The notes beneath the pieces were generated by a model. It worked only from the letters and a program-made list of their open reading frames with translations, ran no database searches and was not told the origin of the DNA. 64,000 nucleotides of DNA, taken from the NCBI GenBank assembly GCA_913061415.1, contig CAJXUD010000013.1:1-64000 (forward strand), read 5' to 3'. Made by a program: the position numbers and the translations under genes. Shown here piece after piece: positions 1 to 64,000 of the stretch; positions within the stretch are counted from its first letter, which is position 1, and each line of letters starts with the position of its first letter. Source of the stretch: an uncultured Oleispira sp. (GTDB taxonomy: Bacteria; Pseudomonadota; Gammaproteobacteria; Pseudomonadales; Oceanobacteraceae).

Positions 1-39
1 TTCAAATAAACCTGCAAGTATCAAATATATCCAAGCCAC
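1..39 (-). CDS. SMR-family small multidrug efflux protein, N-terminal fragment (integron cassette 2)
   Basis: A GTG start at 39 sits 5 nt after a perfect AAGGAG ribosome binding site (45-50). The 13 codons inside the window read (V/M)AWIYLILAGLFE, which is how EmrE/SugE/Qac-type small multidrug resistance proteins begin: the first transmembrane helix carrying the Glu that binds cation and drug. The reading frame runs off the left edge. It starts just past the attC of the neighbouring cassette, so it should be the ORF of the second cassette in the array. The identification rests on 13 residues plus context and is therefore tentative. Confidence 0.5.
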   Translation of the reverse strand, partial: MAWIYLILAGLFE

Positions 40-62
40 GCTATCTCCTTATTAATACATTC

Positions 63-161
63 ACTTAACGCTTTTGTTGTGGGGCGGTAAAACGTAGCGA
101 GGAACGAGCGAAGTTTAACCGTCCCAGCACCGTAGGTGCGAACACCAACTGTTTGTTATAC
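63..161 (-). other. attC recombination site (99 bp) of integron cassette 1
   Basis: On the minus strand the site opens with GTATAAC (161-155, R'') and closes with GTTAAGT (69-63, R'; fits GTTRRRY exactly). The arms between are imperfect inverted repeats. The L'' segment GTTGGTG pairs with CACAAC with one unpaired G, the extrahelical base typical of attC. The six bases at the far end of the cassette (TTATAC, 539-534) are the exact complement of the R'' bases GTATAA, as expected for a cassette excised and inserted as a circle. The site directly follows the stop codon of the cassette ORF. Confidence 0.85.
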
Positions 162-539
162 GCAGTCATTTACGACTCTTAAATTTTTCTATAATAAACA
201 ATATATTGTCGTATGAATTGGCCATTACAATAGATAATTGAACTGACACTATCCCGTAAATGAAAAGCACACCAACAAAAAAAGCCATTCCCTTTTGAGG
301 GCCATAAGCAATTACAAGGAATATACCAGAAATTACAGAGACAACTAATGCATATATATTCGGATCGCGCTTAATTTTCCATACAGTTAAAGGCCCAAAT
401 AAAATACAGGTGCCTAAAGAAACTAGAATACCTATAAATGATTCACTAATGCCCGCAATCCAAAAGACCATACCAAGAATTATGCCTAGTATTAAGGCTT
501 GCCAGAATTCTTTACTCATGAGTTTCTATAATCGTATAA
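69..539 (-). mobile_element. Integron gene cassette 1 (471 bp)
   Basis: The cassette is delimited by core sites GTTATAC (540-534, at attI) and GTTAAGT (69-63, end of its attC), with recombination expected after the G of each. It holds one ORF (166-519) filling most of its length and reading away from the integrase gene, plus the attC at the ORF's 3' end. This is the standard layout for the first cassette of an array. Confidence 0.8.
166..519 (-). CDS. Hypothetical cassette-encoded membrane protein
   Basis: 117 aa with about four hydrophobic segments (approximately residues 7-25, 28-47, 57-75 and 79-98) and a short basic C-terminal tail (KFKSRK). It is therefore a small polytopic inner-membrane protein. 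I recognise no family. It is the only ORF of integron cassette 1: its start lies 20 nt inside the cassette and its stop 4 nt before the attC. No convincing Shine-Dalgarno sequence precedes the ATG, so translation may be leaderless-like or rely on the array promoter transcript. Function unknown. Confidence 0.75.
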   Translation of the reverse strand: MSKEFWQALILGIILGMVFWIAGISESFIGILVSLGTCILFGPLTVWKIKRDPNIYALVVSVISGIFLVIAYGPQKGMAFFVGVLFIYGIVSVQLSIVMANSYDNILFIIEKFKSRK

Positions 540-572
540 CAGCGGTTTATACGACACGATGTCGCATAAACC
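534..572 (-). other. attI core and adjacent palindrome
   Basis: GTTATAC (540-534, minus strand) is the junction between integron platform and first cassette, so the attI site lies here and extends to the right. Four bases beyond it, 544-572 is a near-perfect palindrome: two 13-bp arms (GGTTTATACGACA and TGTCGCATAAACC) around CGA with one mismatch. The position of the core is well supported by cassette geometry. The outer limit of attI cannot be read from sequence alone, and the role of the palindrome is unknown. Confidence 0.6.
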
Positions 573-649
573 CTTATATATGGGAAAGGCGAACAAGAGG
601 AAAATTCCTTTAAGATCATAGCACTATCCCTGTTAATAATTTAAACAAC

Positions 650-676
650 ACTATATTCAGATGTCGCTTTTGTCAA
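650..676 (-). promoter_or_regulatory. Candidate cassette promoter Pc
   Basis: On the minus strand a consensus -35 TTGACA (676-671) is followed after 15 bp by TATAGT (655-650), five of six matches to the -10 consensus. The spacer is shorter than the 17 bp optimum. It points at attI, whose core lies about 110 bp downstream, and is the best promoter-like match I found between the integrase gene and the array. In other integrons a promoter in this position drives the cassettes. Confidence 0.45.
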
Positions 677-832
677 TTTGATATCAAATAATACTCATTG
701 TCGGTTAATCCAAGTCATATTTATCTAAGCCATATTTCTTATATTTTTCATATACTTAACAATTAATCCTAAATGCTGATAGGCGAACAGTCACATCCAA
801 CTATGCTTGTTTTATACATAAGGATTATGCCT

Positions 833-1783
833 ATGCGACTACAACAAGAATTTAATAATGCCGTTCGTTTAGCCAATTATTCTCTGGCCACAGAACGCTC
901 ATACTGGGGCTGGGTTCGGCAATTCTTGCACTTTCATAATATGCGCCATCCAGCTGACATGGGAGGGCCTGAAATTTCTCAATTTTTAAGTCACTTAGTA
1001 CTTACTAAAAACGTGGCTGTTAATACTCAAAAGCAGGCTTTAAGTGCTCTCGTTTTTTTGTATAAGCAGGTTCTAAAATTCGAAGAGGTTGATATTTCTA
1101 CTTGGCAATCTGCTAAAAAGCCTAAAAAATTACCTGTCGTTTTTAGTAAACAAGAAGCTAATCAGGTTATTGCTCACTTAACCGGCTCTCCCCTTCTTGC
1201 AGCATTGTTAATGTATGGTGCTGGTTTGAGGCTACAAGAAGCGCTTCGTCTTCGGGTAAAAGATATCGATTTTGGTCGCAAGGAAATTACAGTAAGAGAA
1301 GGCAAGGGAAATAAAGATAGAATAACGATGTTACCTGAAAAAGCCGTTCCATTTCTCCATTCCCATATCGATGAATGCCAGCGCTTGCATCATAAAGCAC
1401 TGAATGAAGGTATTGTATTTGTGCATCTACCTAATGCCCTTGCCAAGAAATATCCCAATGCCGGTAAAGAACTTGCTTGGCAGTATATTTTTGCGAGCGA
1501 TACATTAAGCAAAGATCCTCGATCAGGAAATATGGGGCGTCATCACTTAACCCCAAGAACAATTCAGCGGGGTGTTAAAGAAGCAATTAAGAAAGCGAAT
1601 ATTCATAAACACGCAAGCTGTCATACGTTTAGGCATTCTTTTGCTACGCATTTGTTAGAAGGTGGTTACGATATTAGGACTGTGCAGGAGCTTTTAGGCC
1701 ATGCCGATGTGAATACGACAATGATTTATACCCATGTATTAAACAAAGGTGGTCGCGGGGTGATTAGCCCCGCTGATAGTTAA
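833..1783 (+). CDS. intI: Integron integrase IntI (tyrosine recombinase)
   Basis: Integrase that recombines attI with attC sites. Phage-integrase N-terminal SAM-like domain at residues 1-95, then the catalytic domain with R133 (GLRLQEAL), H264 and R267 (HTFRHSF), H290 (LLGHAD) and nucleophile Y299 (MIYTH). The extra segment that separates IntI from other tyrosine recombinases is present around residues 200-235 ([21 protein letters not shown]). The start at 833 was chosen because AAGGA (820-824) lies 8 nt upstream; in-frame ATGs at 773 and 827 are alternatives. 316 aa matches chromosomal IntI proteins of about 320 aa. It is intact and divergent from its cassettes, and ends 33 bp from lipA. Confidence 0.95.
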
Positions 1784-1816
1784 GCAGATTGTTTCAACTA
1801 TTAAGTTAATAAAGAG

Positions 1817-2794
1817 TTAAGAAAACTCTCCATGTGCCTGCTGGTCAGCATGGTACGAAGATCGAACCATTGGGCCACTGGCAACGTGTTTAAAGCCAAG
1901 CTCTGTCGCAATTCTGCCAAGCTCGTCAAACGCTTCTGGTGTTACAAAGCGATCCACTGGTAAGTGGTTTTTACTTGGCTGCAGATATTGCCCTAACGTA
2001 ATCATGTCGACGTTGTGTTCACGAAGGTCTTTCATTACTTCGATCACTTCTTCGTCGGTTTCTCCTAAGCCCAGCATGATGCCAGATTTGGTTTTAACTT
2101 GTGGGCAGCGTTCTTTGTATTTTTGCAGAAGCTCTAACGACCATTTGTAGTCTGAACCTGGGCGCGATTCTTTGTACAGGCGCGGTACGGTTTCTAGGTT
2201 GTGGTTGAATACGTCAGGAACGTTATCTTCCATAATCGCCAGTGCTACATCCATACGGCCACGGAAGTCAGGAACCAGCACTTCAATTTCGATGGTTGGA
2301 CTCAGTGCGCGTGTTTCACGAATACAGTCGACGAAGTGTTGTGCCCCCCCGTCACGCAAGTCATCACGGTCTACCGAGGTGATTACTACGTATTTTAGTT
2401 TCATGTCGGCAATGGCAATGGCCAAACTTTTGGGTTCGTCTTTGTTCAGTTCATTCGGACGACCATGGGCTACGTCGCAGAATGGGCAACGACGTGTACA
2501 GATGTCTCCCATAATCATGAAGGTGGCCGTTCCACCACCAAAGCATTCGCCTAGGTTTGGGCAGTTGGCTTCTTCACAAACGGTGTGAAGCTTGTGTTTG
2601 CGTAGCTTTTCTTTGATTTCACTGATTTTGGGTGACGCAGGTATGCGTACTCGAATCCAATCTGGCTTGCGCGGCATGGTTTCGGTTGGAATTACTTTTA
2701 TTGGAATTCGGGCGACTTTTTCAGCCCCTCGAAGTTTTTCACCTTGTACTGCGCGTTGCGTTTTTGGCTTGGCAGTTTTCTCTAAATCAGTCAT
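1817..2794 (-). CDS. lipA: Lipoyl synthase
   Basis: Radical-SAM enzyme that inserts two sulfurs into octanoyl chains on lipoyl domains of 2-oxoacid dehydrogenases and the glycine cleavage H protein. The auxiliary cluster cysteines C73, C78 and C84 ([12 protein letters not shown]) and the radical-SAM motif C99-x3-C103-x2-C106 are visible, as is the terminal RSSY motif near VRSSYHAD. 325 aa from the ATG at 2794, with AGGTG just upstream; an in-frame GTG at 2800 is less likely. It sits 38 bp downstream of lipB, so octanoyl transfer and sulfur insertion are encoded together. Confidence 0.98.
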
Positions 2795-2832
2795 AAACAC
2801 CTAGTACGGCTAGTGGCTCTTGAGTGAGCGTT

Positions 2833-3606
2833 TTATGCGGGAAGTTCGATGTGCTTAGTATACTGCAAGCAATGTGTTAAGTGGTGCTTTAACTGTGTGC
2901 TTACGCGTTCGAATACGGTTTTTTGATTTTCGTCAGTTAACCATTCACTGGCTAGCAGTTCGGTTTTCATTTGTGTCATGGCCATTCCTGCATACCCACA
3001 AGGGTTAATGCGTTGAAAGGGCTCCATGTCCATATCGATGTTGATCGCTAGGCCATGAAAGGAGCGGCCTTGTTTTATGCGTAGGCCTAATGAGGCTATT
3101 TTGGCATCGCCTATGGATTGCTGCACATAAACGCCGGGGGCATCTTTTTTGGGCGCGCTATCTATACCGAAGTCTTTTAATGTGGCCACAATGGCATCTT
3201 CGATGGCGCTGACCAGTTCTCGTGGCCCCCAGCCTTTGCGTTTAATGTCGATCATTAAATACACAACCAATTGGCCTGGGCCGTGATAAGTTACTTGGCC
3301 ACCACGATCGCTTTGTACCACGGGGATGTCGCCAGCAAATAAAACGTGTTCGGGTTTACCGGCTTGGCCTTGGGTAAAAACGCGCTGATGCTGCAATAGC
3401 CAGATTTCGTCTTGGCTATCTTCGTCTCTGTTTTGCGTGAAGTGCAGCATTCTTTCGTGGGTTTGATGATAGTCCAGCGGGATAATTGCTGTATTTTCAT
3501 CATGAAAATCGCGCACGATAAGTACCGAGTGATCATGATCTCTAGCGTTCTCTACGTCAGCCGTTGTAGCGTTTGTTATGTTAACGTCAGCCGCTGGGTC
3601 CGTCAT
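2833..3606 (-). CDS. lipB: Octanoyltransferase
   Basis: Transfers octanoate from octanoyl-ACP to lipoyl domains, the step before LipA. Signature sequences [13 protein letters not shown]169 ([11 protein letters not shown]) and C203 (NPCGYAGM), the catalytic Lys/Cys pair, are present. The chosen start overlaps the upstream stop as TGATG, implying translational coupling; another ATG lies 21 nt upstream. At 257 aa it is longer than E. coli LipB (213 aa) because of about 30 poorly conserved N-terminal residues rich in Asp, Thr and Asn. The true start could be internal. Confidence 0.96.
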
Positions 3607-3917
3607 CACATTACCATTTTGACACATTCAAGTGATGTGAGTTCTGTATGCAGCTTGGCTAGCTGATCTTCACCCGTAGCGGTAATGTACAGTGTAATCG
3701 AGCGGAACGTGCCTTTGGCACTGTCTTTTGCGTGTACTTTACTGACGTCGAGGTTGGCATCATAACGACGCATCACTTCGATAATAATGGTGTCGTAGCC
3801 TGCAATACATTGGCCAACGACTTTTATCGGGTAGTTGGCACAAGGGAATTCTATTTTAGGTGCGTCTTTTGGAACACTAGCCCCCTTTGGTAGGGTGCTT
3901 TTAATCGGCATTTTCAT
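3606..3917 (-). CDS. DUF493 (YbeD-like) family protein
   Basis: 103 aa small cytosolic protein of the YbeD/DUF493 family, recognised by length, the segment [13 protein letters not shown] and the fixed position between dacA and lipB in gammaproteobacteria. The family has a ferredoxin-like (ACT-like) fold; its function is not settled, though linkage suggests a link with lipoate metabolism or cell-wall enzymes. It lies 29 bp after dacA and its stop overlaps the lipB start by one base. Confidence 0.9.
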
Positions 3918-3946
3918 TTCTATTTACCTGTTCTTGGCTTTTACGC

Positions 3947-5122
3947 CTAACCTTCACCGCCAAACAACTTTATAAAGAATAGCTTAATGCCGTCCCAAAG
4001 GCGGCTGAAGAAACCAGATTCCGTTACATCGGTTAAAACAACTAATGAACGCTCAGCTAATACTTTGTCGTTTAAGCGAATGGTTAAAGTACCTTGGCTA
4101 TCACCTGTATTAAGCGGGGCTTCTATAAATTCATTCGTCAGTGTTTCAATTTCTAATTGTTCTTTCGCGCCGCGTGCGATGGTGATGAATAAGTCATTCG
4201 CGATGCCGACATCAAATTGTGTTTCTTCACCAAACCAAACCGGTAGCGTTTTGATGCTATCGCCTGCTTGATATAAGCGGTGGGTTTCAAAGTAGCGGAA
4301 GCCATAGGTTAATAACTTTTGCGTTTCTGTTGCGCGAGCATTTTCGCTTTTGGTGCCCATCACGACGGCAATTAGACGCATGCCATTTCGCTCGGCAGAC
4401 GCGGTTAAGCAAAATCCTGCTTCATCGGTATGGCCTGTTTTTAAGCCATCAACACTTGGGTCGCGCCATAAAAGTTTGTTGCGGTTTGGTTGGCGAATTT
4501 TATTGAATTCGAAATATTTTTCTTTATACAGGGAATAGTATTCTGGGTGATCGTTAATAATTGCTTGCGCTAAAATGGCCATGTCGCGAGCACTAGAGAA
4601 GTGACCTTTCGCAGGCCAGCCTGTGGCATTTTTAAACTGAGTATTCACCATGCCCATACGCTGTGTATGTTTATTCATCAGATCAACAAAGGCGTCTTCT
4701 GAACCGGCTACGTATTCTGATACGGCAATACTGGCATCGTTACCCGACTGAATAATAATGCCTTTGATAAGGTCGATTAATGCAACATCGCGGCCTTCGC
4801 GGATGAACATTTTTGAACCGCCCATCTTCCAAGCTTTAATACTAACAGGAACCTGATCTTGTTCATTCAGGTTGCCCAAGGCCAATTCGTGAGTGGCTAA
4901 ATAGCTCGTCATCATTTTGGTCATACTGGCCGGCGGCAATTGCTTGTCAGCATTTTTCTGGACTAAGATCTCGCCACTGGCGGCATCCATTAGCACGTAG
5001 GCTGTTGCATTTAAAACAGGTGGTTTTGGAATAATTACCGAGTTCGCTTGAACCGATGACATTGCGCAGCTAGCGGTAATAACAACCGCTATGCTGGCTT
5101 TAAAAATTTTTAAAAATTTCAT
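3947..5122 (-). CDS. dacA: D-alanyl-D-alanine carboxypeptidase (PBP5/6 type)
   Basis: Periplasmic, membrane-anchored penicillin-binding protein that trims the terminal D-Ala from peptidoglycan stem peptides. Signal peptide of about 26 residues ending at SSVQA. Serine active-site motif S66-M-T-K69, then SGND and KTGHTDEAG, the SxN and KTG motifs of the S11 family. The C-terminal beta domain ends in a helix suited to membrane attachment (RLWDGIKLFFIKLF). 391 aa from the ATG at 5122, chosen because the signal peptide begins there; the in-frame extension to 5206 lacks such features. Confidence 0.96.
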   Translation of the reverse strand: MKFLKIFKASIAVVITASCAMSSVQANSVIIPKPPVLNATAYVLMDAASGEILVQKNADKQLPPASMTKMMTSYLATHELALGNLNEQDQVPVSIKAWKMGGSKMFIREGRDVALIDLIKGIIIQSGNDASIAVSEYVAGSEDAFVDLMNKHTQRMGMVNTQFKNATGWPAKGHFSSARDMAILAQAIINDHPEYYSLYKEKYFEFNKIRQPNRNKLLWRDPSVDGLKTGHTDEAGFCLTASAERNGMRLIAVVMGTKSENARATETQKLLTYGFRYFETHRLYQAGDSIKTLPVWFGEETQFDVGIANDLFITIARGAKEQLEIETLTNEFIEAPLNTGDSQGTLTIRLNDKVLAERSLVVLTDVTESGFFSRLWDGIKLFFIKLFGGEG

Positions 5123-5273
5123 AAGAGTATAATTTAATAATGTATAGGTGAATTTAAAAAGTGTATTCAATAAATGATGGCCGCATTGTATCAGTTCAAA
5201 CGTCATTGTGCTAAATCTGAACAGTGAATGCGTCCTTCATCCAAGGTGCGTTGGAGCTTTCATCAATACTGCG

Positions 5274-6056
5274 TCACAACTGGTGTGCCGCAAGCACTAG
5301 CGGATTAGGCAGTTGATTGTTGTTCAAAATGGAAATGACTTTATCCATTTCCTGCCCTTCTGGTATGGGGCCAATTCTTACTTTATGCAAGCTACGGGTA
5401 TTGTTCGTTATTATATCCACAGGCCACTGCTGCAAGGTTTGAAGCTTTTGCTGCAACGCTTTGGCTGATTGCTCGTTGCTTAACGCAACCACTTGCAGCC
5501 ATTTTTCTGGGCCTTTCGACGGCGCAGAAATAACTTCTAAACTCACGGCTGCCGTTCCCATCTTATGAATTCCCAGCTTTACCGCGGCGGCGTAAGATAA
5601 GTCGACAATTCGGCCTTCATGAAATGGCCCACGATCATTCACTCGTACGATCACAGATTCTTGATTATCAAGACGCGTTACTTTGACATAACTCGGAATC
5701 GGCAACGTTTTATGCGCTGCCGTCATCTGGTACACATCGTAGATTTCACCATTTGAGGTCGCATGACCATGAAACTTCATGCCGTACCAAGAAGCAAAAC
5801 CTTGCTGTTTGAACCCTGCGCCTTGCGACATCACGGCATATTCTTGGCCTAGCACCGTATATCGACGCGGATTTCCCATTGAGCTTAATGGCTCAGCTTT
5901 TACTTCAGCATCTTTCAACGATGCAGGGTCTAATATCGGATTCGGTAGAAAGTCTTGGGCGTGTTGATAACGTCCAGTACTACAAGCGCTTATGTTCAAT
6001 AAGCTGATAAAAAGGCCGATCAAAGTGATCAGCCTTATAGAGTGGGGAATTTTCAT
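5274..6056 (-). CDS. rlpA: Septal ring lytic transglycosylase RlpA
   Basis: Outer-membrane lipoprotein that cleaves glycan strands lacking stem peptides. Lipobox ISAC near residue 25. Double-psi beta-barrel domain at roughly residues 85-175 with the family residues Glu (SNGEIYD), His (AAHKTLP) and Asp (VNDRGPF). C-terminal SPOR domain of about 75 residues (WLQVVALSNEQSA onward) that should target it to denuded septal glycan. It lies between dacA and mltB, a classic peptidoglycan cluster. Confidence 0.95.
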   Translation of the reverse strand: MKIPHSIRLITLIGLFISLLNISACSTGRYQHAQDFLPNPILDPASLKDAEVKAEPLSSMGNPRRYTVLGQEYAVMSQGAGFKQQGFASWYGMKFHGHATSNGEIYDVYQMTAAHKTLPIPSYVKVTRLDNQESVIVRVNDRGPFHEGRIVDLSYAAAVKLGIHKMGTAAVSLEVISAPSKGPEKWLQVVALSNEQSAKALQQKLQTLQQWPVDIITNNTRSLHKVRIGPIPEGQEMDKVISILNNNQLPNPLVLAAHQL

Positions 6057-6069
6057 AAGGGGGTTTGAA

Positions 6070-7035
6070 TTATTTAATCGCTTGGCTTAGTTGGTAAACG
6101 GCCATAGCGTACATTCTGCTGTGGTTATAGCGAGTAATGACATAGAAGTTATGATTGCCTAACCAGAACTCAGCCCCCTCTTCGCCCATTAGCTTTACTA
6201 AGGTTGCACTCGCATCATCGGCAACATCTTCGGTTGGCATAACGCCCAACGCTTTTAGTTCGCCAGCGGTCCATTTAGGCTTTAAATGATCATTAACCGC
6301 TTCTTCGTAATCAGTGCCTTTTACGTTAACGCGCTGAGTGACCGCTCCGTCTTGCTTCCAACCATGACGTTTAAAGTAGTTAGCCACACTGCCAATGGCA
6401 TCCGCTTTATTGGTCCATAAGTCTTTTTTATTATCGCCGTCATAGTCAATGGCGTAATAACGATAGCTGCTAGGAATAAACTGTCCATAACCCATAGCGC
6501 CGGCATAAGAACCTTTAACATCACCAGGGTTTACGCCTTGCTCTTGACTCAAGACAAAGAACTCTTTGAGCTCACGCCAAAATAGAGAACGCTTTGGGTA
6601 ATCAAATGCTAAGGTCGATAAAGAATCCAGTACGCGATAATTACCTTGGCGTTTTCCATAGAAGGTTTCTACACCGATAATGGCACCAATAATTTCTTTG
6701 GGTACACCAAATTCTTTTTCTGCTTTTACTAACAGTTCAGCATTATCTTTTAGAAACTGCTTACCTTCTTCAATGCGTTTTTCTGTTAAGAAAATTTTGC
6801 GATAGTCGGCCCACGTTTTGGTTTTTTCAGCGGGGCGAGAAATAGCGGTCAATACTGACTCTAAACGCTCAGCTTGAGAGAGCCAAGCTTTCGCTTGCTC
6901 AGGCTTTATGCCGTGCTCTGCTTCTAGTTCTTTTGCAAATTCGTTGAAACGTTCATGCTGTTCGTAGCCTGCATTAACTACCGTGCTGCCCATAAGTGCT
7001 GCACATGTGCTAATAAGTAATGCGATTTTTTTCAC
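6070..7035 (-). CDS. mltB: Membrane-bound lytic murein transglycosylase B
   Basis: Cleaves the MurNAc-GlcNAc bond with formation of 1,6-anhydroMurNAc. Catalytic E123 lies in GVETFYGKRQG, followed by the family block SYAGAMGYGQFIPSSY. The start is GTG at 7035, preceded by AGGA at 7 nt. An N-terminal signal peptide ends near VVNAG; no lipobox cysteine is placed for lipidation, so this version looks soluble-periplasmic rather than lipid-anchored. It is 321 aa and 14 bp upstream of rlpA. Confidence 0.95.
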   Translation of the reverse strand: MKKIALLISTCAALMGSTVVNAGYEQHERFNEFAKELEAEHGIKPEQAKAWLSQAERLESVLTAISRPAEKTKTWADYRKIFLTEKRIEEGKQFLKDNAELLVKAEKEFGVPKEIIGAIIGVETFYGKRQGNYRVLDSLSTLAFDYPKRSLFWRELKEFFVLSQEQGVNPGDVKGSYAGAMGYGQFIPSSYRYYAIDYDGDNKKDLWTNKADAIGSVANYFKRHGWKQDGAVTQRVNVKGTDYEEAVNDHLKPKWTAGELKALGVMPTEDVADDASATLVKLMGEEGAEFWLGNHNFYVITRYNHSRMYAMAVYQLSQAIK

Positions 7036-7089
7036 AATAATTCCTATTATTTCCGATTAAACGTGGTGACGATGATTATTTTAAAGTGT

Positions 7090-8238
7090 CTATTTAACAT
7101 CATGAGTATACATCGACATCATAATGCCAAATCCAGCCAACAAGCTAACGACCGATGTTCCGCCCCAGCTTACCAGAGGTAAAGGCACTCCGACCACCGG
7201 TAATAACCCACTAACCATGCCGATGTTCACAAAAACATAGATGAAGAAAGTTACAATTAAACTGCCTGATAGCAAACGCCCAAAAAGCGTACTGCATTTT
7301 GCAGCTATATGAAGGCCGCGTAGCAGTATGAGAAAATATAACGTGAGCAATAGCAATACGCCGATCAGCCCCAATTCTTCAGCCAGTACGGCAATAATAA
7401 AATCCGTATGGCTCTCTGGTAGAAACTCTAATTGCGATTGAGTTCCCTGCATCCAGCCTTTTCCTTCAATTCCGCCAGAACCAATCGCTGTTTTTGATTG
7501 AATAATATTCCAGCCCGAGCCCAGCGGATCACTTTCAGGATTTAAAAATGTCAGTACCCGCTGCTTCTGATAGCTGTGCATCACAAAAAACCACATTAAG
7601 GGTGCACAAGCGGCAACCGTGCCAATCATTGAAAAGATAATCCACCACGGCATGCCTGCAAAAAAGAGCACAATCAGCCCCGAGGTGCCAATAAGAATCG
7701 ATGTTCCTAGGTCGGGCTGTTTCAAAATCAATACCAAAGGAATCGCAATCAGTACCATCGCTTTCGCTAACGTAAATAGCTTAGGCGGCGAGCCTTTCGT
7801 TGCCATATACCAGGCGACTAATAACGGCAGCGCTAACTTCATTAATTCTGACGGCTGAAAACGTGGCAAACCTGGAATGGCCAACCAGCGCTGAGCGCCT
7901 TTACCTGTCACGCCCATTACTAATACGCCGATCAAGGCAAGGATTCCTAACAAATACGCCCAAGGGGCCAGTAGTTGATAAATTCTGGGCGGTATTTGAG
8001 CGGCCACGACTAGTACCGTAAAACCAATCAGGTAATGGATCGCTTGTTTTTGCACCATTGCGATACTTTGTCCACTGGCACTATAAAGTATCAGCAAGCC
8101 CGAAGCGCAGAGTACGATAAGTAAAATAAGCAAAGGAAGGTCGATATGAATGCGGGCAAATAATACCTTGCTGCGCTCAAAACCTGCTTGGTTAGCTCCT
8201 GCAACGGGCATTTGATGACTAAAATCGGTACTTGCCAT
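7090..8238 (-). CDS. rodA: Rod-shape peptidoglycan glycosyltransferase RodA
   Basis: SEDS-family polymerase of the elongasome, the partner of PBP2. About ten transmembrane segments. Conserved blocks include PSELMKLALPLL, LKQPDLGTS (with the essential Asp), LGSGWNIIQSKTAIGSGG, ESHTDFI and PLPLVSWGGTS. 382 aa. The ATG overlaps the mrdA stop by one base (TAATG), so the two partners are translationally coupled. Confidence 0.97.
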   Translation of the reverse strand: MASTDFSHQMPVAGANQAGFERSKVLFARIHIDLPLLILLIVLCASGLLILYSASGQSIAMVQKQAIHYLIGFTVLVVAAQIPPRIYQLLAPWAYLLGILALIGVLVMGVTGKGAQRWLAIPGLPRFQPSELMKLALPLLVAWYMATKGSPPKLFTLAKAMVLIAIPLVLILKQPDLGTSILIGTSGLIVLFFAGMPWWIIFSMIGTVAACAPLMWFFVMHSYQKQRVLTFLNPESDPLGSGWNIIQSKTAIGSGGIEGKGWMQGTQSQLEFLPESHTDFIIAVLAEELGLIGVLLLLTLYFLILLRGLHIAAKCSTLFGRLLSGSLIVTFFIYVFVNIGMVSGLLPVVGVPLPLVSWGGTSVVSLLAGFGIMMSMYTHDVK

Positions 8239-10076
8239 TAGCCTTGTGCTCCTAACAAATATTCCTGCATAACGGCTTTCGCAACAGGCCCTGCCGTGCG
8301 ACCAGCCGATTCTCCGTTTTCAACAATCACCGCAATAGCGATGGTTGGATTTTCGACCGGGGCAAACGCAACAAATAATGCATGATCTCGATTGCGCTCG
8401 GCCATGGTTTCAGAATCGTATTCTTCGTGCTGTGCAATACTCACAACTTGCGAGGTGCCTGTTTTGGCAGCCATGGTGAAGTTCAAGTTATGTCTCAAGG
8501 AACGCCCTGTGCCTTTATAGCTAGTAATAACGGCGTCCATGGCTTTAAACATTTTGTCCCAGTTTTTAGGATCCTTTAATATAATATTATCGAGGGCCTT
8601 AGAATCATCAACCGTGGAATCGCCCCCTAAGGTGTCCATTAAACGGGGGGTGTGCCATTCACCTTTTGCCGCTAGCACTGCCGTTGCGGTTGCTAGCTGC
8701 ATAGGCGTTGCCAACATAAAACCTTGGCCAATCCCTAAATTCAGCGTATCACCCGCATACCAAGAGCGGCGGCGTTTATCTTTTTTCCACTCGCGGTCCG
8801 GCAATAAACCCGACAATGCATTAGGCACGTCTAAGGTCATATTGCGGCCAAAGCCGAACTTGGCCAAAAACGGCGAGATTTCATCAACGGTGGTTTTAAA
8901 CGCGGCATCATAAAAGTAGGTATCGCACGACTCTACAATCGCATCATGTAGGTCTACATGGCCATGACCCGTTCGTTTCCAGTCACGATATAAGCGGTCA
9001 TCGTTTTCTAGCTTGTACCAACCATTGTCGGCAATTTTATCTTTCCAAGTAACCGCGCCCGCTTCTAAAAACGACAAACCCAAAAATGGCTTCAAGGTCG
9101 ACGCCGGTGGATATTGTCCGCGAATCGCGCGATTGAATAACGGTAGGTCGGGGTTTTTACGTAAGCCTGAATATTCTTTATGAGAAATCCCCGTCACAAA
9201 TGAGTTCGGGTTATAACTCGGATTACTGTACTGCGTTAAGATGCCTCCTGTCGCAACATCGATGGCAACAACCGCACCACGATAGCCTTCCATCGCCTTA
9301 GCAGCTGCTTTTTGCAAGCGTAAGTCCAAATGCAACACCAGATCTTTACCCGGCACAGGATCCACTTGCTCGATCACTTGCAAGATTCGCCCTCGGGCAT
9401 TGGTTTCTACTTTCTGATAACCGACCTGCCCGTGCAACGCCTCTTCGTAACGTTTTTCGATGCCTAATTTACCGATATGCTTAGTCGCACTGTATTGTTT
9501 TTTATCGAGTCGCTGCGTTTCTTTCTCGTTAATGCGGCCAACATACCCAAGGGCATGAACGGTCAATTCGCCTTCAGGATAGTGGCGTACGAGGCGTGCT
9601 TCCACATCGATGCCTGGCAAGTAAAAACGGTTCACCATCACTTGTGCAATTTCTTCTTCCGTTAGCTGATACTTAACAACGACGGCTTCATAAGGGCGGC
9701 GTCTGTATTTGAGACGTTTAAGGAATTGCTCTTCATCACGTTCACTGATTGAAATTAAACTTTTTAAATACGATAAGGTTGAATCAACATCGTTCACCCT
9801 CTCTTTTACAAGCGTCAGGCTGTAGCTAGGCACATTCTCAGCCAGCAGTACGCCATTGCGATCGTAGATTAAGCCTCGGTTGGGGGCGATAGGTCTAAGT
9901 TGAATTCGATTGTTTTCAGACAGGTCTTGATATTTTTGGTGTTCAACAATTTGTAAAAACGCGATACGGCTAGCTAATACGGAGAGTAAAATAAAGATAA
10001 AAATCGTGATGAAGATGGCGCGACTGCGGAACAGCCTTTGTTCTGCCTGTTTATTTCTGAACGAATTCCCCCGCAT
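8238..10076 (-). CDS. mrdA: Penicillin-binding protein 2 (elongasome transpeptidase)
   Basis: Class B PBP that cross-links peptidoglycan during lateral growth. One N-terminal transmembrane helix (about residues 20-42), dimerisation/pedestal domain, then the transpeptidase domain with S326-T-L-K329, SCD in VESCDTYFYD, and KTGTSQ near residue 540. 612 aa. It forms a coupled pair with rodA and starts 46 bp from the rlmH stop side of the cluster. Confidence 0.97.
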   Translation of the reverse strand: MRGNSFRNKQAEQRLFRSRAIFITIFIFILLSVLASRIAFLQIVEHQKYQDLSENNRIQLRPIAPNRGLIYDRNGVLLAENVPSYSLTLVKERVNDVDSTLSYLKSLISISERDEEQFLKRLKYRRRPYEAVVVKYQLTEEEIAQVMVNRFYLPGIDVEARLVRHYPEGELTVHALGYVGRINEKETQRLDKKQYSATKHIGKLGIEKRYEEALHGQVGYQKVETNARGRILQVIEQVDPVPGKDLVLHLDLRLQKAAAKAMEGYRGAVVAIDVATGGILTQYSNPSYNPNSFVTGISHKEYSGLRKNPDLPLFNRAIRGQYPPASTLKPFLGLSFLEAGAVTWKDKIADNGWYKLENDDRLYRDWKRTGHGHVDLHDAIVESCDTYFYDAAFKTTVDEISPFLAKFGFGRNMTLDVPNALSGLLPDREWKKDKRRRSWYAGDTLNLGIGQGFMLATPMQLATATAVLAAKGEWHTPRLMDTLGGDSTVDDSKALDNIILKDPKNWDKMFKAMDAVITSYKGTGRSLRHNLNFTMAAKTGTSQVVSIAQHEEYDSETMAERNRDHALFVAFAPVENPTIAIAVIVENGESAGRTAGPVAKAVMQEYLLGAQG

Positions 10077-10121
10077 TCCTACTTCTCGCTTTATTATTAT
10101 TAGCTACTAATTAGGTTGATC

Positions 10122-10589
10122 TTATTTATGGTACGGATGATTTTGCAGAATCGTCCAAGCACGATAAACCTGCTCTGCCATTACAATACGGACGAGGGGA
10201 TGTGGCAAGGTTAAATTTGATAGTGACCAGCGCTGATTAGCACGTGCCATAACGTCATCGCTCATGCCATCGGGACCACCAATCAATAAACAGATGTCTT
10301 TGCCATCCATTCGCCAATTGGCTAATTGCTCACTCAGTTGCTCGGTACTCCAGGGCTTGCCTTTAACATCGAGCGCCACCACCCATTCTTGAGGTTTGAT
10401 GGCTTTTAACAGCATTTCGCCTTCTTGCTGTTTAACCTTAGCCACAGAGGTACTTTTACCTCGGTGGCCGCTGGCGAGTTCCACCAGCTCTAAGCTGCAA
10501 TCAGAAGGTAGGCGCTTGGCATATTCTTTATAGCCTTGCTCTACCCAAGATGGCATCTTTTGGCCGACGGCTAATAATCGTAATTTCAT
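10122..10589 (-). CDS. rlmH: 23S rRNA pseudouridine-1915 N3-methyltransferase
   Basis: SPOUT methyltransferase acting on helix 69 of 23S rRNA in the assembled 70S ribosome. 155 aa, the exact family length. SAM-binding knot elements LLIGGPDG and [20 protein letters not shown] are present, with the terminal HPYHK. It follows rsfS, as in most gammaproteobacteria. Confidence 0.97.
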
Positions 10590-10615
10590 AGGTCTATTTT
10601 CTTATGAGTCTACGA

Positions 10616-10975
10616 TTATTCTACGTCTTGCGACTCTTTAGCTTGCTCTTCGCTAGGCTCGCCCCATAGGCGCTCTAGGTCATAAAAGTTGCGCGCTTGC
10701 TCAGTCATTACGTGAACAATCACATCACCTAAGTCTAATAACATCCAGTCAGATGAATCACGGCCTTCAGCCCCTAAAGGCTTAAGTCCATTCGCTTTGG
10801 CTTCAGTAGAAGCGTTATCACAAACGGCTTGGGCGTGCTTTTTTGACGTGCCAGTCGCTAGGATCATGTAATCAGTTACCGAAGTACGGCCTTGTACATC
10901 AATCACAGTGATGTCTTTAGCCTTCATGTCTTCTAGGGCATTGATAACTAATTGTTTAATTTCTTCAGGTTGCAT
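10616..10975 (-). CDS. rsfS: Ribosomal silencing factor RsfS
   Basis: Binds ribosomal protein uL14 on the 50S subunit and blocks joining with 30S when nutrients are scarce. Motifs TDYMILATGTS, DWMLLDLGDVIVHVM and FYDLERLWG identify it. I use ATG 10975 (119 aa); an in-frame TTG at 11002 inside the end of nadD would add nine acidic residues but has no ribosome binding site. The acidic C-terminal tail (EPSEEQAKESQDVE) is longer than in E. coli. Confidence 0.93.
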   Translation of the reverse strand: MQPEEIKQLVINALEDMKAKDITVIDVQGRTSVTDYMILATGTSKKHAQAVCDNASTEAKANGLKPLGAEGRDSSDWMLLDLGDVIVHVMTEQARNFYDLERLWGEPSEEQAKESQDVE

Positions 10976-10994
10976 TGAGTCTTCGCTTTCGCTT

Positions 10995-11651
10995 TCAGTC
11001 AAATTTATAAAGTTGGTATTCTGCTATGTACTTTAATACGGCATCTGGGGTTAATAATTGAGCCCCTTTGCCCTGCGCTAGCAAGCTACGCAAGTACGTT
11101 GCAGATACATCTAATAAGCGCCAGTTTAGGCGAATTAGCTTTCCGTTTGTGCATTCTAACAAATTATCCAGCTCTGTGGCGTGTTGTTTCAGCCATTGGC
11201 CTTGTAATGTAGTGTATGGGAACTGATTTTCGTGACCTCGGTTAATAATTACGAGGTTGGCTAGGCCCAAAAACTCATCAATTCGATGCCATTGATGAAT
11301 AGATTCCCATGCGTCATCACCAATTACCCAGCTTAGAGCTGTGTTTTTGGGTAATTGTTTTTTTAATTCTTCTAACGTCGCGACACTGTAACTCGGCTGA
11401 TCGCGTTTTAGTTCGATATCATCAGCAATGATACCGCTTACCCCTTGCTGCGCAAGACTTTCACAGGCCAACTGCACCATCGCTAAACGTTGCTGAGCGC
11501 TGGCTTTAGGTTGTTCGCGGTGTGGTGGGACGTTGTTGGGGATTAGACGAACCTCATCAAACCCAGCAAGACGCAATTCTACCGCCATTCGTAAATGGCC
11601 GATATGAATGGGGTCAAAGGTGCCGCCTAATATCGCAATGTGTTTGGTCAT
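10995..11651 (-). CDS. nadD: Nicotinate-nucleotide adenylyltransferase
   Basis: Forms deamido-NAD from nicotinate mononucleotide and ATP. The nucleotidyltransferase signature GGTFDPIHIGHL (TxxH) is near the N-terminus, with the C-terminal motif DVSATYLRSLL corresponding to the ISSTxIR block. 218 aa. It lies about 20 bp from rsfS, the usual nadD-rsfS-rlmH order. Confidence 0.96.
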   Translation of the reverse strand: MTKHIAILGGTFDPIHIGHLRMAVELRLAGFDEVRLIPNNVPPHREQPKASAQQRLAMVQLACESLAQQGVSGIIADDIELKRDQPSYSVATLEELKKQLPKNTALSWVIGDDAWESIHQWHRIDEFLGLANLVIINRGHENQFPYTTLQGQWLKQHATELDNLLECTNGKLIRLNWRLLDVSATYLRSLLAQGKGAQLLTPDAVLKYIAEYQLYKFD

Positions 11652-11738
11652 AGTCTATTTAGTAGCGAAGTTAATACATTTAAGAGTTATAAGTTGGAGT
11701 TAGATTCATTATTCGGTGTTTGTGTAGCAAATATGCGA

Positions 11739-11832
11739 GGCATGGATGCCGAACCTAAGGCTACAGGGACTAAACTGCAGGAGCAAGATTTGCACAGCTT
11801 GCTGCCCGCAGGGTGAGATACATGGATGTATC
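11739..11832. repeat. Intergenic CATGGATG palindromes
   Basis: The 243-257 bp gap between proA and nadD holds two short palindromes that share the core CATGGATG: GGCATGGATGCC (11739-11750) and GATACATGGATGTATC (11817-11832), separated by about 66 bp. No credible ORF covers them. They resemble dispersed intergenic palindromic elements, but a second locus would be needed to call them a repeat family; none occurs elsewhere in this window as far as I can see. Confidence 0.45.
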
Positions 11833-11908
11833 GAGTAAGTATTCACGCCGTTTTGCGGAATAAATACCTAATCATGAATCGATTTATAAACCCAAAATGT
11901 CGAATTCT

Positions 11909-13165
11909 CTACTTACGGATTTCACCATCACCCAATACCACATACTTTTGCGATGTTAAGCCATCAAGGCCAACTGGGCCGCGGGCATGAATTTTATCGG
12001 TAGAAATACCAATTTCAGCGCCTAAGCCATATTCGAAGCCATCCGCAAAGCGCGTCGACGCATTAATCATCACCGAGCTTGAATCCACTTCAACTAAGAA
12101 GCGACGCGATTTAGTGTAATTCTCACTCACAATCGTATCAGTATGGTGCGAACCGTGAGTATTAATATGGTCAATGGCTTCATCCAAATCTGCAACGATC
12201 TTAATCGATAAGATCGGTGCTAAATATTCCGTATCCCAATCTTCTTCGGTCGCCGCTACTGCTGTGGATAAAAGCGCCATGGTTTTTTCACAGCCACGTA
12301 ACTCAACGCCAATCGCGATATAAGCCGATGCTAAGTCTGGTAAAATTCTTTCAGCAATATTCTCATGGACCAATAAGGTTTCCATGGTATTACAGGTGCC
12401 ATAGCGATGAGTTTTGGAGTTGATTGCGATGTTAGTTGCTTTCGCTAGGTCGGCTTCTTCATCGATGTAAACGTGGCAAATACCATCAAGGTGTTTGATC
12501 ACCGTCACTTTTGCATCACGGCTAACGCGCTCAATTAATCCTTTGCCGCCACGAGGAACGATAACGTCTACGTATTCTGGCATGGTGATTAACTCACCCA
12601 CCGCTGCACGGTCAGTCGTTTCTACAACCTGAACCGCTTGCGCGGGTAAACCTGCATCTTCCAAGCCTTTAGCAATGCACAAAGCCAACGCTTGGTTCGA
12701 TTCAATCGCTTCTGAACCGCCACGTAAAATCGTTGCGTTGCCCGATTTTAAGCACAAGCTTGCCGCTTCGATCGTCACGTTTGGACGCGATTCATAAATA
12801 ATACCGATAACGCCTAACGGCACACGCATCTTACCAACCTGAATACCGCTTGGACGATAATTCAAATCGGTAATGCCCCCCACAGGATCGGCTAAACCAG
12901 CAACCTGCTTTAAGCCTTCTAACATGGTATCGATGCGACCATCGGTTAATTCTAGGCGGTCTAATAATGCGGCATCTAAACCATTTTCTTCACCGCGTGC
13001 CATATCTTTTGCATTGGCGACTTTTAGTGCTTCGCGGCTCGCTTCAATCTGCTGTGCAATATTCAATAATGCTTGGTTTTTAACCCCTGTTGTCGCACGA
13101 GCCATCGCTCGAGACGCTTTACGCGCTTGCTGACCTAGGGTTTGCATATATTGTTGAATTTCCAT
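11909..13165 (-). CDS. proA: Gamma-glutamyl phosphate reductase
   Basis: Second step of proline synthesis: NADPH reduction of glutamyl-5-phosphate to the semialdehyde. Aldehyde-dehydrogenase fold; the catalytic Cys lies in [13 protein letters not shown], with [22 protein letters not shown] and [16 protein letters not shown] as family blocks. About 418 aa. Two adjacent ATGs (13168 and 13165); GAGA upstream is better spaced for 13165. It heads the minus-strand cluster and is divergent from the GGDEF pair. Confidence 0.97.
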
Positions 13166-13319
13166 CATCGTTCTCTTTATATGTGGACGGCTTTTAATAA
13201 TCTCTAGATGGCCTCAGTATACAGTGAAGAAAAGCTTTGTTCATCCACTCTTATTTGCAACTATCCTTTGATTGCCACTACACTTATAGCAATTGAACTC
13301 TACAGTTGTCTCATCGTTT

Positions 13320-14255
13320 ATGGAAAAGCCTGCCCTTCAGCAAGTTATCATTCTTCAAGTCAAAGTTGTTTATTGCTTATTGGCTGCTTTCGCTCTCAGT
13401 ATTATTGCGCTGTTAGATTACCTAAAACAGGAGAAAATATTTGCCATTGTCGCCGCAACGTTTAGTGCGTTGCTGATTGTGTATGCCAGCTACCTTCTAC
13501 TAAGAAGAAAAAAACGCACCGCACCTTATGTAGAGTGGACGCTCACATTGTTATTAGGCTGCTTCACGATTTTTGGCATGCAGCAAGAAAGCTACGTGGC
13601 TCAATGGGTCTATTTTTTCCCCATTTATGTCTTTTTCCTCTTTCCCTTCAACATTGCTAACTACATCACTCTCACATACAGCGCGGTGATTTTTTTGGTC
13701 GTATTGAATAACTTTGATAGTTACATTCGCCTGCAGCTACTGTTCACCTATACCGCCTGCTACTCATTCTCGCTGGTTTACGCACTGGTCAATGAACGCA
13801 GTAATATGATGCTATCCAACCTCATTAATACCGACCCCTTAACCCAGGTGTATAACGAGCATCAGTTTCATCACAACATGAGCAAAGAAATTACCCGAGC
13901 CGACCGTCAGCGCACAGGGCTTGCCCTAATCGCCATTCGTCTGCCCGCGACCTGGCAGCAGTTAAAGCCTGAAGAATATGAAAATAGAATTGCCAACGCA
14001 GGGTACCGATTACAATCGAGCATTCGAGAGTTTGATACCTGCTACCGTTTAAACAACGATGATTTTGTGGTGATGCTGCCTAATAGTAACCGTGAAGACG
14101 GTGAAGCTTTATGCAAAAACCTACTGGCCGATATTAGTCGGTCGCGACATGCGCACCAAAATGTATTTTTAATCAAGCTGGCCACCTATAGACCAGAGGA
14201 TGATAGCTACAGTTTATTAAAACGCGCGGCGTCTCAATTTGAGGAGACGAAATAA
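13320..14255 (+). CDS. Membrane protein with catalytically degenerate GGDEF domain (I-site intact)
   Basis: 311 aa. About five to six transmembrane segments in residues 10-165, then a GGDEF-like domain (NTDPLTQVYNEHQF corresponds to the DxLTGLxNRRxF start). The active-site motif reads NNDDF (residues 245-249) instead of GG(D/E)EF, so diguanylate cyclase activity is not expected. The upstream inhibitory-site motif R236-E-F-D239 is intact and in exact canonical register (RxxDxxxRx then the motif). It may thus bind cyclic di-GMP as a receptor; that is inference. ATG 13320 is preferred over a TTG at 13293. The stop overlaps the next start (TAATG). Confidence 0.85.
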   Translation: MEKPALQQVIILQVKVVYCLLAAFALSIIALLDYLKQEKIFAIVAATFSALLIVYASYLLLRRKKRTAPYVEWTLTLLLGCFTIFGMQQESYVAQWVYFFPIYVFFLFPFNIANYITLTYSAVIFLVVLNNFDSYIRLQLLFTYTACYSFSLVYALVNERSNMMLSNLINTDPLTQVYNEHQFHHNMSKEITRADRQRTGLALIAIRLPATWQQLKPEEYENRIANAGYRLQSSIREFDTCYRLNNDDFVVMLPNSNREDGEALCKNLLADISRSRHAHQNVFLIKLATYRPEDDSYSLLKRAASQFEETK

Positions 14256-15232
14256 TGGAACAGCAACAACTCACCCTTCGCATTCAGATTATTTTATATA
14301 CCTTAGCCGCCTTTGCTATTTGTATTCTCATGATCGACCAATACCGTCAAGGGCTGTATTCGTTGGTACTCTCAAACGCCATTGGTGTTCCTGCTTTTTT
14401 ATTCAGTGCGATTTATCTGTATATTAACCGCGACCATAGCCCATCGTTATGGGTGCACCACCTGTTAATCATATTGCTGGCCTCACTAGCCTTGTATCAG
14501 CTGCCTGAATACTCCGAGCTGATGATGCACTTTTTATATGCTTTACCCTTGCTTAGCTTCTTTTGCTTACCCATCATCAACGCGACCCTCATTAACATTA
14601 TTGCTGCAACAATCTCTGCCTTGATGCTTTGGAATGAACTGGGTTGGCAAGATGGATTACGTTGGGCTACAAACTATTGTTTATTTCTGGGCTCTGCTTG
14701 GTGCTACGCTTACTTAACACAAATCAAACAAGAATCACTGCGCCGCTTAGCACTAACGGATCAAGTCAGTGGTGCCTACAACAAACGCCACTTTTACCAT
14801 ACCTTGGACCGTGAAATTAGCCGCAGCCAAAACTCTAATGACCCTATTAGCCTAATCGCATTGACCATTGATGATTATCATCAAATGATGGATATTCACG
14901 GACGCCGCTCTATTAATGGGTTTCTTGCGACCTTTACCGAACGAGCACGCAATATTATTCGAGCAGGCGATGAAGTGTTTCGTTTAGAAGAAGACTTATT
15001 TATTTTGCTACTACCCCACTGCCCTAATGACGGTGCGATTGTTTTAATGGAGCGTATAAAGCGTAACTTGCAACAGCAACCTTGGGATCCAATCCCTGAG
15101 CTTAACTTATCCACCAGCGCGGCGACGGGTGCTTCGGGTGAAACATCTGACGAATTAAAGAAACGTTTGTTGCAAAGCTTAACCAAGCAACAACGAACAA
15201 CGTTGCAGATAGGGGCATTTTCGGAGCAGTAA
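14255..15232 (+). CDS. Second membrane protein with degenerate GGDEF domain (I-site intact)
   Basis: 325 aa with the same plan as its neighbour: five to six membrane segments (to about residue 155) and a GGDEF-type domain beginning LTDQVSGAYNKRHF. The catalytic motif is EEDLF (245-249) rather than GGDEF, while the inhibitory site R236-A-G-D239 is kept. The motif positions are identical in both proteins, suggesting a tandem duplication followed by divergence. Translation is coupled to the upstream gene through a one-base overlap. Likely a cyclic di-GMP receptor or a partner subunit rather than an enzyme. Confidence 0.85.
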   Translation: MEQQQLTLRIQIILYTLAAFAICILMIDQYRQGLYSLVLSNAIGVPAFLFSAIYLYINRDHSPSLWVHHLLIILLASLALYQLPEYSELMMHFLYALPLLSFFCLPIINATLINIIAATISALMLWNELGWQDGLRWATNYCLFLGSAWCYAYLTQIKQESLRRLALTDQVSGAYNKRHFYHTLDREISRSQNSNDPISLIALTIDDYHQMMDIHGRRSINGFLATFTERARNIIRAGDEVFRLEEDLFILLLPHCPNDGAIVLMERIKRNLQQQPWDPIPELNLSTSAATGASGETSDELKKRLLQSLTKQQRTTLQIGAFSEQ

Positions 15233-15240
15233 TCAATTAT

Positions 15241-15338
15241 GCTCGGCACTGTCTGTTAGTACTGACTGTTCGTACTGTTCGTACTGTTCGTACTGTTCGT
15301 ACTGTTCGTACTGTTCGTACTATTATTAGTACCGAGCC
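15241..15338. repeat. Six-copy 9-bp tandem repeat inside an inverted repeat
   Basis: Six perfect head-to-tail copies of ACTGTTCGT occupy 15265-15318. They are framed by GCTCGGCACT (15241-15250) and its near-complement AGTACCGAGC (15329-15338; one mismatch), so the array would sit in the loop of a hairpin. It starts 9 bp after the stop of the second GGDEF gene, in the convergent gap before the methyltransferase gene. The T-rich tail expected of a terminator is absent. Confidence 0.8.
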
Positions 15339-15361
15339 TGATTTTAATCTGTGACTAAACC

Positions 15362-16222
15362 TTAAACATCAGCAGCGACTAAGCGTACTAAGCTTTGTCG
15401 TGAACTGGTTGGCATATCGAGCTTATCGTAATAATCCTCAGGTGCCGTTACTGCGACTTGTGCAAAGCCATCTTCTATAAAGCCCTGCTGCATCGCCTTA
15501 TTAGAATCGTAATGCAGTGGGTATTCCCCTTGGGTGAAAAAACCAACCACTTTCTGTGCGACTTTGACGTACTTATAAGATGGATGCTGTTCAAGCTTCG
15601 GATAAACTTCGGTCACATAGCGTGCCTGTGGAAATTGCTTCAACGCGACAGCCATTCTTGCCCACACTTTACGAATGGTTGGCAGGTCAAAATAATTCAC
15701 TAAGCCTTCGGTGATAATTAATGTCTTCTTCGTTTTATCGAGGCTTCCTAGCAACGCTTCAATGGAATGCGTTCCTGATTCATCTAAGATATTACAAGGC
15801 TGAGTCATATGCCCTTCTGCACGACCTAGCTGATCCAGTAATTCTGCTTTACGAGCCGACATTCCTGGCAAGTCACCCTCAACATAATGAATACTAGGAT
15901 GTGCTTTTTTAATGAGGTAGCCACGAGATGATAAACCAGCCGCCAGCTCGACAATTTGTTCAAAGCCTTCTTCAATGGCTTGCTCTACCAAATGGTCTAA
16001 TACAAAGTGACGCTGCAATAAAAAGGTGTCGATGCTCGCGCCCACCATTTTTTGCATAAAGATATTCATAGGCTTTAATGCCCAATAAGCCGCGCGCCCC
16101 ATTGGCGTTACAAACTGTTTATGAGATAAACCGTTTTTATACCAAATGTAACCTGTGTAATGAGCACTAATACTAATGCGTGACGTATCGGTAGCGGTAT
16201 CGATATCGTTAATTTGTTCCAT
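15362..16222 (-). CDS. Class I SAM-dependent methyltransferase, leucine carboxyl methyltransferase-like
   Basis: 286 aa. The motif VELAAGLSSRGY is the glycine-rich SAM loop as seen in the leucine carboxyl methyltransferase/YcgX-type family (compare the 'GxGLDtR' element), followed by the acidic VEGDLPGM and TLIITEGLVNYF. The family includes O-methyltransferases of small molecules and of protein C-termini; the substrate here cannot be told. It has its own 5' region and is transcribed toward the 9-bp repeat array. Confidence 0.7.
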   Translation of the reverse strand: MEQINDIDTATDTSRISISAHYTGYIWYKNGLSHKQFVTPMGRAAYWALKPMNIFMQKMVGASIDTFLLQRHFVLDHLVEQAIEEGFEQIVELAAGLSSRGYLIKKAHPSIHYVEGDLPGMSARKAELLDQLGRAEGHMTQPCNILDESGTHSIEALLGSLDKTKKTLIITEGLVNYFDLPTIRKVWARMAVALKQFPQARYVTEVYPKLEQHPSYKYVKVAQKVVGFFTQGEYPLHYDSNKAMQQGFIEDGFAQVAVTAPEDYYDKLDMPTSSRQSLVRLVAADV

Positions 16223-16323
16223 TCTCTAACCTGTTTCCCTATGAGCCGATAATTTCGCTCAGGTAAGTATTTCTTATTATTATTTATACAATCGTGGCCG
16301 AGTATAGCCTTGTTATGGCCAAT

Positions 16324-16352
16324 AAAAAAGCGCGTCACCTTTCGATGCGCGC
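16324..16352 (-). terminator. Rho-independent terminator downstream of the calcium-binding repeat gene
   Basis: Minus-strand hairpin with a GCGCG/CGCGC stem base, further pairs, and a GAAA tetraloop, followed by TTTTTT. It lies 142 bp beyond the stop codon of the gene ending at 16494 and before the methyltransferase start at 16222. The 270 bp gap otherwise holds only a direct repeat of AACTCATCAGC (about 16445-16468). Confidence 0.75.
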
Positions 16353-16493
16353 CCACTAGGGTAGCCGTGTTTTGCTGAGTATTTAAAATAAACAGAACAA
16401 CTGCTATATCAAATACTCATATTGATTGGCTTGTTTAGCTTATTAACTCATCAGCTAACTCATCAGCCATCCATTTTTTGCCTAAGCAAGAAT

Positions 16494-18962
16494 CTAAGGC
16501 GCACTAATGGTCTGAGTTACTTTATTGCCCGCCTTATCCACCAGTATCAAGGTCAGCGGCTCTTGCACGCTTCCCTCTACCGATATGTTGAAGTGGCTTG
16601 CATACAAGAACTTCCCAGTCCAGATACTGCCTGCAGCATCTTTTAACCATATTTTGTCAACGCCCATGCCATCATCAAAGGCCATGCCCACAAGCGTCGT
16701 TGAATTACTCCAGCGTACCTTTTCAACAACAGGGTTCAATAGATCAGGGAAGCTGAAAAAGTCTGACGGATCTGTTTTTTTCAGTATTTCATAGCGGTTA
16801 TTGTAACCATCGCCATCGCGGTCTTTATCGCTATTATCCCCCGTGCCGTCTTTATCAAGATCGGACCACTCTGACTTATTATCTGGAAAAGCATCAGCCG
16901 TATTATCAAGGCCATCGCCATCACGATCTGGGTCTAAAGCATCAGGGATACCATCACCGTCAGAATCGACTGGGACTGAACGTGCATCATTAGGGTCAAA
17001 GCTAAGGCTTAATTCATAGTCATTGTTTATGCCATCTCCATCTCGATCTAGGTCTGAATTATCCCCTTGGCCATCACCGTCCATATCAGCCCACTCGCGA
17101 GCATCCATGGGGAATTTATCGTCGGCATTTAATACATCGTCGCCGTCTTTATCACTGTCTAGTGCATCTGGCAGTTGATCGCCATCAATATCTGAAGGCG
17201 TCGAAGTATTATCGAGATGATTAAATCCAAGCTGTATTTCAAAGGCATTACTGATACGGTCGCCATCGATATCGAGATCTGAGTTATCGCCAAAACCATC
17301 GCTATCCATGTCAGCCCATTCTAATGGGTCATCAGAGAAGGCATCTTCGCGGTTCAATCTACCATCGCCATCACGGTCGTCATCTAAGCTGTCTGGAATG
17401 CCATCACGATCAAGGTCTGATGGCACATCACTAGCATCTAAATCGTTCGTCCCAAGAAGCCTTTCATAGTCATTGCTAATACCATCGCCATCACGATCTG
17501 GGTCGCTGTTATTGCCGATGCCATCACCATCAAAATCCAACCATTCAAATTTATTTAGCGGGAACATATCTAAGGCATTAGCGATAAAGTCGCCATCAAT
17601 GTCTTCATCTAGGTCGTCTGGAATCACATCTTTGTCTAAATCTTTCGGAACGCTTGCGGCTGAATTTGGGTCCAAACCCAGTCGTAATTCATAGTCGTTA
17701 TTGATCGTATCGCCATCACGATCGCCATCGGCATTATCACCAATGCCATCACCGTCTAGATCCAGCCAATCATTTTTATCGCGCGGAAATAGATCAACTT
17801 CATTTAAGTGACCATCACCATCAATGTCATCATCGACTGCATCCGCTAGGCCATCTTCATCCAAGTCTGTAGGGATGCTTTTAGCATCACGATCATTACT
17901 GTTAGCGGCTATCTCATCGTCATTCGAAAAGCCGTCATTATCGCGGTCAGTATCGGCATTATCACCAATGCCATCGCCATCTAGATCACCCCATTCTTTA
18001 GGGTCATCTGGGTAAGCATCTAAGTTGTTTGCAAAACCATCGCCGTCACGATCGGTATCGAACGAATCTGGCATAGAGTCGCCATCGCTATCAACAGGAC
18101 GGCTTGTTGCATCTAACGGATCAGTGCCTAGGTGAAGTTCGAAGACGTTGGGCACGCCATCGCCATCAGCGTCTTGATCTTGTTGGTCAGGAATACCATC
18201 ACCATCATTATCGGCCCAATCTTTTGCATCATCTGGGTAAAGGTCATCATCATTATTAGTACCATCACCATCACGGTCATTATCGTGCTGGTCTGGAATA
18301 CCATCACCATCTAAATCTTTAGGATGATTAGTTGCATCATGAGGGTTGGTCCCTAGCGTTTGCTCCCACTCATTACTAATGCCATCACCATCCCAGTCTT
18401 CATCGGTATTATCACCAATACCATCGCCATCAAAATCACGCCATTCGGTTTCTAATAAAGGGAATGCATCATCTTGGTTTTTATAACCATCGTTATCCAT
18501 GTCAGGATCAAGGACATCAGGATAACCATCTCGGTCATAATCATTGGGCGTATCGTTAGCATCGTCCATCGCAAAGCCGAGCTGCTGCTCGTATTCGTTG
18601 CGAATATGGTCACCATCAATATCTTGGTCGCGCTGGTCAGGAATACCGTCGCCATCGGTATCTCTTATCGCGGTAGAATCTCGCGGAAAATCATCATACT
18701 TATCCAGTACACCATCACCATCTTGATCAGAATCGATCGCGTCTGGAATGCCATCGTTATCGATATCGTATTGATCTGGCACATCGGGATCGGTGCCACT
18801 GGCCGTTTCCATAAAGTTAGACAGCCCATCGCCATCACGATCGGTATCAACGCTATCGGCAATACCATCGTTATCGATATCATCGATGGCCGCGACCGCT
18901 AACGGACTACTCAGCGCTAAAAGAAAGGCGCTGCCCAATAAGATTAAGTGTGGTGATTTCAT
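16494..18962 (-). CDS. Large secreted calcium-binding protein with thrombospondin type 3-like repeats
   Basis: 822 aa. Signal peptide of about 24 residues (to AVAA), then ten modules of roughly 70-75 residues rich in DxDxDGxxD loops, each of the form E-W-x-D-x-D-G-D-G-x-G-D-N ... D-R-D-G-D-G-x-x-N ... E ... L-G. About half of all residues in the modules are D, G or N. This is the thrombospondin type 3 repeat pattern, which binds many calcium ions. The last 90 residues form a different, beta-rich domain ending in VTQTISAP. ATG 18962 was chosen; the 18980 start is TTG. Probably a cell-surface or matrix protein; no lipobox or sorting motif seen. Confidence 0.85.
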   Translation of the reverse strand: MKSPHLILLGSAFLLALSSPLAVAAIDDIDNDGIADSVDTDRDGDGLSNFMETASGTDPDVPDQYDIDNDGIPDAIDSDQDGDGVLDKYDDFPRDSTAIRDTDGDGIPDQRDQDIDGDHIRNEYEQQLGFAMDDANDTPNDYDRDGYPDVLDPDMDNDGYKNQDDAFPLLETEWRDFDGDGIGDNTDEDWDGDGISNEWEQTLGTNPHDATNHPKDLDGDGIPDQHDNDRDGDGTNNDDDLYPDDAKDWADNDGDGIPDQQDQDADGDGVPNVFELHLGTDPLDATSRPVDSDGDSMPDSFDTDRDGDGFANNLDAYPDDPKEWGDLDGDGIGDNADTDRDNDGFSNDDEIAANSNDRDAKSIPTDLDEDGLADAVDDDIDGDGHLNEVDLFPRDKNDWLDLDGDGIGDNADGDRDGDTINNDYELRLGLDPNSAASVPKDLDKDVIPDDLDEDIDGDFIANALDMFPLNKFEWLDFDGDGIGNNSDPDRDGDGISNDYERLLGTNDLDASDVPSDLDRDGIPDSLDDDRDGDGRLNREDAFSDDPLEWADMDSDGFGDNSDLDIDGDRISNAFEIQLGFNHLDNTSTPSDIDGDQLPDALDSDKDGDDVLNADDKFPMDAREWADMDGDGQGDNSDLDRDGDGINNDYELSLSFDPNDARSVPVDSDGDGIPDALDPDRDGDGLDNTADAFPDNKSEWSDLDKDGTGDNSDKDRDGDGYNNRYEILKKTDPSDFFSFPDLLNPVVEKVRWSNSTTLVGMAFDDGMGVDKIWLKDAAGSIWTGKFLYASHFNISVEGSVQEPLTLILVDKAGNKVTQTISAP

Positions 18963-18995
18963 AATTATTATCTTTATCAATCAAATCTGCATAAA

Positions 18996-19024
18996 CCTTT
19001 AGCATATTAAATGACATGCTAAAG
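18996..19024. repeat. Short inverted repeat upstream of the repeat-protein gene
   Basis: CCTTTAGCAT (18996-19005) and ATGCTAAAG (19016-19024) can form a nine-pair stem with a ten-base loop. No T-run follows on either strand, so it is not a typical terminator. It lies 34 bp upstream of the secreted repeat-protein start, within its likely leader, and could be an operator or an mRNA structure. Confidence 0.5.
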
Positions 19025-19056
19025 ATCATGTTGTTAATCATTGCGTATCGCGATGA

Positions 19057-19392
19057 TTACATTTGCTTATTATCGCAATTGATAATACGACCTTTTTTAT
19101 CAACAAGAATACCCGACACACCAGGGGTTTTATCCGCTCTCATCAATAAGCTTCCACCAGAACAAAAAGCCGTTTTTCCAGAGGGTTTTGACGATGTTTT
19201 TACGTCGTAACCCGGTTTCAGCGTTAGCAGTTTGAAATCTTCAATCATCGCAGAATCAGCTTCTTTGGAATGACGTAAATAGCCATAATATTCCAGTGAT
19301 ACCACCGAAATGATAATACCGGCGACTAAGCCCATGATGATGTGTTTCACTTTGTCGCCATCTTTTGCAACGCGTTTTTCTACTTGGCTCAT
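19057..19392 (-). CDS. Small single-pass membrane protein, unknown function
   Basis: 111 aa. Charged N-terminus, one transmembrane helix (residues 18-36, HIIMGLVAGIIISVVSLEYYG), and a periplasmic region with two cysteines (TAFCSGG and IINC) and a segment GVSGILVDKKGRIINC. I recognise no family. It lies 50 bp downstream of ubiX on the same strand, so it may be co-transcribed with mpl-ubiX. A ribosome binding site (GGAAGC) precedes ATG 19392. Confidence 0.6.
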   Translation of the reverse strand: MSQVEKRVAKDGDKVKHIIMGLVAGIIISVVSLEYYGYLRHSKEADSAMIEDFKLLTLKPGYDVKTSSKPSGKTAFCSGGSLLMRADKTPGVSGILVDKKGRIINCDNKQM

Positions 19393-19441
19393 TGTGCTTC
19401 CAAAAATAGTAATAATAAAAAAGGAGGTGTTTTAACGTCTA

Positions 19442-20089
19442 TTACTCGCCCCAGCGAGGTAATAAATCGTGTTCGATTTTTAACTGATTAAGAATTCGCG
19501 CAACCAAAAAATCGACAAGGTCAGCAATACTTTCAGGCTGGCGATAAAAGCCTGGGCTTGCCGGTAAAATCACCGCGCCCATTTGGCTAAGCGTTAGCAT
19601 GTTTTGTAAGTGCAAGGTCGAGAACGGCGTTTCTCTGGGTACCAGTATCAACTGGCGACGTTCTTTCAACGCCACATCGGCCGCTCGCTCAATAAGGTTG
19701 TTACTCGCACCGGTGGCAACCGCCGAAAGTGTGCCAGTACTGCAAGGACAGATAACCATGGCACCATTGCGTCCAGAACCAGATGCCCAAGGCGACATCC
19801 AGTCTTCTCGATCATAAACTTTTAACTGCTGCTCATTCGCACCAAAATACTCTCTTAAGTATTCAGCTTGGGCGCGAACTTTCGGCGGTATTTTAAATTC
19901 AGTTTCCGTTGCCATAACCAACTGCGCCGCTTTGGAAATAATCACTGAAACGGTACAGCCGCTTTTTAATAAAACGTCGATCAAACGCATAGCGTACGGT
20001 GAACCAGACGCCCCGGTAATCGCCACACAAATATTAGTTGCCGCGTTCACATCAGGCGCATGTTCTTTCATTACAGAAGCCGTATTCAT
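19442..20089 (-). CDS. ubiX: Flavin prenyltransferase UbiX
   Basis: Makes the prenylated FMN cofactor of UbiD decarboxylases for ubiquinone synthesis. Motifs ITGASGSPYAMRL, CPCSTGTLSAVATGASNNLIERAADVALKE and the terminal LARWGE-like LLPRWGE are characteristic. 215 aa, with about 20 N-terminal residues before the family core. It overlaps the mpl stop by four bases (ATGA). Confidence 0.95.
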   Translation of the reverse strand: MNTASVMKEHAPDVNAATNICVAITGASGSPYAMRLIDVLLKSGCTVSVIISKAAQLVMATETEFKIPPKVRAQAEYLREYFGANEQQLKVYDREDWMSPWASGSGRNGAMVICPCSTGTLSAVATGASNNLIERAADVALKERRQLILVPRETPFSTLHLQNMLTLSQMGAVILPASPGFYRQPESIADLVDFLVARILNQLKIEHDLLPRWGE

Positions 20090-21459
20090 CGCTCAGTATG
20101 CTCTTTCAGTTTGGCTAATAACGAACGGTGTAAACCCGAGAAGCTGCCATTCGACATAATAACCACATCATCTCCGGTGCGTAGATCTTGCAGAAGTTGC
20201 GTTTCTAAGGCTTCGACGCTTTGGCAGACGGTTTGATTATTCATGCCCACAAGTGCATCGGTTAACGACCACGACAAGCCTTCTGGTTCTAGCCAATAAG
20301 CCGCGTCGGCATCTTCAACACTGGCGGCCAACTTAGCCTTATGCTCACCCAGCTTCATAGTATTTGAACGAGGCTCTAAAACGGCAATCAAACGACCTGC
20401 ACGTTTTTCAATAATGCCTTTCGCTTTCGCCCCAGAGAGGGTCAATTTAATTGCGGTTGGATGATGCGCAAAATCATCATAAATTCGGATGTCACCTGCT
20501 TCACCGACCAATTCCATTCGACGCTTAACCGATTGAAATTGTGCAAGGGCTTCAGCAGAGGTATGGGGTTCGATGCCAACATGACGCGCAGCAACAATCG
20601 CGGCTAATGCATTCGCCATATTATGTTCGCCGCTTAATGCCCACTTAACCGTGGCGACAATGTCACCGCGATACAAAACGTTAAACTGACTGCAGTCGGC
20701 TAATAGCGCTTCAACCATCCAACCACCCGAGTGGTTAAGAAGTGCTTGCTCACTCCAGCAACCTTGTGCAATCACTCGTTGCAAAGCATCATTTTCAACA
20801 GGGTAAATAACCTGCCCCGTCGACGGCACCGTTCGTACTAGGTGGTGAAACTGACGCTCGATCGCGGCCAGATCATCAAAGATGTCTGCGTGATCGAACT
20901 CTAGGTTATTCATCACCAATGTTCGTGGGTGGTAATGTACAAATTTGGAACGCTTATCAAAGAACGCGGTATCGTACTCATCGGCTTCGATAATAAAGAA
21001 ATTGGAATCAGTTAGGCGTGCAGACGTCGAGAAGTTTTCAGGAACACCACCAATAAGATAGCCGGGGTTCATTCCGCCGAATTCTAATAGCCAAGCCAGC
21101 ATACTCGCGGTTGTTGTTTTACCGTGGGTCCCCGCAACCGCCATCACCCATTTATCAGCAAGTAAGTACTTACCCATCCAATCTGGGCCAGAGATATAAG
21201 GCATGCCACGATCTAATACATATTCAACCGCAGGATTACCACGGCTCATCGCATTTCCAATGATCACATAATCTGGCGCTGGGTCGAGCTGAGCAGGGTC
21301 AAAACCAGCAATGACCTCGATACCCGCCTTCTCAAGCTGATCGCTCATTGGCGGATAAATACCTTGGTCAGACCCTGTCACTCTATGCCCTTGAGCTTTC
21401 GCTAACTGAGCAAGACTGCCCATAAAGGTGCCACAAATACCTAAAATATGAAGATGCAT
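20086..21459 (-). CDS. mpl: UDP-N-acetylmuramate:L-alanyl-gamma-D-glutamyl-meso-diaminopimelate ligase
   Basis: Murein tripeptide recycling ligase of the Mur family. It opens with MHLHILGICGTFMG (nucleotide loop), has the ATP-binding AGTHGKTTTASML, EADEYDTAFFDKRSK and the C-terminal YDDFAHHPTAI. From ATG 21459 it is 457 aa, the same as E. coli Mpl; an in-frame GTG at 21471 is possible. Coupled to ubiX by overlap. Confidence 0.96.
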   Translation of the reverse strand: MHLHILGICGTFMGSLAQLAKAQGHRVTGSDQGIYPPMSDQLEKAGIEVIAGFDPAQLDPAPDYVIIGNAMSRGNPAVEYVLDRGMPYISGPDWMGKYLLADKWVMAVAGTHGKTTTASMLAWLLEFGGMNPGYLIGGVPENFSTSARLTDSNFFIIEADEYDTAFFDKRSKFVHYHPRTLVMNNLEFDHADIFDDLAAIERQFHHLVRTVPSTGQVIYPVENDALQRVIAQGCWSEQALLNHSGGWMVEALLADCSQFNVLYRGDIVATVKWALSGEHNMANALAAIVAARHVGIEPHTSAEALAQFQSVKRRMELVGEAGDIRIYDDFAHHPTAIKLTLSGAKAKGIIEKRAGRLIAVLEPRSNTMKLGEHKAKLAASVEDADAAYWLEPEGLSWSLTDALVGMNNQTVCQSVEALETQLLQDLRTGDDVVIMSNGSFSGLHRSLLAKLKEHTER

Positions 21460-21728
21460 ACCCACTACCACAAAAATCGTATGCCGCTAGTGTACTTGCT
21501 CTTGCCTTTCGTCGCTAGTGAGTGACTATTTGAGTAACTATTTCAGGTCGATAAATACGGGCCTAGCACCGCACTATTAGTCCTTTAGTATTATGGGCAG
21601 TTCCTGTCGCGCTTGTCTCAGATCATTGTTCAATCTTTAGGCATTCAAAATGACCGAGAATTCAGGTAAGATGCAGCACTTTTTCCATATTCATAGACTC
21701 TTTGCCTAATCACTTTCGAGAACCCGAT

Positions 21729-22700
21729 ATGCAATCTTTGCCTTCTTTCCTGCAAGCGCACAATACTCCTAGCGATATTGCTGCCATTCTTAACGGTCTT
21801 ATGACTTCTTGTGTCGATATCTCCAATAAATTACAACAAGGGGCATTAGCAGGCATTTTAGGCTGCGCCGGTGAAGAGAACATTCAGGGCGAAACGCAAA
21901 AGAAATTAGATGTTATCTCTAATGACATCATCAAAGACCAGCTAGCCAGCATGAGCATGGTTAAAGGCATGGCCAGCGAAGAAGAAGATTTTCCAGTTGC
22001 CTGTAACGAAGATGGCGAATACCTAGTATTGTTTGATCCACTAGACGGTTCGTCTAACATCGATGTGAACGTTACCGTTGGTACGATTTTCTCTATTTTA
22101 AAAACAACCAAAGACGCTGATGCTGCTAAAGCGGATGCCTATTTGCAAGCGGGTACTGAGCAAGTATCAGCGGGTTATGTTTTATATGGCCCATCAACAA
22201 TCTTGATGCTAACCACTGGCCAAGGCGTTCATTCTTTCGCAATGGACCCAGCAACGGGTGAATTTTTGCTAATGCGCGAAAATGTACAAATCCCAGCACA
22301 GACTCAAGAATTTGCTATCAACATGTCTAACCAGCGTTTTTGGTTACCAGAAATGCAAAACTACGTTGCCGATTTATTACAAGGCGAAGAAGGCCCATTA
22401 GGTAAGCGTTACAACATGCGTTGGGTTGCCGCGATGGTTGCAGAAGTTCATCGCATACTGACCCGTGGTGGTATTTTCATGTACCCATACGATAAACGCG
22501 ATCCATCAAAGCCGGGTAAACTACGCCTAATGTACGAAGGCAACCCAATGAGCATGCTAATCGAACAAGCCGGTGGTAAAGCCAGCACTGCCTTCGATCC
22601 GATCATGGAAGTAACCCCTACCGACATTCACCAGCGTGTTTCTGTGGTAATGGGTTCAGCCGACGAAGTTGATACGGCGATGTCTTACCATAAAAAATAA
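21729..22700 (+). CDS. fbp: Fructose-1,6-bisphosphatase class 1
   Basis: Gluconeogenic phosphatase producing fructose 6-phosphate. Metal-binding block [25 protein letters not shown], substrate block [16 protein letters not shown] and GGIFMYP are clear. The ATG at 21729 has GAGAA 7 nt upstream; an in-frame TTG at 21702 is rejected. 323 aa. It is convergent with purU and separated from it by a shared terminator. Confidence 0.97.
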
Positions 22701-22725
22701 GCATTCTTGTAGGTGTTCAAAAAAT

Positions 22726-22752
22726 AAAAAAGGAGCTTTAGCTCCTTTTTTT
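22726..22752. terminator. Bidirectional terminator between fbp and purU
   Basis: AAAAAAGGAGC, loop TTTA, GCTCCTTTTTTT: a symmetric GC-topped hairpin with an A-run before and a T-run after, so it can stop transcription from either side. Confidence 0.92.
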
Positions 22753-22775
22753 ATGCCTTTTTTTACACCCTTCTT

Positions 22776-23651
22776 TTAGAATACGATTGTTTTGTTGCCG
22801 TGTAGCAAGACGCGATCTTCTACGTGACTGCGAACACCGCGGGATAAAACACGTTTCTCAACATCCTTTCCTAAACGCACAGTATCTTCAATCGTATCGC
22901 GATGACTAATGCGCATCACGTCTTGATCAATAATCGGTCCTGCATCCAGTTCTTCCGTCACATAATGGCAAGTCGCACCAATCAATTTAACCCCACGTTC
23001 TGCAGCCTGATGATACGGTTTGGCACCCGCAAAAGACGGCAAGAAACTATGGTGAATATTAATCACCTGCCCCGCATACTGCTGACAGATTTCGGCCGGT
23101 AAAATCTGCATATAGCGCGCAAGCACAATGCTGTCGGCTTTATGCTCTGCAATAATACTATTCACTCGGTCAAAGTGTTCTTGCTTATTCGCTGCATGCT
23201 CGTCTGCGTCATCACTGCGCACCATCGGCACGTGGAAGAACGGAATACCGTGCCACTCAACCATAGAGCGAAGGTCGTCATGGTTTGAGATCACACAGGG
23301 AATATCACAAAATAATTCTTTGCTATGCACGCGGTGTAATAAGTCACTTAAGCAGTGGCTTTCTTTACTCGCCATTAAGATTATTTTCTTTGCTTGTGCA
23401 CTATCACTGACTTGCCAATCCATCTGAAATTCTTCAGCGATGGGAGCAAACTTTTCTTTAAATTCTTCTAAGCCAAACGGTAATGAACTGGCCTTAATGC
23501 AATGTCGCATAAAGAACCAACCACTTACTGGATCCGCATAATGATTTGCTTCTACAATCCAGCCACCGTGGGAAGATAAAAACCCTCCGACCTTGGCAAC
23601 AATTCCAACCCGATCTGGGCACGATATGGTTAATCTATACACTTGTTCCAT
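22776..23651 (-). CDS. purU: Formyltetrahydrofolate deformylase
   Basis: Hydrolyses 10-formyl-THF to formate and THF. N-terminal ACT domain (LTISCPDRVGIVAKV) of about 80 residues, then a formyltransferase-like hydrolase domain with NIHHSFLPSFAGAKPY and GATCHYVTEELDAGPIIDQD, carrying the catalytic Asn/His/Asp set. 291 aa, normal for the family. Monocistronic by layout. Confidence 0.96.
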   Translation of the reverse strand: MEQVYRLTISCPDRVGIVAKVGGFLSSHGGWIVEANHYADPVSGWFFMRHCIKASSLPFGLEEFKEKFAPIAEEFQMDWQVSDSAQAKKIILMASKESHCLSDLLHRVHSKELFCDIPCVISNHDDLRSMVEWHGIPFFHVPMVRSDDADEHAANKQEHFDRVNSIIAEHKADSIVLARYMQILPAEICQQYAGQVINIHHSFLPSFAGAKPYHQAAERGVKLIGATCHYVTEELDAGPIIDQDVMRISHRDTIEDTVRLGKDVEKRVLSRGVRSHVEDRVLLHGNKTIVF

Positions 23652-23803
23652 TGCTTACTCGATACACTCTCTATACAGTATTTTACTAGGTGATCGTACT
23701 CATACCACCACCACTCAAGACCATTACACTTGCACTAGAATATAGATAGTGGTCTTATGAAGAAAGTAGTGATTTGTATATATTAAAAGAATAGGGAATC
23801 CAG

Positions 23804-24463
23804 TTGGCACTGATCGTTGTAGATATGGGCCGGCGTATTGCTACGCCGCAAAAAAAAGACAACCGAAGCTCAATAAAAGTACATGCGACTAAAAGCAGCT
23901 CTGGTATTGATCAATACAATGACTTCTCGGAAAATGATCCGCAAGCTCAGCAAAACAACGCTGCCCAAACGTTAGCAAAACAACATTCAGCAGCAGAGGC
24001 TAACCGCCAAGATCCCTATAGCATTCAGAAACAACGCCAAGCTGAAAAAGAACCTAGCCAGGTTTCTTTGCTTGCCGACATTATGTCTAAAAATGTTATC
24101 ACGCTAAGTCCAACGGCAACCGTTGCCGATGCTTGGCAACTTTTTCAGCAGTATGGCTTTCAGAGCATCCCTATTATCGATGAAGATAATACCGTTTTAG
24201 CCATGCTGGCCGAACGCGCTATTTTGCGAGGACCTGGTATTCAAGAAAATATTAACCCGAAAAACATCATGACGTTTGCGGCACAACGCGTATTTTGTTT
24301 TTCCTCAGATACCGATATTCGCCAAGCAACTCGTACTCTTTACGAGTACGACCTTGACGCACTCCCCATTATTTCAGATCAACATGAACTATTAGGCATT
24401 GTAACTCGCACTGATATTATTAAAACCGTTAGTCATTATGGGCCTTTAGAGCTCTGGGCTTAA
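23804..24463 (+). CDS. CBS-domain pair protein
   Basis: 219 aa. A polar, Gln/Ala-rich N-terminal third without recognisable fold, then two CBS domains (about 90-150 and 155-215), starting at LLADIMSKNVITLSPTATV and at NIMTFAAQRVFCFSSDTDI, ending GPLELWA. CBS pairs usually sense adenine nucleotides; no catalytic domain is attached. The start is TTG with AGGGA at six-base spacing; ATG 23825 is a weaker option. The 150 bp upstream contains a loose AAGACCA/TGGTCTT inverted repeat (about 23728-23757). Confidence 0.8.
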   Translation: MALIVVDMGRRIATPQKKDNRSSIKVHATKSSSGIDQYNDFSENDPQAQQNNAAQTLAKQHSAAEANRQDPYSIQKQRQAEKEPSQVSLLADIMSKNVITLSPTATVADAWQLFQQYGFQSIPIIDEDNTVLAMLAERAILRGPGIQENINPKNIMTFAAQRVFCFSSDTDIRQATRTLYEYDLDALPIISDQHELLGIVTRTDIIKTVSHYGPLELWA

Positions 24464-24522
24464 TAGTTTTAATTTAATGTTTATAACCACACCGATCACA
24501 ATGCTAACAAGAAGGATTTTTA

Positions 24523-25881
24523 ATGCGCACTATTAATGCACACATACACCCTAAGAAAAACTTACGTGTTTTATCAAAGCATGAAGTCTCACAAATATGC
24601 GACATCAATAGCAAAACTTACGAACTATTTCGTCGCTGTGCATTTGCTGTGCTCAACTGCGGCAGTAATTCAGATGATTATTTATCGTCGGTTGAAGAAT
24701 TTAAAAACTTTGATATCCGCGTCAGCCAAGAAGACCGTGGAATAACCCTTGATGTTAAAGGTGCACCGTCACATGCATTTGTGGATGGCGTTATCATCAA
24801 AGGCATTCGAGAGCACTTATTTTCGGTATTACGCGATATTTTATATACCGAAGATTCTGTTTTTCAAAGCCAACGCTTTAATCTAGATAGCGGCGAAGAT
24901 ATTACTAATGCGACCTTCCACATTTTACGCAACGCCAATATTTTGCAACCTGACTACTCACCACGATTAGTGGTCTGTTGGGGTGGACACTCTATTTCTC
25001 GTGATGAATATAATTACAGCAAAAAGATAGGCTATGAATTAGGATTACGTGGTTTAGATGTAGGAACCGGTTGCGGCCCAGGCGCTATGAAAGGCCCCAT
25101 GAAAGGAGCAACCATTGGCCACGCAAAACAGCATATTAAAACAGGCCGTTATATTGGTATTACCGAGCCCGGTATTATTGCCGCAGAAGCGCCTAATCCA
25201 ATCGTGAATGAACTCGTTATTCTGCCCGATATTGAAAAACGCCTTGAAAGCTTTATTCGATTATCTCACGGTATCATTATTTTCCCGGGTGGGCCTGGCA
25301 CGCTAGAAGAAATACTCTACCTGTTAGGCATTTTGTTGCACCCTAGCAATATCGACATGCCATTCCCCGTGATTCTAACAGGCCCTGCAGGAAGTGCTGA
25401 TTACTTTGATAAAGTGCATGCGTTCATAGGGCTAACCTTAGGTAAGAAAGCACAGCAACGATACGACATAGTGATCGATGACCCGGTTAAAGTCGCCAAG
25501 AAAATGAAGTCTGGTTTAGCTGACGTATTAGATTATAGAAGATCAACCAATGATGCCTTCTTCTTTAACTGGGGCATCACCATTGCCGAAAGTTTTCAGC
25601 AGCCTTTTGCGCCGACTCATCAAAACATGGCTGGCCTTGAGATTTCTAAGACGATGCCTATCCACGAGCTTGCCGCAAATTTACGCCGTGCGTTCTCTGG
25701 TATTGTTGCGGGTAACGTAAAAGAAGAAGGTGTACTCGCGGTTAAAGAGCATGGTGTGTTTCAGATTAAAGGGGACGAAGACATCATGCACGCAATGGAT
25801 GAACTGCTCACTAATATGGCAGCTCAAAGACGTATGAAGATTAACGGTGATTATATTCCATGCTACGAAATCGTTAAATAA
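24523..25881 (+). CDS. ppnN: Nucleotide 5'-monophosphate nucleosidase PpnN (YgdH)
   Basis: LOG-like enzyme that splits purine and pyrimidine nucleoside monophosphates into base and ribose 5-phosphate, activated by (p)ppGpp in E. coli. 452 aa against 454 in E. coli. N-terminal block NFDIRV...RGITLDV and FVDGVIIKGIREHLFSVLRDIL; central Rossmann part with GCGPGAMKGPMKGA and the PGGPGTLEE motif. AAGAAGGA precedes the ATG. Its last bases overlap the convergent membrane protein gene by 8 bp. Confidence 0.93.
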   Translation: MRTINAHIHPKKNLRVLSKHEVSQICDINSKTYELFRRCAFAVLNCGSNSDDYLSSVEEFKNFDIRVSQEDRGITLDVKGAPSHAFVDGVIIKGIREHLFSVLRDILYTEDSVFQSQRFNLDSGEDITNATFHILRNANILQPDYSPRLVVCWGGHSISRDEYNYSKKIGYELGLRGLDVGTGCGPGAMKGPMKGATIGHAKQHIKTGRYIGITEPGIIAAEAPNPIVNELVILPDIEKRLESFIRLSHGIIIFPGGPGTLEEILYLLGILLHPSNIDMPFPVILTGPAGSADYFDKVHAFIGLTLGKKAQQRYDIVIDDPVKVAKKMKSGLADVLDYRRSTNDAFFFNWGITIAESFQQPFAPTHQNMAGLEISKTMPIHELAANLRRAFSGIVAGNVKEEGVLAVKEHGVFQIKGDEDIMHAMDELLTNMAAQRRMKINGDYIPCYEIVK

Positions 25882-26602
25882 TACTGTTTTGGCTGAGTTG
25901 ATTTCTTTCATTTTTAATAAACAGCAACATCATCACGATGGCGGTTATTACGAATGAAAGCATAAAAATTTGCCAGCCACTTATCATAATAGACAAGGTG
26001 TAGCGTATTAAGGCCAAAAAACCAAAGTACGCTATTACTGAATATTGAACCCACAAACCCAATGCAATAAATGTCGAAAATCTAGAATTCATATGGTTGA
26101 ATTTTTTAGCAAAAAATAATCCAATAAAAGCACACAGCGCAACAATACATCCAACCAATAGAAATGATAGAAAAACCCATGCATTTGGCCAACTCATGAC
26201 TTGTGCAGATTTAGCAGGCCCCGACCACAAAGCATCCCAGCTTACCGCTAAAATCAATGCAAAGGTAACCAATGACTGACCCTCGCTTTGCTCCGCGTCA
26301 TCAGCCCTCAAATAACCATTAAGTTCTTGCAGTAAAAAGTACGCAATAAATGAAAAGGCCAATACACCAATAATTGGGGTTAATAACGGAATTGACTGAA
26401 TGCTAAAATACGCCAAAAGATAACCACACATTGGAAATACAGTATGAGTCAACGTCACACCGATAATCCAATGTCCTGTTTGATTCTGTTTGGCCAATTG
26501 CTGAGCTCTAACAAAGGTAGCAATAGCAACATCAGCCCCAATACCACAGCCCATAATCACGCAGGCTATAATAATTTCTAACAAAAACTCTACGTTAATC
26601 AT
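25874..26602 (-). CDS. Polytopic inner-membrane protein, unknown function
   Basis: 242 aa with about six to seven hydrophobic helices. The N-terminal half GCGIGADVAIATFVRA ... GVTLTHTVFPMCGYLLAYF, with small residues and an acidic residue inside a helix, recalls the layout of MntP/LysE-type exporters, but I cannot confirm a family. The C-terminus overlaps the 3' end of convergent ppnN. The gene stands alone between ppnN and the di-haem lipoprotein gene. Confidence 0.65.
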   Translation of the reverse strand: MINVEFLLEIIIACVIMGCGIGADVAIATFVRAQQLAKQNQTGHWIIGVTLTHTVFPMCGYLLAYFSIQSIPLLTPIIGVLAFSFIAYFLLQELNGYLRADDAEQSEGQSLVTFALILAVSWDALWSGPAKSAQVMSWPNAWVFLSFLLVGCIVALCAFIGLFFAKKFNHMNSRFSTFIALGLWVQYSVIAYFGFLALIRYTLSIMISGWQIFMLSFVITAIVMMLLFIKNERNQLSQNSII

Positions 26603-26633
26603 GAAAATATCTGCAGTCTCAGTCTATTATTAA

Positions 26634-28331
26634 TCAATGAAAATTAAGTACATTAACAATTCCGGTATCCTGACCCAGTTCAACGTTTTTATGAATATTA
26701 TCAATTTTTTTAACATGTCCATCACGGCCGTGACGATAACTTTGTTCGTTAACAATGACTTTATAGGCTTTATTCATTAATAGCGCATGCTTCACTTCAG
26801 GCATCAATAAGGTACTTATGTCGGCTTCTAATGCTTTAAAAGCCGCTGTATTTTTTTCACCGTTATTATAATAAAACTTAGTTTTTACGGCATCATTATT
26901 ACGATACTCATTACCACTTGGGTTATGCGTTAAATAATATCCATATTCTCCAATTCCATCATTGCGTAATGGATCTGATATTCCAGATAAGTCTTTTTCA
27001 AGCCAGCTGTACCAGCCTTGCTTAAAGTTATTACTATCGAATTTACGCGAGAAAGAAAATGTCGTATCCGCAGTCGCTCCTGTTCCGCTATGGCAACCCA
27101 CGCAAAAATAACTTTCTTCATAAGATTGCGGCCTAAGGTCTCCTTGCTTATCTTCAATGAAACCTTGATATGTCCAACCCTGCGGCACGGTTAATCCCAC
27201 TTCCATATTACCCAGCACTTGTTTTGTTCGATCAGGGAAATCATGGCGCTCTTTAACTTCTTGAGTCGCAATACGTTCTAACTGATAATAATTACGCCAG
27301 TTATCTTTACGCGCATAACGCAGCTCTTTCATACGACTGGCCATCACGGTCTTACCATTTTGGGCATCGATATAGCGTACGCTGTGCAAAAACTCGGTCC
27401 CCACCGGAAAAAGGCCGGCAGCTAATTTCACGTCATCCTTTTCTAGTTTTGTTTTTGCTAAGCCAACATAGCTCATAAAAACATTATCATTAGGCGACCA
27501 AGAAAAGCGTATTGTATTCGTACGAGATAGCTTGCCATCTTTATTCAAATCTACGCTATAAAGTGTTTCATCTACTTCTGAGATGACTATATCTTTTTGC
27601 TTTAATAGAGATTCAATAATTGATAAATTCAGTTCATAAACGTCTTGATTGAAAAGGCCTTGTTCGTCTTTTCTAAATGCTTCGGGTAAGCGAATCATCA
27701 CGTCATCAGTTGAACCATTCACCGGCATAAACGTGCCTAAAAAAGGATAATAAGCAAAGACACGCCAGCCTGTTAAATTGCCATCTGGGGCTGTATCAAA
27801 TCCTTTTTCATTAAAATTATAATAACTGTCAGGAATGAAACCATCCCATTCGCCATTTTTATTTCTATCCCATTCTGCGGGTACTTCATTTAAAGCATCT
27901 GCTAAAATTAGGCGTCCATTATTCGTTTTATAGTTGTCTTGACGAACATAATTCAAAATAAAATCGTCCGTTATTTCTTCAACTTTTTCACTATTATCTT
28001 TGAACATGTTATGCCAGCGATTTATGACGCCTGGCTCGGGGAATACAAGTTCTTGCTGTACATCGATATCATTTAAAAAGTTAGGTGCCTTACTTTCGGT
28101 ATGACAGACATAGCAGGGATTATGAACGGCGCCATCGGCATCTGTGGTTTTTGTATAACACTGTGGGGGAATATAAGCCGTCGGATTTTCTAGAACGTCC
28201 TTTGTTAATTCATTGCTTGTTAATTCATTGCTTGTTAATTCATCGCTTTCAGATATTAAGCTTTCAGATTGAGAAGACTCACACCCAACAAGACACAAGA
28301 TTGCACAGTAAGAAAAAAAAATACGCAGCAT
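26634..28331 (-). CDS. Di-haem c-type cytochrome lipoprotein, unknown function
   Basis: 565 aa. Lipobox LVGC gives a lipidated Cys16. Two haem-binding CxxCH motifs, CYVCH (about residue 72) and CVGCH (about residue 415), so two covalent haems. A flexible N-terminal linker carries three in-frame copies of SNELT encoded by a 15-bp DNA repeat. No other domain is recognised. It is downstream of the PhoX-family gene on the same strand but separated by a terminator, so it is probably a separate unit. Confidence 0.75.
   Translation of the reverse strand: MLRIFFSYCAILCLVGCESSQSESLISESDELTSNELTSNELTKDVLENPTAYIPPQCYTKTTDADGAVHNPCYVCHTESKAPNFLNDIDVQQELVFPEPGVINRWHNMFKDNSEKVEEITDDFILNYVRQDNYKTNNGRLILADALNEVPAEWDRNKNGEWDGFIPDSYYNFNEKGFDTAPDGNLTGWRVFAYYPFLGTFMPVNGSTDDVMIRLPEAFRKDEQGLFNQDVYELNLSIIESLLKQKDIVISEVDETLYSVDLNKDGKLSRTNTIRFSWSPNDNVFMSYVGLAKTKLEKDDVKLAAGLFPVGTEFLHSVRYIDAQNGKTVMASRMKELRYARKDNWRNYYQLERIATQEVKERHDFPDRTKQVLGNMEVGLTVPQGWTYQGFIEDKQGDLRPQSYEESYFCVGCHSGTGATADTTFSFSRKFDSNNFKQGWYSWLEKDLSGISDPLRNDGIGEYGYYLTHNPSGNEYRNNDAVKTKFYYNNGEKNTAAFKALEADISTLLMPEVKHALLMNKAYKVIVNEQSYRHGRDGHVKKIDNIHKNVELGQDTGIVNVLNFH
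28202..28246. repeat. Three-copy 15-bp in-frame tandem repeat
   Basis: TTGTTAATTCATTGC is repeated three times head to tail (the third copy has one change). It lies in the linker-coding part of the di-haem lipoprotein gene and keeps frame, so copy-number change would only lengthen or shorten the linker by five residues. Confidence 0.85.
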
Positions 28332-28349
28332 AATTCACTCGTTTCCAAT

Positions 28350-28378
28350 AAAAAAAGGGTGGCCAATGCCACCCTTTC
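28350..28378 (-). terminator. Terminator of the PhoX-family gene
   Basis: Minus strand: AAAGGGTGGC, loop ATTG, GCCACCCTTTTTTT. Stem of at least seven GC-rich pairs and a T-run, 25 bp after the stop at 28403. Confidence 0.9.
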
Positions 28379-28402
28379 AATATTAACGTGCAAATATTAC
28401 GA

Positions 28403-30271
28403 TTAGTTTACAGCAGGGAAAGGACCCACATAACCGGTATAAGCACGCGCTTCACCTGCGCCCGTATTTTCATCACGATCAGACTCGCCATAAGGATGCT
28501 GAACAACAGACATCATATAAGCCCAACCATTGATATTAGGGTACCAGTATGGAGACGTTGTTTCCGCACCATAAGGCGTTGTTTGAATACGAACAAGATC
28601 TTGTGTGCTGAAATCGTAAGCCCAGATCGCATCGTTCTGGTGACCCGAACCCGTATCTTCACCCACAATTAATTTATCGTAGCCCGACATATACGTAACG
28701 TTATCGGGGTTTGATAAGCCGTCAATATGACACTTGTTTCCATTCTCGTAACCCACGGCCTGCGGCTCTGTCGTCGTACCATAACCACTGCCATCAACTG
28801 GACGACCAGCGATTAGACCTTTCATATTTTGTGCGACAAATTCTGATCCCATTCCCGCATTCGCCGCAAGGTCTAATTCATAAACACCACCGCATTTATT
28901 CATCTCAGTCAGTGCTATGTGATTAGGACCACCAAAGTCACTTGAAGAATCGTCGTCCATCATGCCTTTTTCAACAGAAGACATCGCAACGAATAACTTG
29001 TTGCGTTTCGCATCAAAGGTAACACCTTCTTCTTTTCTGAACTCGGTCGTTGCGCCTAGCATTGCTGCATAACGACGGGTTTCTAAACGTGAAGCGACGG
29101 TTTCCATGCCGTCATTTACTTTCAGGCATTCAAGCCCTTTACCACCCGCGTTGATTGCCGTAAACGTATCAGGGCAGGTAGAACCAACAGGGTCAGCTGT
29201 GGTAAAGATGTCTGCAAAAGTAGCCATACTCTTACCATTAGTACCCTTTACGTAATCTTGAATTTCAGCATCTGTCGCGTGCCCTAATGAAATCCATTCA
29301 AGATCTGCAGCGCCAATGCCTTCAGCAGACGTTTGATTCCACTTAGCGGCGTAGGTCGTTCCCGCGCTAAGATCTTTAGCCGTGTCTGCAACAAACATAT
29401 ACAAGCCAACGTTGGTGCCATCATCGGTCATATAAGCCGTTTTATTATCAGGCATCACATAAGATAGCTCGAACGCTAAACGGCCCATCGCGTAATGTTT
29501 AGTACTGGTAACGTCTGCACCTTCTGTTACAGCAACTTCAATGTTCCAACCGTAGTAGTAAGGGTTCCATTGATTGATATCAGTGTAATAATCCAGCATA
29601 CCCTTGGTATAGCCATCTGACTGCGCATCTGTGCCCGTGACCAATGAACGTGCATTCGGCTCATATTCTTCCGATGCTAAGTGCGTTGTCCAAGGTGTCA
29701 CTGATGCTGCACAATGTACCCAACCACCATCAACTCCAGACTGGTCAATTTGGCTCATGTTTTTAACACTTAACTCACCATTGCTTTTATCTTGATTTAA
29801 TTCCATCAAGAACATGGCGCCAGGCTTACTTTCAAATTGCGACACTGAAAATAATTTATTCCCGATCGGTAATAGTGACGTAAATTCGTTTGAGTCTGAA
29901 ATTTTAATCGAGCCATCGTCAGCTTTTAATACACTGCCCGATTGATCAATTAACTGGCCAAAATAAATACCATTAACATCATCTCCAGAGCGCACTAGTG
30001 TTTTATAAGCGCCCCCATAAACCTTGCCATCAATTATTGCGTCAGATGCCATTACGGTACGTTTCTCTGCATCTGTTTTAGGAGCGCTAACGCCGCTGAA
30101 TACCAAACTGGTAGGATCGACGACCGATACTGGTCCACCGGCACTTTTACCGTCTGTGCCTGGGGTTCCGTCAGCACCATCATCACTTGCACCGCAAGCG
30201 ATGAGCATGCTACTGGTCATGGCTAGAATAATCGCTTTGTATAAGGTATTTTTTTGAAGGAGTTCCATCAT
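28403..30271 (-). CDS. PhoX-family (DUF839) lipoprotein, probable phosphatase
   Basis: 622 aa. Lipobox LIAC gives a lipidated Cys near residue 26, followed by a Gly/Asp-rich linker. The body resembles the PhoX/DUF839 beta-propeller: ASEEYEPNA, LAFELSY followed by MTDDGTNVGLYMFV, GVTFDAKRNKLFVAMSS, HIDGLSNPDNV and LIVGEDTG. PhoX enzymes are calcium- and iron-dependent alkaline phosphatases. Whether this member is active is unproven. GAGAGA precedes the twin ATG (30271/30268). A candidate Pho box lies about 60-75 bp upstream, which supports a phosphate-scavenging role. Confidence 0.75.
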   Translation of the reverse strand: MMELLQKNTLYKAIILAMTSSMLIACGASDDGADGTPGTDGKSAGGPVSVVDPTSLVFSGVSAPKTDAEKRTVMASDAIIDGKVYGGAYKTLVRSGDDVNGIYFGQLIDQSGSVLKADDGSIKISDSNEFTSLLPIGNKLFSVSQFESKPGAMFLMELNQDKSNGELSVKNMSQIDQSGVDGGWVHCAASVTPWTTHLASEEYEPNARSLVTGTDAQSDGYTKGMLDYYTDINQWNPYYYGWNIEVAVTEGADVTSTKHYAMGRLAFELSYVMPDNKTAYMTDDGTNVGLYMFVADTAKDLSAGTTYAAKWNQTSAEGIGAADLEWISLGHATDAEIQDYVKGTNGKSMATFADIFTTADPVGSTCPDTFTAINAGGKGLECLKVNDGMETVASRLETRRYAAMLGATTEFRKEEGVTFDAKRNKLFVAMSSVEKGMMDDDSSSDFGGPNHIALTEMNKCGGVYELDLAANAGMGSEFVAQNMKGLIAGRPVDGSGYGTTTEPQAVGYENGNKCHIDGLSNPDNVTYMSGYDKLIVGEDTGSGHQNDAIWAYDFSTQDLVRIQTTPYGAETTSPYWYPNINGWAYMMSVVQHPYGESDRDENTGAGEARAYTGYVGPFPAVN

Positions 30272-30329
30272 CTATTCTCTCTCGATAATTATAAATTAAT
30301 AACGGGTGAGAGCAGACTAGTCGATATAA

Positions 30330-30347
30330 ATGACATTTTGATGACGT
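30330..30347 (-). promoter_or_regulatory. Candidate Pho box (PhoB binding site)
   Basis: Minus strand reads ACGTCAT-CAAA-ATGTCAT: two 7-bp direct repeats separated by 4 bp, matching the CTGTCAT half-site at five and six of seven positions. Ten bases further on is TAGTCT, a weak -10, which is about the spacing seen in PhoB-activated promoters. It lies upstream of the PhoX-family gene. Confidence 0.5.
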
Positions 30348-30377
30348 ATTAATAGCCGTTTCAACAACGCAGTAATA

Positions 30378-31058
30378 TCAATAACGCTTTACAAAAACCA
30401 CTACACGTCGATTGCCTTGACGTTGCTGATTGAGAGGAAGGTTGTCAATTCCTTCTTTGGGTCGACTGTCTGCATAGCCTGCGGCTTTTAGACGTTCTTT
30501 TTCAATCCCTTGCGCCAATAGGTATTTCACAATATTGGTTGCACGTACGGAGGATAACTCCCAATTTGAAGGATATTTTTCTGTATGAATTGGCACATCA
30601 TCGGTATGCCCCTCCACTTCGACCATGTGAGTTTTATGACTGGTTTCTCGTATCACCTGCGTCACTTCTTTCAGTGTTGATATGGCTTCTGATTTAATAT
30701 CAGCAGAACCCGATTCATATAAAGCAACATTCGCAAATTCGATTTTTACACCTTGAGCATCAAGAGTTACAGAAACCTGATCTTCCAATCCCTTTTCCGC
30801 AATCAACTGCTCAAGACCTAATTTAATATCAGTAAAAGGCGTTGGCTGTGTTTCACCTGTCATCATTTCAGACAGGCCTTCTTTTAGAGCTTCGACCTTG
30901 CCTTGATTAATATCTGAGACAGACAGAATCATCACAAAGAATGCCAACAATAAGGTGACAGCATCAGAATAAGTAATTAACCAAGAACTGGATGAGTCTT
31001 CAAAGCTGGGGCGGCGACGCCTTAAACTACGATGCTTATTAGAAATAGAATCTGTCAT
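30378..31058 (-). CDS. MotB-like stator protein (ion-channel plug plus OmpA domain)
   Basis: 226 aa. Short basic cytoplasmic N-terminus, one transmembrane helix (about 26-48) with the ion-binding aspartate D32 in ITYSDAVTLLLAFFVM, and a C-terminal OmpA-like peptidoglycan-binding domain (VEGHTDDVPIHTEKYPSNWELSSVRA, GYADSRP). In flagellar stators this Asp carries H+ or Na+ and the OmpA domain anchors the complex. The helix looks closer to PomB than to E. coli MotB. Last gene of the five-gene motor-like operon; its start overlaps the motA-like stop (TAATG). Confidence 0.9.
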   Translation of the reverse strand: MTDSISNKHRSLRRRRPSFEDSSSSWLITYSDAVTLLLAFFVMILSVSDINQGKVEALKEGLSEMMTGETQPTPFTDIKLGLEQLIAEKGLEDQVSVTLDAQGVKIEFANVALYESGSADIKSEAISTLKEVTQVIRETSHKTHMVEVEGHTDDVPIHTEKYPSNWELSSVRATNIVKYLLAQGIEKERLKAAGYADSRPKEGIDNLPLNQQRQGNRRVVVFVKRY

Positions 31059-31861
31059 TACAGCTCTTCTTCTATAGGCTGATAACGAGCGTTCGGTTTA
31101 AGATAAGCATTTAACCGATCTTGCATAAAAAGCGCATCGCGTTTTTCGGCTAATAAAACAAAGCCTTCAACAATCATCTGGTCACGAAAGTACAGCGACT
31201 CCTGTTTTTCTGTGACTTGATTGGCTGCAGGGCGAAATAGAATATTGGCCAAGACAACACCATAAAGTGTTGTAATTAACGCTAATGCTAAGCCCTTACC
31301 TAACGCAGCCATATCACCATTCATATTATCGAGCATGATAATTAAACCAATAATGGTCCCCACCATACCGAAGCCCGGTGAATACACCGCCATGGTATTT
31401 AAGACTTTTGACTCTACCGTCATTCGCTGCCAGAAGGCGTCCATGTCGTCGGTTAGAATGGTGCGGATATCGTGGTTTTTATGACCACTGCTTAATAACT
31501 CCATACCGTGAGCTAAAAAGGGATCCTTACGTTCTTTATCGGTCAGTGAACTTTCTAGACCCGCAATGCCTTGTTGGCGATAAATCTGTGCCCATTCAAT
31601 AAAACGCTCAACATGCTTGCGTAAATGTTTTGTATCAGTGGGCGCATGAAACAAGGTTTCGAATATGGCTTTAACCGCCCTCAATACATCTGCGGTGGTA
31701 TAACTGATCAACGACGCTGCAAACGTACTGCCCGCAACCAAGGCAAAGCTCGATAGACTAACGAACATTAAATAATTATCAGTGCTTGAGACAATTGCAA
31801 ATATAAACAGACTGATCGCAACCGTAATCCCAAATAACGTACTAAATGAAAATCGATTCAT
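31058..31861 (-). CDS. MotA-like stator protein
   Basis: 267 aa with four predicted transmembrane helices (about 8-26, 32-54, 155-178, 188-210) and a large cytoplasmic loop. P162 (YSPGFGMVGTIIGL) and P211 match the conserved prolines of MotA. In the loop, R95 and E103 keep the eight-residue spacing of E. coli MotA R90/E98 and Vibrio PomA R88/E96, the residues that contact FliG. The protein therefore appears competent to drive a FliG-like rotor. AAGGA precedes the ATG. Coupled to the MotB-like gene. Confidence 0.9.
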   Translation of the reverse strand: MNRFSFSTLFGITVAISLFIFAIVSSTDNYLMFVSLSSFALVAGSTFAASLISYTTADVLRAVKAIFETLFHAPTDTKHLRKHVERFIEWAQIYRQQGIAGLESSLTDKERKDPFLAHGMELLSSGHKNHDIRTILTDDMDAFWQRMTVESKVLNTMAVYSPGFGMVGTIIGLIIMLDNMNGDMAALGKGLALALITTLYGVVLANILFRPAANQVTEKQESLYFRDQMIVEGFVLLAEKRDALFMQDRLNAYLKPNARYQPIEEEL

Positions 31862-31870
31862 ACTTGATCC

Positions 31871-33799
31871 TTAATTTGGATTCGCAACAGCGATCAATTC
31901 TTCCATAGAGAAACGACCCGCTTTTAATACTTCTCGCATTTTAGCCACGACTTGATTTCTCGCTTGCTCGGTCTGCTCTTGTGCTGCTTGGCCTTCTTGA
32001 ACTTTTAATTCAGCAATAACCGCTGAGCGCAGTTTTACTGGCAGGCCGGTTAATACATGTCGCTTAAATTCAATCGGGGTATTGCATAAAGACAGTGCCA
32101 TTATGCTGCGATCAATCTCTCTGAGTTCATTCGCGATAACTCGCTCTGGCGTTCTCATAAGATCGGCGTAGGTATAATAAACTTGGCGTAAACGATAATA
32201 AGTTTCTGGCTTATCAGATTTCAACGTTTTGAGTAAGCGAGCCTCTTCTCCACTACTCATGGTATCGAGCATATTAATCAACACCGATAGACCATTGGCA
32301 GACACATTTTCGAAACTCGGAACATTCAATGATTTCTTAGCTAAGCGGTCCGCAACATCTTTGAAGGTTGAAATCGGTAAGGTTTCAAATTCGCCTAATT
32401 CATAAGCCACTGCTGATTGCTCTCGCCCTTCTAAACGCTGTACCAAACTGGCGGCGCGTTTAGCAGGTAGCTGAGAGAACACTAATGCTTTTATTCGTGT
32501 TTCTTCATCTTTAATGAGGTACAAGACTTGTGAATCATTTAACTTATCTAAGAAAGCAAAAGGCGCGTTACCGGTTTCATCATCACCCAACGCTTTTAAC
32601 ATCTCATGTCGAAGGTTGTTCAGATAAGTGATTCGCTGTTCGTTATCCAACGGCTCTCTTGCTGCTTGTTCCGCAAAGGCCTCGGCATCTTCATTCGATA
32701 TTTTGGGATATAAACTGCGAAACAGCCCTTTTCCTAATACTTCATGCAGCGCAGCCACATTTTGATTGTTGCCACTGTTTAGCTGCTCATTAATTCTCTG
32801 CTGAAATAACTGTGGCTGGCCTAGACCAATAGTCACCAATTCTTGGCGTAATTCGTTCAACTGTCGGCGCTTATCTCGATAATCATTATTAGCCGGTTCT
32901 TCAGCGGAAACATCTGGTGCAATAGTCGGCGTCGAGCTTGGCATATCATGACTATTTCTAGACTTGTCTTGCAGAGTAGCGCCTAAGCGCTTATTAAATA
33001 AATACAACGCCAGTAGCAATAGCAGCATCATAAAACCAAAGCAGCCCAACATGATCCAGCCTTGGTACTTCTGCCAACCTGCTAATGCGTCATTAGGATT
33101 TTCGACCTTTTTAAATGTTGTTCTAACAATGCTAAATGAATCGCCACGCAGCTCATCTAAACGAGCTTTACGGGTAATTAAGTTACGAATAAATTCAACT
33201 TGATCATCTTTCAGCTCTTTATCTAAAACTAACGTAATCGTCAGTTTGTTAATCGTATTTCGATAGCCTAAGGTTTTATTTTTTATTTCTTCTATTTGCT
33301 TTTCTGCTTCTTGGCGTAAGGTTTCGGCATAATTTAATGCTTGCTGCCTTTCACTCTCAAGCTGCTGAATGCGAAGTTTAAGTGTATTAAGCTCGGCGCT
33401 ATTATCTTCAAAAACCGGAAGATCACTCGTCGGCAATCCAGGCAAAGTCTCTTCAACTTCTCTTGGTTTATTGGTAATGGTAAAAGGCAGAGGCTTTGAG
33501 CTAAATACTGGACGTTCAGGAATATTTTTTGATCCTGTGCTAGACCTTTCTTTCACAATGGTTCGCGTCTTCTTCAGTTCAGCTTCAACATGAATAATAA
33601 AGCGGTTATTGCCAAGGTAGGCTTGAAGGTCACGATTTAAACGCGCCTCCATCTCATCTTTAAAACGAACCTCTTCAACCTCGTCCCTTTTAGCGGGTAC
33701 TTCAAAGGTTTTTCCCGTTTCGGCGTAAGCATTCACCGCGGGATATATCACTGAAATAATCAGGCATAATTTGATGGCAGTTTTTAACACTCTATTCAT
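31871..33799 (-). CDS. Natural FliF(C-terminal)-FliG fusion protein
   Basis: 642 aa. Cleavable-type signal peptide (to AYA, about 26). Residues about 45-75 and 185-230 match the FliF/YscJ ring-building and collar region (EARLNRDLQAYLGNNRF, ITLVLDKELKDDQVEFI, LRGDSFSIV), with a coiled coil between (135-180). Transmembrane helix 248-270. The cytoplasmic part has FliG N- (about 315-405), middle (415-490) and C-terminal (500-630) domains. By-eye alignment puts lysine 589 at E. coli FliG R281 and E597 at D289, while K264 and D288 are replaced by Cys and Ala. ATG 33799 has AGGGGA six bases upstream. It lies next to MotA/MotB-like genes and far from flagellar genes. Confidence 0.8.
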   Translation of the reverse strand: MNRVLKTAIKLCLIISVIYPAVNAYAETGKTFEVPAKRDEVEEVRFKDEMEARLNRDLQAYLGNNRFIIHVEAELKKTRTIVKERSSTGSKNIPERPVFSSKPLPFTITNKPREVEETLPGLPTSDLPVFEDNSAELNTLKLRIQQLESERQQALNYAETLRQEAEKQIEEIKNKTLGYRNTINKLTITLVLDKELKDDQVEFIRNLITRKARLDELRGDSFSIVRTTFKKVENPNDALAGWQKYQGWIMLGCFGFMMLLLLLALYLFNKRLGATLQDKSRNSHDMPSSTPTIAPDVSAEEPANNDYRDKRRQLNELRQELVTIGLGQPQLFQQRINEQLNSGNNQNVAALHEVLGKGLFRSLYPKISNEDAEAFAEQAAREPLDNEQRITYLNNLRHEMLKALGDDETGNAPFAFLDKLNDSQVLYLIKDEETRIKALVFSQLPAKRAASLVQRLEGREQSAVAYELGEFETLPISTFKDVADRLAKKSLNVPSFENVSANGLSVLINMLDTMSSGEEARLLKTLKSDKPETYYRLRQVYYTYADLMRTPERVIANELREIDRSIMALSLCNTPIEFKRHVLTGLPVKLRSAVIAELKVQEGQAAQEQTEQARNQVVAKMREVLKAGRFSMEELIAVANPN

Positions 33800-33809
33800 C
33801 ATCATTCCC

Positions 33810-34532
33810 CTACCTCAAGCGTGCCAAACTGGATTTAACTTGCTCCATATTCGGATCAATTTCTAACGCTTGCTGCCAGCTCGCTTTGGCTTCTGGTATC
33901 AACCCCATCTTGTAATAGATACTGCCTTTTAAAGCATGAGCTTGCGCAGAATCAGGAACCAGCTCTAGCGCTTTATTCGTTTCATCCAATGATTGCCAAT
34001 ACTGTTTTTTGTAGAAGAGCGATTGCGCACTGAATATATGCTTAGTAGATGCTTTAAAATCTTGAATTTTCTTTTGTTCAACCAGATCGTTGCGCTGCTC
34101 AAATTCTTCATGGTGCGCTTCCGCTTTTTCATCATTTAAGCTGGCAAGAACTTGCTTATTCTTTTCTGCAATTTCCTCAGCTGTTTTTTGTAAATCACCG
34201 TTACTAGAATCTTCCATCGCTCCCGCCGATTTTGGTAGCTTCATGCTGAAGCTCACATCACTATCACCGGCATCAAGGGTCATTAATACATCAAAGCCTG
34301 GCCCGTAACGGTGAATGTGCATCAAGCCATGATTCTTTTTGGCTAGATCTGCGACTTGCTTGCGCTTCTCAATGGTTTCTAATGAGATCTCTGCGGTAGC
34401 TTCTGTGCTTTGCTCTCCAATCCCCTTTAACTCAGGCTGATAAGTCCCATACTTAGTCAGAGTTCGATTGGTTCTTTCATGCGTACAGGCACTGATTAAT
34501 ACTACTAATAATACGATCGCTAACTGTTTCAT
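33810..34532 (-). CDS. TPR lipoprotein of the motor-like operon
   Basis: 240 aa. Lipobox ISAC gives a lipidated Cys16. The middle (about 85-165) is charged and probably helical. The C-terminal third contains at least two tetratricopeptide repeats (FYKKQYWQSLDETNKALELVPDSAQAHALKG... and YYKMGLIPEAKASWQQALEIDP). AAGGACAC precedes the ATG at good spacing. It lies between the barrel gene and the FliF-FliG gene with 9-10 bp gaps, so co-expression is very likely. It may assemble outer-membrane and inner-membrane parts, as lipoproteins with TPRs do in other trans-envelope machines. Confidence 0.8.
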   Translation of the reverse strand: MKQLAIVLLVVLISACTHERTNRTLTKYGTYQPELKGIGEQSTEATAEISLETIEKRKQVADLAKKNHGLMHIHRYGPGFDVLMTLDAGDSDVSFSMKLPKSAGAMEDSSNGDLQKTAEEIAEKNKQVLASLNDEKAEAHHEEFEQRNDLVEQKKIQDFKASTKHIFSAQSLFYKKQYWQSLDETNKALELVPDSAQAHALKGSIYYKMGLIPEAKASWQQALEIDPNMEQVKSSLARLR

Positions 34533-34541
34533 AATGTGTCC

Positions 34542-35603
34542 TTAAAAGCGCATGCCCAGTGTTAAGTCATAACTTGCACCGCCAAATGTGCCAGTCTCTT
34601 CATACGCAGTATCTTTTTTCCACTTAACGACGGTGTCTTGCATATAGATCACGCCAAAGTCCATGAAGCCGTCTTTGAAAAAGGGAAACTCAAAGCCAAA
34701 CCGAAAAACCAAGCTATTCGCATCATTAAAAAATGATTGCCCAATACCTAAATACACCTTGGTTTCTAAGACATCATCCAATGAAGAGACATCGGCAATG
34801 ATTCGTCCTTCTAGGTTGTAACCACTTAGGTCAAAAATATCTCCAGATGAGTAGTTAGCAAAGTATTCAAGGCCTAAAGTGTATTCAACATTTTCGTTTA
34901 GCCCAGTGCTTTCTCTACGTCGAATACCCAATACGGTTGCGCCATTTAGCTCAACATCGTCAGCGGCAACAAGGCCTTTCCGTTCTCCTTTAATGCCCCA
35001 AGCGCCAACAATGACTTCATACTGAACCTTGTCAAAATCTTCTAGCTCAGCTTCTTTTGTTGTTTTTTTAGAATATTCTTTCAGCCATAGCAGTTCATTA
35101 TTGCCACCATCCACTAAACGCAAATTAATGGTGAATTTATCCTGATGTACCGAAGCACTCCAAAACATAAAGGCATCCGCTCGTACTTTCTTTGATAAGA
35201 CTCGTAACTCTTGGTTAGTTTCGGCGGCTTGCGATATTTTAAGCTCGTCTTCTGCCATCATTACTTTGGTGGTTCTACATTCAATACATTGAATCACCTC
35301 AAAGCGACCACTTTCCATTAAGCGCCCCATCAGTTTGTTTTCAATCATTTGATGAACTTGCTTAGGAATTAAGCGATGTAAGCGATCGCCATTATGGTAA
35401 AGCGCGATGCGTTTAACCTCTTGGTCTAAGTCGATCAGTTCTTCTAAGACTAGGGTCTTATCATCATCCAATAATTGCCCAAAGCCGGTATAAAGCGTTG
35501 CCGGGGGCTCGGCTATCAGTGGCAGTTCAGACTCCGCCGCATAAGCATAATTGATCGATAGCAGCAGACCGATACACAGTAGTTTTATATTTCGCACAAG
35601 CAT
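34542..35603 (-). CDS. Outer-membrane protein with FlgO-like N-terminal domain and beta-barrel C-terminus
   Basis: 353 aa. Signal peptide ending at AYAAE. Residues about 60-190 look like the FlgO/CsgG-type fold (MIENKLMGRLMESGRFEVIQCIEC, DAFMFWSASVHQDKFTINLRLVDGG). The remainder alternates polar and aromatic residues as amphipathic strands and ends in LTLGMRF, the C-terminal phenylalanine signature of outer-membrane barrels. Two cysteines (CIEC) could form a disulfide. ATG 35603 is chosen because AAGGA is six bases upstream; ATG 35609 directly abuts it. First gene of the operon. Confidence 0.75.
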   Translation of the reverse strand: MLVRNIKLLCIGLLLSINYAYAAESELPLIAEPPATLYTGFGQLLDDDKTLVLEELIDLDQEVKRIALYHNGDRLHRLIPKQVHQMIENKLMGRLMESGRFEVIQCIECRTTKVMMAEDELKISQAAETNQELRVLSKKVRADAFMFWSASVHQDKFTINLRLVDGGNNELLWLKEYSKKTTKEAELEDFDKVQYEVIVGAWGIKGERKGLVAADDVELNGATVLGIRRRESTGLNENVEYTLGLEYFANYSSGDIFDLSGYNLEGRIIADVSSLDDVLETKVYLGIGQSFFNDANSLVFRFGFEFPFFKDGFMDFGVIYMQDTVVKWKKDTAYEETGTFGGASYDLTLGMRF

Positions 35604-35719
35604 CAACATTCCTTAACCCTGATGTTTTTTTCAGATTTCTAATGTCAGCATAGTTCAGATATTTAGCTTCGAGGACAAATTCGAACAATTTGCTATACTT
35701 TTAATCTAACGGAGGATTT

Positions 35720-36085
35720 ATGAAGTCATTGATTCAGATAGCTTTTTTAATTTTATTCAGTCTGGCTAATTCCCATGCGGCATTCGCTGACAGTAATAAG
35801 ATAAAGAACAATTTAAACGTTATTTCTATTTATCAAATTGAAGATGATACCAAGGCGGGCTTTGACTTTTTTACGTCAGTTAAATCACATAAGTGTGGTG
35901 GCAAATTATCGAATAGATTTCGATCGTATAGCGATCATGACGCGGTGGCTGATAGGAAGTTTCAGTTGATTCTTTCGGCAATAAATTTTAAACACTCGAT
36001 CAGTATTAAACCGCTTGAGTGTGAAGGGTCTGCGATGTTAGTTGACTATATTGGGCTTAGCGCTGGACGCAGCGGAAAAAGATAA
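35720..36085 (+). CDS. Small secreted protein, unknown function
   Basis: 121 aa with a clear signal peptide (to about AAFADS) and a very good ribosome binding site (GGAGGA). The mature part is about 98 residues with two cysteines (SHKCGGK, PLECEGS) that could pair. A C-terminal block of the form V-D-Y-I-G-L-S-A-G-R follows. I recognise no family. It is divergent from the motor-like operon and could share its control region. Confidence 0.65.
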   Translation: MKSLIQIAFLILFSLANSHAAFADSNKIKNNLNVISIYQIEDDTKAGFDFFTSVKSHKCGGKLSNRFRSYSDHDAVADRKFQLILSAINFKHSISIKPLECEGSAMLVDYIGLSAGRSGKR

Positions 36086-36147
36086 TACAAAGACTGTGAT
36101 AGTAAAGGCTTGAATAATAAAGATTGGAAATAGTTAAAACGCCCAAC

Positions 36148-36188
36148 AAAAAAGCCGACCTAAGTTATCAACTCAGGCCGGCTTCTTT
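36148..36188. terminator. Terminator between the small secreted protein gene and fumarase
   Basis: AAAAAAGCCGACCTAAGTT, loop ATC, then AACTCAGGCCGGCTTC: a long imperfect stem. The minus-strand T-run (TTTTTT) is strong, serving the fumarase gene; the plus-strand tail is weaker. Confidence 0.85.
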
Positions 36189-36228
36189 ATAGCGAGCAAT
36201 TAATACGACAGACTAGGGTCTGCCAATA

Positions 36229-37755
36229 TTAATCAATTTGCTTTGCAGCAATCTTCGCTTTCCATTCTTGCGGGCCGGTAATGTGAACCGACGAACCACG
36301 AGAATCAACCGCGACGGTTACTGGCATATCAACAACGTCGAATTCGTAGATGGCTTCCATACCTAAGTCAGCGAAACCAACGACTTCAGCGCCTTTAATC
36401 GCTTGCGATACAAGGTAAGCAGCACCACCGACAGCCATTAAGTACACCGCTTCATTATCACGAATCGCTTCAATCGCCATTGGGCCACGTTCTGCTTTAC
36501 CGATCATGCCGAGTAAGCCAGTTTCTTCTAAAACAGTACGAGTGAACTTATCCATACGCGTTGCCGTCGTTGGACCTGCAGGGCCAACCACTTCTTCACG
36601 AACGGGATCAACAGGGCCAACGTAGTAGATGAAACGACCTTTCAGATCAACAGGAAGCTCTTCGCCTTTGTTAATCATATCAACCATGCGTTTATGCGCG
36701 GCATCACGGCCTGTTAGCATCTTGCCAGACAACAATACGGTTTCACCTGGCTGCCAGTCTTTCACCATTTCTGGAGTGATGTCGTTCATATTCACGCGAC
36801 GAACGCCGTCACCAACTTCCCAAGTGATTTCTGGCCAGTCTTCAAGCTTAGGCGCAGGCAATGCAGCCGGGCCACTTCCGTCTAATACGAAGTGTGCGTG
36901 ACGAGTCGCTGCACAGTTTGGAATAATCGCAACTGGCTTGTTAGCCGCGTGCGTTGGGAAATCCGCTACTTTAATATCAACAACTGTTGTTAAGCCGCCA
37001 AGACCTTGCGCACCAATACCTAGTTTGTTCACTTTATCGAACAATTCTAAACGTATTTCTTCAGCACGGGTTTCAGCGCCACGAGCTTGAAGCTCTTGAA
37101 TGTTTACTGGCTCTAATAACGCTTCTTTAGCAATCATCATGGCTTTTTCAGCGGTACCGCCGATGCCTATGCCGAGCATACCTGGTGGACACCAACCGGC
37201 ACCCATTTTTGGAATTTGTTCTAGTACCCAATCAACCACAGAATCCGATGGATTCAACATAGCAAACTTAGACTTAGCTTCAGAGCCGCCGCCTTTTGCT
37301 GCAACGTGAACGTCTACCGTATTGCCAGGAACAAGCTTAACGTGGATAACCGCAGGGGTATTATCTTTGGTATTACGACGTGCACCATCAGGGTCTGCAA
37401 GCACAGAAGCACGTAATACGTTATCTGGGTGCAAGTAAGCGCGACGAACGCCTTCGTTGGCGATGTCTTCGATGCCCATAGTGGCATCTTCAAAACGCAC
37501 ATCCATACCAATTTCTAAGAACACAGTAACAATACCGGTATCTTGGCAAATTGGACGGTGGCCTTGGGCACACATACGGGAGTTGATCAGAATCTGAGCC
37601 ATGGCATCTTTAGCCGCTTTTGATTCTTCTTTTAGGTACGCTTCATGAACCGCGTCGATGAAATCTTTTGGGTGGTAATACGAAATATATTGCAGTGCGT
37701 CCGCGATGCTCTCAATCAGATCATCTTGGCGAACAACTGTGACGGCATTTGCCAT
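36229..37755 (-). CDS. Class I (iron-sulfur) fumarate hydratase
   Basis: Interconverts fumarate and malate in the TCA cycle. 508 aa containing both the alpha (N-terminal) and beta (C-terminal) parts in one chain, as in FumA/FumB. Cysteines for the 4Fe-4S cluster lie in ICQDTG, GAGWCPPGM and PNCAATRH. The C-terminal part includes GPTTATRMDKF and AVDSRGSSVHITGP. Class I enzymes are oxygen-sensitive. Monocistronic. Confidence 0.96.
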   Translation of the reverse strand: MANAVTVVRQDDLIESIADALQYISYYHPKDFIDAVHEAYLKEESKAAKDAMAQILINSRMCAQGHRPICQDTGIVTVFLEIGMDVRFEDATMGIEDIANEGVRRAYLHPDNVLRASVLADPDGARRNTKDNTPAVIHVKLVPGNTVDVHVAAKGGGSEAKSKFAMLNPSDSVVDWVLEQIPKMGAGWCPPGMLGIGIGGTAEKAMMIAKEALLEPVNIQELQARGAETRAEEIRLELFDKVNKLGIGAQGLGGLTTVVDIKVADFPTHAANKPVAIIPNCAATRHAHFVLDGSGPAALPAPKLEDWPEITWEVGDGVRRVNMNDITPEMVKDWQPGETVLLSGKMLTGRDAAHKRMVDMINKGEELPVDLKGRFIYYVGPVDPVREEVVGPAGPTTATRMDKFTRTVLEETGLLGMIGKAERGPMAIEAIRDNEAVYLMAVGGAAYLVSQAIKGAEVVGFADLGMEAIYEFDVVDMPVTVAVDSRGSSVHITGPQEWKAKIAAKQID

Positions 37756-37830
37756 GGGTCACGTCCTCATCAAGTTATTAGCGCTATTCTATCAATAGTA
37801 AAAGTAGCTCGGTACTTTTCAGCACTGTAA

Positions 37831-37859
37831 AAAATAATACCCACTGGGAGGTGGGTATT
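37831..37859 (-). terminator. Terminator of the DUF2846-like lipoprotein gene
   Basis: AATACCCAC / GTGGGTATT stem with six-base loop; on the minus strand it is followed by a T-rich stretch (ATTTTTT). It lies 70 bp after the lipoprotein stop. Confidence 0.8.
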
Positions 37860-37928
37860 AAGTTATAGCTTATTGTAACTCAATTAAAACGGAGCGTCAG
37901 GCAAATGCTGCCTTTGCTTGCCTGATTA

Positions 37929-38606
37929 TTAGAAAGGATTCCAGCTCTTAAGAGCGCTATCTTCCTCTTCTTCGGCTGCGCTTGTTTCTTCAACAGCGTC
38001 TTCTGTAAATACGACTTCTTTTGTTTTAGCTTCATCAATGCTTGCGATCAAACCACGACCGGAATCCAACATGTTGGTTTCCTGGATTTCAGCCATTGCG
38101 ACTTCTGGAGTAACAACCTGCAAAGGATTTTGATGGAATGTCATATCTTTGAACTTAGCAGCGTCTTTGTCCACTTCAGAATAACGGAGGTAATAGACCG
38201 TACCCGCTTTTGCGTTCAAGTCCAATTCCGTCACCATCTTTAAGGTGAAGTCGATAACATTGGTGATATCTATTCCTTCCAGCCCCATTAGAGGTCGGCG
38301 AATTTTAACTTCATGCCTACCCGGCTTTAATTCGTACCAAGTATAGCTACCCCCTTTAATGTTGAATAAACGGTCGTCATTCAAATAAAAGCTTGGCGCT
38401 TCAAGTTCATCATTCGCCCACGTCGAACCTGGGCGATATACATAAACTAAAGCAGTATGTTCATAGTCCCAGCGGTAGCCGACGGGTTGAAAATCTTGTC
38501 CATTAGGAGCAGCGACAAAACTTCCAAAGTTATGGCCAATAGACTGGTAAATTGTGCAGCTCGGTAACAAGAATACCGACAGCAGCAATAATCCGATTTT
38601 TATCAT
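37929..38606 (-). CDS. DUF2846-like lipoprotein
   Basis: 225 aa. Lipobox LPSC gives a lipidated Cys17. The core ALVYVYRPGS ... SFYLNDDRLFNIKGGSYTWYELKPGRHEV is the small beta-sandwich seen in DUF2846 proteins. The C-terminal 40 residues are strongly acidic (AEEEEDSALKSWNPF) and probably disordered. Function unknown; predicted to face the periplasm. Confidence 0.75.
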   Translation of the reverse strand: MIKIGLLLLSVFLLPSCTIYQSIGHNFGSFVAAPNGQDFQPVGYRWDYEHTALVYVYRPGSTWANDELEAPSFYLNDDRLFNIKGGSYTWYELKPGRHEVKIRRPLMGLEGIDITNVIDFTLKMVTELDLNAKAGTVYYLRYSEVDKDAAKFKDMTFHQNPLQVVTPEVAMAEIQETNMLDSGRGLIASIDEAKTKEVVFTEDAVEETSAAEEEEDSALKSWNPF

Positions 38607-38724
38607 TATTATGTCCTATCCACACAGGGATCATTTGCATCATTTTGTTCTCACTTGTATGATGCCATGCATAACAAAAAATAACAAAAAACAAAAAACA
38701 ACAAGAGAACAGGGAGTTTGAACA

Positions 38725-39267
38725 ATGAAAACCCCACTCATTATCGCCTCATTTTTATGCGTTAGTGGCGGCATCATGCTGGCCAATGCACAAACGAGCG
38801 AAAACCCTTACTATTCAAGTGACATTGATGCGGCCGTTCAAGAAGCGGAAAATAGCCCTGCCGACGAGACTTACGTTGGTAATCGCTGGTATAACCGCAG
38901 CACATCAAAAAGCTTTGATTTTCCTAAATTGATGAATACAGAAATGTCTTCTGAAATCGTCGACGGGGCGTTAGATGCTACTGCAGCGGGCCCTGCAGAC
39001 GTTGCACCCGTTCGAACATCGCCATTAGAGCTCAGTGCTGAGAATATCATTATCAACAAGCAGAGTGACGCTGAATTAGAATTTTTAGCCGATACTAAAA
39101 CGCTCAGTATCGATACAGCGATACAACCATCTTCTAAAAAAGAAGATATTACGCCAGTATCCTTTGAAATTGATAAGATTGAATATACTTCTGGCGCATT
39201 CTCTGGAAGTGCCAAAGATATTCGCTCTACGTCACGCTCAAGAGCTTATTACACCCCAGAACCTTAA
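38725..39267 (+). CDS. Exported protein with YNRST motif, paralogue 1
   Basis: 180 aa with a signal peptide (to about ANAQT). After it comes NPYYSSDIDAAVQEAE, then RWYNRSTSKSFDFPKLMNTEMS. The same pattern recurs in the next gene, so the two are paralogues. The C-terminal half is low-complexity and polar. No known family. Upstream of the gene (38668-38708) the leader is an A-rich run of CAAAAAA-like units, leading to GGGAG before the ATG. Confidence 0.7.
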   Translation: MKTPLIIASFLCVSGGIMLANAQTSENPYYSSDIDAAVQEAENSPADETYVGNRWYNRSTSKSFDFPKLMNTEMSSEIVDGALDATAAGPADVAPVRTSPLELSAENIIINKQSDAELEFLADTKTLSIDTAIQPSSKKEDITPVSFEIDKIEYTSGAFSGSAKDIRSTSRSRAYYTPEP

Positions 39268-39282
39268 GTCAGGTAATGCTGT

Positions 39283-39711
39283 ATGAAGACGAATAATAAA
39301 CACATAATCGCCTTAATAATCATGAGCTTAACTCCAGTACTAAGCTGGGGGGTGAACCCTCATGACGAATACTATGCAGATGATATTTTTACTGCGATTA
39401 ATGAAGCGAAAAAAAGACCGCATCATTACGACTACAGTACGGCCAAACGCTACAACCGCTCTACGACGCAAAGCCTTGATATTCCTAGACTTTTAAATAA
39501 AGAGATGAGTATTACCAGCATTGATAGTAAGGATGAAAATTTGGTTACCGCCGCCGATACTCCGATCAGTAATCAGCACCAAGAGGCCTATGAAGTTAAT
39601 GATGATGGGGTAACAGAAGTGAGAGCTTTGCCGATTAATACAGTGTCACCACTGATTAGTAATCCGAACGTTATTTCACCCAATGTTAGAACAAATATCA
39701 TCGCCCGCTGA
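39283..39711 (+). CDS. Exported protein with YNRST motif, paralogue 2
   Basis: 142 aa with a signal peptide (about 24 residues, ending near LSWGV). The mature N-terminus HDEYYADDIFTAINEAKKRP and RYNRSTTQSLDIPRLLNKEMS aligns with the upstream gene over about 45 residues; the rest differs. It starts 16 bp after paralogue 1, so the pair is an operon. Function unknown; the shared element may be a binding or assembly motif. Confidence 0.7.
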   Translation: MKTNNKHIIALIIMSLTPVLSWGVNPHDEYYADDIFTAINEAKKRPHHYDYSTAKRYNRSTTQSLDIPRLLNKEMSITSIDSKDENLVTAADTPISNQHQEAYEVNDDGVTEVRALPINTVSPLISNPNVISPNVRTNIIAR

Positions 39712-39750
39712 TATTTACAAATGTTTTACACAGCCTCATAAAAAGAAAGC

Positions 39751-40650
39751 TTAGCGGGTTAATTTTGCGCGCACTAGGTGGCGTATCTTTTGCCCCATCT
39801 GCAATAACAACCTGTCTTTCATCCACAGTTTTTGAGCACTTTCAGACACATTTTTAGAGCCAACATCCATCATTTCATGGCACTGATCTAATAACGCAAT
39901 ACTGCCGAGTGTGTAATAATCTGGCGACTCTTCAAAGCTCTCATTTAACTGTTCAATCATCTGTATATCACCGCTTAATTCTTGCAATGATTTGCCGCTC
40001 TCAATCTGCTCTCGCAGTACCCAGCCCAACATAGCCAGAGCAACGTGCACATCTTCCCAATAACGAAAGGGTTTATTGGCCTGTTGATGTCCATCGATAT
40101 CCAATAGCTTCTCAGGTGAGATCTCTACTTGATCAAAGCTCACACCACTATGAGGAATATCTTCTACGAAAGGCGCCTTTAATGGCTCTGTTGCCGAGAC
40201 ACCGAGGCTATTGCTGGGTAAATAAACGCAGCAAAGTTGGCCCTCTTCGTTTTTTGCCACCACATACAAGCGGTCTAATTCATTCGGCATAAGCATCACA
40301 TAGCCCTTTTGTCCATCAAGAACCTTGTGCGCACCTTGCGAAGAAAGCTGCGTCGCCATATCCCAAGGTTTCTTAACCCCTTTTTCTGAGACACAAAATG
40401 CAGCAAGTTCATCACTAGGGCAATTCACATCCAAACAACGAATAGCATTTTGATAGCCCGCTAAAAAAGCCATACCCGGAGTTGCAGACTGCGCACCCAA
40501 ATATACGGCATTGACGGCGTTAGAGTAGTGCTGAGAACCCAGCATGAATTGCTGACGAAAGGTCTGTATATCTGAGAAGTGAAGCTGAGGAGATAACAAA
40601 GCATGCTGCAAGACTGCAAGCATGCTTTGTTTATTGAATGAATCTAACAA
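39751..40650 (-). CDS. Acyl-CoA dehydrogenase-like protein, probably inactive
   Basis: 299 aa, shorter than the usual 380-400 aa of acyl-CoA dehydrogenases. The middle (about 95-185: KPWDMATQLSSQGAHKVLDGQKGYVML ... GVSFDQVEISPEKLLD) resembles the ACAD beta-barrel domain (compare the 'hSGxxFDxVxVPxxxLL' element), flanked by all-helical parts. I see no flavin-binding or catalytic Glu motif. Likely a degenerate member with a binding or regulatory role; the family call is uncertain. It lies 4 bp after the coiled-coil gene. Confidence 0.45.
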   Translation of the reverse strand: MLDSFNKQSMLAVLQHALLSPQLHFSDIQTFRQQFMLGSQHYSNAVNAVYLGAQSATPGMAFLAGYQNAIRCLDVNCPSDELAAFCVSEKGVKKPWDMATQLSSQGAHKVLDGQKGYVMLMPNELDRLYVVAKNEEGQLCCVYLPSNSLGVSATEPLKAPFVEDIPHSGVSFDQVEISPEKLLDIDGHQQANKPFRYWEDVHVALAMLGWVLREQIESGKSLQELSGDIQMIEQLNESFEESPDYYTLGSIALLDQCHEMMDVGSKNVSESAQKLWMKDRLLLQMGQKIRHLVRAKLTR

Positions 40651-40654
40651 AGGA

Positions 40655-41521
40655 CTAAAGCGTGCCCGTCATCGCATTTTGCATGCGATCTAAGCGAATT
40701 TGAATATCTTCAATCTCAAGCTTCATTTCATTAAATTGTGATTCAACTTCAGACATAGAGCTGTTGAGCTTTTTACGCGTCGCATCAATAGAGCGAATAG
40801 ACTGCTCGTTATCACCAATACGTTTCTCGGTCGCTTCAGGTAATCCCGTTACCGATGTTTTTAAAGCCGCAATTTTAGCTTCTAAAGCTTGCTGATTATT
40901 TGCCAAGCTGGTTTTTAAAGCAGTAATGCTGGTTTTAGTCCCGCTGATTTCGCCATTCGCTGAAACGATTTTCTTCTCTAGTCCGGCCGTGGTTTTTTCA
41001 AGACCCGCGGCTTTCTTTTCAATACCTGCTGCTTTTTTATTTACTTGAGCAACCGACGCTTTAACGCCTGAAATCGCTTTAGTATTTTTAGCAATGTTAG
41101 GTTTGTTGGTTTTATTTGTTAGATCCCAAAGCTTACGAATCTCTGTCGCATTATCTTTTAATAATACTTTTAAAGCGCCCAGTGATAACGTTGAGTTTTC
41201 ATCAGAAGCCGACAATTTATCATTTAAAACTCCTAAGTTCGTCGCATGGCCATTCAAGATGCCTTCTGCTTTAGCCAACTGAGCATTCGCTTCTTGCAGC
41301 TGCATAAATAAGAAGCCCGCAAAGCCACCCATTGCCAAACTTAATATCAACGCAATAATCGCAATCGTTTGCTTGGGTGCAGGAACTGAAATTGCAGCGG
41401 CAGGAGCAGATTCTGCGGCACGCTGTGCAGCTAGGCGACGTTGCTGAAGCTGTTTTTTGCGCATTGCCATGTCTTCTTGTGATGCTTGCATCTTTGGTAT
41501 GGAATCTTGTTCGTTTGACAT
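40655..41521 (-). CDS. Single-pass membrane protein with long periplasmic coiled coil
   Basis: 288 aa. A cytoplasmic N-terminus of about 50 residues (QQRRLAAQRAAE), one transmembrane helix (52-72), then an extended coiled coil. Residues about 150-172 contain three clear heptads (AAGIEKK, AAGLEKT, TAGLEKK). No enzyme motif. The layout resembles envelope scaffolds, but no family is recognised. It pairs with the ACAD-like gene and is divergent from sodB. Confidence 0.65.
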   Translation of the reverse strand: MSNEQDSIPKMQASQEDMAMRKKQLQQRRLAAQRAAESAPAAAISVPAPKQTIAIIALILSLAMGGFAGFLFMQLQEANAQLAKAEGILNGHATNLGVLNDKLSASDENSTLSLGALKVLLKDNATEIRKLWDLTNKTNKPNIAKNTKAISGVKASVAQVNKKAAGIEKKAAGLEKTTAGLEKKIVSANGEISGTKTSITALKTSLANNQQALEAKIAALKTSVTGLPEATEKRIGDNEQSIRSIDATRKKLNSSMSEVESQFNEMKLEIEDIQIRLDRMQNAMTGTL

Positions 41522-41701
41522 AGTGCCCCCAGGGTCTTATTTATTTATTCATTATTATGATTATTAATACACCGAACTGGCGACTTAACGCTTACTCAGT
41601 TGAATATTTGAGCGTTTTCGGACATATTTTTGTTGCGCTAGTATAACGGATAAGCGGATCAAACTAAAACCACACTTTTGCATACCTAGAAGATAACGTA
41701 A

Positions 41702-41721
41702 GGTGTGCTATTATTCACACC
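41702..41721. promoter_or_regulatory. Inverted repeat in the sodB control region
   Basis: GGTGTG, eight bases, CACACC: a perfect six-base dyad surrounding TATTAT, which could be a -10 hexamer. It lies about 80 bp upstream of the sodB start and fits the size of a dimeric repressor operator. The regulator is not identifiable. The rest of the 279 bp intergenic region shows nothing clear. Confidence 0.4.
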
Positions 41722-41800
41722 AGATTGTGGTTGTAAGGCTCGCATCATAATAGAAGTCTGCAATTTCACCACATCACTTAGCTAATAACGGAGAGACAAC

Positions 41801-42382
41801 ATGGCGTTTGAATTACCAGCATTGCCTTATGCACAAGATGCATTAGAGCCACACATTTCTGCAGAAACTTTGTCATTTCACTATGGCAAGCACCACAATA
41901 CTTACGTTGTTAAGTTGAATGGTCTAATTGGTGGTACTGCTGATGAAAACAAATCTCTAGAAGAAATCGTTAAGACTTCTACAGGTCCTGTTTTCAATAA
42001 CGCAGCACAAATCTGGAACCATACGTTCTACTGGAACAGCATGAGCCCTAACGGCGGCGGCGAACCTACTGGCGCTATCGCTGATGCGATCAACGCTTCT
42101 TTCGGTTCTTTCGAAGCTATGAAAGAAAAATTGAACGACAAAGCGGTTAACAACTTCGGTTCTAGCTGGACTTGGTTGGTTCAACTAGCTGACGGTTCTT
42201 TAGACATCGTTAACACGTCTAACGCTGGCACGCCAATCACAGAAGAAGGCGTTACTCCGCTAATCACTGTTGATTTGTGGGAACACGCTTATTACATTGA
42301 TTACCGCAATGTACGTCCTGATTACCTTAAAGGTTTCTGGGCGCTAGTTAACTGGGAATTCGCTAACGCTAACCTAGCGTAA
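41801..42382 (+). CDS. sodB: Superoxide dismutase (iron type)
   Basis: Converts superoxide to peroxide and oxygen in the cytoplasm. 193 aa. Metal ligands H27, H74, D158 and H162 ([24 protein letters not shown]) are all present; the residues around [10 protein letters not shown] and the length favour the iron rather than manganese enzyme. AACGGAGAG precedes the ATG. Codon usage looks biased toward high expression. Confidence 0.97.
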
Positions 42383-42422
42383 GTGATCAGTTACTATCTT
42401 CACTGGTGCAAACCCGTGATAT

Positions 42423-42450
42423 AAAAAAGGAGCTTCGGCTCCTTTTTTTT
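42423..42450. terminator. Terminator after sodB
   Basis: AAAAAAGGAGC, loop TTCG, GCTCCTTTTTTTT: a UUCG-capped stem with a long T-run on the plus strand, 40 bp after the sodB stop. Confidence 0.93.
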
Positions 42451-42513
42451 GCTCTGTTTTTTGCTCTTTTTTTGTTTATTTCATAGACGATTTATTAATA
42501 AGGCTTTCTCCCA

Positions 42514-43107
42514 ATGTCTTTACCGCTTTTACTCGCATCAAGCTCGGCTTATCGCAAACAGCTATTAGAGAAATTACAGCTGCCCTTTACCTGCGCAAGC
42601 CCAGATATAGACGAATCGATATTGCCCAGCGAAGATGCCAGCGCTTACGTAGAGCGCTTAGCGATAGAAAAAGCCAAAGCGCTTCAAGGCGACTTTTCTA
42701 AGCATATTATTATCGGTAGTGATCAATGCGCTGTGTTAGATATTAATGGTCAACAGCACGTTCTAGGCAAGCCACACACTCTTGAAAATGCGGTTCAGCA
42801 GCTAAGTGATTGCAGTGGTAGAAAAGTAACGTTTTTAACAGGCTTATGCTGCTTTAACAGTCACTCCAAAAAGACTTTATCGATTGTAGAACCTTTTACC
42901 GTTCATTTTCGTGAATTAACCGATGCCCAAATCCGTCGCTATATCGAACAAGAAATGCCGCTAGATTGTGCGGGTAGCTTTAAGTCAGAGGGCATGGGCA
43001 TTCGCTTATTCAGCGCTTTAGAGGGACGAGACCCCAATAGCTTGGTCGGCTTACCCTTAATTGCCCTAGTTGATCTTCTGGAGCAGCATGGTATTCAAGT
43101 ACTTTAA
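42514..43107 (+). CDS. yceF: 7-methyl-GTP pyrophosphatase (Maf family, YceF type)
   Basis: House-cleaning nucleotide pyrophosphatase. 197 aa. N-terminal LLASSSAYRKQLLEKL, IIGSDQCAVLD (catalytic Asp), and the YceF-type block CAGSFKSEGMGIRLFSALEGRDPN followed by GLPLIAL. These features place it with YceF rather than the dTTP-preferring YhdE. It stands alone between two terminators. Confidence 0.94.
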   Translation: MSLPLLLASSSAYRKQLLEKLQLPFTCASPDIDESILPSEDASAYVERLAIEKAKALQGDFSKHIIIGSDQCAVLDINGQQHVLGKPHTLENAVQQLSDCSGRKVTFLTGLCCFNSHSKKTLSIVEPFTVHFRELTDAQIRRYIEQEMPLDCAGSFKSEGMGIRLFSALEGRDPNSLVGLPLIALVDLLEQHGIQVL

Positions 43108-43177
43108 TCGGGCCCCATTAGATTTGGTATTGGTTAATTGCGCCGTGATTACTTTATATCAAATTTTCTACGGGCAT

Positions 43178-43209
43178 AAAAAAAGACCAGTCTGGACTGG
43201 TCTTTTTTT
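43178..43209. terminator. Bidirectional terminator between yceF and gspD
   Basis: AAAAAAAGACCAGTC / GACTGGTCTTTTTTT form a near-perfect palindrome with T-runs on both strands, located 70 bp after yceF and 25 bp after the gspD stop. Confidence 0.93.
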
Positions 43210-43234
43210 ATTTTCGTTTATAGTCTAGAAGCAA

Positions 43235-45139
43235 TTAATTATCTAATTGAACACCTTGAAATAAACGATTCATTCGTTTGTCAACAGCATCAACTTCAAC
43301 ATCACCTGACAATTCAAATTCCCAGATGCCATTGTATTTATCATGGGTTAACGTTGTCGCTTTTTGCTTATCTAATACAATTGTTGGTCTTAAGAAAACC
43401 ATCAAGTTACGCTTAACGTGCTGCGTACTTTTACTCTTAAATAACCAACCAAGAAGTGGGATATCACCTAAGATTGGCACCTTACTTTCCGTTTCGGTAA
43501 TGTCGTCGCTGATCAATCCACCCAATACGATGGTTTCTTCATCAGCCGCTAAAATCATTGTTTTTAACTTACGCTTATTAGTAATTAAATCGGCCTGGCC
43601 TTGAACGGTAGTATTAGCAACCGATTCAGCACTAACCTCAACCTCTAGACGCAACTCATTGCCTTCGTGAATATGCGGCTTAATTTTTAGCGTTACACCA
43701 ATGTCTTCACGTGAAATCGTCGTAAATGGATTGCTGTTTGAGCTAGAGGAAGTCGACCCTGTTAAGAAAGGAACGTTCTGACCCACAACAATTTCCGCTT
43801 CTTGGTTATCCAGTGTCATGATGCTTGGCGTCGATAGTAAGTTAGTATTACTCTGGCTCTCAAGCGCCTGGATAATCACACCAAAATCGATCTGGCCATT
43901 CGATTCTTTAAAGCCACCCACGGTTAAACCATTACTCAATGTTGGAGCACCTGTTGCAACGCCAGTGGCAATCGATGAAAGCGACTGCCCTGCATTACCA
44001 AAGTTAGTACCTGCAACTGGATTGTCTGTATCACCCACGGCCCACTGAAAGCCTAAAGAATCGGTCACATCACCGGTTACTTCAACAATCGCCGATTCGA
44101 TCAGTACCTGAGCACGACGTACATCTAGCTCATGAATAATTTCATCAATTTCTTTTAAGACCGAAGGCTCGGCACGAACCACCAGCGCGTTTAATTCTTC
44201 ATCCGCGTGGATGCTCGCCTTACCTTTTGCTTTGTTAGCATCTTTATTACCGGAATCGGAATCAGACATAACATTCTTTAAAAGCTCGGCCAGTTTTTTA
44301 GAGTCGGCATACTTTAAGCGGATAACCTTAGTACTACCGGAGAAATAAGAAGGCTTATCAAGCTGCTGAATCAAGGTACGAATACGTTCACGCGACGTTT
44401 TCTCACCTTTAATAATAAGGCGATTACTACGTTCATCGGCAACGACTCGAATACTACCCGCACCGCCACTCTTAGCACCCTTACCTTGAGCAACTTTATC
44501 AGGGTCAAGACTTTGCAACATGGTTACCACGTTTCCGACCCATGCTTCTTTTAACTGAATAACTTCCAACTCTTCAGAGCCAGACTTATCAAGACGATCA
44601 ATAATCTGTTCGATACGATTAATATTTGAAGCGTGGTCAGAAATGATCAAAGCGTTAGCAGACTTAACCCCAGCCAGATGTCCATATTTTGCAACCAGTG
44701 GGCGTAAGATAGGCACTAAGTCCAAAGCCGGCGTATTTTTAATCGTGATCACTTTCGTAACCATTTCTTGGCTTTGTTTTTTATACTTATCTTCTAAATC
44801 ACGGCCTTGCTGCTTAACTGAGTTTTGCTGCACAACCATGATCACATCGCCTGCAGGAACGGCAGCATAACCATGCACTTGCAAGACTGATAAGAACAGC
44901 TCGTAAACGGCCTCGGTATTCATAGTTTCTGTAGAAACTACTGTGACCTTACCTTTGACTCTAGGGTCTATGACAAAGCTTTTGCCGGTAATATCAGCAA
45001 TCTGTCCAATGAACGCTGAGATGTCAGCATCATTAAGATTCACTTGCCAATTTTGATCTTCTGCATGAACAGTCATTACAGGAGTGCTGATGGCAATCGT
45101 CATAGCCAACAGTGCAATTTTACAAAAACGCTTGAGCAC
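43235..45139 (-). CDS. gspD: Type II secretion system secretin GspD
   Basis: Forms the outer-membrane channel for folded exoproteins. 634 aa. Signal peptide (to VHAED), N0 domain (QVNLNDADISAFIGQIADIT), repeated N1-N3 KH-type domains (VIRLKYADSKKLAELLKNV), then the secretin core with VGQNVPFLTG and the ending VPILGDIPLLGWLFKS. The tail after the core should bind a pilotin. gspC starts 11 bp upstream and the remainder of the gsp set is not adjacent. Confidence 0.97.
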   Translation of the reverse strand: MLKRFCKIALLAMTIAISTPVMTVHAEDQNWQVNLNDADISAFIGQIADITGKSFVIDPRVKGKVTVVSTETMNTEAVYELFLSVLQVHGYAAVPAGDVIMVVQQNSVKQQGRDLEDKYKKQSQEMVTKVITIKNTPALDLVPILRPLVAKYGHLAGVKSANALIISDHASNINRIEQIIDRLDKSGSEELEVIQLKEAWVGNVVTMLQSLDPDKVAQGKGAKSGGAGSIRVVADERSNRLIIKGEKTSRERIRTLIQQLDKPSYFSGSTKVIRLKYADSKKLAELLKNVMSDSDSGNKDANKAKGKASIHADEELNALVVRAEPSVLKEIDEIIHELDVRRAQVLIESAIVEVTGDVTDSLGFQWAVGDTDNPVAGTNFGNAGQSLSSIATGVATGAPTLSNGLTVGGFKESNGQIDFGVIIQALESQSNTNLLSTPSIMTLDNQEAEIVVGQNVPFLTGSTSSSSNSNPFTTISREDIGVTLKIKPHIHEGNELRLEVEVSAESVANTTVQGQADLITNKRKLKTMILAADEETIVLGGLISDDITETESKVPILGDIPLLGWLFKSKSTQHVKRNLMVFLRPTIVLDKQKATTLTHDKYNGIWEFELSGDVEVDAVDKRMNRLFQGVQLDN

Positions 45140-45150
45140 CGATTAAGTCC

Positions 45151-46020
45151 TTATTTAATGGTATGATTAACAACAAAACGACCATTGCCACGCTGAATTT
45201 CCAAGCGCGCTTGTCCACTATTAGTAACCTCTTCTAATAGCACCTGATCATCTTCTAAATTGCCCAATGCCTGCCCGTTAACAGACAATATTATATCGCC
45301 AGGCCTTAGACCTAACTGAGTTAGCATTGAGCCGGAACTTGAAACTTTATAACCTGATCCATTGCCAGAAGTTTCTAGCCCCATCTTTCTTAATGCGCCC
45401 GCAGGATCATTACTGACTTCATCTTTTAATAACTGCACCGCATCTGCTGGGGTCCGAATACCGCTAAATCTTTCTTTAAAAGTACCACGGGTTTGAGCCC
45501 GTTTTTGTGCGGGTGTCGGCTTACTGGATTGCTGAATACCCTGCTTACCTGCGAGCTCAAATTTTAGCGCTTCTAACTTACCGTTGCTATCAAGAATCAC
45601 CTGATCTTGCTGCACGGCGGCTAACTTTGTTCGCCCCTGCACCACATCACCGATACGATAATTTTTACCCGCACCGCCCTTAGGAGCAATAATTGCACTG
45701 GAATTTTCCGCAATACTCGCGGCCATAACGCCTAATAACGCTAACCGTAAACGCGTCGTTGGCGCATCTAATTCTTTTGGTACTTCAACAACAGCGACCG
45801 TCGCATCACCAAAGATATGCATGTCTGCAATACTGTCGTTTTGAGCGACGACCGCTGCGCCTTTAGCACGCGTAGGCTCAGACAATACTACGGTGCTAGG
45901 GGCTAAAAACATCCAAGTGAATACAGCCAACTGGCTAGAGATTAACACGGTGAAAGTTAACTTACCTAAAATTAAAGCCAGTCGCTGCCAAGGCAAAATT
46001 ATGATTGTTTGCTCAGTCAC
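45151..46020 (-). CDS. gspC: Type II secretion system protein GspC
   Basis: Links the inner-membrane platform to the secretin. 289 aa. One transmembrane helix (about 17-40), HR domain (about 65-150, with IADMHIFGDA, RLALLGVMAA and AIIAPKGGAGKNYRIGDVV), and a C-terminal PDZ domain (about 200-289, SSGSMLTQLGLRPGDIILSVNG). The arrangement is the canonical one. It precedes gspD in the gspN-C-D group. Confidence 0.95.
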   Translation of the reverse strand: MTEQTIIILPWQRLALILGKLTFTVLISSQLAVFTWMFLAPSTVVLSEPTRAKGAAVVAQNDSIADMHIFGDATVAVVEVPKELDAPTTRLRLALLGVMAASIAENSSAIIAPKGGAGKNYRIGDVVQGRTKLAAVQQDQVILDSNGKLEALKFELAGKQGIQQSSKPTPAQKRAQTRGTFKERFSGIRTPADAVQLLKDEVSNDPAGALRKMGLETSGNGSGYKVSSSGSMLTQLGLRPGDIILSVNGQALGNLEDDQVLLEEVTNSGQARLEIQRGNGRFVVNHTIK

Positions 46021-46096
46021 TCTGCACTCCTGGCTGCCAACTGTTTAATGATTCTATCCATAGTATTTGTATCGTCTTATATATTTCTTATTAAGG

Positions 46097-46864
46097 TCAT
46101 AGCAGTTTTTGTGACGCTTCAAATATGACTTTCTCTGCGGGGACTTCTGCTGGCCATTGAAGCCCTAAAATATCTAAGAATCGGCGACGAATGCCAATGC
46201 CGGCCCAGCCATCTGGCTGAATATACCCCTTTCCAATATCTTGACCATCGGTATTGGTAATCTCTAGCTCAACATTATCAGCAGGTTTCTGAATAACACC
46301 CACTAAAATAGGTAAGGTAGCATTAATCGTCTTTCCTTCTAAAGGAAAACTCACATCGCCTCCACTAAACAGCAATCGGCCGTCGGCAGCGAGTACTTGC
46401 TTATCATGAATGGAGAAGATCGCATTAAATTTATTCAGTTCAAAGTTGCCCACCAATGATGAGCGCCCTTGTCGTAATACCGGAGCAAGATAACGCGAAG
46501 ACATAAAGGCTTCACTTTGGCTTACTTCAATGTGATCAGCATTACCGCGCACGAGTCCTTTAAATTTGAGCTCATCGCCTGAGACTTTGACATTGGCGGC
46601 AAGCTGCCCAGTGATCAGTTCACTTAATTGAATATCCCACTGGCCGGTGACCTTGCCAACATTAGGAATATTGATCCGCGCTTGGCCCTGCCAGAGAGTG
46701 CCTGTAACCAACTCAACTTTCACAGGCAAGTTTCCTACATGCGGCTGAACTTTAGGCCAAACATATTCCAAGGGCGCAGTGAGCCCCAAGAACATAACAA
46801 AACTGAATAGCCCGATTAACAAATACCATTTAACGGACCATATGGCAGACAAGAGTACCTTCAA
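46097..46864 (-). CDS. gspN: Type II secretion system protein GspN
   Basis: 255 aa with one N-terminal transmembrane helix (about 12-33) and a periplasmic beta-rich domain with the family pattern YVWPKVQPHVGNLPVKVELVTGTLWQGQA and GYIQPDGWAGIGIRRRFLDILG. GspN is an accessory component present in some systems. First gene of the three-gene group; a Fur-box-like site lies 106-124 bp upstream of its start. Confidence 0.9.
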   Translation of the reverse strand: MKVLLSAIWSVKWYLLIGLFSFVMFLGLTAPLEYVWPKVQPHVGNLPVKVELVTGTLWQGQARINIPNVGKVTGQWDIQLSELITGQLAANVKVSGDELKFKGLVRGNADHIEVSQSEAFMSSRYLAPVLRQGRSSLVGNFELNKFNAIFSIHDKQVLAADGRLLFSGGDVSFPLEGKTINATLPILVGVIQKPADNVELEITNTDGQDIGKGYIQPDGWAGIGIRRRFLDILGLQWPAEVPAEKVIFEASQKLL

Positions 46865-46969
46865 AATTATCTCTTTTAATTATTTTTGCATATTAACCAG
46901 CATTCTACTGAATGCGAGCCGTAGTGTAATGGAGTTTTATGCCATATTGTGAAAACAAAGACACATTTT

Positions 46970-46988
46970 AGTAATGATTTTCATTATA
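46970..46988 (-). promoter_or_regulatory. Candidate Fur box upstream of gspN
   Basis: The 19-bp site (plus strand) reads AGTAATGATTTTCATTATA and matches 14 of 19 positions of the Fur consensus. On the minus strand it overlaps a perfect TATAAT (46988-46983) pointing to gspN, an arrangement expected for iron-dependent repression. No good -35 hexamer is seen at 17 bp, which weakens the promoter call. Confidence 0.5.
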
Positions 46989-47068
46989 CCGCCGATACAA
47001 ATGCCTTTCTGGCCATCAGCTGTTTGTTTTTTAAACAATAATATCCCATCTAACCATTAATTCGTGGA

Positions 47069-48421
47069 TCACGCTTGCTGCAGAATCGCTTGCTCAATCA
47101 ATCCTACTCTATCTTGCCCCCACAGGACCAAATCACCGTATTGGTAAGTTGGCACTCCCCACGAACCCAATGCCAGCATCTGCTGGCGATTGCCTTCTGC
47201 CCAGCCTTGCCACTGTTTATCACGATCGCTTTGCTTGAGCAGCGTTTGCGCATAAGCCCAATCGAGCCCCGTACGCTCAACTATTAATTTTAAGCCCTCA
47301 TCGGTATCAGAGTGAACGCCTTGGGCATTGACGGCTTGTGCATAGTTCAATAGATATTCAATTTCCACACCTTGTGATTGCGCATACTTAAACAGCGAGT
47401 AACAACGATTAACGCCCTCGCCTAAAGGATCTGCCACCCAGCCATAATCAATTCCCAATTTCTGCGCTTCTCGCTTGGTATCGTGAAGGATATACATCTT
47501 TTTTGTATTAGGCACAGATAAGCCGCGCATAATCATTGGTAATATAGGCTTAACGTCTAGGCTTAATTGATAGTGCTGTGCCAATGTCACCGCTTGCTGT
47601 AAACCAAGGTGAGAATAAGGGCTGCGAATAGAGAAATAGAGGATTAGTTTTTTATGTTTTGGATCAGGCTGAGTTAAAGGTTTAGTTTGGCAAAACTGGG
47701 CATAGGTTTTATCGAAGAAAACTTCTGTCGCCTCACCCTGGCCAAGGGCTAATAAGCGTCGTTCTAAATGGTCTAGTCGGTCGAGCCCCCAATACCATTC
47801 GCCACCATAATGCAGCATCGCGCTCATATAATGACCATTCTTAGCCAAGCACAGCTCATTTGCTCGAAGTAGATCCTTCCAAGAATGCACAATCGACTCA
47901 GAATCGTTTGGATCAGAGTCGTTTGAATCACCTAAGCTATCGAGAGCCTGCTGAAACCAATAATTTTTAAAGACGCTTTCGATAGCAGCCCAATCACAAT
48001 ACTGATTTTTAAGGCTTTGTGCCTCTTGCTGTAATAATAACTGGCTAGCCTGTTCTGCCCGAATTCGTTCATCTTGCGGAGCTTCCTCAGGCCAATCGAG
48101 CTGATATAACCTAGCGAGATGAGTCGCATCAATAAACGCATTATGGTGCCAAAGCTGCTCTTCTGGATACATATCTTGCTGAAGATTTAAGATGGTTTTA
48201 AATTGTAGGCGCACATCAAAGCGCCGCTCAACGTCGGCTAATACTTGCACCAATAAATAACTGTAGGGATCGTTAATTCTAAGGTAGACATCAACCTGAT
48301 GCTCGCGTTTTAAAAGCTTACGCCAGCTCTCATACCACTGACGCTTCATGACCAGCAGTGCATTACTCGATATTAAACGGGCCGCATAAGGCTGTAGATG
48401 TTTTTTAAAACCAAAGGTCAT
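47069..48421 (-). CDS. Tandem DsbA-fold (HCCA isomerase/FrnE-like) protein
   Basis: 450 aa. Two thioredoxin-like DsbA-family halves: the first with VDVYLRINDPYSYLLVQVLADV, the second with LILYFSIRSPYSHLGLQQAV and ending ALGSWGVPTYQYGDLVLWGQDRVG. Neither half has a CxxC active site, which points to the 2-hydroxychromene-2-carboxylate isomerase/glutathione-transferase kappa branch. The acidic linker DSNDSDPNDSES separates them. ATG 48421 is chosen; the 48484 start adds a basic tail with no ribosome binding site. Substrate unknown. Confidence 0.75.
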   Translation of the reverse strand: MTFGFKKHLQPYAARLISSNALLVMKRQWYESWRKLLKREHQVDVYLRINDPYSYLLVQVLADVERRFDVRLQFKTILNLQQDMYPEEQLWHHNAFIDATHLARLYQLDWPEEAPQDERIRAEQASQLLLQQEAQSLKNQYCDWAAIESVFKNYWFQQALDSLGDSNDSDPNDSESIVHSWKDLLRANELCLAKNGHYMSAMLHYGGEWYWGLDRLDHLERRLLALGQGEATEVFFDKTYAQFCQTKPLTQPDPKHKKLILYFSIRSPYSHLGLQQAVTLAQHYQLSLDVKPILPMIMRGLSVPNTKKMYILHDTKREAQKLGIDYGWVADPLGEGVNRCYSLFKYAQSQGVEIEYLLNYAQAVNAQGVHSDTDEGLKLIVERTGLDWAYAQTLLKQSDRDKQWQGWAEGNRQQMLALGSWGVPTYQYGDLVLWGQDRVGLIEQAILQQA

Positions 48422-48490
48422 AGTGAGTCTTTTAATCTTTTTTGTGATTGCTTGGTGTTTGGTGCCCGGCCTCGATACCTGCATCGGCGG

Positions 48491-48808
48491 CTATTTGATC
48501 TCTTCTATCAAGGTTCGTTCAATCGGTAGCTGAACATAACCCGTTTCAAGGCTCCAAAAATAGTAATAACCAATCGCTCGCCCTTGATCATCACGCCCTG
48601 TGGTAATTTTTCCATCTTTTACGGTCCATGATTTAACCACTTTACCGCCATCAACATACGATACTCTTAAATCTTCACCTAAAAAGTTGTCCGCCTGACG
48701 AGACCATTTGTTCATTGTTTCTTCTGTACAGGCCGTCATCATCAATGTGGCAACTAAAATTAGGCTCGTTTTACGGGCAATACTCAACAGCAAGCGGTCA
48801 GCTTTCAT
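48491..48808 (-). CDS. Small putative lipoprotein
   Basis: 105 aa. N-terminal hydrophobic segment and lipobox MTAC (Cys27). The mature part is a compact beta-rich domain (DLRVSYVDGGKVVKSWTVKDGKITTGRDDQGRAIGYYYFWS) of unknown family. It ends 70 bp upstream of the double-DsbA gene, so co-transcription is likely. Confidence 0.6.
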   Translation of the reverse strand: MKADRLLLSIARKTSLILVATLMMTACTEETMNKWSRQADNFLGEDLRVSYVDGGKVVKSWTVKDGKITTGRDDQGRAIGYYYFWSLETGYVQLPIERTLIEEIK

Positions 48809-48949
48809 CGTCGTTTCTCATAATATATGAATGGATTAATATACGTTAAACTAACAAGATTAAGCATCAAGTGGTAGAGTGAGTTTTGACATCTATACTT
48901 TCACTATCAATAATTAAAAGCTAACAGCCACCCCTTATGATAACTATCC

Positions 48950-49264
48950 ATGAATAAACGCCCAACTAAACGTGAGATACGCCAACAAATGGACAACGAG
49001 GTTGATCAATACCTCAACAAAGGCGGAGAAGTGCGTGAATTTCAGCGTGGAGAAAGTGGTTTAGTAAATGGTAAGCTTAATGACCGCAGTAGCGGTTTTG
49101 AACAACGGAAGCAAAAAAGAACACCCCTAATAGATGAATTAAAAGCGGTAGACGAGCGTAAGAAACCTGCAGGTTCAGCAATGCCAGTAAAGAGTAGCCG
49201 TCCGAAGAAAAAAATTATTTATGACGATTTTGGTGAGCCAATTCGCGAAGTATGGATTGAATAG
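48950..49264 (+). CDS. Small basic cytoplasmic protein, unknown function
   Basis: 104 aa, highly charged, with no membrane segment. N-terminal helix of the form REIRQQMDNEVDQYLNKGGEVREF, then a Lys/Arg-rich middle and the ending KKKIIYDDFGEPIREVWIE. The 'xxFLxxGGxVxxx' element recalls the RNA-polymerase-binding protein SutA of Pseudomonas, but similarity is too short to claim. It stands alone on the plus strand between divergent and convergent genes. Confidence 0.6.
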   Translation: MNKRPTKREIRQQMDNEVDQYLNKGGEVREFQRGESGLVNGKLNDRSSGFEQRKQKRTPLIDELKAVDERKKPAGSAMPVKSSRPKKKIIYDDFGEPIREVWIE

Positions 49265-49328
49265 TTCTTTATCAACCCCACACTCCGCTTTCTATTAGCA
49301 ATGCTCATTCAAACACGCATGAGAAAAC

Positions 49329-49808
49329 CTATTTTATTCGTTTAAGATTTTTCTCTCGCTGCTTACTCGCATTTAAGCCATCATCGACTTTATCATTGTA
49401 AACATCCAGCCAAGTACGCGACCCTTGTATCATTTTGGCTAGGTCATACATACCTAACTTCAACGTTTTCAAAAACTCTTGATAGCTTTGCTCTTGCTCT
49501 ATCATGGTTTGCTGGAAAACAAATACTTCACTCTGTTTATAGTTTAACGATAACGTTCCTAACTGGCTGCGCTGCTTTTCTAGCTCTGCACTGAGTGACG
49601 CTATGATGACCTTTTGTTCTTCGAAAGCCGCTTGAGTCGCATAGTTTTTATCCCCACCCAATGCATTCAGCAATGTCAGGGTTAAAGAAACCGATAAAAT
49701 AACCACTACCGCAATTGAAATCACAATAATAACGGTTCTATTTTTACCGACTTTTCCTTCTAAAATACTAAGGCGCTGCTCATCAGTTAACTCTTCGGTT
49801 TCAGACAT
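49329..49808 (-). CDS. Single-pass membrane protein with coiled coil, unknown function
   Basis: 159 aa. Cytoplasmic N-terminus of about 22 residues, transmembrane helix (about 25-48), then a helical, Gln/Glu-rich periplasmic region likely to form a coiled coil (QAAFEEQKVIIASLSAELEKQRSQL). No family recognised. Its promoter region includes a three-copy 13-bp repeat (49882-49920). Confidence 0.6.
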   Translation of the reverse strand: MSETEELTDEQRLSILEGKVGKNRTVIIVISIAVVVILSVSLTLTLLNALGGDKNYATQAAFEEQKVIIASLSAELEKQRSQLGTLSLNYKQSEVFVFQQTMIEQEQSYQEFLKTLKLGMYDLAKMIQGSRTWLDVYNDKVDDGLNASKQREKNLKRIK

Positions 49809-49881
49809 AATCTACTCTTCATCTAATTATCGACATTAATTAGGCTATTAACGACGACATCAACTATTGGATTAACCACGC

Positions 49882-49920
49882 GAATAAACTCTAAGAATAA
49901 ACTCTAAGAATAAACACTAA
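49882..49920. repeat. Three-copy 13-bp tandem repeat
   Basis: GAATAAACTCTAA occurs twice and GAATAAACACTAA once, head to tail. It lies in the 200 bp gap between the membrane coiled-coil gene (start 49808) and the cmoB stop (50011), 75 bp upstream of that start. Confidence 0.85.
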
Positions 49921-50010
49921 AGTGATTAGGTATTCATTTAGTATAGTCAGTAAAGTCAGATCCGAACAATTTGACAGTGATTTAGTCCACAAAATAGAAA
50001 ATTATAACGA

Positions 50011-51030
50011 TTACGCCTCGGCAATTAATGTTGCACGCAAAGGTGCCGGGTAACCCTCTAGCGTTTTACTCTTATCTTCAGCATCTAAAAAATCAGTTAA
50101 AGACTGATACTGCATCCAATCGGTCGAGCGCTGCTCTTCTAGGCTAGTGATATTCTTTTCCACAATTCTAGGGTTTTTAAAACCCGCACGTCGCGCCCAC
50201 AATAAAAGCGTATCGCAGTTTGGTAAAAACCACACATTACGCATTTGTGCATAGCGGTCTTCCGGCATTAATACTTCACCCAGTTCGCCTTCTATGACTA
50301 AGGTTTCGAGTACCAATTGTCCACCCGGTTTCAGGGTATCTTTCAATTCTGCCAAATGATCGATCGGAGATTTTCTATGGTACAGAACCCCCATCGAAAA
50401 AGTCGTATCGAAGGCTTTCAGTGGACGCGGTACGTCTTCCATTTTTAACGGTAATAAATCGATATTTAACGGTTCGTCTTGCCCTGATTGAGCATATTGC
50501 TTGAAAGCCTGAAATTGCGCCAAAAATAAACGCGACGGATCAACCCCAACCACTCGATATGCACCCGCGCCCAGCATGCGCCACATGTGATAACCCGAAC
50601 CACAGCCCACATCTAAAATAGTGCGACCTTCTAAGGGGGCAAGATGAGATGCAATGCGCTGCCACTTCCAATCACTGCGCCACTCGGTATCGATATGAGT
50701 ATCAAAAAATTGAAACGGGCCTTTGCGCCACGGGCTTAATTGCTGCAGCCCTGATTTAATGTCTGCATTAACGGCTGCTGTATTTTCTGCTTCATTGAGC
50801 ACCGCACTGGCTAGCTGAATACGATCTTGCTGCAAATCTGCAACGACATTATCAACTGCAGGTAAGCTTTCTAACGCATCCAACCAACGCTGCTGATCGC
50901 CATGTACTTTCTCGTTAAAAATAGCATGCAGCTGTTGTGGTAAAATATTCGCCCAAGGCTTTAATAAACTGCCTTCTTGCTCCATGGCTGCTTGAATATT
51001 GTCAAACCAAGAAAATACATCTACGTTCAT
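50011..51030 (-). CDS. cmoB: tRNA U34 carboxymethyltransferase CmoB
   Basis: Uses carboxy-SAM to make cmo5U at the wobble position of tRNAs. 339 aa. The motif ILDVGCGSGYHMWRMLGAGA is the SAM loop; KGPFQFFDTHIDTEWRSDWKW and GVLYHRKSPIDHL are diagnostic of CmoB. It follows cmoA after a 95 bp gap containing direct repeats, although cmoA supplies its cofactor. Confidence 0.96.
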   Translation of the reverse strand: MNVDVFSWFDNIQAAMEQEGSLLKPWANILPQQLHAIFNEKVHGDQQRWLDALESLPAVDNVVADLQQDRIQLASAVLNEAENTAAVNADIKSGLQQLSPWRKGPFQFFDTHIDTEWRSDWKWQRIASHLAPLEGRTILDVGCGSGYHMWRMLGAGAYRVVGVDPSRLFLAQFQAFKQYAQSGQDEPLNIDLLPLKMEDVPRPLKAFDTTFSMGVLYHRKSPIDHLAELKDTLKPGGQLVLETLVIEGELGEVLMPEDRYAQMRNVWFLPNCDTLLLWARRAGFKNPRIVEKNITSLEEQRSTDWMQYQSLTDFLDAEDKSKTLEGYPAPLRATLIAEA

Positions 51031-51043
51031 AAGGAAATTCTAT

Positions 51044-51123
51044 TTGTTAAGTTTTGGGTTCGTTAGAAATTGGAGTTGTTAAACATTAGGCTTGTTAAGC
51101 ACCGGGATTGTTAACCATTAGAG
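51044..51123. repeat. Five degenerate 16-bp direct repeats between cmoA and cmoB
   Basis: Five consecutive 16-bp units begin at 51044, 51060, 51076, 51092 and 51108. All start TTGTTAA (one is TCGTTAG) and most continue with ATTxGG-like bases. They fill the whole gap from the cmoB start region to the cmoA stop. The exact 16-bp register across five units makes chance unlikely. Confidence 0.75.
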
Positions 51124-51125
51124 AC

Positions 51126-51938
51126 TTATTTAATCGCAAGGTAAGAAACAAAATTGAAGCATTGATACCAGCGAATGACTTGGCTGAAACCTGCCTGTTT
51201 TAAACGGGCAATATGAGCACTTTCTGTTTCTGGGATCAGTACGTTTTCGATGGCGCTGCGCTTTTGTGCGATTTCTAATTCGCTATAGCCATTCGCGCGT
51301 TTAAAATCGAGATGTAACTTATCCTGTAAAGGCTGCTCATCTTCGTCAAAGCAGATTTTCTCGGATAAGATCAAAGCGCCGCCTGGATTCAGGCCTTGAG
51401 CAATCTGACTTAATAAACCTAAGCGTTGCTCTTTCGCGATAAACTGCAACACATAATTCAGCGCAACCACAGACGCATTATCGATATTTTGCGCCGTAAT
51501 ATCCGCACACAATAACTCGACGTCTACATCGCCATCATCAAGCGCTAAATAGTGTCCCGCTTGCTCGATCATCGCCGTTGAATTATCAATACCCAATATT
51601 TTGCAGTTCTGCGCTTTCACGCCATGGCGCATCGCCAAAGTAACCGCGCCCAACGAGCAGCCTAAATCGTATAAATTAGTATCGTCTCTAGCATACTCGC
51701 CGGCAATAACCCCTGACATAGCCACGGTTTCGGCATAGCCCGGAACCGAGCGTTTAATCATATCGGGAAATACACGGGCAACCGCACCATCAAAGGTAAA
51801 CTGTCCAGACAGTTCAATGCCCTCACTGTTGGCAAATATATCGTCCGCGGCGTTTAATCCACCTACGCTTCCATCCAAGTTTCCATCCACATTATTGGTT
51901 GCAAGAGTATTTGGATGAGTCGATTTATGTGATGTCAT
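51126..51938 (-). CDS. cmoA: Carboxy-S-adenosyl-L-methionine synthase CmoA
   Basis: Makes carboxy-SAM from SAM and prephenate. Motifs GQFTFDGAVARVFPDMIKRSVPGY, LYDLGCSLGAVTLAMR, ILGIDNSTAMIE and DFKRANGYSELEIAQKRSAIENVL. 270 aa from ATG 51938, with about 25 extra N-terminal residues (Asn/Asp-rich) compared with E. coli. The start overlaps the rmuC end by 14 bp. Confidence 0.94.
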   Translation of the reverse strand: MTSHKSTHPNTLATNNVDGNLDGSVGGLNAADDIFANSEGIELSGQFTFDGAVARVFPDMIKRSVPGYAETVAMSGVIAGEYARDDTNLYDLGCSLGAVTLAMRHGVKAQNCKILGIDNSTAMIEQAGHYLALDDGDVDVELLCADITAQNIDNASVVALNYVLQFIAKEQRLGLLSQIAQGLNPGGALILSEKICFDEDEQPLQDKLHLDFKRANGYSELEIAQKRSAIENVLIPETESAHIARLKQAGFSQVIRWYQCFNFVSYLAIK

Positions 51939-53211
51939 CAGAGACTTCCTTCTGCCCAGATTTTTCAGCAATAGGCTGGGATATTTTTTTCTTAATTCTT
52001 ACACCAAGCTCAACAAATTGATTGGCGGTATTCACTAGGTTGCCACGACCTTGCGCTAACGAACTGTAAGTTTCGTCATAGGTTTTCTGGGCGCTGTTTA
52101 ATTGGTTGCCCAACTTGTCCATTTTTTCTACGACGATGCGTAAACGGTCATAGACTTTTCCTGCTTGCTGGCTTAATTCATCGGCACTACGGCCTCGGCG
52201 CTCTATGGCCCATAAACTTTCGATGGTACGCAAGCTGGCTAATAATGTCGTAGGCGTCACCACTACAACTCGCTGATCAAAGGCATCCATAAATAACTGT
52301 TCATCATGCTGAAATGCTGCAACAAACGCGGGCTCGATTGGCATAAACATAAATACAAAATCAGGCGAATGCAGCCCTGGTAATTGCTGATAAGCTTTGG
52401 CAGATAGCGCCTTAATATGATTCCGAATGGCGTCGATATGCTGTTTCAAAAACTGGCTTTTTAGCGCATCGTCTTCTGAATTCACATAATCGTTATAAGC
52501 ATTCAAAGAAACCTTGGCATCGACAATAATATGTTTATTTTCAGGCAGATTAATAATCACATCAGGACGATAGTTTTGACCATTATCGGCTTTATGATTT
52601 TGCTCGCGCACGTACTCTTCACCTAGGCGTAAACCCGAGCGTTCTAATACGGTTTCTAATACTAATTCGCCCCAATTACCTTGGGCTTTTTTATCACCCC
52701 GCAACGCTTTACTTAACGCACTGGCTTCAGCCGTCATGGTTTGATTTAGATGGTAAAGGTCGCTGATTTGACTCTTTAATACCGCACGATCTTTTGTATC
52801 GTGTAGATAAACGTCTTCAACTTTTTTCCGTAGCCCTTCTAATTGATCTTTAAAAGGATGCAAAATAGCATCTAAGCCTTGTTTATTTTGCTGCTGTTTT
52901 TCGTTGAATATTTTATGCGAGAGGTTTTCAAAGGTTTGCTGTTGCTGTTGCTGCAAATCTTGATTGTACTTGTGCTGTTGCGCGTGCTGTTGCTGTTGAT
53001 TTTGAACTTGCTGCTTTAATAGTGCATTTTCAACCTTAAGCGGTTGCTGACCCGATTCAAAACCCGCGCTAAAGCCGGCATCAAAACCTAGAGTATGACC
53101 TGATTTTTTGCCGATCTGTTTTCCTATCGTTAGGCAGCCCAAACAGCTGACTAACAATAGCAAAGAGAAGAACAATAGAATCATCCACGGCTCTAGTATT
53201 AAAGCGTCCAT
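51925..53211 (-). CDS. rmuC: DNA recombination protein RmuC
   Basis: Limits inversions at short repeats; membrane-anchored in most species. 428 aa. Transmembrane helix near the N-terminus (about 10-28), long Gln-rich coiled coil (55-175), then the nuclease-fold RmuC domain (GNWGELVLETVLERSGLRLGEEYVRE, RPDVIINLPENKHIIVDAKVSLNAY, FMPIEPAFVAAF). It begins 3 bp after prfA and overlaps cmoA. Confidence 0.93.
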   Translation of the reverse strand: MDALILEPWMILLFFSLLLLVSCLGCLTIGKQIGKKSGHTLGFDAGFSAGFESGQQPLKVENALLKQQVQNQQQQHAQQHKYNQDLQQQQQQTFENLSHKIFNEKQQQNKQGLDAILHPFKDQLEGLRKKVEDVYLHDTKDRAVLKSQISDLYHLNQTMTAEASALSKALRGDKKAQGNWGELVLETVLERSGLRLGEEYVREQNHKADNGQNYRPDVIINLPENKHIIVDAKVSLNAYNDYVNSEDDALKSQFLKQHIDAIRNHIKALSAKAYQQLPGLHSPDFVFMFMPIEPAFVAAFQHDEQLFMDAFDQRVVVVTPTTLLASLRTIESLWAIERRGRSADELSQQAGKVYDRLRIVVEKMDKLGNQLNSAQKTYDETYSSLAQGRGNLVNTANQFVELGVRIKKKISQPIAEKSGQKEVSDDIT

Positions 53212-53214
53212 AAA

Positions 53215-54306
53215 CTATTGTTCTTGGCTGCCTAAAGCGGTTAACTGCTCAGTTTGATGCTCGGTAATTAAAGGTTTCAAAACGGCACCCAGATCTCCCT
53301 GCATCACTTCATCCAGCTTGTATAAGGTTAAGTTGATTCTGTGATCGGTAACACGACCTTGTGGATAATTATAAGTACGAATACGTTCCGAACGGTCTCC
53401 ACTACCTACCAAGCTCTTTCGCTCTGCCGCTTGTTCGGCTTGCTGCTTTTGCAATACGGCATCATTAATTCGGCTAGCAAGAACCGTCATCGCTTTCGCA
53501 CGGTTTTTATGCTGAGAACGTTCGTCTTGGCATTCAACCACAAACCCTGTTGGTAAGTGCGTTAAACGAATGGCTGAATCCGTTTTGTTAACGTGCTGAC
53601 CACCCGAACCCGAAGCACGGAACGTATCAACGCGTAAATCAGCCTTCTTAATTTCAATCTCACCTTCGCCTTCAACTTCAGGCATGATTACAACGGTACA
53701 CGCCGATGTATGAACACGACCTTGAGATTCGGTTTCAGGAACACGCTGTACTCGGTGCGCACCCGACTCAAATTTCAGCTGAGAATAAACATCAGAACCC
53801 GAAATACGAGCGATTATTTCTTTATAGCCGCCGTGATCGCCATCGTTGGTGGTTAATATTTCAACTCGAAATCCCTGTGTTTCAGCATAACGGGAATACA
53901 TACGATAAAGATCGCCCGAGAAAATCGCGGCTTCATCACCACCGGTCCCCGCACGAATTTCTAGAATAACGTTACGACCATCGTTCGGATCTTTTGGCAG
54001 TAACAAGACCTGCAAATCAGCTTCTAATGTTTCTAGTGTCGCTTTTGCTGATTTATATTCTTCTTGACCCATTTCACGCATTTCTGGGTCTTCATCTTTT
54101 AATAACAATTCAGCTTCAGCAAAATCTTCTTCTGCTTGAGTGAAAGCTTCATAGGCCTGCACAACAGGTTCTAATTCGGCATACTCTTTTGACAGACCAC
54201 GAAACTTATCTTGATTAGAGATAATTTCATTATCACTTAATAGATGACCAATTTCTTCGTAGCGCTCACATAAATGCTGCAACTTATGAACTAATGATTC
54301 TTTCAT
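53215..54306 (-). CDS. prfA: Peptide chain release factor 1
   Basis: Recognises UAA and UAG and triggers peptide release. 363 aa. The GGQ motif lies in [17 protein letters not shown]. The stop-codon-reading PxT tripeptide is P-E-T here ([15 protein letters not shown]). Four-base ATGA overlap with hemA. Its methylase gene prmC, which commonly follows, is not here; rmuC follows instead. Confidence 0.97.
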
Positions 54307-55628
54307 TCTGATGTATTCTTCTCTTTGTTCTCAGTCATACTGTTATTAGTATCATCCGAGAGCTGAAATAATTCTTGAACCCAATCCATAATCTCAAGCT
54401 GGCCTTCGGCCCCTGCTTTACGCATTTGCTTGGTAGGAGTGTGTAATATTTTATTGGTATACGTATGAGCAAACTGCTGCAAAACTTTCGCAGGGTCATC
54501 ACCATTCGCGAGCTGCCTGCGAGCTTTCGAAAGACACTCATCTTTCAGACTTTCAATCTGAGTGCGTAATGACGTCACCGTTGAAACCACATCTAATGAG
54601 CGTAATTCTCGCATAAAACGCTCTACACCTGAAATAATCAGCTGCTCAGCTTGAACCGCAGCGTCTTGGCGCGACTTTACATTTTCTTCAATGATGTCTT
54701 TTAAATCGTCCACCGTATACAAAAAGACGTCATTTAAATCGCCAACTTCTTCTTCGATATCTCGTGGCACTGCGATATCGACCATAAACATCGGTGAATG
54801 GCGACGTTTCTTCATCGCTCGCTCGACCGTGCCTTTGCCTAATATAGGTAGCGGACTGGCCGTCGATGAAATAACAATGTCAGCACGGGGTAACTCTTGT
54901 GCGATATCTTCTAATAAAACCGCCTCTGCATGAAATTGCTCCGCCAGTTTTTGTGCTCTTGCCAACGTTCGGTTTGCTACAATAATTTGCTTAATACCCG
55001 CATCCTTCAGATGCTTAGCAACGAGGTCAATGGTCTCTCCTGCACCAATAAGTAACGCAGTACTGCGACTCAAATCAGAAAAGATGTGTTTAGCCATGCT
55101 AACCGCGGCAAACGCGACCGAGACTGGATTTTGTCCAATCGCGGTATTCGTTCTAACTTCTTTTGCGACGGTAAAGGTTTGTCGAAATAAACGGCCAAGG
55201 TCACTGCCCGTTGTACCCGCTTGCTGAGAAACAGCATAAGCCGATTTAAACTGACCTAAAATTTGAGGCTCGCCAAGTACCAACGAGTCTAGTCCGCAGG
55301 CAACACGCATCATATGTTGAACAGCATCATTATTATGATGAATATACGACGAGTCTAATAATGTTTTCTCGTCAACATCGTGATGCTGACTTAACCATGT
55401 CAGTAAGGCTTGCCCCGCCTGCACATCAACCTCTTCGCCTCCATCTGTATAAGAACAATAGATTTCAGTTCGATTGCAGGTTGATAGAATCGAGACTTCT
55501 GTAACGGGCGTCAGCGTTTGCAGCAGCTGCTGAAGAACATCCGGCATAGTTGCTGGATCAAACGATACCCTCTCACGTACGGCCACAGGGGCTGTTTTGT
55601 GATTAATGCCAAGCGCTATGATTCCCAT
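54303..55628 (-). CDS. hemA: Glutamyl-tRNA reductase
   Basis: First committed step of tetrapyrrole synthesis by the C5 route. 441 aa. Catalytic Cys in [18 protein letters not shown]-binding domain with [16 protein letters not shown] and [12 protein letters not shown]-terminal dimerisation domain. The last 25 residues are polar and extended ([17 protein letters not shown]). hemA-prfA is a conserved operon and is divergent from the lolB operon. Confidence 0.97.
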
Positions 55629-55817
55629 CTGAGATTAAATCTGACCTTTTAATAAATGACACATCGACGAAAGCGGCACAGTATAACGGGAAATAATCAT
55701 GAAATCTTTTCCACATTACCTTGTCTACTATAAATTCACCCACAATGAAGACTTAACGCTGACTTTTAGTTAAATTTCAGAGTATGCTGTTGACAGAATA
55801 AATGGATATAGGTCGTT

Positions 55818-57599
55818 ATGTTGTTTCGGATTGTTACCTTATTAATCGCCAATGGCCTGATTGCAGGCTGTTCACTTCTTCCAATGAACAGCGATACCAC
55901 CTCGTTAGAAAAAGCGGCTGATCATGAAACTGCCATTTATGAGGCAGATAATAATACGATTCAAGCCCCTTTCAGCCCAAATTATGACAAACCGTTTGAA
56001 GCCGCGACGCTGTATTCATTATTAGTCGCAGAAGTCGCAGGGCAGCGCCAGCAATTCGATATTTCTTTAGCAAACTATTTAGATCAAGCACAACAAACTC
56101 AAGATCCAGACATTGCTGAACGTGCAACACGCATAGCGCAATACTTAGGTATTAACGAATACATTTTAGAATCCGCAATACTTTGGGTCAAAATCGCCCC
56201 AGAAGAAGCTCAAGCACATCAAACCTTAGCGCTTGCTTATATGAAAATAGGGAAATTCTCTTCAGCACTGACTCACCTAGAGGCCGTTTTTAATCTAGTA
56301 GGAGCCAGTCAATTTGATTTCCTTGCCTTAAACGCTCAATCACTAGGCAACCATGAAACACTTGATCTTCTGCATCAAATTGAAGAATTAACGCAAAAGC
56401 ACAATGATTACGCACCTCTTTGGATGGCCCAAGGCGCATTATTATTACAGCTAGAAGATTATTCAGCAGCGCTCACCGCCTTAAACCAAGCACTGTCATT
56501 AAGAGAGGGCTATGTTGCCGCAGCGATCAGTAAAGCCAGGGTACTACACAAGTTAGAGCAGCACGAAGAAGCCCTTGCCTTACTTGACGAACTACACGAA
56601 CAACTGCCAAAAAATAAAGGCATCGGCGTATTGCGCGCTCGTATATTAATCGACCTAAAGCGTTTTAGTGAAGCCCGCGCGGCATTTCAATACCTAGCAC
56701 AACAGTTTCCCAATGATCATTCAATACAACTATCACTAGGATTACTGCACATAGAGCTAACAGAGTACGATCAAGCAATCGCCGCCCTGAGTCCATTAAC
56801 CTTACAAAGAAACATGGCCGACGAAGCCTACTTTTATCTTGCTCGTATTGCCGAAAGCCAAGAAGACCTCCCTCGTGCCATTCGTAACTATCAGTCAGTT
56901 CAAAAAGGTCGTCAATTTTTACCTGCGCAATATAAAGCGGCTCAGTTATTAATTGAACTGGAGGACATTAACGCCGCTCGGGATTATTTAACTCATCGCC
57001 GCAGTGAGTTCCCAGAGAGCAACATTGAACTCGTCCAGTTAGAAGTAGAATTATTGATTCAGCGCGAACTCACTCTTGAAGCCTTCCAGCTTGTTGATAC
57101 GGCCCTAATTGACTCACCGGATAGCACCAAGCTGCTTTATAGCCGCGGGCTATTAGCGGAAAAACTAGGCGATTTAGAGCAGCTCGAAAGAGATTTGCGC
57201 CACATAATCAAACTCATGCCTGAAAACGCAGAAGCGATTAATGCCCTAGGATATACCTTGGCCAATAAAACCGATCGTATTGACGAAGCGATGGTATTAA
57301 TCCAGCAAGCCATCGAGCTATCACCTAATAATCCCGCCATAATCGATAGCTTAGGCTGGGCTTATTTCAGATTGGGCGACTTAGAAAAATCTGCCGAGTT
57401 ACTGCAGCAAGCGTATAATGACTTTCCTGACCACGAGGTCGCCGCACACCTCGGCGAAGTGCTTTGGCAGCTGCAGCGTGATGATGAAGCAAAGAGTATT
57501 TGGCAGCAGGGCTTGGAACAAAATCCTGATAGCCCTATTATAAAAGAAACCTTACACCGCCTTAATTTAGATTCTGATTTCCAATCAATACCAAAGTGA
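55818..57599 (+). CDS. TPR-repeat lipoprotein upstream of lolB
   Basis: 593 aa. Lipobox IAGC (Cys18). Almost the whole mature chain consists of tetratricopeptide-like helix pairs (for example LWMAQGALLLQLEDYSAALTALNQAL, AIIDSLGWAYFRLGDLEKSAELL), roughly twelve to fourteen. This gene type is commonly found between hemA and lolB in Pseudomonas relatives. Presumably an outer-membrane-attached scaffold; exact role unknown. The stop overlaps or abuts the lolB gene. Confidence 0.88.
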   Translation: MLFRIVTLLIANGLIAGCSLLPMNSDTTSLEKAADHETAIYEADNNTIQAPFSPNYDKPFEAATLYSLLVAEVAGQRQQFDISLANYLDQAQQTQDPDIAERATRIAQYLGINEYILESAILWVKIAPEEAQAHQTLALAYMKIGKFSSALTHLEAVFNLVGASQFDFLALNAQSLGNHETLDLLHQIEELTQKHNDYAPLWMAQGALLLQLEDYSAALTALNQALSLREGYVAAAISKARVLHKLEQHEEALALLDELHEQLPKNKGIGVLRARILIDLKRFSEARAAFQYLAQQFPNDHSIQLSLGLLHIELTEYDQAIAALSPLTLQRNMADEAYFYLARIAESQEDLPRAIRNYQSVQKGRQFLPAQYKAAQLLIELEDINAARDYLTHRRSEFPESNIELVQLEVELLIQRELTLEAFQLVDTALIDSPDSTKLLYSRGLLAEKLGDLEQLERDLRHIIKLMPENAEAINALGYTLANKTDRIDEAMVLIQQAIELSPNNPAIIDSLGWAYFRLGDLEKSAELLQQAYNDFPDHEVAAHLGEVLWQLQRDDEAKSIWQQGLEQNPDSPIIKETLHRLNLDSDFQSIPK

Positions 57600-57610
57600 C
57601 CCTCAGCCCC

Positions 57611-58195
57611 ATGAAAGCTTCCTATTTTAGGCTCATACTCTTTATCAGTATGGGTCTATCTGGCTGCAGCGTATTTAACCTGCAGCAAGATGATCAAGAA
57701 CTAGAATACCAACTGAATCAAATTCAACAATGGCAGGTACGCGGCAAACTCTCTGTTATCAGCCCAGAAGACGCTGTTACCGGCTATTTAACCTGGCAGC
57801 AAGATAATGAAGATTTTGATTTATTCTTATCAGGCCCCTTTGGCCAAGGCTCAAGCCGCCTTGAAGGAAATAGCAGCCACGCAACATTAACATTGCCAAG
57901 CAAAGAACCGGTACACGCCCCGTCAGCAGAATATCTAGTCGCCGCCTATTTAGGCTGGGAATTTCCTGTACTGGATTTGCGCTACTGGGTGAAAGGACAA
58001 CCGAGCCCCAATTCAAACTTCACCCAAGTTCGCAATAGCTTAGGGCTATTAGAAAACCTAAAACAGCATGATTGGCAGGTTGAATTTTCTCGCTACCAGC
58101 CGCAAGGAGATACTTGGTTACCTGGCCGCATCAAGATCATCGGCCACGGTTTCAAATTTATTCTCGCTATTAAAGAATGGTCTATTTATGAATAA
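57611..58195 (+). CDS. lolB: Outer-membrane lipoprotein receptor LolB
   Basis: Accepts lipoproteins from LolA and inserts them in the outer membrane; itself a lipoprotein. Lipobox LSGC. Family blocks WQVRGKLSVISPEDAVTGYLTWQQ, LSGPFGQGSSRLEG and LDLRYWVKGQPSP are visible. ATG 57611 gives 194 aa; a GTG at 57596 overlapping the upstream stop is possible. It overlaps ispE by 8 bp. Confidence 0.93.
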   Translation: MKASYFRLILFISMGLSGCSVFNLQQDDQELEYQLNQIQQWQVRGKLSVISPEDAVTGYLTWQQDNEDFDLFLSGPFGQGSSRLEGNSSHATLTLPSKEPVHAPSAEYLVAAYLGWEFPVLDLRYWVKGQPSPNSNFTQVRNSLGLLENLKQHDWQVEFSRYQPQGDTWLPGRIKIIGHGFKFILAIKEWSIYE

Positions 58196-59087
58196 CTCTG
58201 CCCCTAATAACCCCAAGCCTCAATGGTTAACGGTTCCTGCTCCAGCAAAGTTAAACCTAATGCTGCACATCACAGGCCAGCGCGCTGATGGTTATCATGA
58301 ATTACAAACCATCTTCCAATTTTTAGAGTATGGCGACCAGCTCAGCTTTCAGTCGCGTAACGATAACGAATTAACCCTGACTCCAGAAATAGTCGGCGTA
58401 AATTTTGAAGATAATCTGATTATTAAGGCCGCTCGTAGCTTACAAAATCACCCCAGCGCCAGTAATAAACAGTGCGGTGCGAATATTCGCTTAGAAAAAA
58501 TATTACCGATGGGGGGAGGTTTGGGTGGTGGCAGTTCAGATGCTGCAACAACAATTCTTGCCTTAAATTCTTTATGGGAACTCGGTTTAACATTAGAAGA
58601 ATTAGCCGACTTAGGCATTAAACTAGGCGCCGACGTGCCAGTATTCATCAAGGGTCAAGCCTGCTGGGCAGAAGGCATAGGGGAAAAGATCACTCCGCTA
58701 CCAGATCTAGTTGAAAACTGGTTCTTAGTAGCCTGTCCAAACGCTCATTCAAATACCAAAGAAATTTTTTCGCATAAAGAGTTGACAAGGGACAGTGAGA
58801 TCCTTAATATGCGCCACGCACTTGAGGGACAAGCAGCAAACACAGTTAGAAATGACTGTCAGTTAGTTGCAACGAAACTCAACCCTGAAATTGGTAAGAC
58901 ATTGAATTTGCTAAACAAATTCGGCTCTGCTAAGATGACGGGAACTGGAGCTTGTGTTTTCTTAAGCCTAGCTTCAGAGGACAAAGCAACGCAAGTTGCA
59001 AGTAAGCTTCCGGCTGAATTAGATATTTTTATTGCGAAAGGTACTAACCTTTCTTCTGCACATAAGGTATTATTCGGCTCCGTTTGA
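58188..59087 (+). CDS. ispE: 4-diphosphocytidyl-2-C-methyl-D-erythritol kinase
   Basis: GHMP kinase of the MEP isoprenoid route. 299 aa. PAPAKLNLMLHITGQRADGYHEL at the N-terminus, ATP loop PMGGGLGGGSSDAATT, and GTGACVFLSLAS near the end. The start at 58188 overlaps lolB, and the larger frame upstream lies inside lolB and is rejected. Next comes tRNA-Gln, then prs: the classic order. Confidence 0.96.
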   Translation: MNNSAPNNPKPQWLTVPAPAKLNLMLHITGQRADGYHELQTIFQFLEYGDQLSFQSRNDNELTLTPEIVGVNFEDNLIIKAARSLQNHPSASNKQCGANIRLEKILPMGGGLGGGSSDAATTILALNSLWELGLTLEELADLGIKLGADVPVFIKGQACWAEGIGEKITPLPDLVENWFLVACPNAHSNTKEIFSHKELTRDSEILNMRHALEGQAANTVRNDCQLVATKLNPEIGKTLNLLNKFGSAKMTGTGACVFLSLASEDKATQVASKLPAELDIFIAKGTNLSSAHKVLFGSV

Positions 59088-59108
59088 AAAAACGGTTTTA
59101 AAAAAAGT

Positions 59109-59183
59109 TGGGGTGTCGCCAAGCGGTAAGGCAACGGGTTTTGATCCCGTCATGCGCAGGTTCAAATCCTGCCACCTCAGCCA
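59109..59183 (+). tRNA. tRNA-Gln (anticodon TTG)
   Basis: 75 nt cloverleaf: acceptor TGGGGTG/CACCTCA with discriminator G and encoded CCA; D arm with AAGCGGTAAGG; anticodon loop TTTTGAT with anticodon TTG at about 59142-59144 (ACGGG/CCCGT stem); T loop TTCAAAT. It closely resembles E. coli tRNA-Gln and lies between ispE and prs, as in Pseudomonas. Confidence 0.95.
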
Positions 59184-59228
59184 ACTTCTTTCTTATCCAT
59201 TATTGAAAAAATCTAAAGGTGACCCATA

Positions 59229-60170
59229 GTGTCCAAACTGATGGTATTTACCGGCAACGCCAATCCAAAATTAGCCAAGCTAGTCGTTGAACGTTTAGAT
59301 ATTCCAATGGGCGAAATGTCCGTAGGTAAATTCAGTGATGGTGAAATCACCGTTGAAATTGATGAAAATGTGCGTGGTAAAGACGTTTTTATTATTCAGC
59401 CAACCTGTACCCCAACCAACGATAACTTGATGGAACTTCTGCTAATGGCAGATGGTTTACGTCGTGCTTCTGCAGCTCGTATCACCGCTGTTGTTCCTTA
59501 TTTCGGCTATGCACGCCAAGATCGTCGTCCTCGTAGTGCTCGTGTGCCAATTAGTGCCCGCGCAGTTGCTGACATGATGGTAGGTTCAGGTATCGATCGT
59601 GTACTAACGGTTGATTTACACGCCGACCAAATCCAGGGCTTTTTCAGTGTCCCTGTTGATAACGTATACGGTTCTCCAATTTTATTAGATGACATCGCTC
59701 GTCAGAAATACGAAGATTTAATCGTAGTTTCTCCAGACGTGGGGGGTGTTGTTCGCGCACGTGCTATCGCTAAACAGTTAAATGTTGATCTAGCGATTAT
59801 TGATAAGCGTCGCCCAGAAGCCAACGTTGCCGAAATAATGAACATTATCGGTGATGTTGAAGGTCGTACTTGTGTCTTAGTTGATGACATGGTCGATACT
59901 GCAGGCACTTTATGCCACGCAGCTACCGCATTAAAAGAACGTGGTGCTAAAAGCGTTGTTGCTTATTGTACTCACCCTGTTCTATCTGGCCCAGCCATTG
60001 ATCGTTTGAAAGCTTCTGCTCTTGATGAGTTAGTCGTAACCGATACGATTCCATTGTCTGCCGCCGCACAAAAATCTGGCCGCGTTCGTCAACTGACAAT
60101 CGCTGGTCTATTAGCTGAATCGATTCGCCGTGTTAATAACGAAGAATCAATCAGCGCAATGTTTAGATAA
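59229..60170 (+). CDS. prs: Ribose-phosphate pyrophosphokinase
   Basis: Makes PRPP from ribose 5-phosphate and ATP. 313 aa with GTG start. Typical blocks: [50 protein letters not shown] and the PRPP loop [17 protein letters not shown]. It is the standard class I enzyme. Confidence 0.98.
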
Positions 60171-60239
60171 GTCCAACTTAGATAAACATACTTTAGATAA
60201 GCAAACGTCGTTAAGACATTTGTTATCGACAGTTTCACG

Positions 60240-60268
60240 TTGAAGAGTTTGGTCGCAAAACTCTTCAA
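60240..60268 (+). other. Perfect hairpin downstream of prs
   Basis: TTGAAGAGTTT, loop GGTCGC, AAAACTCTTCAA: an eleven-pair stem 70 bp after prs, without a T-run. It precedes the terminator-like hairpin 60278-60308. It could stabilise the 3' end of the message. Confidence 0.6.
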
Positions 60269-60277
60269 CATATAGAG

Positions 60278-60308
60278 AACCTCAAGGGTATTTTGCCCTT
60301 GGGGTTTT
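60278..60308 (+). terminator. Terminator of the lolB-ispE-prs unit
   Basis: AACCTCAAGGG, loop TATTTTG, CCCTTGGGGTT then TTCT: an eleven-pair stem with one wobble. The T-run is short, so efficiency may be partial and rplY may be partly read through. Confidence 0.7.
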
Positions 60309-60385
60309 CTGCACTTAGTCGCACATAGCTTTAACAATCATGTTAAGCATGCAAGCGGCTTTATATATAAAGAAAGGTAGTTACC

Positions 60386-61024
60386 ATGTCTGATTTAACA
60401 TTGAACGCAGAACTTCGCGAAGTAGTAGGGAAAGGTGCGAGCCGCCGCCTACGTCGTTTAGAAGGTCTAGTTCCAGCAATTATTTATGGCGGAAAAACTG
60501 GCGGCAACGCTCGTAAGCCAACCAACATCACGTTGAAAGATAATGAGTTGAAGAAAGCTTTAGAAAACGAAGCTTACTACAGCAGCATCATCACTTTGAA
60601 CATTGGTGATAAGACTGAGCAAGTTGTATTGAAAGATATGCAGCGTCACCCTGCTCGTAACGACGTTATGCACGCTGATTTCCTTCGCGTAAGCAAAGCG
60701 ACTATCATTAAGTCTTCTCTTCCAATTCACTTCATCAATGAAGATGTTTGCCCAGCCGTTAAAACTGGCGGTGCTAAGATCAACCACCAGATGACTAGTA
60801 TTGACGTTATCTGTGCAGCGGGCGATCTTCCTGAGTTCATCGAAATCGATCTTGCTGAAACAGTTGCGGGTGAAGTAATTCACTTGTCTGACATCAAGTT
60901 CCCTAAAGGCGTTGAGTCTTTAGCATTGTCTCATGGTGAAGATCACGATACAGCGGTTGTTTCTTTGTTTACTCCTAAAGGTGTAGCTGAAGACGACGCT
61001 GAAGATGCAGCTGGCGAAGAGTAA
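60386..61024 (+). CDS. rplY: 50S ribosomal protein L25 (Ctc long form)
   Basis: 5S rRNA-binding ribosomal protein. 212 aa long form: an L25 domain (about 1-95, with ELREVVGKGASRRLRRLEGLVPAIIYGG and DMQRHPARNDVMHADFLRV) and a C-terminal TL5-type domain ending in an acidic tail. GAAAGG precedes the ATG. It is flanked by prs and pth, as usual. Confidence 0.96.
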   Translation: MSDLTLNAELREVVGKGASRRLRRLEGLVPAIIYGGKTGGNARKPTNITLKDNELKKALENEAYYSSIITLNIGDKTEQVVLKDMQRHPARNDVMHADFLRVSKATIIKSSLPIHFINEDVCPAVKTGGAKINHQMTSIDVICAAGDLPEFIEIDLAETVAGEVIHLSDIKFPKGVESLALSHGEDHDTAVVSLFTPKGVAEDDAEDAAGEE

Positions 61025-61077
61025 TCTTCTTTCTCTAAAGCACAGCCACTAGGTTGTTAGCCCACAGAGAAAACAGT

Positions 61078-61106
61078 AAAAAGGGCTCATTTATGAGCCC
61101 TTTTTT
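61078..61106. terminator. Terminator after rplY
   Basis: AAAAAGGGCTCAT, loop TT, ATGAGCCCTTTTTT: an eight-pair GC-rich stem with A- and T-runs, 54 bp after the rplY stop. Confidence 0.92.
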
Positions 61107-61186
61107 GTATCAACGCTTTTATCTTATTAAAGCGCATACAAATAAACATACTCGATCATGCTAAAGACTAAACTGAAGACAATACG

Positions 61187-61771
61187 ATGAGCAAAATTAA
61201 ACTCATAGTCGGTCTGGGTAACCCAGGTTCTGAATACGAAGCGACTCGCCACAATGCTGGTGCTTGGTTTATTTCAGAGATTGCTCGCGCTTATAATATC
61301 TCCTTAAAAGCCGATAAGAAATTTTATGGTATCAGCGGCCAGGGACGTATTGACGGTCATGATGTCTGGTTATTATTTCCAACAACCTACATGAATGACA
61401 GCGGTAAAGCAGTACAAGCATTAGCTAATTTTTACAAAATTAACGCCGAAGAAATTTTAGTCGCCCACGATGAGTTAGACTTACCGTCTGGCGTCGCGAA
61501 ATTAAAAACCGGTGGTGGTCACGGTGGCCAGAATGGCTTACGTGATATCATTGCTTGCTTAGGCAATAATAAAGACTTTCATCGTCTGCGTATTGGCATT
61601 GGCCATCCAGGTGATAAAAGCCAAGTGACTGGGCACGTACTAGGTCGACCCAGCGCTACAGAAAAAACACAAATGGACGCGACCATTGATGAAGCCAGTC
61701 GCGTACTGCCCGATGCCATAAAAGGTGATTGGGGCAAAGCCATGAATAGACTTCATACTTTTAAAGCATAA
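61187..61771 (+). CDS. pth: Peptidyl-tRNA hydrolase
   Basis: Recycles peptidyl-tRNA released from stalled ribosomes. 194 aa. N-terminal [23 protein letters not shown] with the catalytic His, HDELDLPSG and [16 protein letters not shown]. Normal family length. It is followed after 58 bp by ychF, the conserved pair. Confidence 0.97.
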
Positions 61772-61829
61772 TAATCGCTCACCGATTATTTATTGCGAAC
61801 AAATAGCTAAACAAATATAGGACATCACG

Positions 61830-62921
61830 ATGGGTTTTAAATGCGGAATCGTTGGTCTACCCAACGTAGGTAAATCGACTCTTTTTAACGCACTGACAAA
61901 AGCCGGCATTGGCGCAGAAAACTTCCCTTTCTGCACCATCGAGCCTAACTCAGGCATGGTGCCTATGCCAGACGCACGTCTTGATGCACTAGCAGAAATC
62001 GTTAAGCCAGAACGTGTATTAGCAACCACGATGGAATTTGTTGATATTGCTGGTTTAGTTGAAGGCGCATCAAAAGGTGAGGGCCTAGGTAACCAGTTCT
62101 TAGCCAACATTCGTGAAACCGATGCCATCGCTCACGTTGTACGCTGCTTTGAAGATGAAAACGTTATTCACGTAGCCAACAAAATCTCTCCTGCTGACGA
62201 TGTTGATATCATCAATACTGAATTAATCTTGGCTGACCTTGAGTCTTGCGAAAAGCAATTACAGCGCGTTACTCGCGTTGCTAAAGGCGGCGCTAAAGAT
62301 GCGGTACAGCAAAAAGGCTTATTAGAAAAATTGGTAGCTCATTTAAGCGACGGTTTACCGGCTCGCACATTGGTTAAAGAAGATGGCGACTACGCTCTTT
62401 TTGACCAGTTCCACCTGATAACACTGAAGCCAGTAATGTACATCGCGAACGTCAGTGAAGATGGTTTTGAGAACAACCCTCATCTTGATACCGTACGCGA
62501 AATTGCCGCATCTGATCAAGCAGTAGTCGTTGCTGTATGTAACCAGATTGAAGCTGAAATTTCTGAACTTGATGACGATGAGAAAAAAGAATTTTTAGAC
62601 GACATGGGTATGGAAGAAGCCGGTCTTGATCGTGTAATTCGTGCAGGTTACGAACTATTAGGTTTACAGACGTATTTCACTGCAGGCGTTAAAGAAGTGC
62701 GTGCATGGACAGTACCAGTAGGCGCTACGGCTCCTAATGGCGCTGGCGTCATTCACACCGATTTCGAAAAAGGTTTTATTCGCGCAGAAGTAATCGCCTA
62801 TGAAGATTTCATTCAATACAAGGGTGAAGCCGGCGCAAAAGATGCGGGAAAATGGCGCTTAGAAGGTAAAGAATATTTGATTAAAGACGGCGATGTGATG
62901 CATTACCGTTTTAACGTTTAA
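61830..62921 (+). CDS. ychF: Redox-regulated ATPase/GTPase YchF
   Basis: Obg-family P-loop NTPase that binds ribosomes and prefers ATP in many species. 363 aa. P-loop [14 protein letters not shown], switch [22 protein letters not shown], and an NVSEDG segment in place of the NKxD guanine-specificity motif, then a C-terminal TGS domain. All features match the family. Confidence 0.97.
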
Positions 62922-62942
62922 TCTATTTTTCTTGCATAAATG

Positions 62943-62977
62943 AAGGCCGCTTTATTTTAAATCAAGCGGCCTTTTTT
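62943..62977. terminator. Terminator between ychF and pilU
   Basis: AAGGCCGCTT / AAGCGGCCTTTTTT with an 11-base loop. The T-run lies on the plus strand for ychF, and the convergent pilU may also use the stem. Confidence 0.88.
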
Positions 62978-62985
62978 GGTTTTGA

Positions 62986-64000
62986 CTAGATCTTTTTATT
63001 CGCTTTAAAGCGCTCAAGCTCTGCATCTTCAATGGCTTTTTTCTCATCAGCCAACATTTCTTCAGCCGTTTTCTCTAACGACAAGCCTTCAAAGCCAGAC
63101 GGTTCTTTGGAGCTCGATTTATCCGGTTGATGACTGGGTGACTCACCAGCCTCTTCTCTTTCTGCTAGTTTGATACGTAAGCGTAAGTTGTTGGCCGAGT
63201 CTGCATTTTTTAGGGCTTCTTCCAAGCTCACCTTTCCACTTTGATGCAATTTAAAGAGTGCAGCATCAAAGGTTTGCATACCCAAAGTTTCCGATTTCGC
63301 CATAATTTCTTTAATCGAATCTATATCACCTTTATAGATGAGGTCCTGAATCGTTTTTGTTCCAAGCAATACCTCAACCGCAGCAACCCGCTTATTATCG
63401 ATCGTGGGCACGAGTCGCTGAGAGACAATGGCCTGCACATTCAAACCAAGGTCTTGCAAAATTTGAGCATGGCGCTCAGAAGGGAAGAAGTTAATGATAC
63501 GATCTAATGCTTGGTTGGCGTTATTAGCATGCAAAGTAGAGATGGCTAAGTGCCCTGTTTCAGCGAAAGCCAAAGCATGCTCCATCGTTTCAGCATCTCG
63601 AATCTCACCAATCAAAATCACATCAGGGGCTTGGCGCAAGGTATTTTTCAACGCAGCATGGAACGACTTAGTATCAACGCCCACTTCACGCTGATTGATA
63701 ATCGATTTTTTATGGTTATGAACAAATTCTACAGGGTCTTCAATAGTGATGATATGACCTGCAGACGTCGCATTACGGTGATCAATTAATGATGCGAGCG
63801 AGGTCGATTTACCGGACCCCGTCCCCCCGACAAACAAAATCAGCCCTCGCTTAGAGGTAATCACCTGTTTCAATACTTCGGGCAAGCCTAAATCATCAAA
63901 TTTAGGGATATCCGTCACGATATTACGAGCAACTACCGAAACTTCATTGCGCTGGCGAAACATATTCAAACGAAAGCGCCCTACTCCAGGTAGGCTAATC
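62986..64000 (-). CDS. pilU: Type IV pilus retraction ATPase PilU (5' end outside the window)
   Basis: Secretion ATPase of the PilT/PilU group; frame is open to the right edge (upstream codons read GRFRLN before MFRQRN). Walker A GGTGSGKSTS, Asp box ITIEDPVEFVH, Walker B ILIGEIRDAETMEHALAFAETGHLAISTLHANNA, and His box. The extended charged C-terminal tail (about 60 residues) and LIYKGDIDSIKEIMAKS favour PilU over PilT. Not accompanied by pilT in the window. Confidence 0.93.
   Translation of the reverse strand, partial: ISLPGVGRFRLNMFRQRNEVSVVARNIVTDIPKFDDLGLPEVLKQVITSKRGLILFVGGTGSGKSTSLASLIDHRNATSAGHIITIEDPVEFVHNHKKSIINQREVGVDTKSFHAALKNTLRQAPDVILIGEIRDAETMEHALAFAETGHLAISTLHANNANQALDRIINFFPSERHAQILQDLGLNVQAIVSQRLVPTIDNKRVAAVEVLLGTKTIQDLIYKGDIDSIKEIMAKSETLGMQTFDAALFKLHQSGKVSLEEALKNADSANNLRLRIKLAEREEAGESPSHQPDKSSSKEPSGFEGLSLEKTAEEMLADEKKAIEDAELERFKANKKI

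Follow-up and report, generated by a model that had tools for sequence, protein, structure and literature searches.

A coupled pair of degenerate GGDEF membrane proteins beside proA, with a conserved I-site in one partner, as a candidate c-di-GMP receptor

The gene pair and its architecture

The window, i.e., the whole stretch of 64,000 nucleotides from an uncultured Oleispira sp. that was analysed, contains two adjacent genes, ORF A and ORF B, which encode membrane proteins ending in a degenerate GGDEF domain. The genes, their I-site motifs and the flanking gene are located as follows.

11909..13168, minus strand: proA-like gene, head-to-head with ORF A; a context marker outside the receptor
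13320..14255, plus strand: ORF A, 311 aa, ATG at 13320 and TAA at 14253-14255; six predicted helices (residues 3-170), next a degenerate GGDEF domain with R193 in the place of PleD R313 and N267 where PleD has R390
14025..14036, plus strand: I-site motif REFD of A, residues 236-239
14255..15232, plus strand: ORF B, 325 aa, ATG at 14255 and stop at 15230-15232; six predicted helices (residues 3-165), next a degenerate GGDEF domain with the I-site set R236, D239 and R267 plus R190
14960..14971, plus strand: I-site motif RAGD of B, residues 236-239

The stop codon of ORF A and the start codon of ORF B overlap by one base (TAATG), and a stop-start overlap of the two genes is present in 36 of 44 loci of the window's own family. 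An alternative start of ORF A, the upstream TTG at 13293, would give a protein of 320 aa. In AlphaFold models built from 43-row alignments, both proteins open with six long helices, which take up the first 165-170 residues, and continue as a GGDEF fold (mean pLDDT 86.2 for B and 82.4 for A). The coordinates, the coupling of the genes and the membrane character given in a preliminary description of this DNA are thus all borne out.

The N-terminal regions of A and B match no Pfam family above the cut-off; named N-terminal sensors (MASE6 and others) reached E values of just 0.03-0.12, below the cut-offs, and were rejected. A GAF domain, which precedes the GGDEF domain in PelD, has no Pfam match in either protein up to E=1. 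Scans of positions 13100-15450 for promoters (two promoter-like sites vs 4.4 expected) and terminators (four terminator-like sites vs 2.3 expected, sd 1.8) were uninformative.

Distribution and synteny

A and B lie side by side in 44/44 genomes of the family, including that of the window. An order-level sample of 293 genomes added 15 loci in three other families (12 in f20, two in f7 and one in f37), so that adjacency holds in 59/59 loci over four families. In the f37 locus (genome G273), A was assigned from its position and a match of just 20 bits, and one genome (G041, unread bases) stands outside alignments A1 and A2 and inside the counts. The proA gene is head-to-head with A in all 59 loci, with a nadD-rlmH-mrdA cluster beyond it wherever the contig extends and the genes are recognised. 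The closest named records to B, 79-86% identical, come from metagenome-assembled genomes of Oleispira and Thalassolituus. Among 369 genomes drawn at class level there were, besides the window genome, three weak matches (108.7-116.6 bits); these score like the active cyclases that occur singly in the order, unlike the pair, and were set aside as occurrences outside the order. No earlier description of the pair appears among the literature search results listed for this bacterial group.

Loss of the catalytic residues

Pfam GGDEF matches (PF00990, cut-off 23.8 bits) are confined to the C-terminal half of each protein, covering residues 170-307 of A (E=6.3e-11, 42.7 bits) and 166-276 of B (E=3.9e-20, 72.7 bits). 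The genome contains 38 such matches, of which A scores lowest and B fifth lowest; the remaining 36 domains served as the control set. Motif read-off corroborates the signatures reported earlier, NNDDF in A and EEDLF in B in place of GG(D/E)EF, each beginning at residue 245. No GG(D/E)EF occurs in the 44 A and 44 B rows of the family, nor in the 15 and 15 rows from outside, and the signature of B is scrambled into 25 different five-letter versions in its 44 family rows. At the metal and guanine columns (PleD D327, N335 and D344) other residues predominate in the 59 A and 59 B rows; the same columns hold D, N and D in 33, 35 and 35 of the 36 control domains. A and B therefore lack both the signature and the metal and guanine residues of an active diguanylate cyclase.

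The RxxD motif is common among canonical domains of this genome (23 of 26), which means that its presence in a single sequence says little, as ancestry supplies it. Only two of the 10 other domains with a non-canonical signature keep RxxD, and retention after catalytic loss is thus unusual in this genome. Since the motif is missing from eight of these 10 domains and from 10 of 59 A rows, it is dispensable for keeping a degenerate GGDEF domain.

The I-site is fixed in B and eroding in A

The I-site draws three residues from a single GGDEF domain and a fourth, R313 in PleD numbering, from a neighbouring one, as described in PMC7288161; R313 is also described in PMC8457831. For the counts given here, all 59 A/B pairs were aligned with PleD, whose numbering was verified against its PDB sequence. 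RxxD was found in canonical register (R236/D239) in both window proteins, as the preliminary description had it. In B, R236 and D239 are present in 59/59 orthologues, the third arginine R267 (PleD R390) is R in 56/59 and K in two, and the partner-site arginine R190 (PleD R313 position) is kept in 58/59. The exceptions are alanine at the third arginine in G019 and cysteine at the partner arginine in G028.

Only 14 of 160 columns of the B domain reach 56/59. All four I-site columns are among them, as opposed to none of the nine catalytic columns. The corresponding hypergeometric value (3.8e-5) is to be read as a ranking rather than a true probability, because the rows share ancestry. Invariance of the same degree is seen at columns beyond the I-site (E187, L253, E266 and R304, each 59/59). 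A superposition of the B model and PleD (2v0n) aligns 153 residues at 1.6 A. Conserved over its orthologues in both the RxxD motif and the third arginine, B is a strong candidate for a c-di-GMP receptor.

A follows another pattern. Its RxxD is intact in 49/59 (R236 in 49, D239 in 50) and lost in 10, namely all seven members of genus g6 as well as G028, G033 and G273; B keeps RxxD in all 10 of these genomes. The third arginine equivalent of A is R in 7/59 and K in 5/59. R193, on the other hand, the PleD R313 equivalent, is present in 58/59, and E190, three residues earlier, in 59/59. In the 36 control domains, the R190/R193 position is R in 17 and the preceding glutamate is E in 19, and both residues may have a part in dimer packing or signal relay instead of ligand contact. 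The most divergent pair, L058 (G019), in which A has no RxxD and B has no third arginine yet keeps RxxD, may be decaying.

The preliminary description had proposed a duplicated receptor pair with the I-site retained and catalysis lost, and had named scattered I-site loss among orthologues as a refuting pattern. For B, the ortholog survey upholds the proposal: catalytic residues are lost and RxxD is retained throughout. For A as an independent receptor it does not, the scattered loss being what is seen, and an equal role for A is rejected on its RxxD and third-arginine counts. Given that the site is composed of three residues of one domain and an arginine of its neighbour, B has the full primary half and A mainly the neighbour's arginine. 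Judged from these residues, A resembles a dead partner, which may complete the site of B, and is no equal twin of B.

Origin and co-evolution of the pair

An alignment of A and B that takes in the membrane part spans 256 aa at 23% identity (E=1e-16). In a tree of 35 of the 59 pairs and five single relatives from the same order, all B rows cluster together (100/98); the A rows cluster as well, if less firmly (87/53), and the relatives are placed between the two clusters; a motif scan found GGEEF in three of the five relatives. Homology and tree grouping together agree with the duplication origin suggested earlier. The simplest reading, in a tree whose root is unfixed, is that duplication and catalytic loss predate the split of these families. 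End branches of A reach 1.1-3.3 in several lineages, reflecting fast evolution.

In a mirror-tree analysis of 54 of the 59 genomes, the A-B distance correlation with four neighbouring genes regressed out reaches 0.67 and ranks first among 15 pairs. Only this rank was used, as the permutations do not discriminate (weaker control pairs also score 0-2/1000), and the signal may just reflect shared fast evolution of A and B. Co-evolution and constant adjacency would fit an A-B heterodimer.

Downstream neighbours

Downstream of B, 36/59 loci carry a same-strand gene of the VTT (DedA) family, which directly follows B in 19 of them. In all 15 loci from outside the family, the same-strand gene after B aligns near full length with a VTT + PAP2 fusion, and Pfam detected both domains in each of the four outside loci searched (two f20, one f7 and one f37). 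In f20, the first ATG of this VTT/PAP2 gene overlaps the stop of B by four bases in 9/12. Within the family, a same-strand VTT protein was found in 21 of 43 fetched loci, directly after B in four; the remaining VTT genes are located about 1 kb or more beyond B, with an opposite-strand methyltransferase in between. The window's genus has no VTT gene near the pair, and the two VTT genes of this genome are on another contig.

DedA proteins are undecaprenyl-phosphate flippases, and the neighbourhood suggests, as a lead, a link of A and B to lipid-carrier cycling as the output of the pair. Control of DedA proteins by c-di-GMP is mentioned in none of the titles and abstract openings of the literature matches on DedA together with either c-di-GMP and undecaprenyl phosphate or GGDEF.

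Further features lie beyond B in the window.

15265-15321: perfect tandem 9-base repeat (ACTGTTCGT, 6.3 copies), just past B, in the gap of a convergent gene pair
15362-16222, minus strand: methyltransferase of the LCM family, which neighbours B convergently in 28/44 family loci
16494-18980, minus strand: protein of 828 aa built from thrombospondin type 3 repeats, a homologue of which lies near the pair in many g1 and g4 loci

Discussion

Among known systems, the comparison with PelD and CdgG made in the preliminary description is a fair one; these are described as degenerate homologues which use the site for protein contacts (PMC3032553). CdgI (YeaI) of E. coli is closer. It likewise combines a degenerate A-site with an intact I-site, in purified form it binds c-di-GMP, and its domain interacts with other GGDEF domains, as reported in PMC5635695. 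CdgI is, however, a single protein with an N-terminal domain that it shares with DgcT and DgcX, whereas the pair comprises two coupled genes whose I-sites are unequal and which keep their place next to proA. Like the pair, PelD of Pseudomonas aeruginosa is a membrane protein with a cytoplasmic degenerate GGDEF domain, which in PelD binds c-di-GMP (PMC7288161); the pair differs in having no GAF domain according to Pfam, and its recognised neighbours are proA and the nadD-rlmH-mrdA cluster. In BcsE, the degenerate GGDEF of the GIL domain requires RxxD for binding, and a second module completes a composite site, improving the affinity from about 2.5 uM to 140 nM (PMC11470070). Both halves of BcsE reside in one chain (REC*-GGDEF*), while the proposed second half of the pair's site would be a separate protein. 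PleD shares the fold and the four I-site positions with A and B but is an active cyclase, whose catalytic residues they have lost. ImcA of P. aeruginosa also joins a six-transmembrane domain to GGDEF, as described in PMC10904736; it is an active cyclase with GGEEF, and superposition over the whole length is poor (313 residues, rmsd 18.1). CdgI thus provides the precedent for c-di-GMP binding by a dead GGDEF domain and BcsE the precedent for an affinity gain from a composite site.

Taken together, these two genes probably encode a conserved receptor for the signal, not decayed enzymes. The explanation we propose, and consider fairly probable, is that of an old, vertically inherited duplicate pair which has lost catalysis and in which B binds c-di-GMP with A as its obligate partner supplying R193. 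We infer c-di-GMP binding, an A-B heterodimer and a signal output. The ancestors would have been six-helix diguanylate cyclases. B would be the ligand-binding subunit, holding c-di-GMP at R236, D239 and R267; as in PleD, the ligand would probably be an intercalated dimer. The GGDEF domain of A would pack against B, with R193 closing the site from the other side. Once bound, the ligand would clamp both cytoplasmic domains, and a signal would reach the membrane helices or a partner in the membrane.

The canonical register of RxxD in both window proteins and in 49/59 A rows could instead indicate two independent c-di-GMP receptors, each with its own I-site and acting as homo- or heterodimers. This is distinctly unlikely, as A is without the third arginine in 52/59 and without RxxD in 10/59, where B keeps the motif. 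It is also conceivable, and still unlikely, that no nucleotide is sensed and the GGDEF domains are protein-protein modules, the RxxD of B forming a contact surface for an active cyclase or the nearby DedA-family protein. Degenerate GGDEF domains can work through heteromeric contacts, as described in PMC5635695, the four columns of B outside the I-site are as invariant as RxxD, and the VTT gene downstream of B would offer a partner; against this stands the joint retention of four ligand-contact positions in B, which a protein-only surface would not need. The free variation of the GGDEF signature and the fast lineages of A might be taken to mean that both proteins are decaying pseudo-enzymes with RxxD as a relic. 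Such decay is extremely improbable and is largely refuted by conservation and synteny: the frames are intact, the genes are adjacent in every locus of four families and 14 columns of the B domain are near-fixed.

The receptor explanation can be extended to an output. A two-protein receptor with a composite I-site split between B and A might control the VTT protein, often fused to PAP2, in an ancestral operon, such that c-di-GMP gates lipid-carrier recycling; we regard this extension as quite doubtful.

Proteins with a degenerate GGDEF domain are frequently written off as inactive. In this case, a ligand site is frozen in B and eroding in A at one locus over four families, and the pair would represent a natural experiment in which a homodimeric allosteric site has been divided between two subunits. 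The VTT gene downstream of B in 36/59 loci suggests a testable output, the lipid-carrier cycle. If this holds true, the recycling of the lipid carrier for envelope or matrix polymers would be under a c-di-GMP gate.

Follow-up and report, generated by a model that had tools for sequence, protein, structure and literature searches.

An operon of five minus-strand genes (positions 30378-35609) in the window, the 64,000-nucleotide stretch of DNA analyzed here, appears to encode a dedicated ion-driven trans-envelope machine that was derived from the core of the flagellar motor and is separate from the flagellum of the cell. We judge this reading somewhat more probable than not. The host, an uncultured Oleispira sp., is an oil-degrading marine bacterium, and the five-gene set is additional to its normal flagellum. 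The genes, in transcription order, and one possible associate are as follows.

Gene 1, 34542..35609, minus strand, 355 aa: signal peptide, LpoB/TolB-N/FlgT-fold periplasmic domain, and 8-stranded outer-membrane beta-barrel
Gene 2, 33810..34532, minus strand, 240 aa: TPR lipoprotein
Gene 3, 31871..33805, minus strand, 644 aa: natural FliF-FliG fusion
Gene 4, 31058..31861, minus strand, 267 aa: flagellar-type MotA
Gene 5, 30378..31058, minus strand, 226 aa: MotB
Possible associate, 35720..36085, plus strand: small secreted protein of unknown family, divergent from the operon start

The ORF calls place gaps of 9, 4, and 9 bp and then a 1-bp overlap between consecutive genes, which bears out the preliminary description of a one-strand, five-gene operon with gaps of at most 10 bp or overlaps. 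The ORF of gene 1 starts at 35609, whereas that description used the internal ATG at 35603. The divergent gene at 35720..36085 has a homolog at the equivalent position in about two-thirds of the family loci and lies outside the core set; its product has no Pfam match. No hook, rod, filament, or export-gate genes were found within 20-kb neighborhoods of the operon loci examined. Neither FliM nor FliN is encoded at the operon locus, and the flagellar FliM and FliN are encoded elsewhere in the genome. The earlier statement that the operon stands without flagellar genes is correct for the locus but not for the genome, where a complete flagellar system with its own FliF and FliG is located on another contig. 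Three further stator pairs are encoded beyond the operon MotAB. Because the host is flagellated, the operon represents an extra system and not a replacement.

The product of gene 4 matches the Pfam family MotA_ExbB (2.8e-26) and that of gene 5 matches MotB_plug (1.4e-14) and OmpA (4.2e-17), all above the gathering score, so that the MotA and MotB homologs proposed earlier hold. The best match of gene 4 is the MotA of the MotAB-FliG structure 8ucs (4e-43), MotA/MotP/PomA models score 130-165 bits against 19 for TolQ, and the cytoplasmic torque domain is complete. In 17-genome alignments, R95, P162, and P211 of MotA and D32 of MotB are invariant and E103 of MotA is kept at 90% or more, in agreement with the key residues that had been named. 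Gene 5 is predicted to combine the ion-binding D32, a plug segment, and an OmpA-like peptidoglycan-binding domain. Judged by sequence, the stator is a flagellar-type (FIT) MotA/MotB pair with its key residues kept. It is not composed of a TolQ/ExbB-type A subunit and a short TolR/ExbD-type B subunit; gene 5 has both plug and OmpA domains. Zorya (ZorAB) likewise has a MotAB-related inner-membrane motor outside the flagellum, but the operon MotA is of normal flagellar length and lacks the long tail. An assignment to this anti-phage system was rejected, as a PADLOC analysis of the five proteins gave a weak ZorB score, a negligible ZorA score, and no ZorC, ZorD, or ZorE.

Gene 3 provides the putative rotor. 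From the N terminus, the protein consists of a cleavable signal peptide, an RBM3/S-ring and beta-collar region (residues ∼39-232), a TM helix (247-274) that is the only one by hydropathy, a FliF-like tail, and FliG (∼344-640). The flagellar FliF has RBM1-3 and two TM helices, whereas the operon protein lacks RBM1, RBM2, and the first TM and is naturally fused to FliG. The fusion of a C-terminal FliF part to FliG had been recognized from the first reading, and Pfam, sequence matches, and the predicted structure all support it. FliG_C (3.2e-13), FliG_M (7.2e-13), and YscJ_FliF_C (8.6e-6) exceed the gathering score, and sequence matches were obtained to FliG (5e-28) and to the RBM3-TM2-tail region of FliF (5e-10). 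Superposition of the predicted structure gave Z 13.1 and rmsd 2.3 with the S-ring, Z 15.6 with FliG, and Z 13.1 and rmsd 1.5 over 88 residues with FliG_C in its complex with MotAB. The FliG portion comprises the N, M, and C domains, the N-domain being recognized by structure. The FliF part also matches SpoIIIAG in the predicted structure (Z 8.2). The SpoIIIAG sporulation ring shares the FliF/SctJ-type ring-building fold outside flagella; unlike the operon, it has no stator or FliG and belongs to a Gram-positive forespore channel.

The FliG of the fusions has an ancestry separate from that of flagellar FliG. In a phylogenetic tree, the fusion FliGs form one deep clade (100/100) apart from 22 flagellar FliGs. 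The FliM-binding EHPQ motif is absent from 15/15 fusions and present in 21/22 flagellar FliG rows, a loss that is expected of a rotor without FliM. At the position of Escherichia coli R281 in FliG_C, nearly all fusions have K or R. The acidic torque residues D288/D289 (E. coli numbering) are partly E/D in the fusions, and the f98 lineage has lost them; we counted this against a trans-envelope motor. A search of 398 genomes across the phylum found no further full-length FliF-FliG fusion. ORFs of 636-739 aa in one genome, G1103, were rejected as candidates; they are FliG frames without a FliF domain, and one lies in a flagellar cluster. Engineered FliF-FliG fusions make rings, and one of them is functional (PMC11481574).

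Genes 1 and 2 would extend the system to the outer membrane. In the AlphaFold model of gene 1, a periplasmic domain (residues ∼45-183) precedes a barrel (∼193-355) that ends in F. The barrel matches those of OprF (Z 13.3) and NspA (Z 13.1), and the periplasmic domain matches LpoB (Z 11.2) and a chain of the Vibrio LPHT ring (Z 8.4). The protein had been described as a FlgO-like barrel. The 8-stranded outer-membrane barrel stands; the Pfam match to FlgO (0.1) is sub-threshold, as is that to FlgT_M (0.019). The periplasmic domain is, on the predicted model, of the LpoB/TolB-N/FlgT-type fold and, by the Pfam cut-off, outside the FlgO family. In the HMM searches of the five proteins, MotA_ExbB, MotB_plug, OmpA, FliG_M, FliG_C, and YscJ_FliF_C passed, and FlgO and FlgT fell short. 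The proposed TPR lipoprotein was confirmed for gene 2, which matches TPR_1 (6.7e-10, above the gathering score) with C-terminal TPRs, carries a conserved 'GLMHIHRYGPGFDVLMTLDAGDSDVSFSMKLP' domain, and has the lipobox ISAC with Cys16 invariant in 18 homologs. Sorting of the lipoprotein to the outer membrane is expected because the +2 residue is not Asp.

The similarity of gene 1 to LpoB, which is also its only PDB sequence match, a weak one, raises the possibility of an energized device for cell-wall and outer-membrane remodeling or constriction, closer in use to Tol-Pal. Ion-driven cycles of contact between an inner-membrane ring, peptidoglycan, and the LpoB-like outer-membrane protein would then serve septation, cell shape, or wall synthesis. 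MotB is predicted to bind peptidoglycan, and in f98 the operon is directly flanked by a gene with Sel1 repeats and a SPOR domain, a type of domain that binds denuded glycan at the septum. Curved or spiral cells occur among several carriers (PMC6248924). Against this, the LpoB-type fold is common to TolB-N, FlgT, and others with differing roles, the SPOR gene is not beside the operon in families other than f98, no wall-synthesis gene is linked to the operon, and a TolQR-like push-pull mechanism would not need a FliG rotor. We consider such a device improbable, slightly more so than a flagellar accessory.

The operon could instead serve the polar flagellum, either as an extra stator and rotor or as an outer bushing ring, and give that flagellum more torque or stability; such an accessory, too, seems unlikely. 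FlgO/FlgP/FlgT, MotX/MotY, and the Campylobacter disks are models for flagellar bushing and accessory rings. The Vibrio H and T rings (FlgO, FlgP, FlgT, MotX, MotY) resemble the operon in having outer-membrane-associated periplasmic parts near the stator, and the periplasmic domain of gene 1 is predicted to share its FlgT/LpoB-type fold with a component of the Vibrio LPHT ring. However, gene 1 encodes a beta-barrel protein below the FlgO/FlgT Pfam cut-offs, and the operon encodes its own stator and rotor. H-ring parts are known from marine gammaproteobacteria (PMC6375700), which was counted in favor of an accessory. The same holds for the flagellation of carriers, with 25/25 flagellated in one survey and nearly all in further tests, and for the thick flagella of giant flagellin in several carriers (PMC6248924). 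Giant flagellin is listed (PMC6248924) for Bermanella, Oleibacter, Oleispira, Thalassolituus, and Gynuella, which overlap with the operon carriers, but flagellin size fails to separate carriers (820-1306 aa) from non-carriers (746-∼1,276 aa) within the family, and a link to giant flagellin was rejected.

Further points weigh against an accessory. An added ring would not need a second FliF and FliG as one fused chain, and the FliM site is lost in the fusions. The operon is never near flagellar genes in the loci examined, and sigma-28 and sigma-54 sites upstream of gene 1 are no better than in shuffled sequence. In one carrier, the fragmented MAG G438, neither FlhA nor flagellar FliG was detected. 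A second genome, G1139, was considered as a flagellum-free carrier, its whole-genome FliG search having returned the fusion only. This claim was dropped because homologs of FlgH/I/J/K/L, FleQ, and flagellin were present in 1.24 Mb of sampled DNA, roughly a quarter of the genome.

The five genes occur together in 18/18 loci examined in related genomes, and the set is conserved in at least four gammaproteobacterial families and an open-ocean MAG, with examples in Gynuella, an ALOHA MAG, and families f66 and f98, the last with rearranged gene order. This grouping goes beyond chance because the related loci and the further families keep the genes together. The neighbors vary and are never flagellar in the relatives examined, including f66 and f98; a gene-neighborhood survey of the kind first suggested thus found that the five genes travel together and are in no relative examined part of a flagellar cluster. 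No plasmid or viral relatives that would suggest a mobile-element origin were found. With dN/dS <0.07 and dS near saturation, the operon is under strong purifying selection. A degenerate, non-functional remnant of a second flagellar system would fit the partial presence of the flagellar motor and the in-frame TAG that interrupts the fusion gene of the relative G013. The intact five-gene sets across several families, their low dN/dS, the invariant D32, R95, P162, and P211, and the dedicated non-flagellar outer-membrane genes that accompany the motor genes largely refute a remnant, which we regard as highly improbable.

In the favored trans-envelope machine, peptidoglycan-anchored MotAB units would conduct ions, and the cytoplasmic faces of MotA would push on the FliG_C domain of gene 3. 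The gene 3 protein would form a ring like the FliF S-ring, with its FliG half in the cytoplasm and its RBM3/beta-collar half in the periplasm. This periplasmic ring may act on a partner at the outer membrane or work against it, the partner consisting of the gene 2 lipoprotein and the gene 1 barrel protein. Ion flow would thereby be converted to rotation or to a cyclic force that is transmitted through the peptidoglycan as far as the outer membrane. Ring assembly, torque, outer-membrane coupling, and independence from the flagellum are features that we infer. An ion-driven, force-generating complex for an outer-membrane process, as first proposed, is still the best reading, though the host is flagellated and flagellar or cell-wall roles keep some probability. 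The operon encodes no rod- or hook-like output part, which was also counted against a trans-envelope motor. Nearly all carriers tested are flagellated, and joint action with the flagellum is therefore possible. A stricter version, in which MotAB and the fused FliF-FliG ring form a self-contained rotary motor that drives an outer-membrane process without filament or export and is distinct from the flagellum as well as from the type III injectisome, falls a little short of an even chance.

The system shares with the flagellar motor MotA/MotB with a plug and peptidoglycan-binding domain, the FliF S-ring/beta-collar with TM2, and FliG N/M/C; it differs in the absence of FliM/FliN, export, rod, hook, and filament genes at the locus and in the addition of two dedicated outer-membrane genes. 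Agl-Glt, GldLM/PorLM, TolQR-Pal, and ExbBD-TonB are ion-driven inner-membrane motors of the 5:2 type that act on the periplasm and outer membrane, as we propose for the operon. In contrast, their motors are of the TolQ/ExbB type or unrelated, and they lack a FliG rotor, whereas the operon has a flagellar-type stator and a FliF-FliG ring protein. A literature search, with few subscription papers within reach, returned no description of such a system. If independent, the machine would indicate that the rotary core can be separated from its roles in swimming and secretion, would give in vitro studies a minimal motor composed of a stator and a single fused rotor protein, and would bear on the recruitment of flagellar parts to other envelope tasks. 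A 2025 stator phylogeny separates flagellar ion transporters from generic ones and ties torque-interface A subunits to flagellar motility (PMC12505986). Here, in several families, a flagellar-type stator is accompanied by a dedicated FliG rotor at a locus apart from the flagellum.

The five genes run along the minus strand from 35609 to 30378 of the window, with intergenic gaps of 9, 4, and 9 bp followed by a 1-bp overlap. This spacing suggests a single transcriptional unit, in keeping with the compact one-strand operon of the preliminary description. Genes 2-5 passed the curated Pfam cut-offs, which upholds the TPR, FliF-FliG, MotA, and MotB assignments made earlier. Gene 1 gave FlgT_M and FlgO matches only, both sub-threshold; the FlgO-like domain proposed for it falls short of a Pfam assignment.

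Pfam matches above cut-off in the operon
Gene 2, minus strand: TPRs
Gene 3, minus strand: YscJ_FliF_C, FliG_M, and FliG_C
Gene 4, minus strand: MotA_ExbB
Gene 5, minus strand: MotB_plug and OmpA

The closest named loci are from Oleispira, Thalassolituus, Oleibacter, Oceanobacter, and Bermanella, and the window belongs to an Oleispira-like marine bacterium.

A profile of the gene 3 product, a natural FliF-FliG fusion, was built from ten divergent members and compared with the sequences of solved structures. The profile matched FliG at 5e-28, and residues 36-338 matched the FliF stretch that starts with RBM3, includes TM2, and reaches the tail (5e-10). The AlphaFold model has a mean pLDDT of 72.9 and a pTM of 0.29, which makes its relative domain positions unreliable. 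Per-domain superposition recovered the FliF S-ring (Z 13.1, rmsd 2.3) and FliG_C of the MotAB-FliG complex (Z 13.1, rmsd 1.5, 88 residues), while whole FliG gave Z 15.6 with an rmsd of 14, as expected if the FliG domains of the fusion differ in mutual placement. A putative FliG_N was detected by structure only. With its signal peptide and only one TM segment (247-274), the protein is predicted to place RBM3 in the periplasm and FliG in the cytoplasm; compared with flagellar FliF, RBM1, RBM2, and the first TM are missing. Engineered FliF-FliG fusions assemble into rings of 34 or 35 subunits, and a Salmonella fusion has been reported to function (PMC11481574), so the fused form is mechanically plausible. 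One Thalassolituus-like MAG has an in-frame TAG in the fusion gene (G013:C10:386898-388781; loci L012 and L030), which could be explained by a sequencing error or by recent loss.

With models of MotP, MotA, and PomA the gene 4 protein scored 130-165 bits, compared with 19 for TolQ; among solved structures it is closest to MotA and PomA. The key stator residues noted earlier hold in 17-genome alignments, where MotB D32 and MotA R95, P162, and P211 are invariant and MotA E103 is conserved at 90% or above. The operon's stator did not arise by recent duplication of another stator in the cell: identity is 27% to the genome's own PomA-like protein and 32% to its own MotD-like protein.

The AlphaFold model of the gene 1 product shows a two-domain protein that ends in phenylalanine. 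Its periplasmic domain is of the LpoB/TolB-N/FlgT type (Z 11.2 to LpoB, 8.4 to an LPHT-ring chain), and its 8-stranded barrel superposes on OprF (Z 13.3) and NspA (Z 13.1). The gene 2 product is a lipoprotein whose cysteine is invariant; its middle domain is conserved, and it has TPRs. Under the standard rule for lipoprotein sorting, the +2 residue points to the outer membrane as the probable destination. In genome G539 (L101:10558-11984), near a tRNA cluster, the gene after a gene 1 homologue encodes a shortened lipoprotein that lacks TPRs; fusion and stator genes are absent next to it, and the outer-membrane pair may occur without the motor.

The fusion was found in 25 of 143 genomes of relatives, 24 from the window's family and one Gynuella-like genome from another. 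The five genes travel together without flagellar neighbours: they are adjacent in 18/18 loci inspected among relatives, with further sets in an ALOHA Pseudomonadales MAG, in G438 (a MAG of gammaproteobacterial family f66), and in a second such family, f98. Neighbours differ between genera and families (fumarase, superoxide dismutase, CTP synthase/enolase, lysA), and in the loci inspected were never flagellar genes. Strong gene 1 matches were confined to the window's family and the Gynuella-like genome among 391 genomes of the order, with three others among 369 of the class; no further fusion was found among 398 genomes of the phylum, nor was the system detected in the plasmids and viruses searched. 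The five-gene system is rare. Between Oleispira-group genomes dN/dS is below 0.07 for all five genes, a qualitative figure since dS is near or past saturation; that figure and the finding of intact gene sets across families both speak against operon decay.

The f98 order is MotA-MotB-gene1-gene2-fusion, with a 496-526 aa gene immediately before MotA; the two scanned both encode Sel1 repeats and a SPOR domain, and this gene is likely a sixth component there.

Genes immediately before MotA in f98
L100:12974-14545
L128:5010-6557
L129:4672-6198
L130:9125-10705
L131:6386-7876

The SPOR gene and the LpoB-like fold of gene 1 would both suit a role in the cell wall, which we nevertheless regard as improbable.

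The window's genome encodes a complete flagellum, whose separate FliF and FliG lie on contig C6, and has three stator pairs besides that of the operon; FlhA is present in all 25 fusion carriers among the relatives. The operon could accordingly serve as a flagellar accessory, but this is unlikely: stator and rotor are encoded together, there are dedicated outer-membrane genes, and the FliM site is lost, the EHPQ motif occurring in 21 of 22 flagellar FliGs (EQPK in the other) and in 0/15 fusions. On these grounds a separate machine is modestly favoured. Fusion FliGs form one clade (support 100/100) on long branches away from the 22 flagellar FliGs; in nearly all fusions K or R stands at the R281 position, and the D288/D289 pair, partly E/D, has been lost in f98. 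Neither FlhA nor flagellar FliG was found in G438, an 810-contig MAG. Because G1139, a candidate rejected when sampled DNA showed it to be flagellated, had looked alike by FliG search, G438 is no more than suggestive as a carrier without a flagellum. Giant or large flagellins (746-1306 aa; L135-L163) are widespread in the window's family, beyond the certain species in which giant flagellins were reported (PMC6248924).

The most economical reading of the separate machine is that MotAB would push FliG_C of a fused FliF-FliG ring, whose periplasmic S-ring/collar would act on an outer-membrane partner made of the gene 1 and 2 products; rotation and cargo are hypothetical. The individual parts belong to known families, and we rate the system as one of the flagellar-motor-derived machines. 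Searches with Pfam, NCBIfam, and PADLOC gave no named system for the whole assembly, and the literature searched yielded no description of a flagellar-type stator, natural FliF-FliG rotor, outer-membrane barrel, and lipoprotein together outside flagellar loci. Proof that it works without the flagellum would put it in a new category.

Several other features of the window lie outside the operon.

35720-36085, plus strand: small secreted protein that falls in no known family, divergent from the operon start
26634-30271, minus strand: paired PhoX-like protein and 565-aa protein with CxxCH-type motifs, downstream
28202-28248: three tandem 15-bp units encoding a repeated SNELT peptide, within the first part of the gene at 26634-28331
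38725-41521: four genes that Pfam does not convincingly assign, lying between a DUF2846 lipoprotein gene and superoxide dismutase

A homologue of the secreted protein holds the equivalent position in about two-thirds of the family's loci. The PhoX-like/565-aa pair adjoins the operon again in several relatives, where its orientation varies and some copies are strongly diverged (∼30% identity within genus). The four-gene block keeps its order across the family, with fast-evolving sequences.

Follow-up and report, generated by a model that had tools for sequence, protein, structure and literature searches.

Bacteria may use a flagellar-type motor for a purpose other than spinning a flagellum, as our data on some marine bacteria suggest. 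The window, by which we mean the whole stretch of 64,000 nucleotides analysed here (contig CAJXUD010000013.1 of an uncultured Oleispira sp.), encodes a protein in which the RBM3 domain of FliF is fused to the M and C domains of FliG, and its gene lies in a block of five with genes for MotA, MotB and two outer-membrane partners (Table 1). We read this block, with a probability of about 0.64, as encoding a FliF-FliG ring that is driven by MotAB, independent of the flagellum, and has no export gate or switch. The fusion itself had been described in an earlier note on this DNA; that observation is confirmed and the interpretation given with it is partly supported. The dedicated MotA and MotB, the two outer-membrane partners and a carrier genome with no detected flagellar markers are what give the fusion its meaning, and these are absent from the earlier note.

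Table 1. Features of the five-gene block and of the fusion protein (coordinates are positions of the window)
Feature	Coordinates	Strand	Description and evidence
FliF(RBM3)-FliG fusion, proposed rotor subunit	31871..33805	minus	644 aa; ORF, Pfam, PDB profile, model, 23 carriers
RBM3, first half	33551..33691	minus	residues 39-85; Pfam, model, structural alignment
Insert where the FliF beta-collar would be	33278..33550	minus	residues 86-176; coiled coil 136-174, low confidence 87-137 (model)
RBM3, second half	33110..33277	minus	residues 177-232; Pfam, model, alignment; hhalign to flagellar FliF 74.9%
Transmembrane helix	32984..33067	minus	residues ~247-274; hydropathy, helix in model
Helical region in FliG_N position, homology weak	32588..32893	minus	residues 305-406; hhalign, whole-FliG alignment rows
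FliG_M, EHPQ loop lost	32321..32533	minus	residues 425-495; Pfam, alignment
FliG_C, stator-facing domain	31907..32227	minus	residues 527-633; Pfam, fold, alignment
MotA/PomA-type stator subunit	31058..31861	minus	267 aa; PF01618 92.2 bits; conserved rotor-facing residues; tree
MotB-type stator subunit	30378..31058	minus	226 aa; plug PF13677, OmpA peptidoglycan-binding PF00691, ion-site Asp32
TPR lipoprotein	33810..34532	minus	240 aa; lipobox Cys16; TPR families
Outer-membrane protein	34542..35609	minus	355 aa; LpoB/GNA1162-type periplasmic domain 39-182 and 8-stranded OmpA-like barrel 192-354; model

The fusion carries recognizable parts of both FliF and FliG. Its open reading frame begins with three candidate Met codons (MMMN), the third of which is the start at 33799 given in the earlier note, and a purine-rich stretch lies immediately upstream of them. 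The Pfam scores are 50.3 bits for FliG_C (curated cut-off 23.3), 49.0 bits for FliG_M (cut-off 25) and 26.7 bits for YscJ_FliF_C (PF08345, cut-off 23.8). FliG_M and FliG_C are also matched in all six further full-length members tested, and the RBM3 score falls under its cut-off in five of six further members tested. The RBM1/RBM2 family (PF01514) has no Pfam match in the fusion, and none of the ten proteins scanned with NCBIfam reached the curated cut-off of a listed model. A profile built from seven fusion members matched, in the PDB, the solved FliG 3hjl (1.6e-28), the engineered Vibrio FliF-FliG fusion 8z4d (1.7e-23, profile positions 209-644) and the solved FliF 6scn (1.6e-11). The profile-profile comparison proposed in the earlier note agrees, with hhalign giving 99.6% for the FliG M/C part and linking the second RBM3 half to flagellar FliF (Table 1).

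We predicted the structure of the fusion with AlphaFold2. The model has a mean pLDDT of 67.7 and a pTM of 0.30 and is hence interpreted domain by domain only. Modelled residues 38/39-232 superpose on the RBM3 domain of FliF 8z5v_A (Z 13.4, 97 aligned, rmsd 2.3), and the model likewise aligns with RBM3 of 7d84_A (Z 13.1, 95 aligned, rmsd 1.8); overall the RBM3 alignments have Z ~13 and rmsd ~2 over 95-99 residues. The last 220 residues align with the FliG M-C structure 4fhr_B (Z 15.8, 208 aligned), with an rmsd of 13.2 that we attribute to the hinge between the FliG domains, and the modelled C domain is close to the MotAB-bound FliG_C 8ucs_H (Z 13.1, 88 aligned, rmsd 1.5). Two other folds were considered and rejected: SpoIIIAG for the RBM3 part (5wc3 with Z 8.1, against Z ~13 for FliF) and MgtE_N for the FliG_M part (MgtE rows with Z at most 8.5 and PF03448 with E 0.054, the FliG rows being far higher and FliG_C matched separately). 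Chance or mis-annotation as the source of the fusion is ruled out by the Pfam, PDB profile and fold matches, the 23 carriers and purifying selection.

The topology suggested earlier, with a signal-like N-terminus, a periplasmic FliF part containing a coiled-coil insert, one transmembrane helix and then FliG, is backed by the model and by hydropathy maxima at residues ~6-28 (signal-like) and ~247-274 (transmembrane). That one polypeptide joins FliF RBM3 to FliG M/C is likewise borne out by the Pfam, PDB profile and structural evidence. Two of the earlier descriptions have to be narrowed. FliG was called complete, which holds for the M and C domains; the N domain shows weak homology (hhalign probability 16.8%, E 0.0015, 55 columns) and has no properly positioned Pfam match in the window fusion or in six further members, and the helical region at its position is spanned by the whole-FliG structural rows 8umx_B and 8wiw_3. 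The other part was called the ring-building C-terminus of FliF. Both RBM3 halves are kept and structure prediction recovers the RBM3 and FliG M-C folds, but the beta-collar position is filled by a coiled-coil or low-complexity insert of ~90 residues, modelled at low confidence, and RBM1/RBM2 are absent, with ~10 residues separating the signal-like helix from RBM3 in the model.

The fusion gene apparently belongs to one operon of five genes. These lie on the same strand in the order outer-membrane protein, TPR lipoprotein, fusion, MotA and MotB, with 9, 4 and 9 bases between successive genes and a one-base overlap of the last two, as measured by ORF coordinates. A promoter and terminator scan of the block gave sites no more numerous than in shuffled sequence, so the operon structure is read from gene spacing alone. 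The block MotA is closer to flagellar PomA/MotC-type proteins than to ExbB/TolQ, in a tree whose inner nodes are weakly supported and which drew long-branch warnings. Cys16 of the TPR lipoprotein is kept in at least 95% of the 23 carriers. The modelled barrel of the outer-membrane protein resembles that of OprF (Z 15.5, 119 aligned, rmsd 2.7), and its modelled periplasmic domain resembles LpoB (Z 9.7, 121 aligned, rmsd 3.0), with weak matches to FlgT_M and FlgO (E 0.019 and 0.1) that are under the Pfam cut-offs. FlgT and FlgO belong to the outer ring of the Vibrio flagellum (H-ring/T-ring proteins, with MotX), and PelC and CsgG form rings.

Two other groups of genes were seen near the block. 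Directly downstream (26634-30271) lie genes for PhoX-like and cytochrome-P460-like proteins. Many family loci have relatives of these close to the block, oriented either way, so that they are linked to it without clearly belonging to it. At 38725-39711 on the plus strand a tandem pair of related, small, secreted-looking proteins with no Pfam family is encoded, and relatives of these are found close to the block in 16 of the 23 loci compared.

The block is kept as a unit and has a patchy distribution. The full-length fusion was found in 19 of 34 genomes of the window's own family and in none of the 21 further genomes from the order that were examined with them. A class-wide sample gave 4 carriers among 369 genomes, the window's genome included, the other matches being judged ordinary FliG by coverage except for one protein in genome G047, and a phylum-wide sample gave 1 among 398, which is the window's own (E<=1e-30). 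A scan of named genomes with two short patterns, which undercounts and missed most family members, added one further carrier (locus L040 in genome G422), so that the distinct carriers total 23. Two carriers of the family are named, an uncultured Oleispira MAG (L038 = G369) and a Thalassolituus MAG (L037 = G371). The plasmid search for the fusion returned a single ordinary FliG only. The G047 protein (L033:6244-8256) has 670 residues with a signal-like N-terminus, a transmembrane helix and a FliG_M-like stretch, no FliG_C match and no Pfam match; it is encoded beside a fabG-like gene, in a genome where neither a FliF N-domain nor FliM/FliN was found.

All five genes are present in 22 of the 23 carriers, the exception being G097 (locus L041). 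They occur in the window, in all 18 other family loci (in one of which the contig ends within the barrel gene) and also in L039, L040 and L042, the last two with a different gene order. Comparing the 23 loci, we found that the gene families common to the family loci and L039/L040/L042 are those five; L041 shares the fusion, the TPR gene and one unrelated cluster with five family loci. The barrel gene follows the fusion within the family (19/19 genomes with the fusion and 0/15 without it), and outside these counts the barrel protein is present in G020, G052 and G422 and absent from G097 and G047. Against their homologues in L058 all five genes have pN/pS values of 0.067-0.157, with 0.157 for the fusion, which indicate purifying selection and are rough since synonymous sites are near saturation. 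One family copy (L067, genome G381) has an in-frame TAG that removes the FliG_C end of the fusion, a sequencing error or a sign of decay. A Sel1-repeat protein adjoins the block or the fusion in three lineages (L042:1569-3140, L040:5074-6654 and L041:6331-7827), the one in L042 with a SPOR domain, and a search of the other genomes gave no full-length match to it. MotX likewise has Sel1 repeats.

The residues at which stator and rotor would meet are kept throughout in MotA and in part in the fusion. In MotA, Arg95 (the E. coli R90 site) is kept in 22 of 22 sequences, as are both transmembrane prolines and the acid at 103 (the E98 site; E in 20, D in 2), and Asp32 of MotB is kept in 22 of 22. 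In the flagellar motor R90 pairs with D288-D289 and E98 with R281, according to the available part of PMC12505986. On the fusion side 22 rows could be scored, the 23rd being truncated. The R281 site holds a basic residue in 21 of the 22 and the D289 site an acidic one in 19; the D288 site is acidic in 6 of 22, the R297 site basic in 2 and the K264 site in none. L040 (G422) and L042 (G052), both of which have MotAB, carry A and T, respectively, at the D289 site, and the sole row neutral at both R281 and D289 sites (T, T) is that of G097, a carrier without flagellar-type MotA. The EHPQ loop, described in excerpts of PMC7355467 as the FliM contact, is found in 0 of 23 fusions versus 27 of 27 flagellar FliGs, the latter having been picked by similarity to the FliG of the window's genome and not by EHPQ. 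The RBM2 ring contacts the export gate, as stated in the accessible sections of PMC11481574. RBM1/RBM2 and the EHPQ loop are parts for which a motor that neither exports nor switches would have no need.

An alternative hypothesis could be that nothing rotates or that no ring forms, with MotAB energising the outer-membrane proteins in the way of TolQR, ExbBD or AglRQS and the FliF-FliG protein serving as a static adaptor. Other 5:2 motors do run without a FliG ring (reviewed in PMC9389320, as far as its available text goes), the charges of flagellar FliG are conserved only in part, and the insert modelled in place of the collar would alter the S-ring. We nevertheless consider this rather unlikely, since the peptidoglycan-anchoring OmpA domain of MotB suits a fixed stator, the rotor-facing charges of MotA and the MotAB-binding fold of FliG_C are retained, and so is, under purifying selection, the ring-building domain.

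Most carriers have markers of an ordinary flagellum as well. FlhA was found in 20 of the 23 carriers, all but G020, G097 and G422. As a FliF N-domain is present in G422, G020 and G097 alone appear to lack a flagellum. The completeness of G020 is 93% and that of G097 98%; G422 is probably incomplete and was left out of the flagellum-free count. Neither G020 nor G097 gave a FliF N-domain, FliM/FliN or an ordinary FliG at E<=1e-3, and among five carriers examined for PF01052 (FliM/FliN) the family is absent in G020, G097 and G422 and present in G000 and G052. The block is complete in G020, whose sole other PF01618 protein is TolQ-like by sequence. G097 has the fusion and the TPR protein, without flagellar-type MotA and without the barrel protein; its R281 and D289 sites are both T, and this indicates that the fusion can persist without its motor partners. 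Directly before the fusion, G097 also encodes a second FliF/RBM3-like transmembrane protein of 430 residues with no FliG part (L036:2660-3952).

The frequent presence of FlhA raises the question of whether the block is an accessory of the ordinary polar flagellum, adding stator or rotor parts or an outer-membrane ring to it. The resemblance of the block MotA to the PomA/MotC type rather than to ExbB/TolQ would fit such a role, as would the weak FlgT_M/FlgO matches in the barrel protein. We regard this explanation as quite unlikely. The full block exists in G020 with no flagellar markers detected, the flagellated carriers possess a separate FliG of their own, and an ordinary FliG is matched in 14 of the 15 family members that lack the block, so the flagella of this family do not need the block. 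The loss of EHPQ speaks against joining a FliM/FliN ring, and no flagellar family was found among the flanking ORFs scanned in L039 (7 of 9).

The FliG parts of the fusions form a group of their own. We built a FliG tree from 11 of the 23 fusions, 27 gammaproteobacterial FliGs, and an ordinary FliG and the sequence L043 from Neomarinimicrobiota. The fusion parts and L043 stand apart from the 27 gammaproteobacterial FliGs and the ordinary Neomarinimicrobiota FliG with support of 100/99. This separate position may be a long-branch artefact, and we claim no age for the fusion lineage since the branches are long, the bootstrap is unsettled, a long-branch-join warning was given and the root is unplaced. 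L043 (2-802) encodes the second, non-canonical FliG of a Neomarinimicrobiota MAG, which lacks EHPQ and is nearer to the fusions than its genome's ordinary FliG is. Its contig begins inside the gene, so that a fusion is not visible, and we take it with caution as evidence of a wider family; the same genome also encodes a separate FliF and FliG.

That the block is what remains of a second, decaying flagellar system, as the two carriers without flagellar markers, the in-frame stop in G381 and the patchy presence in the family (19/34) might suggest, is very improbable given the strong purifying selection on all five genes, the intact block in distant lineages, the co-occurrence of barrel and fusion (19/19 vs 0/15) and the grouping of the 11 fusion FliG parts outside the other FliGs.

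We return to the MotAB-driven ring and propose how it could work. The fusion would be the rotor subunit, with RBM3 domains building a ring in the periplasm, the single transmembrane helix crossing the inner membrane and the FliG M/C domains making a torque ring in the cytoplasm. MotA5-MotB2 units encoded by the operon itself, tethered to peptidoglycan through MotB, would drive this ring by contacts between MotA and FliG_C. The outer-membrane side would be formed by the TPR lipoprotein together with the barrel protein, the periplasmic domain of which resembles the LpoB/GNA1162/PelC fold group; the pair would serve as a bushing or as a load that transmits torque to the envelope or cell surface. 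Since this motor has no export gate, FliM/FliN switch or filament, its rotation would not be subject to switching of the CheY type. We infer ring assembly, rotation and its direction, and a driven load that could be surface movement, adhesion or outer-membrane transport. Such a motor could be a flagellar core put to a new use, or a cousin that predated the flagellum or coexisted with it.

The block is a concrete candidate for such a motor: rotor, stator and outer-membrane parts are kept together by selection, in one genome with no flagellar markers detected. Two questions become testable: whether a FliG ring without a flagellum can still be driven and serve a purpose, and whether a flagellar motor core can exist apart from a type III export system. 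No non-flagellar MotAB-FliG motor was found in the open-licence literature searched. We give even odds to the fuller proposal that this is the first known MotAB-turned ring of the FliF/FliG type outside the flagellum, one that would be stand-alone, unswitched and envelope-spanning, have its own outer-membrane ring and use a FliG lineage that branched off flagellar FliG ahead of the diversification of gammaproteobacterial FliG. Rotor proteins in non-motile species are raised as a question in the available text of PMC12199754.

Several known systems share parts with the block. The likeness to the Vibrio proteins FlgO and FlgT lies in the weak FlgT_M/FlgO matches of the barrel protein; in the block the domain sits instead on an 8-stranded barrel. 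TolQR, ExbBD, AglRQS, GldLM and Zorya have the same kind of ion-driven MotA/MotB-like units coupled to envelope proteins, but no FliG/FliF ring is described for them in the accessible portions of PMC9389320 and PMC12505986, and the block MotA is of the flagellar type. PMC12505986 splits the MotAB relatives into flagellar and non-flagellar clades, and its main text mentions FliG once.

A natural FliF-FliG fusion as such is already known, as the part of PMC4768692 at hand makes plain, and the fusion seen here is not without precedent. In Chlamydiaceae, bacteria not thought to be flagellated, a shortened FliF is fused to part of FliG. That protein of ~330 aa has RBM2 and FliG_M only, and the flagellar genes named there are FliF, FliL and FlhA; the window fusion differs in having RBM3, FliG_M, FliG_C and a dedicated MotAB. 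Engineered fusions in Salmonella and Vibrio (8z4d/8z4g) join the FliF C-terminus to FliG in the same way. They form rings (PMC11481574, in excerpt), and those of Salmonella assemble and rotate (PMC4768692, same excerpt), so the functional laboratory fusions cited in the earlier note are indeed on record. The Vibrio construct joins the whole flagellar FliF and FliG, whereas the window fusion has no RBM1/RBM2 and its block no flagellum.

The closest likeness is to the flagellar rotor and stator themselves. They have the same homologous RBM3, FliG_M/C, MotA and MotB, the same rotor-facing charges in MotA, and the same aspartate and peptidoglycan-binding domain in MotB. The block differs from them in its single FliF-FliG chain without RBM1/RBM2 and the EHPQ loop, and in carrying no export, switch, rod or filament genes while having dedicated outer-membrane partners.
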